Of a stretch of DNA of 64,000 bases, positions 1 to 64,000 are shown in pieces (the stretch's first letter is position 1; every line of letters begins with the position of its first letter). Where the stretch lies: assembly GCA_002205965.3 (NCBI GenBank), contig NADL03000681.1, forward strand, positions 62,001 to 126,000. The letters run 5' to 3'. The notes under the pieces were generated by a model. The model was not told where the DNA came from, did no database searches, and saw nothing but the letters and a program-made list of their open reading frames with translations. A program made the translations under genes and the position numbers. Origin of the DNA: Kappaphycus alvarezii. Taxonomy: Eukaryota > Rhodophyta > Florideophyceae > Gigartinales > Solieriaceae.

Positions 1-640
1 ATTTGTAGATAATGACGTGGTTGCTATAAGTTGATTGCGTATCAGAGGGTGTGCGTTTTGTGAGTCTGAGAGGTTCGATCGTGAGATATGTGAATGGTGC
101 GTGCCGTGCCCTGTTGGCTGCGCGGCTTGCACGGGTTTCGCTGGTGGATGGATTCGTTGTGTCATTTTTTTGTTGAGGCTGGGTGCCCTAAGAGAAGAGG
201 GGATTGAAAAGTGTTTCTGAGGTAGCGTTAGTGCCTATAATATGCCCGAAATTTAGTAATATTTTTATTATTTCTATTTGAGGATGGCGAAGAGTACATT
301 CTATGCTGCCTTTTTTGGACAGCCTGTCGTGAGTGCGTCGTCATGTAAGGTGCACTTACGGTCCAAATATTCGGTTAAGAGCTAGACGGGAATTCCACGC
401 GGGTCAAGTGCTCTAGACATGGTACAGGCGTGCACTAAGCAACACTTATATATTTTGGTCCTAATATTACGTATTTTGTAATCAATATGCTGCGTAAAAA
501 CACAAAGTATGAGAAGAATTACATTTGCATCATCTGTTGGCAAGTCTGCACAACATAAACCTCGAGACATTGCTAGACAAGCGCCTACCGTCAATTTTGG
601 AATAATGAATCTAGTCAAAGAAGGAAGTGATCTCTAGCAA
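1..640. other. No gene supported
   Basis: Only short open frames without recognisable motifs occur here on either strand. I see no RNA gene or clear repeat. Confidence 0.5.
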
Positions 641-644
641 ACAC

Positions 645-1075
645 CGACATGACTCGCTTCACAACGTCGTTACCGTCCATATCGCTTATGAAGCCAGCTT
701 GGACTGCTAGATGGAGGACCCGCTCCTGGTGCTAGGCACCGAGCTGCGAACCGCTGACATCCTCCTCAACCTTCTCGTAGCTCAGGGCGGCACTGAGAAC
801 CGCCCCATTGCTTGCTAGATCGTCGTTTCCACGTTTAAAGAGGACGTATGATCAACAACCACTCGGGAAATGGGCGTTGCCGCTGCAGATATGCACTGCA
901 AAAAGATCACTGAGCTCGAATTCAAACTGTGGAATCTGGACCCGCCCGTTTCCAAAAAACAAACATAGCCCCCCATTTCGATTCTTAAGCGCCGGATTTA
1001 GATTCCGTGAGATCGACCTCTCCAGTTCAGTTTTCTGGAGTCCCAACATTTGCGTCTGTAAGTCCTTGACACCTG
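645..1075 (+). pseudogene. Fragment of non-LTR retroelement endonuclease region
   Basis: Translation in shifting frames gives HDSLHNVV, then LLVLGTELRTADILL, then GGTENRPIAC, then STFKEDV and KKITELEFKL. These match, in order, the better-kept copies of the same family at 18.0-19.1 kb and 33.9-34.6 kb (RHNSLRNVI, LLVPGTELRPADIL, PIACDVT, HRNKVADLERKL). In that family this part is the restriction-like endonuclease at the C-terminus of the reverse transcriptase polyprotein. An in-frame stop replaces the Asp expected after PIAC, and further stops and shifts follow, so the copy is dead. The upstream reverse transcriptase is absent. Confidence 0.7.
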
Positions 1076-2530
1076 CAGATTTTGCTATGCATTTTTTATC
1101 CGAAAGGATTCTTTGTTTTCCTTTTCCTTCTATATCCGGTATTTTATTGTACCTTTTTGTTCCTCTGTGATATTTACTCATTCTTAGCGGCCCTGAAAGA
1201 GGCGGCTACATAGAATAGGAAATTAAAGTTTGTTGTTGGCAACAGCACCTTTTTTCCGAACGCAGATCCTAAACGGTGGTGGCCCATTTCTATGTCACAT
1301 TTCTCCCGGTTTTGCACCCATTGTGTCATCAGCTCTTTTCATCTGAGACTTAAAAAAGTTATAACATTCCGCAGATCCCGGGGCCAAACTTACAACCTGG
1401 AGAACAACTATATCACCCAGTCGTCCCGGTAATCAATCCTGCTCTACAAACCCAACTTTCCCTCTCCATTGGCGAACCGTGCTACTGCATCACGGTCTGC
1501 TCAAAGAGAAATGGGAAAAGCGAACAACTCGGAATATAGGACTGTACGTTTCGGTTTCCTCTCAATCTAGCGAGACTCCGTCGGCCAATGGGAAAAATTT
1601 CTCACCAGGCAATGCACTACACATAAGCCAAGGGTAGATAAGTAAATTCATGGGGTTTAACAGTGAGATGCCACAACCTTCGTAAAACTTCATACCATTG
1701 TGCAACAAATTGAAGCTTTTAGGGCTGAAGAAAAGCAAATAGCATTTTAAGATTCTTTAATTAGGAAAATTGAGCAGGATACGTCTGAATCGGAATGAGC
1801 TAGTAGATACTGAATGAATTAAGCTTCTTAATTTTTCTAACATAAAAACGGTAACTAATTATCAAGAATCTGTTCAGGGCGTATACAGAGACTGTTGAAA
1901 GTGTTTTGCAGTATTATTTGAGTAATCTTAATGTTTTACTAATTCAGATGATAGAAAGTCTTAAATTTTCTCTACCAATAAAATTTCGTACGACTGGATC
2001 CCCATTTTTAGAGGAAAGCTAAACAAATTGGTCTTTGGAATAGAAATCTGTCTCTTGATAAAGTTTTCTTTGAATTCTGCTGAAATTTAAAGAAAAAACA
2101 GTAGCTTTAATATCTCTAAATGGCCAAAGAAAATTTAAATTTTTGTAACTTAAAGACCTGAGGATAACTTTAATCAAGGATACGTTTGTTTGTTGACCAA
2201 TTTGCCACTTTATTCATCTATACAACACGACAGAGCGCAATAAGCTGTGCTTTATGATTGATAGAAGCAACTGAGCGATTAATCTTCACACAGAGATTCT
2301 GGTCTCATCCAAGGGAGGCTGTGCAGTAGAAGAAGCGAGGGTAAAAAGTACAAAAAAGTTGAAAATAGAATGATAAATTCTTTGGGAAGCGAAAAATAAA
2401 ACGCGTATAGCAGTTAAATAAATATAATCTCCTTGTTTCCTCGACCACTGTTCATACAGAATAAAAACTCTTCTGAGACAAACCTAAAAATATATTTGAA
2501 TGAAGCGGCTAAAATATGCATATTATTGGG
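1076..2530. other. No gene supported, AT-rich
   Basis: AT-rich DNA dense in stops in all frames. No motif, RNA gene or repeat was recognised. It may be old decayed element sequence, but nothing shows this directly. Confidence 0.5.
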
Positions 2531-2532
2531 TG

Positions 2533-2610
2533 CGTCAAATCTTAGACGCCGCGCACTTGGAGTAAATAGCATAAATGAACTGTCCATAAAGCCGAGTATT
2601 CAATCCTCCA
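2533..2610. repeat. Dispersed repeat, copy 1 of 3
   Basis: A stretch containing AGACGCCGCGCAC and, about 40 bases on, ATAAAGCCGAGT resembles stretches at 17897-17965 and 44232-44300. The conserved core sits in the same order in all three. It does not lie next to the same element each time. Origin unknown; it may be a terminal or subterminal part of a DNA transposon. Confidence 0.45.
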
Positions 2611-3019
2611 TTCGAGCATACACTGTAAGGCGCAGCAGCGCTAGTATAACTTACGGCGACGCGAATCAAGCCACTGAATACTCTTCTGTCCGTATTATTA
2701 TTGTAGGAGCGCTTCAACAGATTCCATCAACCATTCCCTCAGCGGAAAGTCACTTACAGCGCTAATGAGGTACATAGTTGAAATATTGTACATAAAATAC
2801 TGTACTTCACAGTCGTTTGGTGGGTGTTTGATTTAAAGAGTGCTTCTTTACGGCTCTAGTCATTGTGACGTTTTGGCCCGCATGCCGGCAAGACAGATCC
2901 TGCTGAAAGGATTGCAATGCTTTTTTTCTGTTTACTCTTCTTTTTCTCTGCAGCCAATCGAAACCTACCTTCCTCTTCCTCCGGACTCCGGCAGCCCTCT
3001 TGCTATCTTATAGGGGCTA

Positions 3020-3160
3020 CCGGTCCGTGTTTTCTACGCTTGTACAGTGCCCGTACAGTGTACCCTTCTACTGTACACTGTATGAGCCCGGTTCCCGCTC
3101 GTATAGTGTACAGTGGTACTATAAACTGTACGAGCGAACCGGTCCAATCAAACGGCGACG
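3020..3160. repeat. GTACAGT-rich imperfect inverted repeat
   Basis: Several short units of TGTACAGT/ACTGTACA type lie within 140 bases. The block is framed by ACCGGTCC (about 3017) and GAACCGGTCC (about 3136), so it can fold back on itself. It belongs to the TACTG/GTAC clusters seen throughout the window. Confidence 0.55.
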
Positions 3161-3655
3161 CTTGGAGTCGCGTGAAACCAGAATCTCGCGACAAGGACTA
3201 CGAAATAAGCTACTGCACTTAGGCGATTCTACTGCACCTTGGTGAGAAAGAGGACCCTAGTATACGTCTGATATTGGACAGCTGTCCCAGAGTTTTATTG
3301 CTGAGTTTTTTCCTGTATAGTGCCCTGGTAATTTTGAATGACACCGTAGAGTTTCAATAGAGATTTTACGCGCAAGTATTTCTGAAATACATGAAACTAG
3401 AATATCATCATAATTGCTAAACGCGGTGAATTTCTGGAATAAGGTTTGACAAAAATTAGAAAAATGTAACTCCATAGTAAAAAATTTATAGTAATTTCAA
3501 ATAAAATATGCGTGCTCCGTGAAAAAAAAGAATTTTGAGAAAACTGAGTAAACCCAGGAAATGCCATTCCGCGAATCCACCACTTTTCCAGTCAGTCAGA
3601 TATCGGAAAAGGAGTCTGATTTCAGGCCCTTGACCCGAAACAGAGCCAACCTCCA

Positions 3656-3937
3656 GTGGTTGCTCCTCCAATTTGCCACCCTACAACTTACCTACGCCAG
3701 ATCTCTCCTTCCCCAAGCCCAAGTGATATCCAACCATTCCTCAGCGCCAATCATCCTCAATCATCCTTTGCCGCCATCGCCAGCGCTGCCGCAGCCATCT
3801 CTGCGGCAACTGCAGCTTTTACAGCAATCAAAAAGGACACTATCTCCCGTCTTCGCTACAATAGATCACGAAAAGCCGCGAAGTATAATCGCACTGCTTT
3901 TCTGCGTCCCGTCTTTACTGATATACAATCACCGTAG
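3656..3937 (+). CDS. Ala-rich hypothetical ORF
   Basis: A 93-codon frame with an Ala/Ser-rich stretch (SFAAIASAAAAISAATAAF) followed by a basic segment (RLRYNRSRKAAKYNR). I do not recognise it. A longer frame (3561-3986) overlaps it. The composition is more regular than chance frames nearby, so it could be a small element-encoded protein or a gag-like scrap. It may equally be non-coding. Confidence 0.2.
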   Translation: MVAPPICHPTTYLRQISPSPSPSDIQPFLSANHPQSSFAAIASAAAAISAATAAFTAIKKDTISRLRYNRSRKAAKYNRTAFLRPVFTDIQSP

Positions 3938-4272
3938 AACAAAATATTATCAAGTGGTAAAGAGGATAACTTTCTGTTGTTTTTAAACTTCACTAGGTCG
4001 CTATTTTTTGACAAGCTGCTACCCGTGTTTTGTTACGAGCCCGAAAGGATCAACTGGGTACTTTCATATCGTAAAGAACCAAAGAAATGAGGCTGTGTGT
4101 CTCAGCTTAAAAGTGTGGACTTCTGGATATGGGACTATGGTACCTCAAAACAAAGTCGAACGCCTATATATTGTTCAAAATATTTGGATTGGTACAGGGT
4201 TCTAGGGCTGTCTGGCTATACTACATTTTAGAAGTGACCTTACGCATAGTAATGAAGAATTAAACGGCGGGA

Positions 4273-4930
4273 TTTGAAATACGCTGGCCAACACTGCAAG
4301 AAATGCAGGCCTCTAACGACCTCTTGCAGGCTGGCCGTACTTTTGATCCTCTTTTAAAGAGATTATTTCCCATGATCTACGGGTGTCGAATTCCATGTGT
4401 AAGCTGCATTGATTTTGGTCTCCAAAATTCTTTCATCGAAGGATTTAAACAAGGAGTGGAAGTAACAAATCTATTAGTATGGAAATTCTTTGGGGAAATA
4501 ATTCAAGCTGTCGATAACTTCCCTGAGAGCTGGCATGACACTAAACTTGCCGGAGATTAAGGGATTTATTTCCCCAAACTGTCCGACAGGAAGAAACATC
4601 CTGGATTTGCAATACTAGGTGACAGTTCCATCGTTAATAAAACAACAACAACCAACGAAAAGTTGCTAAGATGGAGAAAGACGAATGAGTAAAGCTATAT
4701 ACCAGTTTCAGAGGAACTCTGTGCTATAGACGTCTTACTTCAGAGGGCTATTCCGAGCGAAAGGCAGTTGGATAAGTAATGTTTAAGGGCTTTAAAAGGG
4801 CCGTTCGCAAGACTTGAAACTCAAATTCCTGCAGACTCGAAAAAAGGGCTTCCGCTGTCGAGGACCTGTTGTCATTTGTTATAATGACGCACTACGCCTT
4901 TTTAAACCAAATTTGCACTACATACTGTAG
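4273..4930 (+). pseudogene. PIF/Harbinger-like (DDE_Tnp_4 type) transposase relic
   Basis: The open part (4303-4560) ends in NFPESWHDTKLAGD, which fits the 'PGS-WHD' block around the second acidic residue of Harbinger-type DDE transposases. After a stop the reading continues with GIYFPKLSDR and FAILGDSSI, the usual place of the third acidic residue (L-D-S/G-Y/F). Further on, in other frames, RALKGPFARLE matches the conserved R-x-L-Q-G-x-F-x-R-L tail. Several stops and frame changes show that it is dead. The N-terminal part is not recognisable. Assignment rests on motif order. Confidence 0.55.
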
Positions 4931-5282
4931 AGATGACAGTTTCTAATGGTAATGTAAACATGTAACAAAGTCTGAGTAATTTGTTAAAATATCTTAGTGC
5001 AAGGAGTGTTGTAAATCATAAAAGTTTTGTTTTTGCCCAGAAAGTATCGAAGCAGTGATAGTACAATAGAAAATTTAATGTTGCAAAGCTTCAAAACAGA
5101 ACCTGTTCGAAACGCAGTATAATAATCCCTTTCAGTGCAATAAAGAGTCACCTGAAGCAACATTCTACGTTTCGGGCTCGCCTAACGATCTTACCTCGAC
5201 GAGATATTCTCAAGCGTTTCATGGATTTTTGTAGGAGTTTATTACTTGGCGCGATTCTTTGCTGCACTTCCAGCTTGACTAT

Positions 5283-5582
5283 TTATGTCACGAAATCCCT
5301 AGTTATACTCCTGACTTGAGCGGACTTGAAGACCTGAGATATGCTCGCTATATGTCCCGCAATTTCGCCAACGTGCTTCAGCAGCATATCCGTTTTAGCT
5401 GTACCATATTTGGTCGGAATGGAAACTGTGGCGCCAGCTCTTAGCTTGTTCCATCTCTTAGCGGCAAAAGACTTTTCAGTAGCATATTTTTCATCCTCGC
5501 TCTCTTCCGTACGTCCAGAACTAAGCAAATTTTCGTTGTCTCTGTCATCATTCAACGTAATTGCTGAGCATTTAGCAACCAT
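5283..5582 (-). CDS. Hypothetical ORF facing the transposase relic
   Basis: A 99-codon frame rich in Lys, Glu and Ser (SGRTEESEDEKYATEKSFAAKRW). I do not recognise a domain. It runs convergently towards the transposase relic at 4.3-4.9 kb, the arrangement seen for the partner ORFs of the Harbinger-like units at 10.9-12.6 kb and 24.4-26.5 kb, so it may be a remnant of such a partner gene. That is inference from position alone. Confidence 0.2.
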   Translation of the reverse strand: MVAKCSAITLNDDRDNENLLSSGRTEESEDEKYATEKSFAAKRWNKLRAGATVSIPTKYGTAKTDMLLKHVGEIAGHIASISQVFKSAQVRSITRDFVT

Positions 5583-5589
5583 GTCATGA

Positions 5590-6084
5590 GCAATATGCTT
5601 TGCATGTCGAGCCGACTAATATGATCTAATAATATAATGAATATGTAACTGATAATTGGATCTTCTTTAAATTGTACAAAATATATTAAGAAAATCCTAT
5701 ATTGGGCTTTATATCTCTTCCATCAATAGCTCTGACACCACCTTCTCCAAGTTAATAGGTGCCAAGCGACAATCGCGACCCAAAGAAACGGATGAAGTAT
5801 GAGAACGTAACTGAAAAAGAAAGAGAAACGCCCAAAAGAAGAGCTAATTTGATCAATGGTCTAAAAGTAGGAAGATGGCAAGAAAAGATGACATAAGGAC
5901 AGAATCTGCTAGCTCAATGGCGCTGTCGGTGAAGCGAAAAACTGAGGCTATGGAGGAAAGGAATGAGATTGACATATATTCTCGACCAAAAGCTCAGAGG
6001 ATAGGGGAGACGCAGGAATTTATGAAGTGAACACGTACAATGTAGTTAGAAACAGCGCGTAAGAGAGTGCGTAAGAGGAAGTTC
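5590..6084. other. No gene supported
   Basis: Purine-rich DNA with stops in all frames. No motif seen. Confidence 0.45.
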
Positions 6085-6126
6085 CCAGAGTGCTCATGAA
6101 TTCTAGAGAATTCATGAGCACTCTGG
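6085..6126. repeat. 42-bp near-perfect palindrome
   Basis: Two perfectly complementary 20-base arms (6085-6104 and 6107-6126) are separated by the two bases AG. The centre contains GAATTCTAGAGAATTC. No gene end lies beside it. It may be a foldback scrap or a cruciform-forming site. Confidence 0.9.
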
Positions 6127-7329
6127 AGAAAGAGGTAACCAGACGCCAGCTAGACAAGCAAGAGTTCTATCTGGTGCAACCTTGGTCAATAATGGGGTGC
6201 CCAAAAATCCAAGTGAACACGTCAAACTTTTCACTAGATACTCTGGGATTTTGGGAAAGCTTTCCAAAGGAAACTTTTCTCTGGGGAGCACTGGCTCTGC
6301 CCATTCCTGACGAGACCCAAGTAACCATCTTCTTTCTCAGAGAGGCTCGCTCCGGATTTCGTAAAGTATGTCAGCGCTCGTTAGTACTAAGTTCTGTCGC
6401 TTTGGTTCTTTTCGATATGCTGTTTGATCCCATTTGATAAAAAATTGCTCAATTATATTGGTTACACGATTGCATTTATTTTCTGCTATTGAAGGCCCCG
6501 TCCTTTTAAGTCATTAGCTCCCATGGATTGTATTGATTGCAGCATATGGATAGGTTTCAAGAACAAAAGTTGGTTACCACAATTTTTAGCGTTTTAGATA
6601 TACATACATGGCTGGACGTAGACTTTCAGTTAGCAATGATCCATTAGATTTGTTGATTAAAATGAGGAACATTCGCGGCCTTACTTGACGCGAAAGGTGA
6701 AATGATGTGGCAATTCCAAAAATATAAATCAACGGGAATGCGAAGAATCGACCAAAACATTTCAGACGAGATTTTCTGTGGATCTCGTTCACCTCCTTCA
6801 ATTACGTCGATCACATTAAGAGACAAGAGTGCTTCTCCCTTACTTAACTCTCTGTGCAATTCCCATGTCCCCTCACACTACACTATTTGAGCCCGAAGAG
6901 ATTGTAGCCCCTGCACTGATAGACAATTATGAGTCCTCTTTACTCGCACCTTGGCCAACTCGCGAAGCAACAGAGCCAAAATGCAGTACTGACTTCGATG
7001 AAGAGCTAGATGCTGCCCTATTGCTAAATACATTACCTAAAATTGTTTTGTCGTCTCTTGACCATGATCGTCACAGTCGAATCGATTCTGTATTCGCAAC
7101 TACTTTTAACAGTCTCATTTGTGATCATGAGGTTTGTAAATTTTCAGGATAGTAAGAACTGACCCTGTGATTTTCAGAAATGAACAAAGCTGACCGATTA
7201 CGCCCTCTAATATCGATTCTTTTTTCACTCACATCCCCTCTAGGAGTATCTAAAATGTTATTCAAAGATTCTACAACAACTACCCGCAAACAGACCCATC
7301 TAAACATGGAACGAGCATTATTTCTGATG
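6127..7329. other. No gene supported
   Basis: Two open frames of about 110 codons (6090-6437 and 6829-7152, both +) show no domain I know. The second leads towards the transposase relic that follows and could be its decayed N-terminal part. Confidence 0.35.
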
Positions 7330-8700
7330 CAAGAAACTACTGTATAATTTATCGAAGGACAGCGTTTGTGTTGGCAGATGTTTTCTGCAATTCTTAATAT
7401 TTCATGTGAAACCATCCGCAGATATGCCCGTGATGTGGGTACCTCAAACGTTCCTGACATTTTTAATACGAAACACACTGATGCTCTAAAAGTAAAGTAT
7501 AGGTTGCAAAAAATAGCAATTTACACATTTGTGATTCCTATTGCATGTAATTATGGAATGGAGTGTCCTTGTGGACGGAGATCAACACAGGAATCTCCTT
7601 TACTGTTTCTGCCAAATAAGTTCACGAAGTCAGGTCTGTACCAATCTTAAGGGGAAAAGGATCAGTTCCCATGGATGGTATGCAGGAAATGAGATCATGT
7701 ATGACAAGACCTAACGGACCTATAAGGTTTAATTTTTTTACAACGTACTGGCAAGCCGATATGCCTACCCTTTGGATTGCTACATTAGGGTCTGATTTCT
7801 GCGACACTTGCGCAACATTGAAAAATTAACTGCCTCAGTTTGATGAAAGCGATGTTCGATATGAAGCCACGGTCTCTGCAACAGAGGATCACCTACAACG
7901 GGCAAAGATAGAGTTTCTAAATTACAAGTCTTCTCAGCAAAGTTGTAGAGCTGATCGCAAAGGGTACAATTGATTTTGCTGAAAATTTTCTCCTTTCAAA
8001 GCTCCAAAAGCAGCCTGGTCAATTGCATTTCATTACTAGTCTGAAGTTTGATATATTCGGTGTATCTTCAAGCAATCTGAGAAGTACATTTGTGTTTGGA
8101 TTACCGGAGGGGAATTAGCCAAATGGAAAAGCCGCCAACACAGTTCTTTCTATGTTTCAATTTATACTATATTATGAGAAACAATCTCTAGGTTCATTGT
8201 ACCGGACCTTGAAATTGCATGCGGACAATTGCGCTGGCCAGAATAAGAATCGGTTTATATTGTGGTACTGTGCATGGCGTTTATTGGATGGGCTCGAAAA
8301 GGAGGTAATACTCTACTTTTTAGTGGCCGAACATACGAAACATGTTTGTGACGGGGCCTTTGGACACGTGACGAGGAAGTTGCGTTTACGAGATGTACGA
8401 GATCCTAAGAATAAGATGAGGGTTATATCGGACAGTTCTGCGAGTACTATTGCTGTGCAATCTTCTCATGTACAGTGAAAGAACTGGAAAGAGCTCCTGG
8501 CACAGTATTTCACCATCTCAACTGGACTTAAGGTAACTGAGAGGCCTTTTTTTATGTTTTCTACGTCCAATCAGTGGAAAAGTACGATGAAATATCTTAC
8601 GGTATCAGATGAGGAGGTTGTCTTTAATCTGAAGAGAAGGGCTATTCCAGATATTGCTCCCCAGTTTGCTCTTGAAAATAACCTTTCTCAATATCTATTA
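7330..8700 (+). pseudogene. HADNC-type transposase-like protein relic (DUF7869-like)
   Basis: Pieces in order: RLCWQMFSAILNISCETIRRY (about 7351-7413); LFLPNKF (about 7603); TYWQADMPTLWIATLGSDFC with DTC (7738-7812); a helical HLQRAKIEFLNY; the signature LHADNCAGQNKNRFILWY (about 8214-8267); then VAEHTKHVCDGAFGHVTRKL (8322-8382). This is the layout of a widespread eukaryotic protein family (DUF7869-like) thought to be transposase-derived. The conserved Asp and Asn of HADNC and the later H-T-K/D-G-x-F-G block suggest a DDE-like fold, which is inference. Stops and frame changes split it, so it is a dead copy. The end near 8700 is approximate. Confidence 0.6.
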
Positions 8701-10884
8701 GAGTCAGAAATCTAGAGAGAAACTTTCGAATGTAGTTTCTAAACAACATGGCACCAGTTAAAACTATTTGAAGGTGAATATACTGGATCGTTACTTTAGG
8801 AATGATAACAATCTGCAGGTATCTTTCTTCAAGTTGGTGCCACCGATATGCCAAAGTTCTTCTACATGGTAACAAAAAGTCCGTTTTGCAATCTGTAAAG
8901 TGCGTCTTGGGCCTCTTAGTTAGGTGCAAAACAATTCTTTTTGAATTTAATTGCGATATTTCCGGTAGAGAGGGCATTAATTTTGATCACAGTAATAGCG
9001 ATTACCAACTTTTTTTGAAATAAACCCATAATACTCCCATGCTCATGAAGCACCAACTGGAAACATGTTCCTCGTTTCTTACCACAACTGATATCCACTC
9101 ATGCTTCTATCATACGTCTCTCTCCACTCCTCTACAACCATATCGTGGACGATTATGCCCAAATTAAGTATTTTATATGTCTTTACGCAACCATAAACGG
9201 GAATGCTGTGCCAATATATGAAAGCGCGCAAGTGCCACCCCAAAATATCTTTAAACATATTTCCAATAGCTTCCTGTGCTCTTGAGACTGCTTTCTGTCA
9301 ACTGGTACTTTATTCTCTGATTATTGTGATTATAATATCACAGTACGAGTATATTAAATCTCTCATTCAATATAGTAACGTTAATTGTTTCCATTAACCT
9401 TTTAGGGGGTGAAGGAGGAAAATAGCCTCTCAAAATACGTTGAACAGGCGTTGAATGTTGCACAATTTCAATTTCATTTAGACTACCAGGGGTACCAAAG
9501 ACTTTATGCAATATCTAAAGTTCTTAATCCTCAATAGCCTCTACTACTATGTTAAGCTCCTTCTTTTACCTTTAAATTGACTTGCCCATGCAATTAGGTA
9601 ATTCTTCCAATCCTAATTTTGACACTCTATACTGCAAGTACAGTCAGGAAAAATCCTCGCTGCCTTTTTCTTCACTATTCTCTCTTTTTCCTCTTATTTT
9701 TTTTCACCTAGCTCCTTATCGCTATTGCAATTTAAGAATTCTTGGCCAAAAAACTTCAGTGAATTAATGAGTGTGTCCTTCCTCATCTGTAGATACTTAT
9801 TAAATTTATCAGCACCCATTCTATATTTCAACGTGCGCGGAACTTCTGCAATAAGCTGCAAAAGATGAACACTGGATCTTTTCAAACGACAAAACGATGA
9901 ACGAATACATATTTATCATTGAAATCCTGTAACAGGCTATTATATACGGAAAGAGGCATTCGAAAGCGCCTAACAAAGGGTTACTTCCCGTACTTGGTAG
10001 AAATTACGAAATAGCCTGCAAATAGGCGGTCCATTGTCGCAGCAAAGTCTCTCATGAGACTTTTACTCGTCAACACCTGACCGCGCATACTTCTGTAACT
10101 TTTTCGGCTTCCCTATTTCTAGTAAAATGCAAGTAGAGATTATATAAAAACGTTAGTGTCGTGGTTTAAGTCTTTCACAGGCATTTTTGGCATCTGCTAA
10201 CCGAATATTACACTGGGCCGCGATGTCTCACTGCATGTGCTGATAGCCCTTTTTATCTAATTATTTACTCTTTGTGATCTAGAGCACAATATCTAGCCTT
10301 TTCTTGTTTCGAAATAAGGCAAAAAAACCAATGAAATTCAACTCTTTTCTCCTTGTCACATGCCTACATACCAGGCTCCTACATTGACAGCAAGATGAAA
10401 CTCGACCCTCTAGACACCGAACTTTACCTGCTGCTTCAGCAGCAGATGTCTCAATTAGCGTCCCATACCGATATACCCTTGCAGAATAGGGCTTAATCCA
10501 TGTCTTTCGAGCCTTTAAATATCTTACCAGAAAACAGGAACAACAGAGAAAAAGAGGAAGGACTAGGCAGGTTAACTGGATGGAAAGCAACATAAGAGAG
10601 GGGTCAGTGCTCTCACGTTTACGAATACGTACGAGACTTTGGCCCTGAAATAAATCTTTTTTAGAGTACTGTGCATGTATATCGAGGGATTAATTCACTG
10701 TCCAGCATTGCATAGGCAAAAATGAGCTTAGAAAGCCCGTTGACCTAAAAGGAGAACACTTTCACGTTCCGCGTGTCGCCAGAAAGAGAAATTTGTCTAC
10801 AAAAGAGATGAGTTTCATATTTCTCGATATTTTGACGGCTTCGAATGAGTGCCGGTTAGGTTTTGAGCGGCGCATAAATATGGT
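8701..10884. other. No gene supported
   Basis: About 2.2 kb with only short frames lacking motifs. Pyrimidine-rich tracts occur near 9650-9720. No RNA gene, terminal repeat or simple repeat array was seen. Confidence 0.45.
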
Positions 10885-11598
10885 ATGTCAGCGAATACCT
10901 TTCCAAACTGATTTCGCTACATGTTCTTCGCTTTGTACATGAGTTTGGATGCAAACAGTCCTCACCTGGCAAGATGGACTTCTGCTGATGCGAACGATGC
11001 CGCTGAGGGTCTGCCGATAGGGTTTCTGAAGTTTTTGTTCCTCGTGGATGGCAAAAAGAACAAACAATCTCGCTCTAAGAACGATCGAGAGAATATAAGG
11101 TCTTATAATGGCAACAAAAAGACACATGCTTGGGAAATCGTTGTTCTGTCATTTTCTGGACGCTTTATACGACTGGAGGTATCTGATGAAGAACAAAGTT
11201 TGATCACTACCTGTATGAAAGTCTCAGGAGTGTACAGAGATCCAGCTAATTTCGTGTCGGATGGACAGCATGGGATGGAAGATACCGGGTTTGCTGGAGA
11301 TGGAGCATTATTTTTCCCATACAAGCGCAACGAGAGCACAGACTGGATGTAAATTGTGTTGTACAACAGGTACATACGAAAATAACACATGGTAAACATG
11401 TCGGGAATAGGCTATATGAACAATCGGAACAGGTTTTTTCTTGCAATATGGCCGCTTGAGAAGGGTTTGTTTCCTGTAACGTATTCTCTAGCCGCAATGC
11501 TGTGGAACTTCCAGTTTAACAGGTGTGGTTATGTGATGCAGCCGAAAAGTAGGTACGAGGCAAAGCTAACTGAACACATACAACAGGACTCCGATTAG
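10885..11598 (+). pseudogene. PIF/Harbinger-like transposase
   Basis: The main frame (10921-11352) contains FLVDGKKNKQS (first acidic residue), SYNGNKKTHA (the Y-N-G/N-K-K-x-H block), GRFIRLEVSD, and DTGFAGDGALFFPYK, which fits the third-acid block 'D-x-G-Y/F-x-x-x-x-x-L-x-P-Y-K' of the DDE_Tnp_4/Harbinger group. The same frame then crosses two stops (at 11350 and 11383) and goes on as GIGYMNNRNRFFL to LWNFQF, the expected helical tail. The second-acid region is poorly kept. The enzyme would cut and join element ends. It is inactivated. A second ORF lies downstream on the opposite strand, as in two-gene Harbinger elements. Confidence 0.65.
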
Positions 11599-11621
11599 TA
11601 AAACAGTTTCATTTATTAATG

Positions 11622-11652
11622 TCCGAGCCGCGCGCGAAGCACGCGGCTCGGA
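11622..11652. repeat. GC-rich hairpin between convergent ORFs
   Basis: Perfect 11-base arms (TCCGAGCCGCG and its complement) enclose a 9-base loop. The hairpin lies about 25 bases after the transposase frame ends and 210 bases before the end of the opposing ORF, so it could serve as a two-way transcript end. That role is a guess. Confidence 0.7.
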
Positions 11653-11859
11653 TAGCGCTGCTGGGAAAGATGTAGCTTGCTGCTACGTCGAAATAATGTG
11701 GTTGCGAGCAAAGAAGTAGGTCAAAATTCCAAGCTGTTCGCTCTGACTATGCTGCAAAGTAGCACTGGCACTAATTGCATAAGAAATCCGGGTCTGCGCA
11801 CGAATATGTTGCAAGTTAGCATCAATTCGACGGTTTTCGCGCATATTTCTTGCCTCACT

Positions 11860-12613
11860 TCATCGCTTTTTGTTTGCTTCAAAGAATTCCCTCCGCTCTT
11901 CATTCCATTTTTTTCGGAGCGCGCAATTCGCGCGTTCGATTGAACTCTTTGGCGTCACCATCACCAATCGGGCGCGATTCCAAGCTTCCTGCTTGTAGTC
12001 AACAACTTCAACTTGATCTATGATGTGCTGAGCGTCTCCATTTTTTCCACGTGCCGCGAATACTTGACCAAAATTTACTTCATGTTGCAAAGCTAGGCTT
12101 GCGATAATGGATTTATTCACCATTTCGTTGATGGAATTGGCGATATGGTGCACATCTTTTCTTGTTACACGCGCCATTTAAGCCCGCCTCAAGCTCATGC
12201 CGTGCTGTTTTTGCTCCTCAAAAATGGTGGTATCGGTCATATGACGCGATCGCGCACTCTCCGCTATTCGTGCGCGTGTAGTATACATCGTTTTCGTTTT
12301 CTAGGGCGGTGCTCCAAAAATAAGAAGCGGTGCTATTATCCATGTCTTTTCCGCTTTGTTCATTACAAATCTCGGAATTTGGCGACGGAGGAGCACTTGC
12401 AAAACGTGTTACTAGTGTTGTGTCGTTTTCTGTGGTAGATGCGGTAGTAAATAGTACGCTAGACGGGTTAGGAACAGAAGTCGGGCAGTCGTGATGGTCA
12501 GATAATTGCGCATCTTTCTGTTTGGTACCTTTTATGCTACTGGGTGTCTTCTGAAAAAGAAGAGCAGTGATGATGAGTGGAGACCCTCGGTTGGGTGGTT
12601 CGCGGCAAAACAA
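11860..12613 (-). pseudogene. Partner ORF of Harbinger-like element (Myb/SANT-like ORF2 candidate)
   Basis: Two adjoining minus-strand frames (12613-12218, then 12177-11860) differ by a shift. The N-terminal part is Ser/Thr/Pro/Asn-rich and looks disordered. The C-terminal part holds an amphipathic segment and the basic stretch RANCALRKKWNEERREFF; read on through the stop it continues ARNMRENRRIDANLQ. I see no full Myb repeat. Position (convergent with a Harbinger-type transposase) and the coiled-coil, basic tail suit the DNA-binding accessory protein of two-gene Harbinger elements. The unit at 24.4-26.5 kb has the same arrangement. Confidence 0.4.
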
Positions 12614-12660
12614 GAAAAGATTTTAGGGGCCCGTTCCCAGTCGCACCTCTAGAAGCTTGC

Positions 12661-13255
12661 TTATCCGCAATCTGGCACAAGTAATAATATTTTAGCACAA
12701 TTAATTTAAAACCCTGTGATCCCCAAATCTCTGTAAGGTAAAAAACATATACCCTATTTTTGCTAAGGGCCGTTGTATAGAATTTTAAAACATTGAAACG
12801 TTGACAAAGTGAAACGAGATATGCTAAGTTTTTCAATATTTCAATCTGGAAACCCGTTATATAGACTGTGTGAAAAATTGAAACTGGAACTGATGGAACA
12901 GACCTCTTGCGCTGGACCATGTCCACCAGTGCAATTACCTTTGCATATGGGAGTCGGTAAAATTGAGCAATCTAGATAGGCACCCCGTACACTCCACCAC
13001 CGTACTGCTGTCGTCTAAACAGTCTCGAGAACTCTCCGTATTACATCCTGCTAACGGAAATGACTATGTCATTGTCACCTGGTCTCCTTCGACTTCCTCT
13101 GACAAAGACAAACTGTGTTCAGGTTTCACTGCGCAGCTATTTCGCAAAAAAAATCAAAAATTAATTCAGGGAAAGCCTTCTTTTATTTGAAAATGTGCCC
13201 ACATTATCAACTGCAGCTTATGAAGCTATTCAAACCACTGGTTGTAGAAGAAACC
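12661..13255. other. No gene supported
   Basis: Short frames only, no motif recognised. Confidence 0.4.
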
Positions 13256-13356
13256 AAACTGCTTTGACAGTCCATCTTTACCGCTAGCCGCACACTGTCA
13301 CAACTGTGTCACAACAGTGTGCGGCTAGCGGTAAAGATGGACTGTCAAAGCAGTTT
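13256..13356. repeat. 101-bp hairpin with perfect 43-bp arms
   Basis: The arm 13256-13298 is the exact reverse complement of 13314-13356, with a 15-base spacer that itself contains CACAACTGTGTCACA. The right arm is also the first part of the direct repeat array that follows, so an inverted copy of the array unit lies in front of the array. Confidence 0.92.
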
Positions 13357-13528
13357 TTGGCCAGCAGTAGAGATAAAATGTCACAACAGTGTGCGGCTAG
13401 CGGTAAAATGGACTTTCAAAGCAGTTTTGGCCAGCAGTAGATATAGAATGTCACAAACGTCTGCAGTCTGCGGTAAAGATGGACTGTCAAAGCAGTTTGT
13501 GGTCTCGATAGAAGTGAAGTGTCACGAG
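13314..13528. repeat. Tandem array, three units of about 72 bp
   Basis: Units start at 13314, 13386 and 13457. Each carries a version of GTGTGCGGCTAGCGGTAAA, then GGACTGTCAAAGCAGTTT, then GGCCAGCAGTAGA and ATGTCACA. The second and third units differ from the first by scattered changes, the third most. The 99-codon frame across it (13319-13618) only reflects the repeat and is not called as a gene. Confidence 0.85.
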
Positions 13529-13529
13529 A

Positions 13530-14803
13530 GTTTGAAAAGTAGTTTAAGAATAATGGGCGGGTGGCGGGTGGCGGTAAGGGCTGGATACGGAAGATGGCAC
13601 AAAGCCCAGTGCAGATAAACAAAAGGCTTCCAGGGGTCAAATCCCGTGCATCAATCCCAGTCAATGACTTCATCTAACCAGAAAAGGAAGGGTGGCAAAG
13701 ATCTGTCCGACCTCTAAAGGGACGGGAGTGCCGTATCCCGCGAAGTTCGTAACCGCAAGTGCCGCGGCTCGAGCGTCAAGCATCGCAGAGAAGATTGTAT
13801 CCTAGGCCGATCGAAAGGAAGAACAAAAGTGAACTTCGGAGGGAGAGGGCAGACATCGATGATTAGAATCTAGTGGCTGGGTCTGCATACAAAAACCTGA
13901 GCTATACCAGCAGCGCGTCTAGTTTCAGTCTGGGGCAAACGTTGAAGTTTTCAAGGACAACCGTCGCATATAAAGAATCAAAGTTTCACAAAAAGTAAAC
14001 CCTTCCAAGATGAGAAATTTATTGGCTCCACAAGATTGAATGCGGATGACCGGGTTGTTGGAGTGGGCGTATCGCACCTCAGAAAATGTGCCGGACAGCT
14101 CTCGGCCAATGTGTGGAATGTCGGTGGATTCCGTTCCATTTCTCGCTGTTTCAAGTTTCGTGGTGTACAGGATTTAAAAGGTTGAAACACACGTGGCTAG
14201 TTGGGTAGTGCTTATTGGCGTGCCGTGTTTCAAATTTTCAACTATTCAAGGTTCAAACATCTACAGAACGCCCCTGAACTAAAATGGGGGTGAATTACTT
14301 TACCACAGACATATCCCTAATGCCCGTTGTGATCGTTATAGCCATCCCAACGCATAATTGTCGAAATAGATATTTTAGCATTATGATCGCTATACCGATC
14401 ATAGCTCCCGTTTTAAGGGGTACATTGCAACGGCTCTAACGTGTGAATTAGTCTTTTTGTTTCCAAGCCGTTGGATCTGGTTCTGAATAAGGATCAGCTG
14501 GAGATCTTTTCTGACTTTCCAGAACAGAAAAAGGACCAAAATTGCATGAGAGGTGGCCGGTCAAAATGTTCCCGATCCCTGATGGAGCCGCCAGGGCATC
14601 TAATGCCACTGGCTCGGGCGACGGGCTACCTTCAGCCTCTCATGCGCTACGAAACTCCACTAAGAGCGCTCCCCTTGACGATAGACAACAGTAAACTGCG
14701 CGCGTACCTCAGGAAAATTGTTTCGAGACGATATATCCAACCCAAGTGCGAGCCCCGTCGCTCACGACTCGCCATGCACCGAGCATAGGAGATGTAACGC
14801 AGA
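13530..14803. other. No gene supported
   Basis: No motif-bearing frame. The frame 14471-14788 (+) leads into the transposase relic and may be its decayed N-terminal or 5' flank. Confidence 0.35.
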
Positions 14804-17800
14804 ATGTGCGGCAGCTGCCAAGATCGAGAGGGCGTGGGTTCGCGAAGTCGCAGGGGAGGTATTGGGACTGCTGCAAGGGGAAGGCGGGCTGTAAGAAATG
14901 TCCGCGGTACGGGACGCACAACACAAGATGCTAGCTTTGGTTGGACGGTACGAGCCGCTGCGTGCAACTCGGTTATGCTGGAAAAGGAGTTTGGTGATAG
15001 CGTAATTCAGCACCGTGCAAGGTTTTTGTGCAGTTTATCTGTCGCAAATATGAAGATAGAGCTAAACGTCAGGAATCTGACGCCTAATCGAAGTGGCTTT
15101 GTGGTTTTAATGATGAACAGTCTGCTGAGGCAACTTCTAGACTGGCTAAACGAGTCAAACCGTTTAAAAAATATATCTCAGGAGATGCTGACGCTTGCGG
15201 ATATGTATTGCTATGTGGCTGTTTTGCTCTTCTCGCAAACGACGGGACTAAGTTTTGAGAAAACTATTGTCGTTTTGCGTCAATCCGGGAGTGTCACGCA
15301 ATCTGTAGATAAATTAAGATTCCTTGCAGCTAATATACTGGGATACTTGGCAACTGGACGAGGTACTACTGGATGCAGTCAATGGAATGCGCAGCGCGAT
15401 GAAACAAGGTTCCTTTCTGAGTTCGAGACTCTCGCGTTACGGGGCACTCGTAAAGTATTTTTTAATCCTCTTTACCTTGTGGCTACACTCGACGATGACC
15501 TTTTTGATACTAGGGCATCGGATAACCAAGTGAAGACATTAAGTTCAAGAAAGGCAGATAGAGAGGGACACTCTGCCGATGCTCTGGCAGGCGCACTTTT
15601 TCGTGTTGTTTTTGCTTTGCGATCCAGAAGACGCGGCGAGGCACAATCAGATTCTATGCGTAAGTTGCTCGATTCCTTGTTGGATGGACGCGGTGAGGAA
15701 TCTATGAACGGGTGTATTGTTACTGCGGATAGGGGCTATGGAAAAGAGAGTTTCATGCGAGTTCTCATGGAGCAGGGACTTTGCTCCGTTTTTGTTATGC
15801 CGGACCACATCTTGTGTTGTCATCCGTTCGTAGGAAAGTGTTTTTTGAACCCCTTCGGGGTGACATAGACGAAGAAGCTGTCGAGCCAGAAGATGAAGAT
15901 AGAGCTCAGGTATCCAACACCATTGGAGCAGGGACAACTGAATCCTCCACAGCTATTGCAGGCACGTCGAATGAGACTGCAAATCATCAATCATAACTTG
16001 GCAATCCAATGGATGCAGGGACGGAAAACATTTTAGATACACGAGAAGCACTTCTTACTGGCTTCGATAGAAGAAGGGCGTTCGTTATAGACGATGAGCC
16101 AGAGTTGGGACCGGAAGTATTTTTCGCCACTAAGAGCGAAGCCACGTTTGCTAAAAAGCTGGGACACGACAAAATTACTGCCATTGCAGTAAGGGAAAGA
16201 GGCAATGAAAAGTTCAGCAAAGTTTTGCGATTTATGTATACCGTCCCACCATCCTTGCAGAGCAGCTTGAACACGTGGATAGCGGTGCCTAAATCAAATG
16301 CTTCTTTGACTAATACCTTATTTAGTGGGACAAACTTGGATGAGCAGAACACGCAAGGCTTCAGAGAGGTCGCGGAAAGAGAAATTCTGTTGCACTGTCA
16401 TGTGCTCACATTAGGACAGAGATGTGCAGATTGGTTCGTGTTGCGACAGTTCAGGATAACGGGTACAAATGCTGGGCTTTAATTGAGATCAGATCCGGGG
16501 GTAAAAAGCAGATTAGGGATAAGGGAAGCCAGCGGGACGGATAGAGCGCAGGAGCAATTGTTTGACCCCCTGCATCATGGCTGGTTTAGCTCTAAAGTTT
16601 CGACTACCGCGATGATGGAGGAAACGCAAATAAGCGAGCCGTTTTTAATGCGATTCAGTCCATGTCATTTGTGAGATCTGTTTTTGAGCTCGGAATGGTT
16701 TCTATGAAGGGCGCCCGATACATAGCTTGTTCACCAGACGGGATTTTGTTTCTTTCACTGCAATACTTTGATGAATGGTCTAATGATCCAGATGGAATTA
16801 TCGACGTAAATGGAGAGCCCGCAGTGATCGCTTCAGTGGAGATCAAAACTAAGGTTGCTGCATCAAGTATTGGGCAAGTCGTGCATCTCAGCACGCCGGA
16901 TCTCATACGCTGTACACTTGGGGATGAGACATTCACGAAATTTGTGCCAACAGAGCACATGGCTCAAATTGTTCACCAGGTCGTAGTACTGCGATTTCAT
17001 TTTGCCTTGTATGTTGTAGCCGCAGAAACAGGAATTCTCTACACTGGAGAAATTCAGGAGCTGTTATTGACAAGAATAAGTTCTGGAAAATTATCGACAA
17101 CCACGTCAAGTTAAATGGATGCTATGTCCCCTTGAAACTATTCAAGCACGCAGCCCAAAGATTTTATTCCAAGACGAAAGCAGGAGTGGACGGGGCTACG
17201 CAGCAAAGGGCTGTTCTTCGAAGCTCAACATCCCACTTTAAATGGGAACAGAAAATCGTTTCGCAAGTCTTGAAGACAGTTGCGGTCAATGCTTTTTCGG
17301 CTGGCGCATGTTTCAACGTATGGACTTATTAGAAACTGTTCAATCATTTAAGTCGATTGAAAACTACCGAAACGCTCTCAACAAGGTATAGGCCACAGCT
17401 GATTTTATGTTAGACGTTTCAAAGGAGCTTCTAAGCCATGCAGCAACTATACAGCTGACCGGCGAACAGAACTGTATGATAGAAGAGATTACAGCTACTG
17501 AAGAAGTTCTGAGGCTTTTAGCGTTAGCTAAATCGAAAAGGCGAAACAGACTAGCGCTTTTCAATGGTATGGACGGCACAGCGCTCCGCCTCTCAATAAG
17601 GGGACATGCTCCAAAGCAGAGCTCTCTCATGTACTGCGCTCTATGTGGGCAGAAAAAAAGCGATGGATGGAGAGGACATAGGTCTACATACGGCTGCGCA
17701 CTTTGTGCTGTCCATTTGTGCCTGCGCACTTACCCCGGTTTACGAAAAAGCTGCTGGAACGTATGGCACGAGTCTAAATCTGGCATTTGGGATACGCAGG

Positions 17801-17829
17801 TGCAACATGCAGTCTTAAATATCCCACTG
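14804..17829 (+). pseudogene. PiggyBac-like transposase with inserted nuclease domain (decayed)
   Basis: Pieces in order: an N-terminal helical part (about 15050-15480); LVATLDDDLFDTRASDNQ with RKADREG (first acid, codon 15491); CIVTADRGYGKESF leading to VFVMPDHI (second acid, codon 15728); a nuclease module (16009-17114, separate entry); FYSKTKAGVDGATQ (third acid, codon 17189), then KWEQKIVSQVLKTVAVNAF; and a C-terminal zinc ribbon (about 17629-17770) with CALCGQ, YGCALC, HLCL and CWNVWH. The layout matches piggyBac transposases: VDE/FRG, CDNWFTS, NKxxGGVDxxDQ, then a cysteine-rich C-terminal domain. The frame changes at least four times and a stop lies at 16480, so the copy is dead. Family assignment is by motif order; no search was run. 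It stops just before a retroelement fragment. Confidence 0.65.
16009..17114 (+). other. PD-(D/E)XK (YqaJ-like) nuclease module inside the transposase
   Basis: After KFSKVLRFMYTVP and LTLGQRCADWFVLRQFRITG, the reading reaches GWFSSKVSTTAMMEE, FELGMVSMKGARYIACSPDG (Asp codon 16737) and SVEIKTK (Glu 16839, Lys 16845). SPDG followed by a strand with E-I-K is the signature of YqaJ/lambda-exonuclease type nucleases (GxSPDG...E-x-K). HMAQIVHQVVVL after it fits the Gln-bearing helix of that fold. The module is collinear with the second- and third-acid parts of the transposase on either side and is read in the same direction. The split into frames 1 and 0 and the stop at 16480 are decay. Insertion into an ancestral transposase is inference; two adjacent genes fused by decay is the alternative. 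Confidence 0.6.
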
Positions 17830-17896
17830 TAACAAACCTAAAACAATTAGGTTTGAATAGGGTGGCTAAACTCTGCGTGTTGTGGGGCGCCACATA

Positions 17897-17965
17897 ATAC
17901 AGACGCCGCACACGTGGACCAAATCGCATAACTAAGCTGCTAATAAAGCCGAGTCTTCACTCTGC
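17897..17965. repeat. Dispersed repeat, copy 2 of 3
   Basis: Contains CAGACGCCGCACACGTGG, then ATAAAGCCGAGTCTTCA, shared in order with 2533-2610 and in weaker form with 44232-44300. It lies between the transposase relic and the retroelement fragment. Confidence 0.45.
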
Positions 17966-19143
17966 TGCGCCCGCACGGCAGCGAACTTCCGCATACGCCA
18001 CGCCGCGTGCTTGTGCACTAGCTTCTGGCCGCTACCGCGGCGACCGGTCCTTCCTCCTCCGTCAGGCTGGGGCTTCTCTCCGCCGTTTGGCCCTCTCCAT
18101 CCCCGGAATAGTCGACCATTCCACCCTTGACCCTCCAACTCTAGCTGCTTCACCCACCAACACACTAACCCTTCTCAAACGGGTGCAGCAAGAGGCGCGG
18201 GCAAGAGTACATTGGCACGACGACTCCTGGGAGAATGCCCCAAACCCGATCGCCCATAGCGACGCCGACATTCGACATCGCATCCGTGGCCTAGCGTTCC
18301 GCCGCAGCCCCGCTGCGGCGTTTCTCTTCGCTCACCCCACGGCAGCTACGAATGTCCACACTACACACTGGCAGACCATGCTCCGCCGTCACCTCGGACT
18401 GCCAGTGTATGATGACTCCATGGCCCTCAACTGCCACCACTGTGACCACCCCTTGGACACCCTCGGGGATCACGCCGCCGACCTCTGCTGCCCTGGTTTC
18501 GGCCGTCGTCACCGCCACAACTCGCTATGTAATGCGATTGCGACGCACGTTATCCGCGCCGCGGGTCTGGATACTCGGCAAGAGGTTCCGTTCCTCGTCC
18601 CGGGCACTGAGCTCCGCCCCGCCGATATCCTTGTACAACCACCACCAACCCCGGAAGGCACAACGTTGCGCCCCATTGCCTGTGACATCACCGTCGTTTC
18701 ACCGTTCAAGGCCGCAGTTCGCACCAAGGCGACCCAGGTTGGCGGAGGCGCTGCTGAACTGGCGGCCCGCGACAAGGTTACAACCCTGGAACGCAACATC
18801 GCCCGACGCCTCCCCGCTCCATCGACTGGCCCATCTTCTGCGCCTCACACGCCGAACTTCACGTTTCGACCTCTGGCGTTTGATTCCCTAGGTGCCCCTT
18901 CCGCTGGAACTATTGCATTTATTGAGGAGTTAGTTCCGCGGATCGCGTCCAAGTGTCACTCGACAGTTGGCATTGTCCGCCGCCGTATCTACCAGCGACT
19001 GAGTTGGACCTCTGGTCCTCCATCGCTGAAGCTATCCTGTCGCGAGCACCGATGCGCACGGACGACGAAGTACATCCGGTTAGATCTTAACCGTATAGTT
19101 AGGACGTGCGCAGTCCACAGTAGGTACTGAACGCATTAAACTT
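17950..19143 (+). pseudogene. 5'-truncated non-LTR retroelement: C-terminal zinc and endonuclease region
   Basis: The 347-codon frame starting at 18087 is open further upstream (RGDRSFLLRQAG, about 18030). Its ATG codon is incidental. It carries VQQEARARVHWHDD, HRIRGLAFRRSPAAAFLFAHP, HCDHPLDTLGDHAADLC with RRHRHNSL (a Cys/His cluster), VPFLVPGTELRPADILV, IACDITVVSPF and DKVTTLERNIARRLP. The Cys/His cluster plus RPAD...D-I-T fits the restriction-like endonuclease end of R2-type non-LTR elements. The reverse transcriptase is missing, as in most 5'-truncated insertions. It ends in a 3' tail shared with 33584-33662. This is the best-kept copy of the family in the window. Confidence 0.75.
19065..19143 (+). 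repeat. 3' tail of the non-LTR retroelement
   Basis: 79 bases from ACGAAGTACATCCGGTTAG to ACGCATTAAACTT. The same stretch recurs at 33584-33662 with two differences. A weaker form follows the copy at 30.1-30.6 kb, and another reads on the minus strand at about 22310-22385. It marks the element's 3' end. Confidence 0.8.
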
Positions 19144-19194
19144 CTACTCAAGATAAATTAAGAGTAAAATGCAACTACAGTTTGAATACTGTAT

Positions 19195-19330
19195 TATGTA
19201 CTGCACAACCCTACCAGTTTGTACGGTACAGTACGTACACCGTAATACTGCACTGTACAAATTAATTACATTTTGACTGTCTAGCTTATACTGTTACAGT
19301 GCCGTACTGTACAGTACTGTACCACTTAAA
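19195..19330. repeat. TACTG/CAGTA cluster upstream of the prenyltransferase gene
   Basis: Repeated TACTGTAC, GTACAGTAC and related units meet at GTAC palindromes. The cluster ends about 320 bases before the start codon of the gene at 19647. It may be a promoter-proximal simple repeat or a binding-site array; there is no direct evidence for a role. Confidence 0.6.
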
Positions 19331-19646
19331 TCTCAAAGTTCGGTCAAAATCCGACTGCCCTTTAATCTTGATAGCAACCCCAAAAATAGCCGCGAATTCC
19401 CCTCTTTGACTACTCGCCACGCGCCAGTCTCGAAGGCCGCTGCCACCGTCCCGCCACGTACCATACTTCCGTGTACCACACCATCTGCAGCACACGGACG
19501 TTCTAACCTATCCTCTTTACATACCGCAGCCCTGTACCCATCCATTACATCGCCGCGACGCTGCAGTACACCCTCGAACTCCACCCCCACCGCTTCCCGC
19601 CCCCTCTCATCTTCACTTCAATCCCTCCACGCCCTCCCGCACTGCC

Positions 19647-22201
19647 ATGTCGCCTTCTCGTGTGTCATTGGTGCTGCGCCTGCTGCGCACTCCCATGACC
19701 ACGCTATCCGGCGTTACATACCTCGCTTCTTCTCTACCTGCAGAGGGCACTCTTTTGCTTGCCCCGCTCGTAGCAGGTTATGTTTTTACGTTGTTGACTC
19801 AGTTTACGACTCATGTTTTCGGGGAGATCTACGACTTTCCCTCTGATCTTCTTAACTTTGATCCTCCCCCACTCACTGGTGGCTCCCGCGTGCTTCCGTC
19901 CCACCCCTCACTGCTTCCCGCTTTGCCCAAATTCGCGTTCACACTCTTCTCACTCGCCCTGGTCTCCATCTTGGCGCTTGCTTCCCATGCACAGCCATTG
20001 GCTTTGCTTATTTTGCTTTTGGCTGTTTCTTACTCCGCGCCACCGTTCATGTTTAATCACCATGCCCTTGGTGAGCTTGTCGCCGCTGTGATTACCTCCG
20101 CCTTGCTGCCCCTTCTTGGACGTTCCATCCAACAAACTCCTACCTCACAGTCGCTCTCTACTTTTCTCTCGCTGTTCAAAATTCCCCCTTCCCTAATCCT
20201 GCTCATTATTCCTGCAACGTTTTCCAAGTTTTCCGTCTTTCTCGTACTTAATCTAATCGATCGTCGCCCTGATTGGGCCTCCGCCAAGTACACGCTTCCT
20301 GTTCTTCTTGGAGATCAACCTACCGCTAATCTCTATATCTTCTCAAATGCTCTTGCTTACATGGCACTTGTTGTCATTATGTATCTCAAACCTGCCGGAT
20401 GGTCCGACCGTGTTGCAGGCTTACTTATTTTACCCAGTGTCATTTTACCCATCCGTATCGCCAGACGTTTGAGGGAACAACGGTATCACATTGGCGGTGA
20501 TGTCGGCGGCTGGTGTTTGCTACATGCAACTTGGATGGTATGGGGCGTCTTGACGCAAAGATTAATAACTGGTTTAGGCGGTATATGGGCTTGGATCTTT
20601 GCGGCTGTGTTGGGATCTGTCACTGTACGCAATGCAATGCGCGGGGCGAAGGGTTCGTCCGGGAAGAAAGATGCCAAGGAAAGCGACCTGAATTGTGAGG
20701 GAATGCTTGGGCGAGTTCGAAGAGATACGGACTCCACTACAGAAAGGGATGCACATAGCGGAGAAGAGGGAGAAAGGGAAAGGGGTAAAGAGGTGGACAT
20801 GGGCTTGTTGAGGGCAGAGGAGGGGTTGGGACAGGGGGAACGGAGGAAAGATGTGGTTGTGATAGGGGGAGGGGTCGGAGGACTGATAGCAGCCGCAGTG
20901 CTTGAGAGGCTGGGCATGTCAGTCGTGCTGTTGGAGAGAAAGCCAGGGGCGAATGAGGCAGAAGTGGGAGCCGACCTCGCTTTGTGGCCAGGGGCAATTT
21001 CTATCTTGAAGCGATTGGGAGTGGGAGACGAGTTTTTCGAAAAGGAATGTTTCGGGCTGCAGACCGTGCATATTTGCAACATGGATTTTGAGAAAGTAGG
21101 AGAGGGGAATATGGCGGAAGCTGCAACCGTGTTGAAAACTATTAACATGGGAGCGGTGACAGAGGTAACAGGAGAAAGGTTTGTTTTGGTACCTCGGCAG
21201 AGGTTGATGGAACAGGTAAGGGGTCTGGTATCAAGGAGTGTGATTATATACGGAGCGGAGGTAGAAGGGGTCGAGGAAGATGAGGAGAGGAATATGGTCA
21301 TTACTTCATACTTGGAAAGAGGAGGTTTGACGCAGACGATGTGCTCGAGAATCGTTATTGGTGCGGATGGAGCGCGGTCGAGAATGAGAAAGCACGTGTC
21401 GCCAAGATTTGGGGGGGAGGATTCTGTACGTTTTTGCGGTGAGGTATGTTACCGTGGTGTCTTGAAAGTAGCAGAGGGAGAAGGCGGCGAGGAAGGGCAA
21501 GGAATCCTAGTAGGGAAAGTCGCTGAAAGAGTTCGAGGGATGTTGCCGGATGGAGTGGGTGACAGAACAATGAGGATTAACTATGGAGCTGGGCTTCGAT
21601 CATCTTTTGGGTACATGAGTGGGGACGGAAGTGTGATATACTGGTGGGTGAAAGAAGTGGTGGAGCGAATGCCGGAGGGTAGGGGCAAGGTGAAGGGAGG
21701 CGGCAGCGGATGGCCGGAGGTGTTGCGAGTGTTGTATGAGTTAACACCAGAGAGCCAGTTTTACATGCATGCCATTGAGGACAGTGTGGCTTTAGAGCGA
21801 TGGAGTTCTCCCCGGGTGGTGTTGGTAGGAGATGCAGCGCATGTTGTGACGCCAAACATGGGACAGGGGGCTTGCTTGGCTATCGAGGATTCGTTTGTCC
21901 TCGCGGTGGAGTTGGCGAGGTTTTGGGGGTTTGCGGATGGTCACTTAGAAGCTTTTTACAAATACGAAAGATCTCGAAAAGACATTGCGGAAGGGGTCGC
22001 CAGGGAGGCAAGGAAACAGTTGAGGTTAGGACAACTGAGAAGTGAATGGGCGTTTGGTTGCGGGAGTTATTGTTGAGATTCGTTCCGGAGAGTATTTTGG
22101 TGAAGACGTTGCAACGGAATTTGTTTGATGTGGATGATTACATTCGTTGGTTTGGCGAGATGGAAAGAGGCTCCTTGCAGCTTGAAGCGCGTGAGGCTTG
22201 A
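19647..22201 (+). CDS. UbiA-type prenyltransferase fused to FAD-dependent monooxygenase
   Basis: Residues 1-325 form a multi-span membrane part with the two UbiA Asp motifs, GEIYDFPSD (59-67) and NLIDRRPD (202-209) followed by KYTLPVLLG; these bind prenyl diphosphate through Mg2+. A charged linker (about 330-400) follows. Residues 402-800 are a class A flavin monooxygenase: VVVIGGGVGGLIAA (FAD-binding GxGxxG), VIGADGARSRMR (DG motif, 570-580) and VLVGDAAHVVTPNMGQG (GD motif, 725-741). It resembles zeaxanthin epoxidase-like and meroterpenoid epoxidases. The open frame stops at 22074, but from 22052 another frame gives VWLRELLLRFVP and later FDVDDYIRWF to 22199, the expected tail, so one base seems missing near 22050. 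It is a single exon; the first ATG is used. Likely role: prenylate an acceptor, then oxidise the product. Substrates are unknown. Confidence 0.85.
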
Positions 22202-22314
22202 CGTGGGTCGTCAGGCAAGACACTGTAGGTTCATACCGTACTGCCTAATGAAGATAACTACTGCGCCTAACCTGACAACAAAATAGGGCGATGTGCGCAA
22301 TGAAAATAGCCATT

Positions 22315-22730
22315 CAGTTACAGCAAATAGTTTCTATCGTGTCCACTGCAGTCCGACTGGAGGGCTAGGAACTAACCGGATGGTACACGTGGGTCGTGCA
22401 GAGGCGTGAGTGAGCAGATAGCCATGGCGATAGACGACCAGAGGATGCAACTAAGGCGCTGATACAAATGCCGGCGTATCACGCCTGCAGTCGTGCTATA
22501 CTTTCGCGCTATTTGCGGGATTAACTCCTCGAGCAATACGATAGCTTGGGGTGCAGGCACACCGAGAGACTCAAAAACAGTTTGTTGAAAAGTGAAGTTT
22601 GGTGCACTGGTCGGGATTTCGGACGGTGGAGGGAGGCGGCGCGACAGCTTGCGTTCCAGATGCTGTAACTTGTCCCGGTGTGCCAATGCGACAGCACCGA
22701 CAGCGGCCGAAGTGGCTTAAGTGCGGAATG
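22315..22730 (-). pseudogene. Non-LTR retroelement 3' fragment, minus strand
   Basis: The minus frame gives HRDKLQHLERKLSRRLPPPS, NFTFQQTVFESLGVPAPQAI and LLEELIPQIARKYSTTAGVI, matching the last 100 residues of the family (DKVTTLERNIARRLP, FDSLGAPSAGTIAFIEELVP). A version of the element's 3' tail (TAACCGGATG on the plus strand near 22373) lies beyond it. Only the C-terminal end is present. Its 3' end faces the prenyltransferase gene. Confidence 0.75.
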
Positions 22731-22770
22731 CGGCTTCGCATACCAGATGCTTAAGATACAGTACACTCCC

Positions 22771-24395
22771 CGAAAAATAATAGGACCAACAACGAAAGGC
22801 TTGTGTCTTTGTGAAGCACCTGCAACTCGCTAGCGTCTATACCACCATACACTGTCCTCATGTGAGGCACACTTTGTCCTTACATTTTGGAACGGTAAGT
22901 GTTTTGGAATCCCGAAATTTTTACTGCTACAAAGGTTTTTTTTGTTAAGTTACAGTACAGTAATTCTTACTGTACATGCTCCCTCGTTTCTAAAACCCCC
23001 CACGATAATACGAACTATATTTCCTTCCAAAATGAAGCCGTAGCTTAACGATAGCTGATCTGGATTCCAGTCCTGTTCTGGATCCGCTTGGGCCAGGCTG
23101 GCTACGTGGCACTGCAAGCGTATCGCGGTTCTAATTGGCCACTGGATAGTGTTCGAAAAGAATTTTAAAAAATAAGTATTGTTAGTATTTGCCGGCTTAC
23201 ACGTGGCTTTAAACAACGCGGAAATAGAACAAATATATATTTTTCACTATCGAATAGCAAATAGACTTACTTCTTAAATTCCCCGAAAAACGGTAAATCC
23301 GGATTGTCGCGAAAATTCAAGGGTTAGAGTAGAAAAAGCAGACGGGCGGCGTTAGCGGCGAGTCTGAAAAAATGTTAGACGTTTTTTGGCTAGTGTAGAA
23401 CAGTGGGGTAAGTTGAGAATAAAATCGTTGATGGTGGGTTTTACTTAAGTGCCCAAGGCGGCTAAGCCTTTTATAGACAGTAGATGCCGCTGACTATCTC
23501 TAGCACATCTACTATCTAATTACTAGATTCCCTAGCGGATAGTCCTGCGGACGGCCCTAGTGACCCTTACACCACAACAGTCCTAGCAGGCTTCGCTGAC
23601 AGTAAAATTGAATAGAGAAAATATAGACTACGTAGGATAAAAATAGGAGTAAGGGCAAAAAAAACTACACTATAGGACTGTAAATAGAACATAAATAAAG
23701 TATATTTATCCTGTATTTCGACAGTTTTCACAGCTTCTTGCGAAGAGCGGAAGCTGGTGAGGGAAAACTGCTCTAGCCTTCCCCGAGGTCAATAATCTTG
23801 AAAAGTTTGTTTTGATCGGCCATCTACACTCATGAACTAATGCACAGGGACAAGGAATGCGCTGAGATAAAAAATATTGTGTTGAAAAAAGTGCTAAAAG
23901 TACTCCTCATATGATGACAACGGTCCAATAGACACTAGAGAAAACGTACTGGGTTTACAGTGCGGAAGTACAGCACTGTACAGTAGAGTAGAAAATTGGT
24001 AGTCAGATAATAAAAATGAAACCTTCTGTAACGACTAGATACAGTACTAGAGAGATTACGCAGAACGAAATTAGTATCTTTTTTCAGAAATAAATAACAC
24101 AAAGATACGGTTTAAGTGTTCCCCAATTTACGCCGGACGTTTTTTGTGCATGTATTGGGAGTATGAGCGCACAAAATATCGCCTCCCACTGTAGTCAAGT
24201 CCGACGTAGTTTCGGATATTGGCCAATTTATATATCTCTCCCTCATTCTTTGTGTCCAACTTTCCGACCGTACTCCCCCGACATGCGATCATGCCTCTTG
24301 CAGATTTCAAGCTGGGCAAGCGGCAGGAGTGTAGGGATAAATAAGTATTGACGGCACAAAGCGCTATATTGGCTGGTGAAGAAGACCTCTCGCTT
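22771..24395. other. No gene supported; one Tc1-end-like scrap
   Basis: CCCCGAAAAATAATAGGACCAA-type sequence at about 22770-22795 resembles the outer ends of the Tc1/mariner relic at 26.9-28.2 kb. The rest is AT-rich with short frames and no motif. Confidence 0.35.
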
Positions 24396-24399
24396 TCGT

Positions 24400-25400
24400 G
24401 TCTGAAACATACCGTCAAGGTTCAAAAGGACATCGATATTTTGCGCAGCCGCTCCCGCCGCATATCTACGATCACTTTCAATTTGAACACGCTAACGGAA
24501 GGGGAAAGCATGACGGTATGCAGGTTTGCAAGAGCGCAAATCGGGGTGCTGGAAGGAATATTCACGACGCGCAATCGCTATTTTTGTGACCCCGTTACTG
24601 CTTGCTGTATTTTTTGCGAATACTTTCGTCCCTTATTCATCTAGTGCAAGGAATCACTTGGTATGCAACCTTCAAGATTGAGTGAGGTATTTTGGGAGAA
24701 CATGGAGGTATTTATGGAGGCCGAAGGGTATTTTCTCACCCTTAATCCGCAGTTGAAGCGATCCAGAGCATCGATCTAGGCAAAGGCAATGGAGTAGAAT
24801 GTATTTCCACTGGATCGCTGTGTTGGGTAAATTGACTGTACTAAGATCCGAAAGACGAGGCCAGGAGGACACGTAAGTTTGTAGCGAAGCTGCTATTCAG
24901 AACATAAGCGTATGCACTGCCTCCTATATCAGACAATTGTGGCTCCGGAGAGCCTTATATTTATACTTCATGGACAGCGGGAAGGCCAAGGACATGATCT
25001 CACGAATTTTTTTAAAGAGACGGATATGGAGGAGAAGCTATCGGCAGTCCTTATAATTGATTTTGTGTAATAATACGTATGCGGAGATTCCGTTCACATC
25101 ATGAGGCCGTGCATGATAAGGCCTTTCGACCGAATGAGCGCCACCACTGGTCAGAAGGCTTTCACCATTGCGACAAGCCAGCTTCGTGCCATGGTTGAAT
25201 GGAGCTATAAAGCTTTGAAGCAACAATGGTCTTGGAAAGATTTTTCTCTCGGATTGAAGATGGCACCTTTTGCGCTTCTTTATTAGACTTCTGCCCTTTT
25301 GCGAAACTTTAAGACATGCATAGATAAGGGCATGCAGACGTCCTGCTACTTCCAGTGCACATCGCCCTCCCTTCAGCAATACATTGAGTCCGAGTAAACG
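24400..25400 (+). pseudogene. PIF/Harbinger-like transposase relic
   Basis: The clearest part is 25125-25395: RMSATTGQKAFTIATSQLRA, then MVEWSYKALKQQWSWKDF, LKMAPFALLY, a stop, and ALLRNFKTCIDKG with PSLQQYI. This follows the C-terminal third of Harbinger-type transposases, where R-x-x-V-E-W-x-F/Y-K and a late N-F-K/R helix are conserved. Upstream, 24400-25060 is broken by stops and only loosely suggests the earlier part. A partner ORF faces it at 25619-26535. Confidence 0.5.
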
Positions 25401-25618
25401 AGAAAGTTGGAGTTTTTTCTACTCTAGTCAAGTCACGAAATGGACGTAAACCATTCCGGTGCGCACCTGATATGCTCATAGAGCTATTATCGTTTGTACT
25501 CCATTGTGAGGGCGCTAGGCCAGCTTAGCAAGCATTTTGTCTATTATTTCTAGGATTTTAGCCCTTTATTTCCTAGCCTCCCTTCGCTCCTCTTTATCCA
25601 TTTCCACTCGAGCTTCGT

Positions 25619-26535
25619 CTATCGCCAATCTCCCCTCAACGTGTTCGTCCACCTTTGCTGCACGCCCGCGCTTGAAGTCTCAGTGATGGAATCGTTCACA
25701 CATTGATTCACGTAAGAGTAGCCACTCTTTCCCGCTCCCTCGCTCTTCTCTCCCTTCGGCTTCATAGAACTACTACAATTATCATTTTCAACAATGGGAT
25801 TCTTGCACTTGCGCTCAACTGCGCTATGCCTAATCGAAATACCTGTCCGAACTAATTTCCTCTCTGCTTCCCCCATCTCCTCCCTATCTCTTCTCGCCAC
25901 TTCCTCAAACTCATCCAATTCCAGAATTAAACCGTCCATTAGCTGATTTTTCTCAGTTACCGTCTCCGCTATCCCAAATGAAGAAGCAGTGCGCTTCATG
26001 TCCTTGCGGCGAATCTCCACGAGATGATTGAAGCGGTCACATAAGGACTTAGCGCTTTGCTTCGCTTGGTACTTAACTACCATAGACGGCACTTCTGCTA
26101 TAAACACCTCCTTCACCTTGTCACAAAACCTAATTTTTTTGCCTATGACCAGCCTTGTGCGCATCGACTGCGCGAATAGCCTTTGCCAGGTATAAATCAA
26201 CGTTTCTGTTGTTAAACCTCTCTAGTTTGGTTTGGGGTCACTGTAGCAGCCCCATCCACCACAGCGATATCATCATCGTCGACGTTAACAACTTGCGCTC
26301 CATGTAGAACGTTCGTGGCGCCCAAGCTGCATGAACGATGTAACGCTGGTGTCTATTTTGCTATAGAAGATTCCACTGACTTAATGACAATCGCAGTGGA
26401 GTTGTTCCCGATCGGAACGGACGGCAGGTTGGCGAGGAGGGGCAACGAAGGGAGTGTTACATTAGCTGAATGAGCTTGCGGAGTCGAAGAAGACGCATCG
26501 CGGGTAGCGGCACTCGCTGAGGCCAATGGATGCAT
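25619..26535 (-). pseudogene. Accessory (Myb/SANT-like) ORF of Harbinger-like element
   Basis: The 193-codon frame (26200-25619) has KQSAKSLCDRFNHLVEIRRKD, which suits the third helix and flank of a Myb/SANT-like domain, then SFGIAETVTEKNQLMDGLILE, then an acidic coiled coil (EFEEVARRDREEMGEAERKL). Upstream in another frame (26535-26353) a Ser/Pro/Ala-rich segment ends SVPIGNNSTAIVIKSVESSIAK. The order, a disordered N-terminus, a DNA-binding helix and a coiled coil, is known for the second protein of Harbinger-type elements, and the gene is convergent with the transposase relic. The frames are out of register, so it is probably dead. Confidence 0.5.
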
Positions 26536-26589
26536 CCTATTAAAGCTTCCGTGGCTCTGGGATTAAGGTAAGAACTGGATTGCGGGTGC

Positions 26590-26740
26590 GCCTGGGAGTG
26601 AGGGCTGGGGTGGGGTGAAAGTGCGCGTGGGGGCGGTACGCGTGCTTGTGCAGCTGGGGGGTTGTGGGTGCGGATGCGGGTGCGGATGCGGAGGGGGCGG
26701 GAGTGGGGGTGGGAGTGGGGGCTTGTAAGTTGAGGTCGAT
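26590..26740. repeat. G-rich degenerate hexamer repeat
   Basis: Runs of GGGTGCGGATGC and GGGAGTGGGGGT type units, read on the minus strand as a Pro/His repeat (PHPHPHPHP). The plus strand carries many G-runs and could form G-quadruplexes. Confidence 0.6.
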
Positions 26741-26939
26741 TTATGATGACCCATCTTGGTTTTGGCGGGAATATGATACGGAATGGAAAACGTATCTTCT
26801 GCCAGTTTCACGAAGTTCTCAACTTCTCTCCAGTTGAATTCCGTAAGTTTTCTCTACGTCTCGTATGTGTCTACGAAAAGATTTTAAAAAGCGTACTGCG
26901 TGGTCCCTCAACTGAATGCATTAAACTTTTCCTTTAAAA

Positions 26940-28165
26940 TACCGAAATAGGACTGTTTTTTTCTAACCAAACAAAATTAAGACAAAGAACTTTTTTTAAT
27001 ATTTCTATCAAATAAAATCTAGTAATGAGTACAATTCACCCTTTTTCTCAATCACCTCAATGCATATTTCTGGAAGAGACTTAAAAGATTCTTAACAAAG
27101 CTCCTTCTGATTTGATGCCAAGTGTCATTAATGCACTCCTCCAACTCCTCGATGGATGCAAATTGCCTTTGCTAATGATAGACCTGGCGGGAAAGTATGT
27201 CCCACATGCTTTCAATTGGATTTAAATCAGGTGATTTAGCAGACCAGGGCAATACATACACAGAATTGCCTTCCAATCAGTCTTTTTTGTAATCTCTCCT
27301 GTGTATTGCCGCATTGTCCTGCTGTAGAATAAAGGTATGTCCTACGTCTTCTTCAGCAGAAAGGTAGAAGTCCCTCTTTTAAAACCCTACAGTGCACCTT
27401 AGAATCTATTTTTTCTGAAATAAAAACAATATTAGAGACACCATAAGATAATTAGCAGCCCGTACCATAACTAATTTTCCACCTTGCCGACGATATGATA
27501 AATATTGCATCTCTTTCCTGAAATCGTGCCCGTAATGCGCGAAACCGTCAGGACTCTCTAAATTGAAATTTTCGTCCGTAAAAGTAACGTCCTTCCAATC
27601 AGATAAGCTCCAGGTCACGTGTTCTCCAGCCAAATAATACCTGGCTTTCTAGTGTACAACCGTCATTAACATAACTGGTTCCTTCTTTTTGTACACTATG
27701 TGATCGATAGAGCATTGCAATTGCTGAATGGATAGCATACGGATACCGATAATTGAAGGGTATTTTTTAGCTCCCTTGCACTGTATTTACCAGTCGAAGC
27801 TTGACGAAATAAAGATCGAAGCTGAGTATTGGATATTTCCCTCGGTCTCCCAAGTTTTTTCTTTGATTTTGTAGCTCTTGAGATGCAATAAAGTTATGAA
27901 CTGCGGTTTCAGACTTGTCGATGAATTCAGCGATCTTTCGTTCAGGAGTCATCTGGTCGAATAGGGCCAAAATTGCACCCTTTTGTTGGTCAGTAAGGCC
28001 GACTGATCTGCCCATCTTTGTTGCTTAATGTTGAATAAAACTTGTTGGGTAGTCAAGGGGGTCATTCTTTTTATTTACTATAGAAATTTGATCATGCCTT
28101 TTATATTCTTTATAAAGCTATGTATTCGAAGAAATTTTGGTCCTATTTTTTCGTGCAAAAAAAGG
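26940..28165 (-). mobile_element. Tc1/mariner element, decayed
   Basis: Minus-strand transposase pieces in order: MGRSVGLTDQQKGAILALFD with KIAEFIDKSETAVHNFI (28015-27870), the helix-turn-helix DNA-binding part; DVTFTDENFNLESPDGFAHY (first acid, about 27580-27520) with GGKLVMV; FILQQDNAAIHRRDY (second acid, about 27340-27295); LPWSAKSPDLNPIESMWDIL (third acid, about 27255-27196). The tail follows to about 27060. Stops and shifts separate the pieces. Possible terminal inverted repeats of CGAAA..TAGGAC type lie near 26943-26958 and 28137-28157; their exact ends are uncertain. Confidence 0.8.
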
Positions 28166-28424
28166 TTGACCAAGTAAAAATGGTAACGATGTGGCTTAGC
28201 CTGTCGAAAAGTTGCCGTAGATGGGACTATTAGCACATCTATTTCTAGTACTAAAATTCCTTGTCCTCCCTTGTTTTTTGTTTGCAGCTCCTAAGTGTGC
28301 AGCTGAGTTTTGGGTGTTTTTCCTAATATTTTTCGGGAAGTGTACTGTAATTTTCTGTACTACACTTATTTGCAGCAAAGGTTCAAGTCAGAGCACCCCT
28401 GCAGTACTGCTATAGTGGCCAAAG

Positions 28425-28640
28425 GTAACTGGTGTTAGGATCTCCAAATATTCATGGTGAATTTTACTATTTATGTTTTGGCGCGCTACTGTATTGTAGC
28501 GGAAATGTGCCCCTAGGGCCACCTTTGAGGTCTATGTGAACGCCTGTACCTCCGTGGTCCTGGACCACAGAGGATATCAGATTGTTAGGAGACAACTTGG
28601 TCAATCGCTTGTCACTGACTCTACGAAGTTGCCGTAATAT
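28425..28640 (+). repeat. 5' LTR of Copia-like element
   Basis: Shares with 32603-32820 the blocks TATGTTTTGGCGCGCTAC, GAGGTCTATGTGAACGCCTG, TCCTGGACCACAGAGGA, ACAACTTGGTCAA and GACTCTACGAAGT in the same order and spacing. The likely start is TGTTAGGAT at 28433, though GGTAAC just before it is shared too. Confidence 0.8.
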
Positions 28641-28696
28641 AAAATCGATTCTATCGTATTTTTGAGAGAAGTGTCAACGCATTCGGCAAAAATAAA

Positions 28697-29305
28697 TTGT
28701 CACCGTTGCGTGAGCCTCTGCAGTTCTACATTGAGCGGAAAAGTCTGGTCTCCGTCGACACCAGCCAAGGACCTGCCCAAAATTCTCAGTTACTTTATCG
28801 ACGATACGGCAAACCACCGAAGCCAAAGAGCCGACATCAGCTTCCGATGAACCCCCCGAAACTATCGACCCCTTCGCAAACACACCGAAAGGATCCTCTA
28901 GACCGCAACAGCAAGCGTATGCTCTGCCATGTTTGCAACTCTGACGAGCACCTTTCCAGCTTTCATCGCACGCGTGACATTCCCCAGTATGTCCGTGACA
29001 ATTTCGCTCGAGGCACATCTGCTTTCCATATCGGCCACTACCTGATGACAACAATCGACCGCCTATCCGAAAACGCCACTAAGCACCAAGAAATGTCAGA
29101 TTTCGACAGCGACCATGATGCACCTGATATCAACTACGCATATGGCGAAAACGCAGACTTCGACGAGTTTGATCGCCCCAACGATGCCATTTTGGAGTCC
29201 GAGACCCCCTATCCTGATACTATCCGTGCCTTTGACGAAATAGACAAGACAATAGCGATCAACCATATTTCAGCCTCTCTATCCCCAACTCCCAAGCTCC
29301 ACTAA
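28697..29305 (+). pseudogene. Gag-like fragment with zinc-knuckle remnant
   Basis: The 202-codon frame holds MLCHVCNSDEHLSSFHRTRD, a degenerate CxxC...H knuckle as in Copia nucleocapsids, then an acidic part (DFDSDHDAPDINYAYGENADF). It begins shortly after the 5' LTR, where gag is expected. The first part (PKSRHQLPMNPPKL) may be its decayed linker. Confidence 0.5.
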
Positions 29306-29329
29306 GAGGAGAAAACCGAGGCATATTTT

Positions 29330-30060
29330 CTTAGGGCGTCGCCTTGCTGCGTCTCATCGACGTCGCCCCTCTCTCCGTTTTCGTGCACACCACACCTCAC
29401 GTCCCAGACGCTCTTCCGCCAGCTTCAAACCCTCTTGGCCAATTTTCAACATTAACTTCTCTTCCCGCCAATTGAGGACCAACCTCCGGGAAACCCTTCG
29501 TTTTTTCATTGACATTGGGGCACCAAAATCTGTTATAGGTCTGAATGAAGCACGCCGGATATTCAACGCGCTCAAACACCGACCGCTCGAGTTGCGCAAG
29601 AGTCGCAGACGTTTCAACCGTTTCCGCTTCGAAGTCGCAGTCTTCGACTCTCTTTGTATCGTTGAGATCCCGCTTGCCAAACCCCTTGGCATAACAACTG
29701 ATTTCATTACCCTTGAAGTTGTTGCTGACGATGTACCCGCACTACTCGGTTTGGAAGACCTCGACCACACCTCGGCTGAGGAACTGGCCACGCTGCATCC
29801 GCGATCCTCACTTCCAGTCAAGCTCCACACTGACAACAAGAGCTTGTTCGATATAATCTCCACCCGCACGTCAGGAAAACGAGTCATGCTCGACGCTGCT
29901 GCCCGTGAAGGATTCAAAAAATTTGAAATCTCCGACATCGGTCTCGTGCGAACTGCCCACAATCTCGCAGGCGGCCTTACGAAAGCTATGCATCAAGCTG
30001 CTATCCACAAATTTTTAACCTCTGGCACAATACATCCCAAAGTTGAGCGCTTCGGGACCG
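29330..30060 (+). pseudogene. Copia protease joined to RNase H by an internal deletion
   Basis: One open frame from 29472 reads FFIDIGAPKSVIG (retropepsin D-T-G-A site with Ile for Thr), VADDVPALLGLEDLDH (the hydrophobic flap-to-end part), and then directly PVKLHTDNKSLFDIIS, KRVMLDAAAREGF, IGLVRTAHNLAGGLTKAMH. The last three are the catalytic Asp, helix and C-terminal part of Copia-type RNase H. Integrase and reverse transcriptase, normally over 2 kb between them, are missing while the frame stays open. The changed protease site would abolish activity. Confidence 0.7.
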
Positions 30061-30079
30061 AACTGCTAATACGAAGCCC

Positions 30080-30630
30080 CTTTCCTTGTCCCGGGAACGA
30101 ATATCCGCCCTGTGGACATTCTCATACAACCTCCCCCTCTGCCTACTGGCCAGCAGGTCCGCCCCATAGCCTGCGACCTAACCGTTGTCTCGTCGTTCAA
30201 ACAAGGCGTGCGCACGAGGGCCACACAAATGGCCGACGGCGCCGCCGACATTTCCCACAGAGACAAAGTCAAAGCCTTGGAGCGCAAACTGGTACGCAGA
30301 ATCCCGCTCCCTTCGCAAAAAACCCTCCAGAAACCGAACTTCAAGTTCCCTTCCCTGTCTTTCGACTCCTTGGGTGCCCCCTCCCCCGCCTCTATTCAGT
30401 TCCTCTAATACTTCATCCCACGCATCGCAGAGATGTTCAACAAAACCACAGGAGTGATCCGCAGACGTATTTATCAGCGCATAAGTTGCACACTGTGGTC
30501 TTCTGTTGCAATGGCGATTCTATCGCAAGCCTCACTGCACGTGCCTGACGTGGAACATCCGGTTAGTTTTTAGCCGTATAGTCAGTCCTGCAGTGTACAC
30601 GATAGATACCCAGTGAAGTAAAGTTCCTTC
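30080..30630 (+). pseudogene. Non-LTR retroelement 3' fragment
   Basis: The frame 30112-30408 gives MDILIQPPPLPTG, RPIACDLTVVSSFKQGVRTRA and HRDKVKALERKLVRRIPLPS to FDSLGAPSPASIQFL, the endonuclease end of the family seen at 18-19 kb. A related 3' tail (ACATCCGGTTAG at about 30558) follows. Its 5' junction lies in the Copia RNase H tail near 30060-30085. Confidence 0.75.
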
Positions 30631-30639
30631 TTTTATCAC

Positions 30640-31135
30640 AGCTCATGTCTGACCTAATTTTGCATTTCAGTACTGTGCACAGAAAACTGGCGAGTTCCTA
30701 CGGCAGACCGGAAAACATTGCATTATTGCGCACATGTGGTCCCGAGTTCAGTTCCAAGACCTTATTACGCGATCGTGCGACGGGGGGTGTTGACAGCACT
30801 GCACTGTACGACACTGTAATTACCTTACTGTATGCAAAGCCGCAGTGTCGTCCGACTCGTGCCGCCGTTCAGTACTAAAGCCTTGACTCTGTCGGCACTT
30901 CTTTGCCGACGGGGCAAAAAGTAATTGTCTAGTAAACCGTGCCCTGCACTTTACTGATATCCTTCGCCCCGCCTTTCTACCTCCAGACCATTCTAGCATC
31001 CCTTCATCTCTTCCTCCGCAACTGTACCAAGAACGTAGTTTACTGCAGAGAAATACGAGCACTTCCATGAGGGGGGTGTCTGAAGTCATTGAAGTGAACC
31101 TTTTTTGCACTTCTAGGCCAGAATCCAGTCTTTTC
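30640..31135. other. No gene supported
   Basis: Contains a weak TACTG-type cluster near 30795-30870. No motif-bearing frame. Confidence 0.4.
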
Positions 31136-31139
31136 TAGT

Positions 31140-31906
31140 CCTTAATAGTCATTACAAAGTCCTTCACTCATGAAGAACACCACTAAGCGCTTTTCACATA
31201 CTTCACAAAATTTCCCACCACCTCTGTGGTCAAAGAGTTCCAAACACTCTCAATGTATTCCATCAAGTCCTTTGGCCTCTAAAACTGCCTGTTGTTGGCT
31301 ATAACAGCCCTTGCTAGGATTTATCTCAATTTTTCAATGTGGTTCAAGTCATGAGAGAGTGCGGGCCATTCCATAACACAAATTCCTTCCATCTTAAACC
31401 AGTCCACAGTTTTCTTAGCTGAGTTTGCTGGTGCAATATCTCGCTGGAATTTACAATTCACACGCAAGTCTTCGTCGTTTCAATGTAGAAAATAAGTCTC
31501 CTTCAAATGAATATAACGATCTGCGTTTAAATTTCCCTTAACTTGAAACAAGCTTGTCTTTCCATGAGCACAAAATCCAGCCCAAACCATGATGGCATTT
31601 CCACGATGCTGCCATTAGATGTAATTAACTTTTCCTTTATTAGATCGTGCCAGTAGTACTAGAGGCCATCGGGGCCATCACAGTTAAAACATTTCTCGTC
31701 AGTGAACAGCACAGATCCCCAAAACTAAATCCCCTCTGAAGATATATTTTAGCCTGTTCCAGCCGAGCAAGTTTTTGTTGATCAATCAATTGTTTATTCC
31801 TTAAGAAACTTTGGTATCGCAGCTGCACAGAGTTGTTGGGGTATGCACTTGTACGACTTGCAGAAATCGGCCTTTTGCAACATGAGGAAGACATGTATAG
31901 CAGCAC
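31140..31906 (-). pseudogene. Second Tc1/mariner transposase relic
   Basis: Minus-strand pieces: RYQSFLRNKQLI with LARLEQAKIYLQRGFSFGD (31830-31730); in the next frame SVLFTDEKCFNCDGPDGL (first acid); a decayed FQRDIAPANSAKKT in place of the Q-D-N-A-x-x-H block; and MEGICVMEWPALSHDLNHIE (third-acid block, normally S-P-D-L-N-P-I-E). Stops and frame changes are many. The N-terminal helix-turn-helix is missing. It differs from the first Tc1 relic and belongs to another lineage. Confidence 0.65.
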
Positions 31907-31929
31907 TAGAGCCTCAGAGGATTCTGCGA

Positions 31930-32600
31930 TGATGTAGAGAACAAGAAGGCTCAGGATAAATACGCAGGAAGCCGGAGGTGGAATGCGAGGCCAGTTAACT
32001 TAGCGGGAAGTGGTGGAGAGTTCAAGAAGGGCAGTCCGCGTGAGGCTTCAATAAAGAAGTTGGATAGTTCAGTTCTACCAACAAAGCAAGTAAATGTAAC
32101 AAGACACATCAAATGCAAAAGAACGAAGGGACGGCGTCGAAGAGACGAAGCCCAGAGTTTTCGGATAAAACCCACAGTAGATATAAGCGACGGTGAACAG
32201 CGATGGAGACAAAACGCTGCTGGGGCTAGCACATTACAAATTCTACGCAGCATGGGAAATATAAAAGTAGAGACCGCAATTTTGGAAGCCTAAGCGGCCA
32301 GTGCTGCATTCAAGGAGATTTATGAGGCATGGAAGGATCGCCTGCAGGAGAAAAAAGAGGGGAAACCCTCACTGTTCATGCCCCCACCTCATTCTTCGCC
32401 ACAGCTGCAGCCGCTCTCATCGCCGGTTCAAGCGCGTCGGACGCGCCGCCGAATCTAAGCCGACTAAGTCGCCCTCAGGGGCCGTCTGAACCGCAGGGAC
32501 CCCGGACGGCCGAAGGAGTCGCTTGGGTCGCTGCCATCACTACCTTCATTTTCGCCAGCTTAAATCAAACAATAATCGAAAGGCACGTGTTAGGGTGGGG
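31930..32600. other. Inner 3' part of Copia-like element; no gene supported
   Basis: The frames 32060-32293 and 32329-32607 (+) are basic and Ala/Pro/Ser-rich without known motifs. GGGTGGGGCAGG just before the 3' LTR may be the polypurine tract. Confidence 0.4.
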
Positions 32601-32602
32601 CA

Positions 32603-32820
32603 GGTAACGAGTGTTGGGATGTGCAAATATTCGTGTTGAATTTTTATTTTTATGTTTTGGCGCGCTACGTTATTGTAGCTTACCTAGGGTCATCTTTGAG
32701 GTCTATGTGAACGCCTGTGCCTCCGTGATCCTGGACCACAGAGGAAATGAGATTGTGGACACACAACTTGGTCAAACGCTGTGGCTGACTCTACGAAGTA
32801 ACTGCAATAGTACTGCACAA
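32603..32820 (+). repeat. 3' LTR of Copia-like element
   Basis: Direct repeat of 28425-28640, see that entry. Likely start TGTTGGGAT at 32612. The divergence between the two LTRs is visible by eye (many substitutions and short gaps), so the insertion is not recent. Confidence 0.8.
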
Positions 32821-32962
32821 AGTGGGCCTGAATATCCAATTACAGTACATGCAGGGGGTCCGGGATGGACAGGACCTTACACAGCAGGATAAATAGACGG
32901 CCGAACGCGTTAGACTGGGTAAAGAGGAACCGTACGCCTTCTACAAAACATTAAGTAAAGAG

Positions 32963-33353
32963 GGGGAAATTTGGGGTGTTTCTAATCCATGAAAAATATG
33001 GTCAGCTGTTCCCTGAGGGGTGTCGTGATGTGGATAAAGGCTTACAATGTAAAGGATTGGCGGGAAGCCGCCAAAATGCTGAAAACTGGCTGGAGGCCGG
33101 CAAATAGGCACGCCGCATTGCACATCGCTGCCGCTGCGGCATGACGCCATGCCAGGACTTGTTTGACCTTTGCGGTCTCCCTTGCCGTCGTCACGATGTT
33201 GCGTGCGACGTCCGATAACAACACGTGGGCGTCCGGTTGCCATTCACCGGGGGTAGAGATAGGGACGGGCACCAGCCTACTTCTGGCGGAAGACGCGATA
33301 AAGGACTCGTATCCTCTGTGTTTCGCCGTTCTTGCTGCGTTAAGCGAGGCGAG
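32963..33353 (-). repeat. Dispersed 390-bp repeat, copy A (retroelement endonuclease-like end)
   Basis: Close relative of 45401-45798. On the minus strand it reads VPISTPGEWQPDAHVLLSDVARNI and KVKQVLAWRHAAAAAMCNAACLFAG. In copy B this is preceded by FFDVTFVNSPAPSN. D-V-T-F-V followed by P-I-S-T-x-G looks like the C-terminal endonuclease part of a second retroelement family; the assignment is tentative. A further 70-base partial unit follows at 33354-33424. Confidence 0.55.
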
Positions 33354-33485
33354 TGGTCTCCCTTGCCCTCGTAGCGACGTTGCGTGCGACGTCGGTTAAC
33401 AACGCGTGGGCGTCCGGGTGGCATCCTTAAGTAAAGATGATTACACGGGTAAAGTAGAAGATCCCATCGAGTCAAGACTACGGCC

Positions 33486-33535
33486 TCACAGTACAGCGCC
33501 TACACTGTACTGTACTGTACTGTACTGACAATACA
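33486..33535. repeat. TACTG tandem run
   Basis: Five or so head-to-tail TACTG units end in TACTGACAATACAGTAC. Simple repeat of the type dispersed across the window. Confidence 0.8.
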
Positions 33536-33583
33536 GTACTACGGCCTAATCAGTACCCATACTGCCGATAAGTCGACGGCATT

Positions 33584-33680
33584 ACGAAGTACATCCGGTT
33601 AGATCTTAACCGTATAGTTAGGACGTGCGCTGTCCACAGTAGATACTGAACGCATTAAACTTATTTGTTTGTTTGTTTGT
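33584..33680 (+). repeat. Solo 3' tail of the non-LTR retroelement plus (TTTG)n
   Basis: 33584-33662 repeats 19065-19143 with two differences. No coding part of the element precedes it, so it is an extreme 5' truncation. A TTTG run (33664-33680) follows and may be the tail added at insertion. Confidence 0.8.
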
Positions 33681-33849
33681 TAGTATGTATGACAGGTTTC
33701 CGCTGCAGGATCTGGCAGCACTTCTAGCTCAGAGCTAAACTGGTGGACCTCGTCGGCCATATGCAGCGATATGCGCGAAAAATATATTGTGTAACAGACG
33801 AATAGAGCACCCACAGCCCGCCTTTTAATATAAGGCAACACAAAATAGA

Positions 33850-35200
33850 CCACCAGGTTACATAAGTAATGCGACTGTTCATGCCTGTGCGGATAACTCC
33901 GACTGTGCTGAACTTCTCCGCGATTCGCGGCAAGAGACCCTCCATGAAGAGGATATTTGCAGGAGGCGAACCCGTGGAATCGAAGGCCTGCGGTCGGAAC
34001 TCGAAATTGGGAGTCTGTGTGGGGTTGTCTGAGGGCGGGGGGAGTCGACTCGACAGTTTCCGCTCCAGGTCGGCCACCTTGTTGCGGTGCGAAATTGCAG
34101 CAGTGCCGCCCACTTCCGTAGTGGCTTTCTCTCGTACATCATCCTTGAACGGAGAGACATCGGTGACATCGCAGGCGATCGGGCGGAACATGGTGCCTCC
34201 GGGTGCTACTGCTGGGTGGACCAGTATGTCGGCGGGTCGCAGCTCAGTGCCTGGCACGAGGAGCGGAACCTCGATCTGCCAGTCCAAGCCGGCCGCACTG
34301 GCGATACGGCGGGCAATGACGTTGCGGAGAGAGTTATGTCGGTGTTTGCGACCGAAGCAAGAGAGGCACAGGTCCATTGCGTGGTCTCCTCGCCTGTCCA
34401 TCGGGCGTTTACCATGCTCGCGGTTCCGAGGAAGCGAGTCATCGTAAACGGGCAGCCCAAGGTGGCGTCGTAACATAATGTTCCAGTGTACCGCAGACAC
34501 TTCCATGTCGGCGGAGGGATGTGCAAAGAGGAAGGCGATACCGCGGCCTCTGCGGAACGCGAGACCGCGTATCCGTAGCAGCACCCCGGCGTCAGTGTGG
34601 AGGTCCGCGTTCCTAGCTGGTGCCGTCGCCGCGAGTATAATCGATCCCGCACCGGCCCGCGTCAGGTCCGCAACCGACATCGGGCCCCGCTCCATCGCGC
34701 TCGGCAGACTTCGCTACAGCCGCGACAAGGCTTTCCTACTTGGCCAAGCCGGCCCTACCATTCGCGAGTTCCTGCTCCAAATCCCTGGCATTCCCTGCCC
34801 CGTCGACCTGGGTTCCTTCGACCCGCTCCCCCTCGCTGCAGCACACACCCACGTTCAAAGCTACCTCAAAGGTGTGCAGCAGGAGGCGCTGGCCACGGTT
34901 CACTGGCGTGACGACAAGTGGGCCAGATCTCCGAACACGATGAGATGAGGGTGAACCCAAGACCACCGTCTCGGAGGGGCAGGGTTGTCTGCGACCACGC
35001 TTTGTCTGTGAGCTGAGCACCATGAAGCTCGTTAAAGGACTTCTGTAGCAGCGTATCGAAAGCCTCGGCATCCGTTCGGGCGTCCCGTGGGTCAGCAAAC
35101 TTGAAGGCGTGGTCAACCAAACAGGCCGACGCGCAGAGGCGATGCATGTGAAACCGCGCGCGCGGGTATTCAACCATGGGCAGGAGCTGAAGAGTTCGGC
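33850..35200 (-). pseudogene. Non-LTR retroelement copy 3 with internal inversion
   Basis: Read on the minus strand from 35200: FHMHRLCASACLVDHAFKFA, LLQKSFNELHGAQLTDKAW and LPLRDGGLGFTLI (the post-reverse-transcriptase linker), up to about 34950. The next part of the protein lies on the plus strand (34600-34945). The minus strand resumes at about 34595 with DAGVLLRIRGLAFRRGRG, AFLFAHPSADMEVSAVHW, GDHAMDLC with RKHRHNSL, VPLLVPGTELRPADILV and IACDVTDVSPFKDD, ending near 33850. The endonuclease residues are kept, though some Cys of the Cys/His cluster are lost. The reverse transcriptase itself is absent. Confidence 0.75.
34600..34945 (+). other. Inverted internal segment of retroelement copy 3
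   Basis: On the plus strand it reads LAGAVAASIIDPAPARVRSA, LRYSRDKAFLLGQAG, IREFLLQIPGIPCPVDLGSF and VQQEALATVHWRDDKWARSP. In the collinear copies (18 kb and copy 2) this part sits exactly between GGLGFTL and the RIRGLAF block, which here flank it on the minus strand. So about 345 bases have been flipped in place. Confidence 0.75.
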
Positions 35201-35875
35201 GGCAGCCCTCGATCTTTTCCCAAACTCGCGCATGCGGTTGCGAGCTTGGCGGAGGAAGGACCTACCGCGGTGGCTTCGGGAACCTGTGAGGACAGTGGAA
35301 CGGGGTCCAATGTGTGCCCCGGTCCTGACACGGGCCGAGGCGGCGTCGATGATACTTGCAGCAACAGCACCGTGGAGGAACAGTTCGGTAAGTGTGAAGC
35401 CAAGACCGCCATGTCGGAAGGGCAGGATGTCCTACAACCATGCTTCATCAGAGAGCGTGACACCTTGAAGCTCCAGGAAGAACGACCGTTACAGGGCGCC
35501 AAAGACCTCGGCGGCGGGACGGGCGTCTGTCAGGTCGGCAAGCTTGAAAGCATGCACGACTAAGCAGGCTGGCGCGCAACGGCGGTGCATGTGGTAACGT
35601 TCCCCGTGGTCGTCGATCTTGTGCCGCAATTGAAGAGCGCGGTGGCAGCTAGCGGTCATGCCATGCAGGAACGACTCAGTGAACCAACGATTGCCGATTG
35701 GAGTGCACAAGAGGAAGACCCCGTTGTAGGAGCGCTGGGCGAGGCGGAACTTGTGGAGAAATGCCTCACCATACAACCATACGGCATTAATATCGACGGT
35801 CCAGTGCAGGAACCGACTACTGTATGTCTGGTGTCTATCCGCGATAGCACTGTCCTCATATGAGGACAAATCTCC
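35190..35875 (-). pseudogene. Non-LTR retroelement copy 2 (truncated at both ends)
   Basis: Minus-strand order: RFLHWTVDINAVWLYGEAFL, CTPIGNRWFTESFLHGMTA, YHMHRRCAPACLVVHAFKLA, LELQGVTLSDEAWLQ, LPFRHGGLGFTLTELFLHGA, VAASIIDAASARVRTGAHIG, ending at about 35190 where copy 3 begins. It contains only the linker between reverse transcriptase and endonuclease. Stops and shifts are present. Confidence 0.65.
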
Positions 35876-35879
35876 TCAT

Positions 35880-36710
35880 CATGCAGGTCTGCGACATGAT
35901 CACCGTGGACGTCTAGGTCCTGCTGGCAGGGGTGGCATTTCAAGGACAAAGAATGTGCGCAGATTGGGAGACCGAGGTGCCTGAGCAGCATGACGCTCCA
36001 GTGCTCCGACGACACCTTTGTCGCATTTGCGGGATGCGCGAATAGGAAAGCGGCGGCGGCGGCGCTGTGACGAAAGGCCAGGCCGCGTATGCGATGACGG
36101 GTTGCTTCCTCAGAGTGGCAGCTAGGACGGGCACCCTCACCCATAGGTCATCCTCCAAAAACACCTTTGCCTTTGCCTTTGGCTATGCCCGATTTAGAAG
36201 AGATTGAAGATTGACGGGCATGTCAGCAAAGAGGCAGGGTCAAAGGCGCCAAGGTCGGTGACGAACGTATCGGCTTGGATCCGCCGGACAAGGTTGAGCA
36301 GAGGCGAGCGTGCCTGGGTGACCGGGATGGATCTATCACCACGAGCGCGTTTCCCAAGTAGTGCGACGGAGCGGGGAGCAGAGTAGGCGGGCGTGCGAAG
36401 GCGGGCGGGGCAGCGTCCAGAATGCTGGCAGCGACAGCCGTGTGTAGGTATGGACCTATGATGGAGAATGCATAGCCTCTCTGACGGAGGAAGGGACACG
36501 CTTGTTCCTAGACGTCAGCCGTTAGAGAGACGTGATGGAGAGCGACATAGGAGGACCGCTGCAGAGAGTCAAGCTCAGCTGCAGGCTCTGTGGCGTGCTG
36601 AAGGTCAGCAAGCTGGGACGCGTGAGGCACCATCCATGCTGAGGCACATAGGCGGTGCATGTGGAAACGAGCCCAGCAGCGCTGCGGCGACATGCCCTGT
36701 ATGGTAACAG
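35880..36710 (-). pseudogene. Non-LTR retroelement copy 1 (truncated at both ends)
   Basis: Minus-strand order: ARFHMHRLCASAWMVPHASQ, LHTAVAASILDAAPPAF, DTFVTDLGAFDPASLL, RHRIRGLAFRHSAAAAAFLF, VMLLRHLGLPICAHS and CHPCQQDLDVHGDHVADL, then an abrupt stop at about 35880 where copy 2 starts. A CTTTGCCTTTG simple repeat (36165-36185) interrupts it. The copy keeps the Cys/His start (CHPC) but loses the endonuclease. Confidence 0.65.
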
Positions 36711-36719
36711 TGTGTCACA

Positions 36720-37104
36720 CTGCAATTCATGTACTGTACTGTGCAGTAAGAAACTGTAAACCCCGATGGATTCCCAAATATTTGGCCAAAACTTGAAATT
36801 TCAAATGTTGGGTCACACTAAAGCTAAAATCGGTGGGAACATGCCACCCGCTGTAAAACAATTTGTTCCAGGTTTTGTTTTTCTCAGCGAAAACTTTGCC
36901 ACATGGCAAGCGATTGTCCTGACGGCACCGGTGCATCAGTACTGTACTGTACAGTGTGCAGCAGGGTTAAATTTACCTGTGGAATACATACATGACTGTT
37001 TGCTGCATTCCTTCAAGGAAACTCAACTTTGCATCACAATAATTTCCAACGCGAGACAGATAAGGTAACCTGTACTACTGTACAGTATTTCTATCTTTGC
37101 AAGT
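36720..37104. other. No gene supported; scattered TACTG units
   Basis: Short GTAC-type clusters at about 36728-36748, 36940-36955 and 37070-37086. No motif-bearing frame. Confidence 0.4.
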
Positions 37105-37551
37105 TTGGCCACTTGTCGTACAACCGCTGGCCGATACAGTAGGGAATCACAGTGCCAAATGTCATTGCTGGCAGCAATATTACACTGCCCTCAAAAAGCA
37201 AAGGAGCGGTCAAATACCATCAGCCCTTCCCCCTACTTTCAGCCCGTCAACGACAACCACAGAACTCAGCTTTCGAAACCATTTCTACGCCTCTCGTTTA
37301 TTCAACCCCCCCCTTACTCACGATATGTGACGGAAATTTCAATTGCATTTCGTGTGGAACTGCACGTGCCAGATAAACGTAAGTGTCAACATCAGCAGTG
37401 CGGTTTGTATAGAGTAAGAGCTGCCTATGTTGAGGGGTGGGTAGTGGGCACTTTTTTCCGTGCCTTAGCTGTGAAGGTAAAGAGAGGATCTCTTGAGACT
37501 GTTGTGTGGGTATTTACTCGGGTAGAAAGTGCAAAGGCCAATAAGATGTGA
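37105..37551 (+). CDS. Hypothetical ORF
   Basis: A 148-codon frame whose C-terminal half is basic (VELHVPDKRKCQHQQC, ALAVKVKRGSLETVVW). No family recognised. The overlap with other frames and the lack of composition bias make coding doubtful. Confidence 0.2.
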   Translation: MATCRTTAGRYSRESQCQMSLLAAILHCPQKAKERSNTISPSPYFQPVNDNHRTQLSKPFLRLSFIQPPPYSRYVTEISIAFRVELHVPDKRKCQHQQCGLYRVRAAYVEGWVVGTFFRALAVKVKRGSLETVVWVFTRVESAKANKM

Positions 37552-37841
37552 TAATGGGACTGTATTTCACCCAACTGGCTGTGGTGAGACCAAAGGCAAC
37601 GTGTATATGTCATGGTGCAGAAGCATTACGTTGCGATCTCAAGTTTTCTGCCTTACCAGCAGTCACTGTGATGATGGAGTCCGGTGTGTTAGCACCACCC
37701 ATTTTATCCGCATAGGAATTATCACCACGATATTCAGGTGCAACTGCAGCCAGTTGAATCTACAACGGCAAAGATTTTTTTTGAAACTTGTGTAAATCTG
37801 AGAATCTGAAGCTTTTGGTCTAATGACCTCAACTTTGAAGC

Positions 37842-38261
37842 ATGCTATATATCTACAACTCTGCCGTCAGATACATTAAATCTTACTCCATGTACAGTAA
37901 GTCAAGCGTAACTCGCGAGGAGCAATGTTACAACGATTATCACTTCAAGCGCCCATCAAACGGTGAGACGAGACACCAAACCCAATACAAATATTTATGG
38001 CAAAGGGCAGATTTTTCCGGCAGAGTCGTCATAGGAACGGATTGTAGGGACAAATATCTAAAGTGGCTCTCACGCCCAGACTTGTTCCACGAGGCACCTT
38101 GTCTCAAGTTTGTTGCACACAAGCGGGTGGGCAGCGCAGATGAGTACTTTTGCCGAATCCATTTCCGCTCCGGGGCCATACCAAAACGACCTGTTAATCA
38201 GGTTTGCTTGTTGATTGAGATAGTTCTGGAGGGACTAGATGGATTCGTAGATGGTGCTTGA
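37842..38261 (+). CDS. Hypothetical ORF
   Basis: A 139-codon frame, fairly basic (NDYHFKRPSNGETRHQTQ, DKYLKWLSRPDLFHEAP), ending in a hydrophobic stretch (NQVCLLIEIVLEGLDGF). No domain recognised. It is the longest plausible frame between 36.7 and 42.6 kb on the plus strand, yet may be chance. Confidence 0.25.
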   Translation: MLYIYNSAVRYIKSYSMYSKSSVTREEQCYNDYHFKRPSNGETRHQTQYKYLWQRADFSGRVVIGTDCRDKYLKWLSRPDLFHEAPCLKFVAHKRVGSADEYFCRIHFRSGAIPKRPVNQVCLLIEIVLEGLDGFVDGA

Positions 38262-41165
38262 TCACAGCGAAACTTTTACCTTGCAACTCTGCCTTTGTTT
38301 AATATCGATCTGTGCGTCGGTGCATCGTTTTTGCTATCGCTTCGCTTGTTGGTATCTTTGATGCCAAGCACAGGTTCTGGAACAGCCAGTTGAGCGTTAC
38401 TTGATTGATATTACGCTGCTCAACCAGTCAGTCGCAAAAAATTTAGGTCGAATTCAATGCACAAATTTAATGGCATTAGAAACCAGGAGAATGGGAATGG
38501 GCCGATGGGAGATTTACGATTTCTCGCAGTTTTCCCTGTTTTACCAAACGATGTAGGTTTTCCCGCGACATGCGAGTGTGGATTCCTAGGCACCTGAGCA
38601 GTTGGTAGCTACAAACGAATTTAGTTTAGCTCAAGTAATGGATATTGAATGTCCGTTTGATTTTGGGACCTCGCGGATCTCAAATCTGCAGGAAGTGTTG
38701 TTGACAAGTCAGTTGGAAAACAAATTAAATATTTCTATCAAGCGAGTTTTGCCTCGCTTGTAAGAAATACAGTCCTCTTCGAATGTTGCGAGTTTCAAGG
38801 ACTGTCGTATTATTTTGCAAGGTACCATGGCGTTGTCTTTTATCTTACAGCACAGTTTGTACAGTTTACTTGCGGAGACATATCATGGGCGTTGTCATTG
38901 ATGCGCAGGGTAGCATGGTACCATTCTCTCAGAATACTGTACGGCGTGTGAAGTGATGTGCTGAAATGGCACTCTCAAGATCTGTCTCGACACGGTGCAC
39001 ATTCTTGCGGTTGGTCCTCCTGCTTTGAGAAGTGGTAAAGTTCCTCGAGAAAAAAATTTGGCAATGGCAACTACTGTACCAAGAGTTGACCTCTAGGCGG
39101 GTCTTGTACCATTCACAAATGTATCCATTTCTTTCGCCTCTTCAGTATTGCATTGTTGTTATGCCTCTGTAGCGAGTGGACACGCATTTCACTTGTAGCA
39201 TTCTGGAGAACAAGGGTTTTACTATCGCTGCAAAAATAGTTTTTTTTAATTCATGCATTCCCACCCGTCACTGCGCCAGTGGCTGATATTGCTACATCAG
39301 ATAACGGTGAGAACCACATGCAGGCTCAACTACTCTGAAATTGGAAAACTAGTTGAAGTTCCCAACATTTCTGAAAGCGATAGCATTTCGGACTCTCGAA
39401 TCCAAATACAAACAAGGACAGATGGACGAGACAGTACAATAGTGCAGTGCTTGTAATCGAATTCTTCATCATGAGAATTAGGATACGTCATTCAACAGCT
39501 TCAAGCAAGGAAAAGTTATTTCCTTTTCGCATGCTTGTGACCTGGGTTCACCACATCAATACAGTTTTTTTTCAATTCGAACCTGGCAAAAGTGTGTCAC
39601 ATACATCTTTTCCGCGTTGGAGATCATACGTACAAGCTTGAAACAAACGAATTAAAAGATAAACAATGACGTTGTAGCCCTAGAGTTGCAAAAACAGCCA
39701 TGGGCCCCCTGATCATCCCGATACCAACGAAATAACCGAAAACGTAGAATATTCGGGACAGCGGTAGGGCAAAATCGAGCCGCAAGGCCCCTCTTGAATG
39801 GACTGCAGAGTTGTCCCAACGCTGCATCTTTCACAATTACAAAAGAGGCGAAAAGAGCAATGTGATACAGTATTACAAACGGGTCTGCTGCAGCACAGAT
39901 TGATAGGGTGATTAAAAAACAGAAGAGTACAATTGCAACTTGGAGAGATGCACGAAATCCAACCGAATAATAAATCCAAGTAAGGGGTCTGTTCACAAAT
40001 CAGCAGCATCGCGAAAAGTGTCTTTCCAGGCTGACACCAAATGTGCACATTAGGGTTTCGGCAACCTTTACGAAAAATTCCACACCCGTTCAGCAGCGGG
40101 GGACCTGCCAAAGAGCCCAGCGCAAGCCGTTTGTTCCCAAAAAAAATTAGAAAACTGCCTTTCTCTTTGCGGACCAGCATGTTCAGCCTGAGGAAGCTCG
40201 AATAAATTCGACACATTTTCTCCACCCAAGCCAAATAGATCAGGTTCACGCACAAAAAAAAACCTCCAACGCACACCACTCCAAACAAACCCACCAAACC
40301 AATCCATCACCGTGACTCCCTGTCCAACTCCAAGCCACATTTCCGCTCGCACCGTTGCACCCCACACGAGAATAACATCCAAGCCACACGCTCCACGCCA
40401 GTACACACGACACAAAAACGCGTGTTCCAACAGTTCAAGCCCTCCCCACCTCTCCCTCACCCCTCCACAGTACACAGTACATGAGCACCGGCTTGTAACG
40501 GCGCGTGGCCCCAGTCAATCCACACGAGGCTACCGAAATTGCAAAACATGGGCCGCATGTGCAAGAATGGTAGCACAAGGCCGTCGTGCTGACCTCTCAC
40601 GCAAGTCGCTCATGCAACCCAATCACCGCACCGGCGGCCCTACCACACCAGAAGTGAGCGAGTGTAACCCCCTTTTTTTTGCAAACCGAAAAACCGAAAA
40701 ACAGCATTTGTTCATATTCCACATACACACACACAATTCGAATTGCGTACCAAGAGACAGTATTCGAAATAACGCATGCGCGCATACAAAACACCAAGAC
40801 AACTCACTCTGCACCGGAAATCGCGCGGCGGATAGCGGCAATGAGCGGTGCAGCCTAGTGTGAGCATGGCCCGATGGAAGCGGGGAAAGCAAGGGGAATG
40901 CAAGGTTTGGGATGCGACGTTTTGGAAATTGGAGGGTGGGATGTGGACCGCATGTTGTGGGGGGGAATGGTTGGAGGGTGCGGAGATTCGTTTGCGAGGC
41001 GGGCATTGGATGGGAGTGGGCTGGTTTGGGTGATGCGGTTGTACGGGGGAGGTGGGTTGCGGGGGAGGGTGGTTTTGTTGGGGCTGGGTTGTTTGGAGTG
41101 GAATGCGGATGTGGGGGGGCTGCTGTTGGGGCCAATTTAGGGGTTTTCGTGCCCGTTATTTGAAT
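38262..41165. other. No gene supported; strand-skewed DNA
   Basis: Minus frames at 39713-40297 (hydrophobic, Cys-rich) and 40068-40475, and opposing frames at 40623-41528 (minus, Pro/Thr/His-rich) and 40848-41163 (plus, Gly/Trp-rich), show no known domain. From about 40.2 to 40.9 kb the plus strand is A/C-rich, and from 40.9 to 41.1 kb strongly G-rich. I cannot choose between non-coding DNA and a lineage-specific gene. Confidence 0.3.
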
Positions 41166-41169
41166 TTGA

Positions 41170-41680
41170 ATATGGGGTATTTTATTGTACTGTACTGTGT
41201 TGTTGTACAGTGAAATACGATTGTATGTGGTACGGTTTACGGCTAGAATGTGGAGAAACGAGTGCAGTAAATAAAATGGGGGTTTTTGCCAAAAGGTGGC
41301 AAAAGTTTTCCATGTACTGTACAGTACAGTACTGTAGTGGGTCGGGTGTGTCAATGGGGGAGATGGCTGAGACGAATGAGCGAGGGAAACCCAGGGGGGG
41401 ATCGTAGCGTTTGCCACAACGAACAAGGGACATGTTGAAAGGAGGGTTGGTCGACGGAAAGTGGTGCGTAGCTCGGCTGCAATGAACGAGTGTCCGTGCC
41501 CGTCATCCCGGGGTTTTATGAGGGCCACATCGTGCTAGATGAACCGTCATGGGCCCAGGCATGGCGATTGGTAGCTCAAAAGGGTGCATAGGAATGGGAA
41601 GCGAATAAAATGAGGATGACGCTACTGTATACCTACAATGTACTGTACCTTACTGTACTCTACTGTACTTTCCAAACAGC
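41170..41680. repeat. Three TACTG/GTAC clusters
   Basis: Clusters at about 41185-41210, 41312-41340 and 41624-41672 carry repeated TGTACTGTAC and GTACAGTACAGTAC units. Confidence 0.65.
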
Positions 41681-42607
41681 GAGTGAGTAGAAAACTAGTA
41701 AAAAATTAAACAAAAACTATGATCGCTACTAGAGAACATGGAGCGGCAAATGACGAGAGCCTCTAATAAAGATCTTGACATGTGCAGATTTGTCAAAGCG
41801 GTTGCACAAGATACGGGAGTAATTTTAAGGGAGGATATCAGGAGCAAGTAGTCAAGTTGAAAAAGGACGGACGGTAATTGGTGGAGGGGGTGGAGATTTT
41901 TTTTGCGTCCGGTGCCGTGGATGGTACATTGCCCTACAATCGAGCGGTGGCGGAAGTAGGTTATTGAATGGCTAATGACGAAGAGGCAAAAGGTGTGCTG
42001 CAGATAAAATGCCATATCGTACAAGTATGACCAACGTGATCCTCGATACAAGTTTTTGTCTTTGTAAAAACCATTTCTTATATTTTTGACGCGCTTTTGT
42101 TCGGGTGCTGTTGCGTTGCGTTTTCTCTGCTGTCTGTCTCTCGTGTCTATTGTACCAAAGGTTTAGATTTGCTCATTGCTCCTCACCCCTATATCTATCC
42201 ACTAGCCCCCCGTATCCTATCCAATCCTACAAAATCATCGCTTGCTCTTGTGATTTATCCAAATGCTTCATATCTTTTATCTCTTTTTTAGATTTTTATT
42301 TCTCTACCAAACTCAATCAGTGCCAGTCTGCTTTTTACCCCATCCCATTTACTGTACTGTACACATTGCTTACCCCAGCGGCCAACTTACAACAAGAATA
42401 AAACTCATTCAACCTTTCTTAAGCGCAACGATTCCCCCTTATCTACCTTCACCATTCCCACGCACCCACCCCACCTCCCCTCTGCACCCAGCCCACATCC
42501 CTCTACTCGTCCATCCCATCCTCCTCCACTCCCCCCAAAAAATTCCTACTTAACCACTCCTCCACCTCCCGTTCATCCACAGCGGACATCTCCCGCACTC
42601 CCACACC

Positions 42608-43417
42608 ATGTCAACCCCCAACCTATGCACCAACTGCAGAGCACTGCCCCCAACCGTCTTTTGCACCACCGACTTGGCCTTCCTGTGCACATCGTGCGAC
42701 CTAACCATCCAAGCTACCACAAAGTCACCCCGTCCTCGAATCCGCATCCCCCTTCAACCATCCACCCGCCGCGACCCCCCATCCCCGACTTTTCCGACGT
42801 CTCCTCGGACCTTCTTCTAGTCCCCGACTTCGACCCCACCACAACCTCCACATCCCTATCCCACACCCTGCTTTCAACTTTGTCACCCCACCAACACCAA
42901 CCCACCAACTCTGACATTGACGTCCTAACCTCAGTCCTAACTAGCCCTAATCCAACCTCTGATGCCGCATACTCCTCCTCATGTTCATCCACCCCACACC
43001 TGTCAAACACGATGAAATATCCCGGTTACTACTTCCAGCAACGAGTGGATCCCACATGTTCCAGATGCTGCTCAACAAAGGTTGGCCAGTATGGCAAATG
43101 TCTATGTCAAGCAAGAGGCCAGAGCTTTGTACGAGTCCAGTCGCAGGGGTCCTGTGACGGACGTGGTGACGAGTATGGTGACGGGTGTGGGACGTGTGGT
43201 CAAGGACGTGTCCTCTGTGGGCATGCAACGAACGCCGGAACAGAGGAGGCTTGAACGCGCGGCGGCATTGAAAAGGTTTCGGGAGAAGAGGGCCAACCGG
43301 AGATTTGGTAAACGTGTGAGGTATGCGTGTCGGAAACAGTTGGCGGATAGTAGGCCGAGGGTTAAGGGTAGGTTTGTGGGTAGGGGGAGGGTGGAAGGGC
43401 TTGAGTTTTGTGCATGA
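42608..43417 (+). CDS. B-box and CCT domain regulator (CONSTANS-like)
   Basis: The N-terminal frame has a B-box-like zinc finger: LCTNC (Cys 7, 10), VFC (19), Asp 22, FLCTSCD (27, 30, 31); the His positions that usually follow are Gln and Pro/Arg here. The C-terminal end is a near-consensus CCT domain (43245-43390): RRLERAAALKRFREKRANR, then FGKRVRYACRKQLADSRPRV and KGRFV. Such proteins are nuclear regulators of light and rhythm responses in plants and algae. Both ends read in the same frame, but that frame has stops between about 42818 and 43015. The stretch between is open one frame over (PDFSDVSSDLLLVPDFDP, an acidic middle). So there are two compensating shifts, an intron, or errors. TACTGTACTGTACA lies at 42350-42364, about 245 bases upstream of the ATG. 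Confidence 0.7.
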
Positions 43418-43419
43418 GC

Positions 43420-44034
43420 ATGGCTGGAGAGGCAGTGCATTTTGTTTTTACTTCGCGTGTATTCTATCTAATTTTAAGGAGAGGGTGAGGGTGAGGAGAC
43501 ATTTTGACTATGTATCGTCGACAGCTGCCTCGGCGATCAGTGACTTTTTGAGGACAAGAGATACGAAAATATACAAGACATGACTGTAGCGATTTTTGGC
43601 CTTTTTTGGTTTGGACCGCACAACTTGGAGAATGAAGGTTTTAGGGAAACTGGGGAGGGAACTCCCCTTGGTCTCCAGTAGCATTTGAGCTTGACATTCT
43701 TCTTCAATGTCGTCTTGTCACCATGTCATTGGCTGTGCCAATTAAAGTGGGGACATGTAAAGCCAATCGTGTGGCGGAATCATAGTGATTTTATTTCATC
43801 TTTCCCAATGTGCTGTACATTCTAGTGTTTAGAGCAAAGCTGTTGGACGTGTGGTCGAGATGGGATGGTACTGCACACAAAACAGCGGTGGAGACGCAGC
43901 CGCTACTGTAGGATTTCCAGCTTTCGCAGAGAGAGGCCGCTCATTGTACCTTGTACTTTTCTGTACTGCAGTCCCATCGAATGCTGATTTGCCCTACACC
44001 TGTGTCCGTGCCTTGATCAACGAGCGGTTGCCGT
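43420..44034. other. No gene supported
   Basis: Downstream flank of the B-box/CCT gene. No motif-bearing frame. Confidence 0.4.
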
Positions 44035-44160
44035 ACTGCATACAGTACAGTACTGTGCGTAGCGTACAGTGCAGCCTGGTTTGTTTACACTGATGTACAT
44101 ACTGTACTCAACTGTACTGCACTGTACAGTACTGTACTATACAGTACAGTACAAATGTGC
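44035..44160. repeat. Dense TACTG/GTAC cluster
   Basis: Over 120 bases largely of TACTGTAC and ACAGTACAGTAC units in both orientations, the densest such block in the window. Confidence 0.8.
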
Positions 44161-44231
44161 ATGGCCGCAGTCAACAAAATCGAGTTTGAATCGGGTGATT
44201 GGGGGATTCTGCTTGTCATAGGCAGCGTCAA

Positions 44232-44300
44232 TTTGCAGACACCGCACACGTTTACCAAACTGATGAGCAAAGCGTGTGATATAAGCGAATCTTTACATCT
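44232..44300. repeat. Dispersed repeat, copy 3 of 3
   Basis: Contains GCAGACACCGCACACGTT and, after about 30 bases, ATAAGCGAATCTTTACA, matching in order the stretches at 17897-17965 and 2533-2610. Confidence 0.4.
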
Positions 44301-44972
44301 GTCGCGCATCCACTGCCGAAATACGACAGCCGCCCGCGTATCTTTATGACCTTGCATGTTGTCGCAGAAAGTGATTCCAACAAATCGAAAGCGATCGGCT
44401 CAAAATTCCACACTAGCCCGATCGTCCCGGCAGTGCCTTGCCAGGAATAGCTGCCACTTTCGTGCCCAGGTCCCTCTTCTCTCACTTTTCTGCTGCCATT
44501 GGCAACAACTCGCGCTTCTCGTGCTGCCATCGACGCATAGCTCCCCTGGAATCGCCATCACGGAGTAAAGTCGTATGCCACTGGGGGAGGGGGCGGGGTG
44601 TTCCTTGCATTAGCCAGCGGCTGCTTCAGAATGACCCGCGTGTTCGGTCTGCGAAGCAGGTACTTTAGCTCGGACTGCATGTCGACTTTTGCTGCCTTGA
44701 ACACCGCTCGGCCGAATCCCGTCACCGCTGCTACGATGTGTGCAGTAGTCGACAAGGTACGGTGCAGCTGTTTGTACGCTACCGCTCCTCTTGGCGTCTT
44801 TTTTTTCACTGAGGGGGGGTGTTCACATTACTGCTCCTCTTCGTCCGGTTTACAGTATTTCATTGCAAGGGGAATGGTTGTATATCAGCTCGTCTTGGGC
44901 GGATTAAACTGCAACGGAGAGTGGTGCCTTGGAACATCATGGATTACTCTAAGAGTCTTCCTGCTTCCGAAT
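44301..44972. other. No gene supported
   Basis: Minus frames (44252-44530 and 44558-44809) are Arg/Ala-rich without a known motif and may be decayed element sequence. Confidence 0.35.
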
Positions 44973-45019
44973 ATAACTATTGGAAAAACTGCCCCGGGGG
45001 CAGTCTTTCCAATAGTTAT
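44973..45019. repeat. 47-bp inverted repeat
   Basis: 23-base arms (44973-44995 and 44997-45019) pair with one mismatch around a single central G. The core is GCCCCGGGGGC. No gene end lies beside it. Confidence 0.88.
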
Positions 45020-45400
45020 TCGTTTTATATCCAATAGCTACACACATGGCATATGGCTGAATGAATAACCAGGTTGGGTACAGAATTTGTTGGCAACGGG
45101 CGGTCACCGGAGCGTATCAGGCACAGCATCTACAGTAACTTGTTACTGTACAGTACAGTACTCCATGCCATGTGAGCAGAAACAGAGGGGAAGGAAGATA
45201 CGCAAGCTGGTAGCGGAGGGGCAAGAGAGGAGAGTGGAAAGGGCGAGGCCACGAGGAGGGTTGCAAACGCGTACCTAGCAGAGCCATGAGACCCGCCCCC
45301 CATACACCTGCAGTGAGGAACTACTGTATACCCCACGCTCTCCCCTAGCTAGTGTAAAGCCTTGTGCCTTATCAAATTTGGGAATGCCGCAAAACTGGCT

Positions 45401-45886
45401 GGGAAATGTGGGGTGTTATTAATTCATGATAAATATGGTCAGTTGTTCCCTGAGGCATGTCGTGATGTGGGTAAAGGCTTACAATGTTAAGGATTGGCGG
45501 GAAGCCGTCGAAACGCTTGAGAAAACTGGCTTGAGGCCGGCAAACAGGCACGCCGCATTGCACATCGCTGCCGCTGCGGCATGACGCTATGTGAGGACTT
45601 GTTTGACCTTTGCGTAGGTCTCCCTTGCCCTCGTAGCGACGTTGCGTGCGACGTCGGATAACAACGCGTGGGCGTCCGGGTGCCATTCTCCGAGGGTAGA
45701 GATAGGGACGGGGACCAGCCGTACTTCTGGCGGAAGACGCGATAAAGGACTCGTATGTTCTGTGTTTCGCCGTTCTTGCTGCGTTAAGCGAGGTGAGTAG
45801 CGTGAAAGTCTTACTCTACTGTTCGAGGGCGCTGGGGAGTTGACGAAGGTGACATCGAAGAAGCCTGTTCCGCCAGTTCGTCCCAT
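45401..45886 (-). repeat. Dispersed repeat, copy B (retroelement endonuclease-like end)
   Basis: 45401-45798 matches 32963-33353. The minus frame from 45886 reads GTGFFDVTFVNSPAPSNSRV, RLTQQERRNTEHT, VPVPISTLGEWHPDAHALLS and ARETYAKVKQVLTWRH. This fits a D-V-T-F-V nuclease strand followed by the E..K helix and P-x-I-S-T-x-G block typical of some retroelement C-termini. It is longer at the 5' side than copy A. No reverse transcriptase is present. Confidence 0.5.
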
Positions 45887-46504
45887 TGCGCGAATATCAG
45901 GTCTTGTGCGGTGGACCCCTTCTCGCGGCTCGATGACTGGATGTCATGCAGCTTTCCCTAGATCGCTCGCCAATAAACGGGCTGGTGACGGACGTGTACT
46001 CTACAGTGACAAAGACTATATTAATGTCCTGTACTGTAAAATATATGTCGTAACATATCTTAAAAAACCAAGAAAAAATTAGAAAAGTGCCTGATCCGGC
46101 GGCCCTCTGCTCCAATAGTGCATTATAATTTACTGTACTGTAGAACTGTGGAAATATAACGCTTAATCCCCAATTAGCGATCCTTGCTCAAGTAGGGTAC
46201 TGTAGTTAATAAGGCCAGATGGTCTACAAGTATCCTAAACAGGCCCTGCTTCCTTTAGTGTTACCAATTCCTTAATCGAAACCCCTAATCAGAGGAGTCA
46301 CCACCCGACTCTAGCTAACGAAGGGTTATGACTATTTGTCTGAAGAATAGGTATTTAAGGTAACCTCCATAGCTGGAACTCCCTATCTTCAAGAGGCAAC
46401 ATATAATCATAACTTAACTAAAATACCCAACGTATTCCTTCATTTAACCCTCGACGGCCAATATGTATAGTCCACAAGAACGCTGAACTCAGTGATGCAC
46501 TTTG

Positions 46505-46630
46505 TTTTGAGAATGACGGAACAACCAAGACAGACTGTCCTAGCTCAGAAATAGTATAAAAGCCCGCCGGCGCGGGGATAAGCCCTACAGAGTAAAGAGA
46601 TACCGGACTATTACTTCGTCAGGTTATGGG
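46505..46630 (+). repeat. 5' LTR remnant with TATA box
   Basis: Matches 55595-55720: ACAACCAAGA, then CCTAGCTCAGAAATAGTATA, then GCGCGGG and CGTCAG. AGTATAAAAG at 46553-46562 is a good TATA box. The outer boundary is uncertain; the LTR may begin further left. Confidence 0.7.
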
Positions 46631-46842
46631 AAAAATACCCTGACCACGTAGATCAACACCAAACCGGACTCCATCTTCAATAACAAAGCCGAAGCGGAAT
46701 AAACATCCCTCCTAGATCCGACGTCGCCCAAACCCCGTTTCTTGCCGCAAAACGGGTTGACAAAGCAAAATTCTCAGAAATCACCCGATAAATTCTCCTG
46801 CTACAAGAATATCATCACAAGACAATCATCAACCGTCCGACT

Positions 46843-47730
46843 ATGGCCTCAATCTTCATACTGAAAATCACACAGCTTAACAAGGACGACTTCGAGTCAT
46901 GGATCATCTCAGCGAATGCAGCTGCCGCCGCCCTTAAGGCAGGAGGGATACTCAACGGAGACCCAACACCACCAGAAGACCCCGCACTACTCATGCAACG
47001 CATGGACAAACGGGACATATTGCTCAGGTCACTTATCAAAAGCATCCACACAGACATACGGACAATCATAATCCCCTAAAACGGCCCACCAACAACGTAA
47101 GAACTGTTAGAAGCCGTCAAATTTCACCTGGACTCTACTCATATCGAAGACTATGTGCACCCCAGATAAATAGCAGAAAAAATTTTCCTCACGTCGGACC
47201 TGTCGATAACAGAGTAAAAGAGCCAGCACGAAGAAATACGTGCAAGAATGCTAGTCGCAAAGTATCCTAGCATCTCCGATCCGGCAAAACTGTTGATTTC
47301 ATGATCGCGGGCCTCAGGACTACCATCGAATAAGAAAGCGTAGGGGTAAAAATGCTCCTCGATAAACCAACGGACCCGAAGGATTCTGTCCACAAGTGCA
47401 AAAAATTGCGAGCTTAATAAAACGAAACAGGATAGGCAGCTCATCCCACATTCCCAGTGCCACCAGTACTACCAAGGCCGCCCTCCACGAAATTCTCAAA
47501 GTCGTCCACCAAAACCGACGTCAGCCCCGCCCCTCCTAAGAACTGTGTCGCGACCATATGCAACTCGGCATATACAACCCGTGGAACACAGAAGAGCATT
47601 GAAAATACCCGAAACACCTCCGCCACCGAAAATAAAAGGCCACTGCACAGGAAATTGTCATTGACTACGCCAAGCTCGCAGAGGAATTGCATAACAGCAT
47701 AGACACTGTCGTGTAGTGACTCGAGCACCC
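46843..47730 (+). pseudogene. Copia gag relic
   Basis: The first 78 codons (ITQLNKDDFESWIISANAAA and then MQRMDKRDILLRSLIKSI) fit the N-terminal helices of Copia gag (the F/Y-x-x-W motif). The same frame continues through several stops as ELLEAVKFHLDSTH, IRARMLVAKYPSISDPAKLL. The ATG stands about 210 bases after the 5' LTR, as expected for gag. It is dead. Confidence 0.65.
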
Positions 47731-48033
47731 AAAGAGGAGGAAATGCAAAGTATCGTCACGCCTACGCACCTTTAGGAGGATTCATCGAAAGTCAAATAGG
47801 TTGATTGATAAACGTAGGCGATTGAAAGTGTAATGTAGTGTAATTTAGGTAGATTTTTTAGCATTGATCTCGATCTCATGGCTTAATGGGACCGGAACAT
47901 AAGGGACACCTCTATCGGTCCACCGGATTAGGGTGGGACTTCTATTGATATCCCTCCCCTCACTTAAGCTCCAAAGCAAGCGGTAAGCAAACTATAACCT
48001 AATTTTCTACTGCCAACTTTTCTTTCTATCTTT
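47731..48033. other. Junction of Copia and Gypsy elements
   Basis: No motif-bearing frame. The 3' end of the minus-strand Gypsy element should lie here, but no matching LTR was found on the other side. Confidence 0.35.
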
Positions 48034-49000
48034 TTAATACAACTCCTTCACTGGTAATACCATTTCACTTTGGCTTCTAAAGTGCTGGTAACTCGCTAGG
48101 GATTCCTTTGCCACCGCTGTCCTGGACGAAAGTTCCCGAGAGTGAGCCAACATCGTTCCTGTGGTTTCTTTTTCATCACAGATCGTGTAGATCCCTTCAT
48201 CTAAGATAGCTACCGTTGCCTGGAATTCATATATTATCACGTCATCCAAGTAAAAAAGCGCGTATTGCCATTTTACCCCAGACGGGATAATATCGACCGC
48301 CCGTTGGAACGTTGCGGGTGCATTCTTCAAATGGCACGGCATCAGAATAAAGCGGTAGAGACCGTGATGGCTAGAGAACGTATATTTTTTTCCTATCCTC
48401 CTCGGGAATCTCGACCTGCCAGTAGCCGCTGTTGCAGTCCAACGTTGTAAAAATAGTTACTTCTCCTAATGGGTCAATACATTTATCCATTCGGGGAATT
48501 GAATAAGAATTCCGTACGCAAAGTTCATTGAGCCTCCTGTAATCCACGCAGAAGCGTAAGGTTCCGTCCTTCTTTGGAGCGAAAACGAACGGGCTGGCCA
48601 TTTCACTGTGAGAGGGCTCAATTATCTCTGCAGCCAGCATAAGGTCTATTTCCTTCTTTTCAAATTCTCTTGCTTTCAATCCGGCTCGATAAGGCTGTTG
48701 ATAGACAGGACTGGAACTAGGTTTTAACTAGATGCGGTATTTGGCCACTGAAATATTTCCGAGACTGCCATTTCACATATCAGACAAATCTTCTAACATG
48801 TTGAAGACATCCTTTCTTATCTTCTCATCTTTTAGACCGATATGGACTTGATCGTGCCAGTCTGGTGGTAAATCCTCTTCTCCAATTTCCTTGTTGGAAG
48901 CGTTGTAATTTTTGATAAACTTCCAGTTCGGTACAGTCTTCTCGACAATTACATCTTCGTTCGGAATAGAAGAAGAGGCGGAGTGCGAAACGGATTCCAT
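48034..49000 (-). pseudogene. Ty3/Gypsy reverse transcriptase
   Basis: Minus-strand order: a linker (49000-48773); KAREFEKKEIDLMLAAEIIE, SPFVFAPKKDGTLRFCVDY, RRLNELCVRNSYSIPRMDK and FTTLDCNSGYWQVEIPEED (48679-48371); after a shift PCHLKNAPATFQRAVDII and YALFYLDDVIIY (48342-48215), the catalytic Y-x-D-D box. These are the classical Gypsy motifs. Reading decays after the box. RNase H and integrase are missing, so the element is cut off at about 48.0 kb. Confidence 0.85.
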
Positions 49001-49370
49001 ACACCCTCCTTAAGGGTAGACGACCTCAGGGCGTCATTTAAGGTGACTGATAGGATCAGAGACGGGGGTGGAGGAGCGATACCAACTACTGTGCCGGCGG
49101 GAAGATGTACGGTTTTCACAGAAAAATTACTAATTAAGACCGTAAACGGTTTGTGCAGCGAATGTCGATAATACCATTTGCTACTAAGGCGAAATGCTTG
49201 AGGCGAGAGCGAGGGTTATTCTGGACAAAGCATAAACTGCAGGTCGGACATTGCACAGAAACAGTAGAACGATGCATAGGAGATATTTTTACAGCGTAAG
49301 TAAGTAGAATATTCCGGGAAAGAGTGTCCTACGAAAGGGAATGGAGAGAAGAGCAGGATGGATGGCTTGA

Positions 49371-49745
49371 CTATGATTTGGATAAGGTTCTGTCTGTAAT
49401 GGTTATCGGTGATCCATGATGGAAAACAACTCTCCGAGCGGTTGATAGAATAGCACGAACGTGCTTACAGATAAAAGTAGTACCGAGTATTGCATCGACG
49501 GCTAAATTGGCAACCACCGGAAATCGAACCCTTACTTTAAATTTAATGAGTCGGAAATTCAGCATTATAGTACCTACACAATGTATTGGTTTGTTGGACT
49601 CGTCCAACAAAGGTGTTAATACCTGACGGGTTGAGGATCTCCATGAGTTGTGGAGCATCCTTAGATTGAAATTGTTAGAGCCGGCACCGGTATCTAATAC
49701 AGTAGTCGTGGGTATCATATGTGAAGAAATGCGTCCGATGTACAT
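49371..49745 (-). pseudogene. Gypsy aspartic protease
   Basis: The 124-codon frame has TTVLDTGAGSNNFNLRML, the D-T-G-A catalytic site, and VVANLAVDAILGTTFICKHV, which fits the I-L-G-x-D/T-F/W block near the C-terminus of retropepsins. It lies between gag/zinc knuckle and reverse transcriptase on the same strand, as in Gypsy elements. It acts as a dimer to cut the polyprotein. Confidence 0.75.
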
Positions 49746-50014
49746 TGAAACCTTATAATTTCATTTTTTTAATAGACATATAGGATCACCGGAAGCGGGA
49801 GAGGAATGCAGAGTAGATTCATCTAAAGAGGGAAATACAGCCCGGTCTTCGTCCACGGGAGGCTTTGAGAATTACAAAGCGGAAACGACGGCGCCTCTAC
49901 GTGTTTCAGATGTCGTTTTCCGTTTCGATTCCTTCGACCTGACCGGGTATTTGAAGAGTATCCTTATACTGAGTCTCTACGATATTAATCGAACCCGTTT
50001 GCCCGGACGGATTT

Positions 50015-50696
50015 CTACCAAAAGGGCGGGCCGTATTCGGGTCGTACTTGTTCACTAAAACCGATGGTAGTTTGGGAGCGTATTTGAATCAACTTAGACC
50101 GGTCGGGCTCCTTCAAATATGGGCGCACCATGTGCCCTGGGTCCAAACAAAGGCGACAGTAATGGGAATGCGTTCTTTGCTGATCACCGGACGGATTTTG
50201 AGCATTAACCGAAGAACCAAAGGGTGTCGGCTGCCGTGCGTGCTGTCGAGAATGGGATGCCACTGGAGATAATGGAACCGACGTGTAAAAACTAGAAGGT
50301 GGGGATGAGTAAGTGGTTTTACTTGCTCCCCCTGTTCACCCTGTGTCAGTTCCAATACCTCTAGGTTGTCATCCTGCTCGGTAACAGATAAACTGTCATC
50401 CATTGACGAGGACTCGATTGCCAATGATTTTGCCGCCCAGTCACGGGGTTGAAAACGAATCTCCTTCCGAATCGGGTATTCTGTCGCTGCACTTGAGGGT
50501 TGCCGAGGGATATACGAATGATCTCCCCCAACGCATGCTCATAATTAACCACCGTTTGGTAGTCTGCATTGGGGTGAGTAGCAAGGTACAAGCGAACTTG
50601 TTTGCATGTACCTGACAACAGTCCATCAACAAAGAGCGACTTCAATCTCCGAAAGGAAAATACAGTACTGCAACGGAGATTATTGTCCCTCAACAT
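50015..50696 (-). pseudogene. Gypsy gag C-terminal part and zinc knuckle
   Basis: The frame 50696-50361 gives FSFRRLKSLFVDGLLSGTCK and LATHPNADYQTVVNYEHALG, a gag capsid end. In another frame (50263-50015) HYCRLCLDPGHMVRPY is a zinc knuckle (C-x2-C-x4-H) whose last Cys is Tyr. It stands upstream of the protease. Confidence 0.6.
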
Positions 50697-51324
50697 TCTC
50701 GAAACCGCTCCTCGTTCATGGAATAACTCTGTTTAAAGTACACGACGTCCGAATATACCACAGCTATTACCTTGTCGGTCGCGTAAGTCCGTAAAAGGAA
50801 TTCGACTACCTCCTTTTAGCTCCTTAACAGCTCATGCTGGCGCTTATCAATAGCCACAGAACCGCCGGTAATTCTTGTTTGCATGAGAGATTCTGCCTGT
50901 CCAGTCAAATAAAATTAAAAGCATCACATCGCGGCCGGTTCGGGAACTCTGTTAATATTACAAGCGTCCTTAAACTTCGAGAGGAAGTTCAAAACCGCTA
51001 TCGGACATGTCCAGAGAAGACTTTCGGCTTCATATGAACCTCCAGTTTCTTGAGAAACTTAGTCATACTTCTCGAAAAATCTGAATAATCCGCGGTTCGG
51101 AGTTTCAACCGGTAACTCTGAAAGTCCACCGCCTTGGTGAACAGTTCGTTCAGCGTTTTAAGCGACTTGATAGTGCGCTTTCCCTTTTTCTTCCTGCGAC
51201 GGTCGCTGTCCGAATCGGATGAGGACGAGCTCGCAGATTACGAGTCGGTCGAAGATTCTTCAGTTGCGTCATGGGGACGCCTCTTACGCGAACCTTTCTT
51301 GTCCTTCTTCCTCTAACGACGGCT

Positions 51325-51819
51325 TCAACTCTTCTCTCCGCGTTTTACAGAACTGTCAGAATCCGAATCTGTGCTTGAATCTGAATTGGACTGACGGTAT
51401 TTCGAACTGCTCCTGGTCTTCTGTTTCTTTTTACTGCCACGGGAAAGAGAGCGATCATCATCACGCTCACTGCGTCCGCGATGGGTTGCATGAGAAATCG
51501 ACTCCTCGTCATCAGAGTCTCGCTCCCCGACCAGTTTCACGGAAAGGGACGGTTTTAAATCCATGGGTTTCCCCATCTCCTCCAGTAGGTTACGTAATTT
51601 TCTAGTTTTGGTCCTTAAAACTTGAGGTTGCCCGGACGGGCCTGGCAAACCCCTATCGATATGGCATTTCGTGCGACCGCTCACGGTGTCCTTGTCCAGT
51701 TCGGTTTCCCCGGCACCTTCGAGGAGTACGTCAACAGGCACGTTGACGAAGCGCTTCATCCGTGCCGTCGTTTCCTCCCGTAAGTAAGTCATGATCAACG
51801 GTTCTGCCGACTCGGCCAT
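51325..51819 (-). pseudogene. Gypsy gag N-terminal part
   Basis: A 164-codon frame: MAESAEPLIMTYLREETTAR, KRFVNVPVDVLLEGAGETEL, then an Arg/Ser-rich tail (RSERDDDRSLSRGSKKKQK, SDSSTDSDSDSS). Its place before the capsid part on the same strand, and the highly charged tail, fit a gag leader. No domain is diagnostic alone. The frame downstream towards 50.7 kb is broken. Confidence 0.5.
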
Positions 51820-51825
51820 GATATC

Positions 51826-53759
51826 ATATACCCTTGATGGGACTTCTGTCTCTATTACCGATTTGTTCCTTCACCGCTTGTGACACCATACCTTGTACCT
51901 CTGTCTGCAGTTCCGAATGGATCTTCTTTTCCATTTACAGCTTCAACTTCTCGAATTCCGTACAGATTGCAGACCGGCGATGTCCATAACACGAGGGACC
52001 ACCTCTCTTTTAATCTAGTGGGCCCTCTCCAACTTCACCGGCGGATTAGCAAATAAAGTAAAAGGGTAGAGTTACTCGGCACTCCGGAAGTGGATGTATC
52101 CGGTTCTCTGTTCCTATCGCGCAAAAACCGTTCCGGTTCCTCGAGGGGCTTCATCAATGCGGAGGGAGCACTGCGCGTGCTGTGGGAAGACTGAGAACCT
52201 TCCGGATGGTCAAGAGGGTTGGAAATATTGGGCGTAGGTATCTTTCTTGAAAGTGCCGAACGGGAAAAGTGGCGATTTTCAACTCAAACTTCTCTTATCT
52301 TCCGACGGCGTCTCTTCTCGACACCTAGAACCGAACAGGAAAAACCAAACAGTTTCTGGGTTGGGAGACCCATTGAGGTGTAAAACCGTAAGGGTTCACT
52401 CTTGTTACTTTCCAGACGTCTCCGGTCGGTAACACGAGGATCTCAATAGCTCAATAGAGCGTTGTATGATAGAGGTTGAAGCTGAAAGGGAAGGTTGGAT
52501 AAGGAAGGTGGGGGAATGAAAGGAAGTTCGCCAGCTCTGGCCAGATTTTTCTTGGAGGTGCTCAAGTCGCAACTTATATAGAACTATTTCGCCACACTCT
52601 CACTCAACTCTAACTCTAACTAAACCCTAGCCATCTGAGCGGGACACTCAATACTACCAATCATCACAAGACATGACATAGTAACACTGGCACAAATTCA
52701 TGCCAGCTTACAACTAACAGTGCACAACAGTGCACAACACTACATCACTTCATCATGTGTATGCACTAACTCACCAACTGCACTTAACCACACAATCACT
52801 ACACGTCCCCAAATTCACAACACAACTCTTACACATGCAACGACATGTATACACGCAACTACTGTAACCGCCACCACTGTACTTGACTCATCACCATAGT
52901 GCATCAACACCCATCAACCTGTACTGTATGTCCACGTACATGCCTGTCCACTCTGTACTGCACAGCCGTACTGTACAGCATAGCCATATGTACTAGCTAC
53001 ACACGTGCACGCCAGAACAACCCACTAGAGCCGCAACACTTGTACGCACCACGTTCCATATGAGCATTTGCAGTAGCCAATCAGAAGCCCGTTTCACGTT
53101 GAGTTTGAGATGAGGCGCATATGCGCTTTCCAAACGGCACCCTCCAAAACATCCCATGCTCCCTTGCACTTTTGGTTTTCAGTGACAGCACAGGGCCCAC
53201 AGCCAACATTGTAGGTAGAGGTCTTCTATCTGCGAGGGACCACTGAACGGACGAAAAAGGGAAACAAAAGGAAGAGGTTGGCTCACTCTCGGGACGAGCT
53301 TACCGGACCGCGGTCAAGGGAGATACGTGGTGTCGATGACGGCACGATGGAGGCCAAAAAGGATTAACCGTACGGAGTAAAAAGTGAAGGGAAAAGGTTA
53401 GTAGCAAAAGGTGACGGGTACTCCGAGAGGTAAAGTGTGCTTGCCTTTTACTTGACGGGTACCTAGACTGAGATTGCAGTTTAATATCTGCTAAGTCCGC
53501 CCGGAGTCCGATTGGTCCCGGCCCCAGACCCTAATGGTCCGTGGCACAGGGGTACCAATTTCTTATTAAAATAATACGCATTACACTAAAACCCTTGCTG
53601 TACACTAACAAAAGGTCTGTAAAGACCGTTCTGATTCCTCACCTAGGTGCACTGTACAGTACAGCCACAACTCTGCCACATGTATCGCCAAGCGGATCAC
53701 GCAGGTCGCACCCGACGGGTAAATCCATCGCCTCACTTTTCTTCAAATAGCGGACGGTA
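51826..53759. other. 5' flank of the Gypsy element; no gene supported
   Basis: Presumed 5' untranslated part and LTR of the minus-strand Gypsy element. 52600-52900 is an ACA/ACT-rich, G-poor stretch, with a TACTG cluster at about 52920-52985. GGGGTACCAAT at 53550 reads on the minus strand as ATTGGTACCCC, which could be a primer-binding site. No matching LTR pair was found. Confidence 0.35.
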
Positions 53760-55137
53760 GAGCATCAACCGCTGAGGTTTTGCCAATACACCACAAAGTC
53801 TACCACATCCCCATCCAAAAACAGAAAGCAAAACTCGAACCACGAGCCTTATTGGTCTGCTACATGAGGTTGCTCGACAACAAACTCATACTTGTATTGG
53901 ACTCCAAAACAGACACGTACCTCCAGGCAAGAGTCTGCGACTTCAAGAAGTACGACCTCAGAAAATATCCCTCTCGGACCACACCAAACGCCACCACAAC
54001 GGCAAAATACAGACCTCAGCCAGATTCATGCCTTTCAAAATGACCTACCGCTACAAAAACTCGCCCACCCTCCAATTTAATCGAAAAGTACGATGAGCTG
54101 TTCCAGGCGACCGCATGCAACCCTACCTACACTGTGATACCAACAGAACCTCATCATATATGGCCGAGAAGTCTGCAGTGCGACTCCTCCTAGCCATTGC
54201 CACACAAAAATACTGTACCATTAGCCATTTTGATTTGAACGCCGCCTACCTGCGCGAGCCCTACTCCTACACCAAGCTAGTCTATATAAAAGGACAACCG
54301 AAATTCGAAGGCACCCTCAGGCACCCTGGACACACAGGAATACTCTTAAAAAACATCTGCGGCACCCAACCAGCCGCTAATATCTACTTCAAAGGGCTTT
54401 TAAAACACCTCACTAAACATGGATAACAGAAAAGGGATGCAGGACATTGACTCTTGTCTAAGGTGAACAACAACCAACCAATGATGGTGGCTGTCAGAAC
54501 GGACAACTTTCTACTAGTCTCACTAATCAGCGACCTATTCAAAGTCCTGCAACTCAAGTACAAGATTTTGGACCTCGGCCACCCCCAAAAAATACCTGAA
54601 ATGGCACCAAGACTCAACAAAAAACGGAGCCATACATGTCTCACAACAGCACTTCATCTAAAGTATGCTCCGCAAAACCAAATTTCTCAGTGCAAACCAA
54701 AGCACTCCCCAGTCCCGGAAAATAAAGACTGGAATGAAGCAACCACATATCCAACACTGCCTACAGCCATCTTCAAGCTCTTCCAAACCATTGTAGGAGA
54801 ACTGAGATACCTCAAGAACAACACAAGGCCCGATATATTGCCCACATTCAACAAAAGAGCTGAAAAGATGAAAATGTCCACGGGAAGCCACTATCAGCTG
54901 CTCAAATGGCGCATGCACTACCTCCAAGCAACACTGCACCATGTCATACTGTACAAAACACAGGCCTCCACTACGGCAAAGACCCATCCCCTCACAGCAT
55001 ATAGAAATGCTTACTTCGTAAATGAAAGGGATACAATCTCTAGAGCAGGCATCATACATACGGTGTGGGGATCACCAATATCGTGGTGTAGCTACAAACA
55101 ATCAACAGTGTACAAATACACATGCGAAGCAGAATAA
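53760..55137 (+). pseudogene. Copia integrase end, reverse transcriptase and RNase H
   Basis: Frames in order: VLPIHHKVYHIPIQKQKAKL, EPRALLVCYMR and LDSKTDTYLQARVCDFKKYD (the integrase C-terminal part); EKSAVRLLLAIATQKY with ISHFDLNAAYL (first catalytic Asp) and YFKGLLKHLTKHG; VAVRTDNFLLVSLISDLFKV (Y-x-D-D box degraded to R-T-D-N), LKYKILDLGH, FQTIVGELRYLKNNTRPDI and finally VWGSPISWCSYKQS with CEAE (RNase H). The 227-codon frame 54454-55137 is long for such a relic. The altered Y-x-D-D box shows that it is inactive. Confidence 0.75.
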
Positions 55138-55594
55138 CTTGCAGAATCAGACGACAGCAAACCCTATAGATAAGACGACCACTATGGGACTGCGGATTCC
55201 AGAACAACTCACCATCCAAACTCCTAGTCCGCAAAATATCCACAATCCAGGTAGCCAAAAGTACCTCACGCAACCAAACGGAGGATTCACATCGATACAG
55301 CACAAAATCACCTCGCCCACCATGTAAGACAAGGAAACGTCGCTGTACATCATATAAACACATATATCAACGCCGCCCGAACCAGGGAACTAGGCCGCAT
55401 CAAAACCGAACGCCATATTGCTCACCTCCGCATCGTCCCAAACCCCGGTATAAGCGCGACGGAACGAGCCATCCACAAACTCAAAAAAGAGCCAGGGGAC
55501 ACACCAAGGCAACTAAGCTAAAAGAACGATCCACTGTTTCACCCCGGACTGACGGAAAAACAAGACATTCAATAGAAAACGTGAATCCCCCTTA

Positions 55595-55720
55595 CAACGG
55601 ACAAAACAACCAAGAAAGACCATCCTAGCTCAGAAATAGTATAAAAGCCCACCAGCGCGGGCACAAGCTCTCCAGAATAAAGGGATATCGGACTACCATA
55701 TCGTCAGAGAAAGTATTCTG
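55595..55720 (+). repeat. 3' LTR remnant with TATA box
   Basis: Partner of 46505-46630. AGTATAAAAG is at 55638-55647. AATCCCCCTTACAACGG just before it may hold the decayed polypurine or junction region. Confidence 0.7.
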
Positions 55721-57589
55721 GGAATCCGTGAGGCGTTGCTGTTTGGGACTTCAGGTACTGTACTCGGTAGTACAGCAGGGCGAATTTCATGCTATGTAAA
55801 GTCCGGGCCCTAAAATACCCCTAGATATGGTGCAATGCGCGGTGCGCAGTAGTTCTCGTCCAAGAATGGAATCCGGTCAGACAACGAGAAAATCAAGACA
55901 CGTACACCAAGACTAGCAGGGGTTTCGCTGTCGCTCTTTCTCTTTAAGAACCTTGCAATGCAGTATCACAGCTCGCCGATATCGAGGAGATGTGGGGAGG
56001 GTAGAGTGAGGGTAGTTCTTTGGACGGCTGAACGGTATACTTGTCCTCCCGGTTGTAAGGACTGACCGTAACCCGCGTAATGCTAGAATACTGATAAGAA
56101 TAGAGTCCAAAGAACCGTAGAAACCAGGGGTGCGATATTGGACAAAGAAGATATAGTAGTGGGTCGGCAGTTCTGAATTTTTCCTTTGGAGATAAGGATG
56201 TTGTCACCAACGACAAACTTGAGGTTCCTTTTTTTTGACGCTGGAGTCCGGGGCGCCAACTTTGAGTAATATTACAAAAAAACAACAAAAGTTATTGTAT
56301 AATAGTGGATAGAGAGGAGGGAAAGGGGGGAACCCGGGCGGATAAACATGGCAATAGCCAAAGTTGCCGTTGGCAAGGCTTCTGCAAAAGCGAAAGTTGG
56401 AGTCAAGTTCAGAGCCAAAAATGGGATGTCTGAGGCCCTAGTGGTCAGGTAGGTATAAATAATAGTTAGCTAGGTTATGGTTATCTACGACGGCGGGCTA
56501 AGTAAAGTCAATGTCAGCCAAGTACTGGAGATCCAAGTTAGAGATAAGTGAAGTTGAAACTCGGCCCAATAAGTGCATTAAACCTGCGAAAAAATCAGGT
56601 CCAAGTTGGGGGCCGAGTGGTTTGGAATGGAACCCTTGGACCCTTCTCGAAGGAACATAAAGTAACAGGGATGATGGTTGGCGACAAGCGAAAATTGACG
56701 TTACTGTACAGGACGGTGTCTGCTAGTAGCAATATGCCAACATGAATAAGAATTGGATCTTAAAAAGATCACTAAACCAGATGTGACGGCGGAAGTACAG
56801 TACGAGTGCCAATTGCACTATACTAGGGGAGGCTTACCGAAAAGGTCTTGCGCAGACGCTAAGCTTACAAAATGTGATTTTTTGGTAATAGACGCAGTGT
56901 GAGCGAGGAGGTGCAAAAAATGACAGGCACAGTGAACGGGAACAGAAGTCCCCCGGGATGCCGTTGATGTCCCTTATTTGAATATTTTAATCAGTTAAGC
57001 CACTAAACAGGTCAATTTAAAGCTCCGGAATCCTCAAAAATGCCTTCATTCTCACGCCCTAATCGGTTAGTGAGAAATGCCTTATATAGCGGCTCAATAG
57101 CCATAAAGTATCAGATACAGTACACGATAGCCGCTATATCCGCAGGCACACCATAAGCTAGTACTGCCACTTGGAAATATAGGACACAAATCATTGAATC
57201 TGCCAACTCACTGAAGTCGTAAGCCATTATTGGCCACGACCATTTGTACAGTACTCACTGTACAACATTTTTGCAGCATTAAAGTGTAAGGTTGTAAAGC
57301 TACTGCAAGTGGAACCTGCAGTACCGCCGTCTCAAGGCATAAGTACACAAGGCAGCTTGGCCATACCACCCGGCAACCGACGACCAGAACCCAAGAGAGT
57401 GTGAAGGTATACTGCAGTTTCGAGCCTCTTCGCACTCTTCCGTCGCCCCCCTTGCGTACAATGGTCGCAGGCAAAAACAAGAACTGAAGTATCAAGCTCT
57501 TACCACACTGGATTAGGAGTTTTTAGGGGATTCAGCACGCGTTTGGCCCCTTGGAAGGAAGAAGGAATGACAGGACACTTTACATGAGA
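55721..57589. other. No gene supported
   Basis: A minus frame (56288-55944) and a plus frame (56548-56745) are without known motifs. Short TACTG units occur near 55755 and 57245-57265. Confidence 0.4.
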
Positions 57590-57960
57590 AGCGGGCTTGA
57601 TGAGGAGCTTTGTATAATTCTATTCTTCGACGGAAAGCAATATGTTTTATATGGAGACTCCGGATACAATGTAAGGGACGTCATGTAAGAACATTTCCAG
57701 GGGGGAATTTTGAATGTTGCTCAGAAGGCTTTCAACAAGGCAATTTCTAAGGTAAGAATAACTGTAGAGTGGCCCTTTAAAGAGGTGAAGCTGTTATGTC
57801 TACGGTGGGCTACAATCGCAAAATGCGCATCTCTCATTCGACGGTTGTAGCCCTTTACATTGCTACTATGGTATTTGCTAACATGAAAAAATGCGTCTAT
57901 CCGAATACAGTCTCCCAGCATTTTAGTTCTCCTCCCTCTGTCCCCGAGAAATTTTGAAAG
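57590..57960 (+). pseudogene. PIF/Harbinger-like transposase C-terminal fragment
   Basis: In changing frames: YVLYGDSGYNVRDVM (third-acid block, G-D-x-G/A-Y), NVAQKAFNKAISKVRITVEW with PFKEVK (the R-x-x-V-E-W-x-F-K helix), then TMVFANMKKCVYPNTVSQHF and SVPEKF. This is the same part as kept in the relic at 25.1-25.4 kb, but better preserved here. Everything before the third acid is lost. Confidence 0.65.
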
Positions 57961-60900
57961 CTGCTGGTACCTTTCGGCATGGGGGTTCCCTGGGCGGTTG
58001 TGCCATTTTTAGGAAAGCTTCGTTTGATAATTTGCGCTGAAACCCCGTGGGCTCTGACGAAACGAGAATGAAATTCAAGAGCCCCTGCTTGATTGCTGCC
58101 AGACTTGAAATGAGGCTGCAAGTTGAGACGATAAAGTCGATCTTCGCTTATCTCAATCGACCGAATGGACTTAGTGCTTCCACGGTTAGAGATCAAGCAT
58201 GAGCTCAACCGGAGATCTGTTTAGTGATCCTTTGTGAATTTCAAGTTGAAGAACTCCGTTAGTACACTAACGGAGAGGATTTTTGCTTCAAAATTAGGCA
58301 TATTATTAGTTTTCCTGAGCACACCGCCTGCAAAAGGAATGAAAAATACACCTTTTACAGCCAAGGTTGACATTTTAGATGCTGCTTGAACTTCCATTTT
58401 GTTGATGGATTCATAATGCTGAAATAGTTCTCGAGAATTTAAAAATGATGCACAACACCTCAGTTAAAGCACGCATGCCTGGAGATTTCCAGTAATGCGT
58501 GCTTTGAATCATTTTTATTCTTTAATTGCGTAGATTAATGCAAAAATAGCTACATGGTTACAGTTTTAAAGCAAAAGATGAATCAAATAAAGCTGTATTA
58601 CATTTTTCTAAGATTCTAGTTGTAAGAAAATCTATGTCTTTGATTAGTTTAGAACCAATAACGATATTGACATTTCGCATGAGTTTTCTACTTTAAAGCC
58701 TTTTGGGTCTTCAACGATGTATGCATGAACTATTTTGAAGGTATACACTTAATAAGTTCCGAATTATCATTTATTTTCATGTTACCAGGAGTGCGCCATG
58801 TAAACTTTCTTCAATTTGACAAATTTAACAAAGTAATTCGGCGCAAAAATCAGTGTAACGTATCTTTGTTCTTCATATCTATGTGTACTCTGTTTATTAC
58901 CAGTTATTTGCCATTGAGGCATTCTCCTGACTATATATTCGATCAAATGATCCTCATTTGTGAAAAACTGGGTATTCATTGAATTTAAACTTAACAAGGC
59001 TGATAAGGTCAAACGAGGTGTCAATAAATTTTGTAAAATATTCCGCGACAGCATTTCTGGGAATATTTTCTTGCCTCCTTCCCGTTTCAATATTTATTTC
59101 TTTACCAGTATATAGGTGCATATCTCTCCCTAAGAATCTCGGACAACTCATCAAGGAAGATATATAGAGGGATCTGCAGCAGAAACAGCTGGAGTAAGAA
59201 GAATTTACGGTGAAGCAGTACCCTCTAAAATGAAGCATAGCTGCCCCATGAGCGCCATTTCGCCAGCATTTGTCATAATATTATGCTTAGGAGGATTCAT
59301 ATAGGACAAGCTGCTGACCATGGGTCGTTTTGAAGAGCTGCGAAGAGGCTAAAACGTGTCAGTAGTATCTTAGTTCGTAGTGAGGCTTTCATTCCGAGAT
59401 GGAAAGACACTAGCACATATTTCGCTCCCCGCGGTACTCGAATCTACAACGGCTGCCGCTGAGATACCTACCGCCGAGGTCAAAGCTTTACCCAAAGTCA
59501 GCTTTTGTCCTTAACTGAACTGAGTGTCAGCTGCAGGTCTCTAAAAATATATCTCTTAGGGACACAGCCAAAACTGCACGCATCACTGATTCCATCAGTT
59601 TCACCGAGATACGTCCCTCTTTTAGATACATAAGGCGATAAGATCACTCGAAAAGAAGCGAATAGGCTCCTTAACGCTGAAATATTGGCACAGGATCTGA
59701 ATCGAGATTACCGCGTCTTTCATATCCAGTACAGCGTTCAAAATAATATTTAACCTAGATTTTGACCATTCCCGTAATATCCGATCAGATCTCTGAGATA
59801 AAGTGAAATCAGGTTACTAGTCCAGTCTCATCTCCATTTAATATCTCCCTGGAATTTCTCTAGGCTGTTTCAGAGCTTTCTTAAACTTTGTCGAGAGTCT
59901 GTATAAGAATAAACTTCACTCCCACTCGGGAAATCAGTAAATCTAAACCACTATCTCGTATCATCTTAACAAATTCTACTGGTCCTCGCCCTCTTACATC
60001 TCTTCCCTTTTCTCATTTTGCTTTACTTCGACCTCCTCTTTCCTCGCTCAAAACTAAATCATTTGTGATGGAAAAATCTACTTTCATTTCCATAATGTCG
60101 CTACCAGCTGTCCCGTCCATGAAGTATATGTGCAGGGATATAAGGTGGATTGAAATAATAAAATTATGAAAGGTTTTATAATCTTCTCAGAATACAGCAG
60201 CCTATATTTACAGAAGAATTAAAAACTTTGTCTCCATACATCTCTGGAACGCGACTTATATCAATGGTAAATTAATATTTCATCAATAAAGCCCTCCTCT
60301 CCAATATATCGTAGTATATCTCTGAAGAATAATATTTTTACGGATATTTGCAAGCAGAAACTTTTAGTTAAAGATTAAGGATGTAAAAAGGTGTTAATAT
60401 TCTTAGAGGACGCAAATGACCCTCAACATATGTCTATTGGAGGATCTTTCTACGTCTACCTGCTTTTATTTCATTCGCCTCTCAATAGTTTTGACAACAA
60501 AAAACATCTTAAATTGCCTAAAATACTTTTTCCGCGGACTTATGGAAAAAAGGCAGAGGTTGCAATCTCATTATCATTCACCCAAATATTTTATACCTTC
60601 CTCATTTCATGAAGACTTATCAAGTTTTTTAGTACTATATAAGAAAATATTTCATTTCAGTAATTCTTCTTGCACACTTTTCTAACGAATGCCTTCGGAG
60701 AGAAAAAGGCCGAATCAAATTAAGCTCACTTCTGTCTCCAGAAACATAAATTATGTTCCTGCCTAACTCTTGAAATTCAAGAAACCTATTCACTTCTTGT
60801 GGTATCATGAGCTATATTCTCTACCATCACTTTAGTGTCAGCATAAAAAATCTAAATAGAACTAAAAATCATTTTATATTCGAGATGGTATTTTACTACA

Positions 60901-63900
60901 ATCTTATTGATTCATTATATAAAAAAGAGATATTTTTAGCCACTGAGATTTACTTTATCATATTGATGAATCCAGTTCTGCAGACAAAAAAACAATTTTC
61001 ACAGCAGCAAAATAACGAGCCCATTTTTCGTAACCTACGTTTTATTTGAGGCTCTCCTACCAATTTGAATTCATCATAGAGCCATTTAAGGGCTTAGAAG
61101 TGACTGTTAGACTGAAGATAAACTATAAATTTTCATCTTACAAACTAGGATGCCTATGGGACTGTTGAAGCATGAACAAGCTGGTAATTTGAGTTTTTCT
61201 TTCATACCATTACAATCTTCATCATTCAGTGAATGTATTCTAATTTCTTCGCTCCAAATTAAAAATATGTTAAGGTTCATAATTAGGTGAAAAGCTATTC
61301 AGTAGATTTATGAGCCGTAAAAAGCGTAAAAACTGACAAACTACCGGCTATGAAGTCTGGCCAAAACATTTTGGACTCTTTATAGTCGAAATTTATTGAT
61401 TATTTCTTTAATTCCTTTGATTTAGTCGATTATGTGTCACCTTTTGATGTATTAGTAAACAAATAAATTGCTGAAATAATACCATCCTCTAGATCGCAGA
61501 GATGATGCAAATCAGCATATTATTTTGAGCATACAATTCTTTTGAGAGTACCACACTAAGAAAGATTTTTTGAATTAGTGTATTGCCTTTGCCCTTACTT
61601 ACAATGATATATCTGTCTTAAGAACCATTTATCGAATTGATATAGCTGTAGCCGCTGAGTAAATCATCCGTAGTGGAGAGAACTCTATTTGAATGTAACT
61701 TGGTAAAGCTTCTATTTCTGAAACTCACGAGCGTGGGGGGAAGGGAGTTTTAGTAACGTGAATATCTCTCAGTGTACCGTTCACAAGATTCATCGCAAGT
61801 TATCTGATCTAAACAAGAAGAATTTTTCAAAACTATTCGTATATGTATATTGATGATAATTACGGGAAAAAACGAAGTGGGACACGAAATTGAAACGGAC
61901 ATTGGCATAGACGTACATATATAAAGTTTTTAAATTAATAAATAGAAGAACTGAGAACACCGTATTACTGTTCTATAATGAAAGGAAGGAGCAATTCAGA
62001 GCACATGCAAGGAAATTAGGGGAAAATAATAAATCCATTCATAAGAGTCTTGGTTCACGTAGCCCTGTTCTATACTTTACCCTCGCTCCAAGAAAAATTT
62101 TCTGTTTGCTGAATTAATTCATCAACCAAAAGTTATGACTAGCAGTACTGAAGTTTTGGATATATAAATGAGAGACTGAATAGCTTTGAAAGCCGTAAGA
62201 TTGAATTTTCTTAACCTTTACACCCATGATTTTCCTGTCATACTACTATAAAAGCTTGAGCAAGTTGTAGGACTATCAAGATGCTGCGAGCGTTATTTTT
62301 GAACAAGAGACTAAAAAATAGATGCAAGTCAGCACATGAATGCACTCTGCCATCCAGATTCGAGTCAAGAGAGGTGCTACTAAAGAATCAATCACTTCTC
62401 AATGGAATTCGATATTATTATACTGTAATTTCTTTCGATTTCGAGGCAGTCAAAATACAATTTAAATAAGAATATTTATTCATTTTGATATGTTGAGGAT
62501 GCATAGAAATATTTAGATGAGAAGGGTTGAAACTGAGGCCCATAGATTTTGTGTGAGCACTAGGTGAAACTATTCTAGGCTGTCCAGGGAGACAAAAAAA
62601 TCTTTGGAGTGTTATTTCCGAGAAATAAATTGGTTAGGAGCCACCAGGGTTTCCAAAATTTCCTCTAAGTTGTAATTCACGTGGTATTAAAACCCTTTTG
62701 CGACGATTTGTTTGTTCTTGCAAGTTACGACTTCACAATGAATCTCATCTTACGTTACCTGACACTTTTGCTAACAGGGGCGACAGAAATATTTCTCCAT
62801 TTTCAAACAACACTGATCTCATCAAAATTGAAGAATTATTACACAATTACTTCAGGTAAGCGTCTAGGCAATAAATTTCATTCTCATTTGACGAGCCACT
62901 GAGCTCAAAATACCCAAAATTCCTCCTGGAAAGCTGAATATTTGCTCATTTAATATTCCTTTTTCCCTTCTCATTATGGATCAACCGCCATTTTTTATAA
63001 GAGAAGTGAAATAAGTGAGCTTCCAGTGCTAAGATAACCTGTTCTCAAATCAGACAAAAAAAATGCGAGCAGAGACTATTATTGCAATAATACAGGTGTC
63101 TAAGGAACATTTAAAGCACCAAATCACGCTATTAAATCCTTTCTTAAAGTACCATGCGATCTTCTTGGTCGAGCTCGAGCGAAATTTGCCAAAATTCAAA
63201 TGAGTGCGATTTCCTTTACCGCTTTTCGTTGATTTAAATATCTATTCTGGAAGTTTTCGATGGCGGCCTAGGCATATAAGATCCCTTCTTTGTAGATTCG
63301 GGGTCATTAAATCTTCACCATTTGGGATCTCACGACTGAAAATGCCAATGAGGAGTTACTGGTACGACTAATGCTGGTTGGTGAGCTACTTTAGTAATGA
63401 TAAAGGGGATAGACGTGTGAAAGGGAGGATAACCGTTGAAAATATTCCTAAACATTGAGCTAGATATTTTATTATTGAGAAACTGCGGTCGTAGACTAAC
63501 TGTTGAACTTAGGGTATATGAGGCCTGTGTTCGTAGAATCCTTCCATAGTTGGCCAAGGCCGAAGTGAAACCGACTAAATTCTTTCCTTATTGATCCAAC
63601 ACACTTCTAGATTGTCCAAGCCGTAGAGGATGTCTGAAACAATATTAAATGCAATAATTGTAAATATTTAGACTCAATTATTATTCTCACATGCTTTCAA
63701 AACCGGTGCAGTTTCCGTAATTCCACCATTAGCGCTCTTTGTTTTCGTATCATTTAGTATAAAAGACTGATTGGTAAGTTTTCAAAATATTTGAGTGAAT
63801 GCACGCCTATTATTGAGGTTTATAGCCTCAAATTTCCCATAACAGCGTACCTTTCGAAAACCGGGATCAATTTTACCCTAAATAACATTTATAGAGTCCT

Positions 63901-64000
63901 AAGAGCTTAAACAATTCCGTTGGGTCCTTACTGTAGATTTGGGCCGAGAATCAATCTCATATTTGTCAATATCGATGGGAATGAATGAAACGTGAGAGTG
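57961..64000. other. AT-rich stretch, no gene supported
   Basis: From about 58.2 kb the base composition falls to clearly AT-rich, with TA-rich runs and stops in all frames. The longest frames (58725-58982, 59888-60169, 60416-60685, 63557-63330) have no motif I know. TACTG/GTAC clusters, common up to 57 kb, are essentially absent. No tRNA, rRNA or organelle gene was recognised. It may be old decayed repeat, heterochromatin-like DNA, or DNA of other origin. Confidence 0.5.

Follow-up and report, generated by a model that had tools for sequence, protein, structure and literature searches.

The stretch of Kappaphycus alvarezii DNA analysed here (64,000 nucleotides, hereafter the window) contains an open frame of 809 codons, running from ATG to stop at positions 19647-22076 of the + strand, in which a UbiA-type prenyltransferase, a linker and a FAD monooxygenase follow one another. 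The reading that we favour, though by no means firmly, is that a single nuclear gene, red-algal in origin, encodes here a membrane-anchored two-domain enzyme, in which prenylation would be followed by flavin-dependent hydroxylation of the same product. From the sequence we infer the nuclear location, the placing of both domains on one membrane face, the substrates, the sequential action and any channelling. The features of the locus are as follows:

19446..19646, + strand: pyrimidine-rich leader, 69% C+T (base composition)
19647..22076, + strand: fused open reading frame, 809 amino acids (open frame and Pfam)
19701..20471, + strand: UbiA-type prenyltransferase domain, residues 19-275, MenA-like by NCBIfam (Pfam, NCBIfam)
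19821..19847, + strand: first Asp motif, GEIYDFPSD, residues 59-67 (motif and alignment)
20250..20273, + strand: second Asp motif, NLIDRRPD, residues 202-209, followed by WASAKYTLPV (motif and alignment)
20637..20840, + strand: charged linker, residues 331-398 (composition, comparison of copies)
20850..22076, + strand: group A FAD monooxygenase domain, residue 402 onward (Pfam, NCBIfam, alignment to solved chains)
20865..20882, + strand: GxGxxG motif, GGGVGG, residues 407-412 (motif)
21366..21371, + strand: DG motif, residues 574-575, within GADG at 572-575 (motif)
21828..21833, + strand: GD motif, residues 728-729, with GDAAH starting at 728 (motif)
22052..22201, + strand: C-terminal tail of family-like sequence, VWLRELLLRFVPES...EAREA, out of frame in the window and continuous in the second copy on contig C649

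Both halves of the protein are recognised by Pfam. UbiA (PF01040) matches residues 19-275 with 38.0 bits against a cut-off of 34.2, covering positions 5-232 of the 250-position profile, and FAD_binding_3 (PF01494) matches from residue 402 with 97.4 bits against a cut-off of 22. An earlier note, made from the letters alone, had proposed that a UbiA enzyme and a FAD monooxygenase share one open frame, and with both domains above cut-off within 19647-22076 this holds. The motifs that it listed are all present, but it placed GxGxxG and DG one residue too low. Its end of the gene at 22201 has to be given up: 19647-22201 comprises 2555 bases, a number that three does not divide, and the stop codon of this frame ends at 22076. 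The description of the gene as a single exon would fit the uninterrupted frame.

Dinucleotide shuffling indicates how readily such a frame stays open by chance. The whole frame was open in none of 2000 shuffles and the 126 codons that separate the two Pfam matches in two of 2000; the 68-codon linker alone was open in 120 of 2000, and its openness by itself is therefore weak evidence. The opposite strand carries an ORF of 271 amino acids (20486-21301, - strand), mostly within the monooxygenase half, which is probably a shadow of the codon composition of that half.

The UbiA superfamily is marked by two Asp-rich motifs, one resembling NDxxDxxxD and the other DxxxD. Both are kept in the fused protein (D63, D67, D205 and D209), the first beginning with G-E. 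When the half is aligned with five UbiA proteins from bacteria and archaea, 16 positions are invariant in all six sequences, including D63, D67, G78, G79, Y129, P133, G142, E143, D205, D209, K214 and T216. Position 59, at the start of motif 1, is Gly in the fused protein and Asn in all five relatives (N-E or N-D). Members of the superfamily have some nine membrane helices; eight hydrophobic stretches of this half exceed the threshold, and about ten longer helices appear in a low-confidence model.

In NCBIfam the UbiA half scores best with the MenA-type group PRK06080 (PRK06080.1-5; 50.1 bits, 2.2e-13), yet it falls short of every MenA equivalog cut-off (50.1 against 555, 37 against 264 and 30.7 against 277). 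Neither TIGR00751 and TIGR02235 nor TIGR01474, the model for COQ2/UbiA 4-hydroxybenzoate polyprenyltransferase, is among its nine NCBIfam matches (E up to 1), and it reaches no NCBIfam cut-off at all, those for MenA, COQ2 and homogentisate transferase included. The same genome encodes a COQ2-like protein (locus L010; 313.7 against a cut-off of 275.45), a MenA of cyanobacterial/plant type (L019; 239.9 against 225) and a homogentisate-phytyltransferase-like protein slightly below its cut-off (L013; 219.2 against 226). The fused MenA-like domain is thus an additional enzyme, and given the other MenA a dedicated role in phylloquinone synthesis is unlikely. In plasmid records the UbiA half comes closest to a protein of Candidatus Megaera polyxenophila annotated as MenA, which is 30% identical to it and shares with it the patterns ExYDxxSDxxN...TGGSRVL and NxxDxxPDxxxxKxTLxV. 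The fused domain differs from the MenA/UBIAD1-like group in the Gly that replaces the motif-1 Asn and in its tethered monooxygenase. A kinship of this half with UBIAD1 is presumed, in part from the available text of PMC6189191.

The second half belongs to the group A flavin monooxygenases by its Pfam score and by its GxGxxG, DG and GD motifs. A solved hydroxylase of 405 residues can be aligned over nearly its full length, its positions 25-392 pairing with residues 398-805. Among solved relatives, aromatic hydroxylases such as 6-hydroxynicotinate 3-monooxygenase, salicylate hydroxylase and TropB score best. The three flavin motifs are common to these enzymes and to HpxO (presumably the protein of PDB entry 3rp6), to which arrangement the fused protein adds an N-terminal membrane enzyme. 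The half reaches the cut-off of none of the 25 NCBIfam families listed (the best 25 of 122). It scores 135 against an equivalog cut-off of 500 with the model for the FAD-dependent urate hydroxylase HpxO and 78.4 against 224.65 with that for COQ6/UbiH (TIGR01988), and the 25 plasmid-record matches listed are 23-31% identical to it. Where NicC has His47, which we take to be its active-site residue, the fused protein has Ala and the other chain compared has Gln, so that the domain should not be named NicC. The earlier suggestion of an epoxidising enzyme finds no support in the comparison with solved chains, where aromatic hydroxylases score best; no zeaxanthin epoxidase or meroterpenoid epoxidase reference was found among the matches listed. 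By eye, the out-of-frame tail at 22052-22201 is similar to the way in which bacterial relatives end (CRLRNTAVSILPEAVFKR in locus L054, for instance).

A search of the same assembly (336,021,096 bases in 884 contigs) revealed a diverged second copy, with the same UbiA-monooxygenase junction, on contig C649. Collinear blocks extend from window position 1474 to 46476 at 76-93% DNA identity outside the gene and are broken by long stretches unmatched in C649 (14159-19175, and 22765-34161 except for one match of 175 bases); C649 is therefore a diverged haplotype or a segmental duplicate. The fused frame is 96-97% identical to C649 at the protein level. Of the 52 window frames of at least 110 codons that match C649, none does so over a greater length or at a higher identity than the fused one (96.3% over 727 residues). 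The other 51 range from 40 to 95%, and those with at least 90% lie mostly within a block of 92.7% DNA identity.

Substitutions between the two copies, counted in the window frame, are mainly synonymous in both catalytic halves: 11 synonymous and 4 non-synonymous in the UbiA half (pS 0.046, pN 0.006, pN/pS 0.13) and 16 and 9 in the monooxygenase half (pS 0.056, pN 0.0095, pN/pS 0.17). The linker has 2 and 5 (pS 0.032, pN 0.025), and the totals are 29 and 18 (pS 0.049, pN 0.010; Fisher p ~5e-8). Both catalytic halves are thus constrained and the linker hardly so. C649 lacks 30 bases of the linker with the frame preserved. Each copy, as assembled, contains a break in the frame. In C649 it lies in the N-terminal part, where residues 1-95 and 73-802 are matched in different frames; in the window it lies near the C terminus, where the tail at 22052-22201 is out of frame, while in C649 this tail is in frame with the monooxygenase.

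A third contig, C103, matches window positions 15587-25616 (about 10 kb) at 99.4% DNA identity. It has no substitution in the UbiA part (898 bases) or in the monooxygenase part (1230 bases), and 11 single-base and one 3-base length differences inside the ORF. In its linker, 11 of 289 positions mismatch, close to the 3-base gap where the alignment is uncertain. We rejected C103 as an independent pseudogene, since neither domain holds a substitution and only lengths differ; it would instead represent the window locus once more, as a redundant and noisy contig. To judge from C103, small differences in length are probably not to be relied on in this assembly, and the breaks in the window and in C649 may or may not be real.

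The linker (68 residues) consists of 44% D/E/K/R and 22% hydrophobic residues. Codon position 3 is pyrimidine-rich in the UbiA half and purine-rich in the monooxygenase half. This opposite GC skew was considered as a sign of two joined genes and rejected, because control loci show the same 5'-to-3' fall in pyrimidine. Among loci with a G+C content of 0.48-0.54, 18 of 19 have more position-3 pyrimidine in the first quarter than in the last (the exception is L028); this applies to two of the eight loci with a G+C content of 0.57-0.62, which may be bacterial contigs. The 27 control loci comprise 18 of the 26 in one locus set and 9 more; they include some near-identical pairs, and their start codons are approximated. 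Loci L009, L014, L015, L018, L032, L033, L037 and L041 were omitted as copies, interrupted or short. The shift from pyrimidine to purine along genes might help to locate gene starts in this genome.

Over the first 100 codons, position-3 pyrimidine ranges from 0.46 to 0.86 in all 27 other loci and is 0.64 in the fused frame. Hypothetical monooxygenase starts at residues 330, 360 and 398 give 0.28, 0.24 and 0.31, all outside the range of the 27 loci, so that a gene start before the UbiA half only is most likely. As evidence for a single gene this composition is supporting, not decisive. In the 200 bases upstream, 11 of the 19 algal-like loci have at least 60% C+T. The shared junction in C649, the constraint on both halves and the lack of a compositional start signal in the linker together support the fusion as a single gene.

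In the proposed mechanism, the UbiA half would use its two Asp motifs to bind a prenyl diphosphate, whose chain it would pass to an aromatic acceptor, in all probability a hydroxy-benzoate, a hydroxy-naphthoate or a quinol. The flexible charged linker would lead to the monooxygenase on the membrane face of the Asp motifs. With NAD(P)H, FAD and O2, that domain would add a hydroxyl group to the prenylated ring, and a carboxyl group may be lost in the process. The product would be a prenylated hydroquinone or a similar compound. The charge distribution points to this topology: when ten helices are counted, with limits set by eye and 8 of the 10 passing the hydrophobicity threshold, the loops and termini on the Asp-motif side hold 13 K/R and those on the opposite side 2. 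The Asp-motif side carries both motifs, loop 8-9 (4 K/R) and the segment after the last helix (4 K/R), which suggests that the monooxygenase lies on this side, where the prenyl diphosphate is bound. No long targeting sequence was seen by eye ahead of the first helix. The structure prediction that had been proposed as a check yielded an AlphaFold model from a three-row alignment, but at a mean pLDDT of 44.2 it was too poor for use. More specifically, and only tentatively, a single polypeptide may let a red-algal UbiA enzyme pass its membrane-held aromatic product directly to the tethered flavin monooxygenase, giving a prenylated hydroquinone or a hydroxylated prenyl-naphthoquinone by a route other than the standard ones to ubiquinone, phylloquinone and tocopherol.

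Both families are well known; their combination, and its red-algal host, seem to be new. The full protein gave 10 matches in its own genome (19 candidates scored): nine fall on the three copies, and the tenth, 33% identical and limited to UbiA, is on contig C533. In this search the monooxygenase half had no close relative standing alone. With tblastn against 72,556 plasmid records, 162 records were matched, none covering 80% of the query. When the halves were searched separately in 50,697 phage records, UbiA matched one and the monooxygenase five. Peptide-pattern scans found no relative in genome contigs and no fusion in viral sequences, where two monooxygenase-only loci appeared; because the patterns are strict, these absences are weak evidence. 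The earlier note knew of no protein with this domain order; none was found in the prokaryotic, viral and plasmid sources searched. Among the open-access papers listed by literature searches, none described a UbiA-flavin-monooxygenase fusion.

Several known systems resemble parts of the proposed enzyme. 'Rosetta stone' fusions of IspH and UbiA occur in sulphate-reducing bacteria (PMC4746011). According to the available text of that paper, they likewise combine UbiA with a redox enzyme from isoprenoid synthesis and keep two DXXXD motifs, but there UbiA forms the C-terminal part, and its partner, an iron-sulphur reductase, acts before prenylation. A plasmid protein of Roseinatronobacter sp. S2 (WP_277806833.1) combines Flavodoxin_2 (113 bits) and UbiA (80 bits); its domain order is the opposite of ours, and its partner domain is FMN-reductase-like, not a FAD monooxygenase. 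This protein (L060:5290-6783), annotated merely as an NAD(P)H-dependent oxidoreductase, is itself a fusion of a flavodoxin-like domain with UbiA. In vibralactone biosynthesis, as far as the available text of PMC10257657 goes, a UbiA prenyltransferase (VibP1/VibP2) acts and a group A flavin monooxygenase (VibO) later, as proposed for the fusion; these are separate fungal proteins with two reductive steps in between. The references of that paper name a B. vibrans monooxygenase for oxidative decarboxylation. According to the available part of PMC6189191, Chlamydomonas and Cyanophora contain a mono-hydroxylated phylloquinone, and plants and mesophilic red algae have the PHYLLO fusion. Vibralactone, hydroxylated phylloquinone and PHYLLO are thus precedents for parts of a sequence of prenylation and hydroxylation.

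The fusion could be real without being a two-step enzyme, the UbiA half serving mainly as a membrane anchor or using another substrate and the monooxygenase acting on something unrelated. We hold this to be unlikely. It would suit a motif 1 without the usual Asn and a UbiA score barely above its cut-off, and the IspH-UbiA authors, in the available text of PMC4746011, also consider that the UbiA part may bring its partner to the membrane; the four motif aspartates are nonetheless kept together with K214 and T216, and pN/pS is as low in the UbiA half as in the monooxygenase. We find it rather improbable that the locus is a decaying duplicate, both copies being broken and the full-length protein no longer made. 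Against such decay stand the bias of the inter-copy substitutions towards synonymous sites, the doubtful small length differences exposed by C103 and the complete motif sets still in the window frame, although the window and C649 do have one break each, at different places, and the large neighbouring ORFs, without a Pfam match above cut-off, look by eye like mobile-element remains.

There is little likelihood that two overlapping or adjacent genes, transcribed or translated separately, merely seem fused. The linker is the least constrained part and its openness comes cheaply in shuffles, as two genes might predict, but a stop-free run across the 126 codons between the Pfam matches does not, the linker frame survives the 30-base difference in C649, and the start of the monooxygenase differs in composition from the 5' ends of all 27 other loci. 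An assembly artefact joining unrelated genes is already largely refuted and hardly credible. The assembly is redundant and, from C103, seemingly noisy; the junction, which the earlier note had named as a possible assembly error, is nevertheless found on three contigs. C649 is not the same DNA assembled twice, because it differs by 5% at synonymous sites and has large unmatched stretches nearby, and with the same junction in this diverged copy a chimera was rejected.

Eight other window ORFs (7 of the 22 others of at least 150 amino acids and one of 104) were scanned with Pfam: seven had no match, one matched below cut-off (TPR_Edg1) and none was biosynthetic. The framing in terms of fungal and bacterial meroterpenoid pathways is thus not borne out, as the host looks red-algal and none of the eight scanned ORFs is biosynthetic. 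About 4.9 kb of the window (14285-19175), with ORFs 14804-15868 and 18087-19130 that have no Pfam match, is missing at the matching place of C649 and is probably a mobile-element insertion. The ORFs 18087-19130, 22372-22686 and 33724-34695, also without Pfam match, look alike and perhaps form one mobile-element family: the first and third have AFLFAHP and LRRHLGLPVYDDS in common, and the first and second a stretch ending in YQRLS. Repeated palindromic stretches resembling GTACAGTACTGTAC occur at 19170-19330, just upstream of the fused gene, and at 44094-44152.

Elsewhere in the assembly, contigs C533, C534 and C546 (loci L011, L012, L016, L017 and L020; G+C 0.57-0.62) carry bacterial-type genes of the UbiA family, namely chlorophyll/bacteriochlorophyll synthase, heme o synthase and MenA-like genes, and are probably contigs of an associated phototrophic bacterium. 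A phycobilisome-family protein with a long N-terminal extension is encoded at L045:1216-1881 (contig C669) and also at L044 (contig C74); the best matches of the L045 protein are chains of the ApcF/allophycocyanin beta-18 type. Such a protein is as expected for a red alga.

Enzyme fusions often mark consecutive steps of a pathway. If this is true here, the fused gene would point to an undescribed prenylated aromatic compound in a widely farmed seaweed. It would also offer a ready-made test of substrate transfer from a membrane prenyltransferase to a soluble oxygenase, and the fusion may serve as a template for joining such enzyme pairs in pathway engineering.
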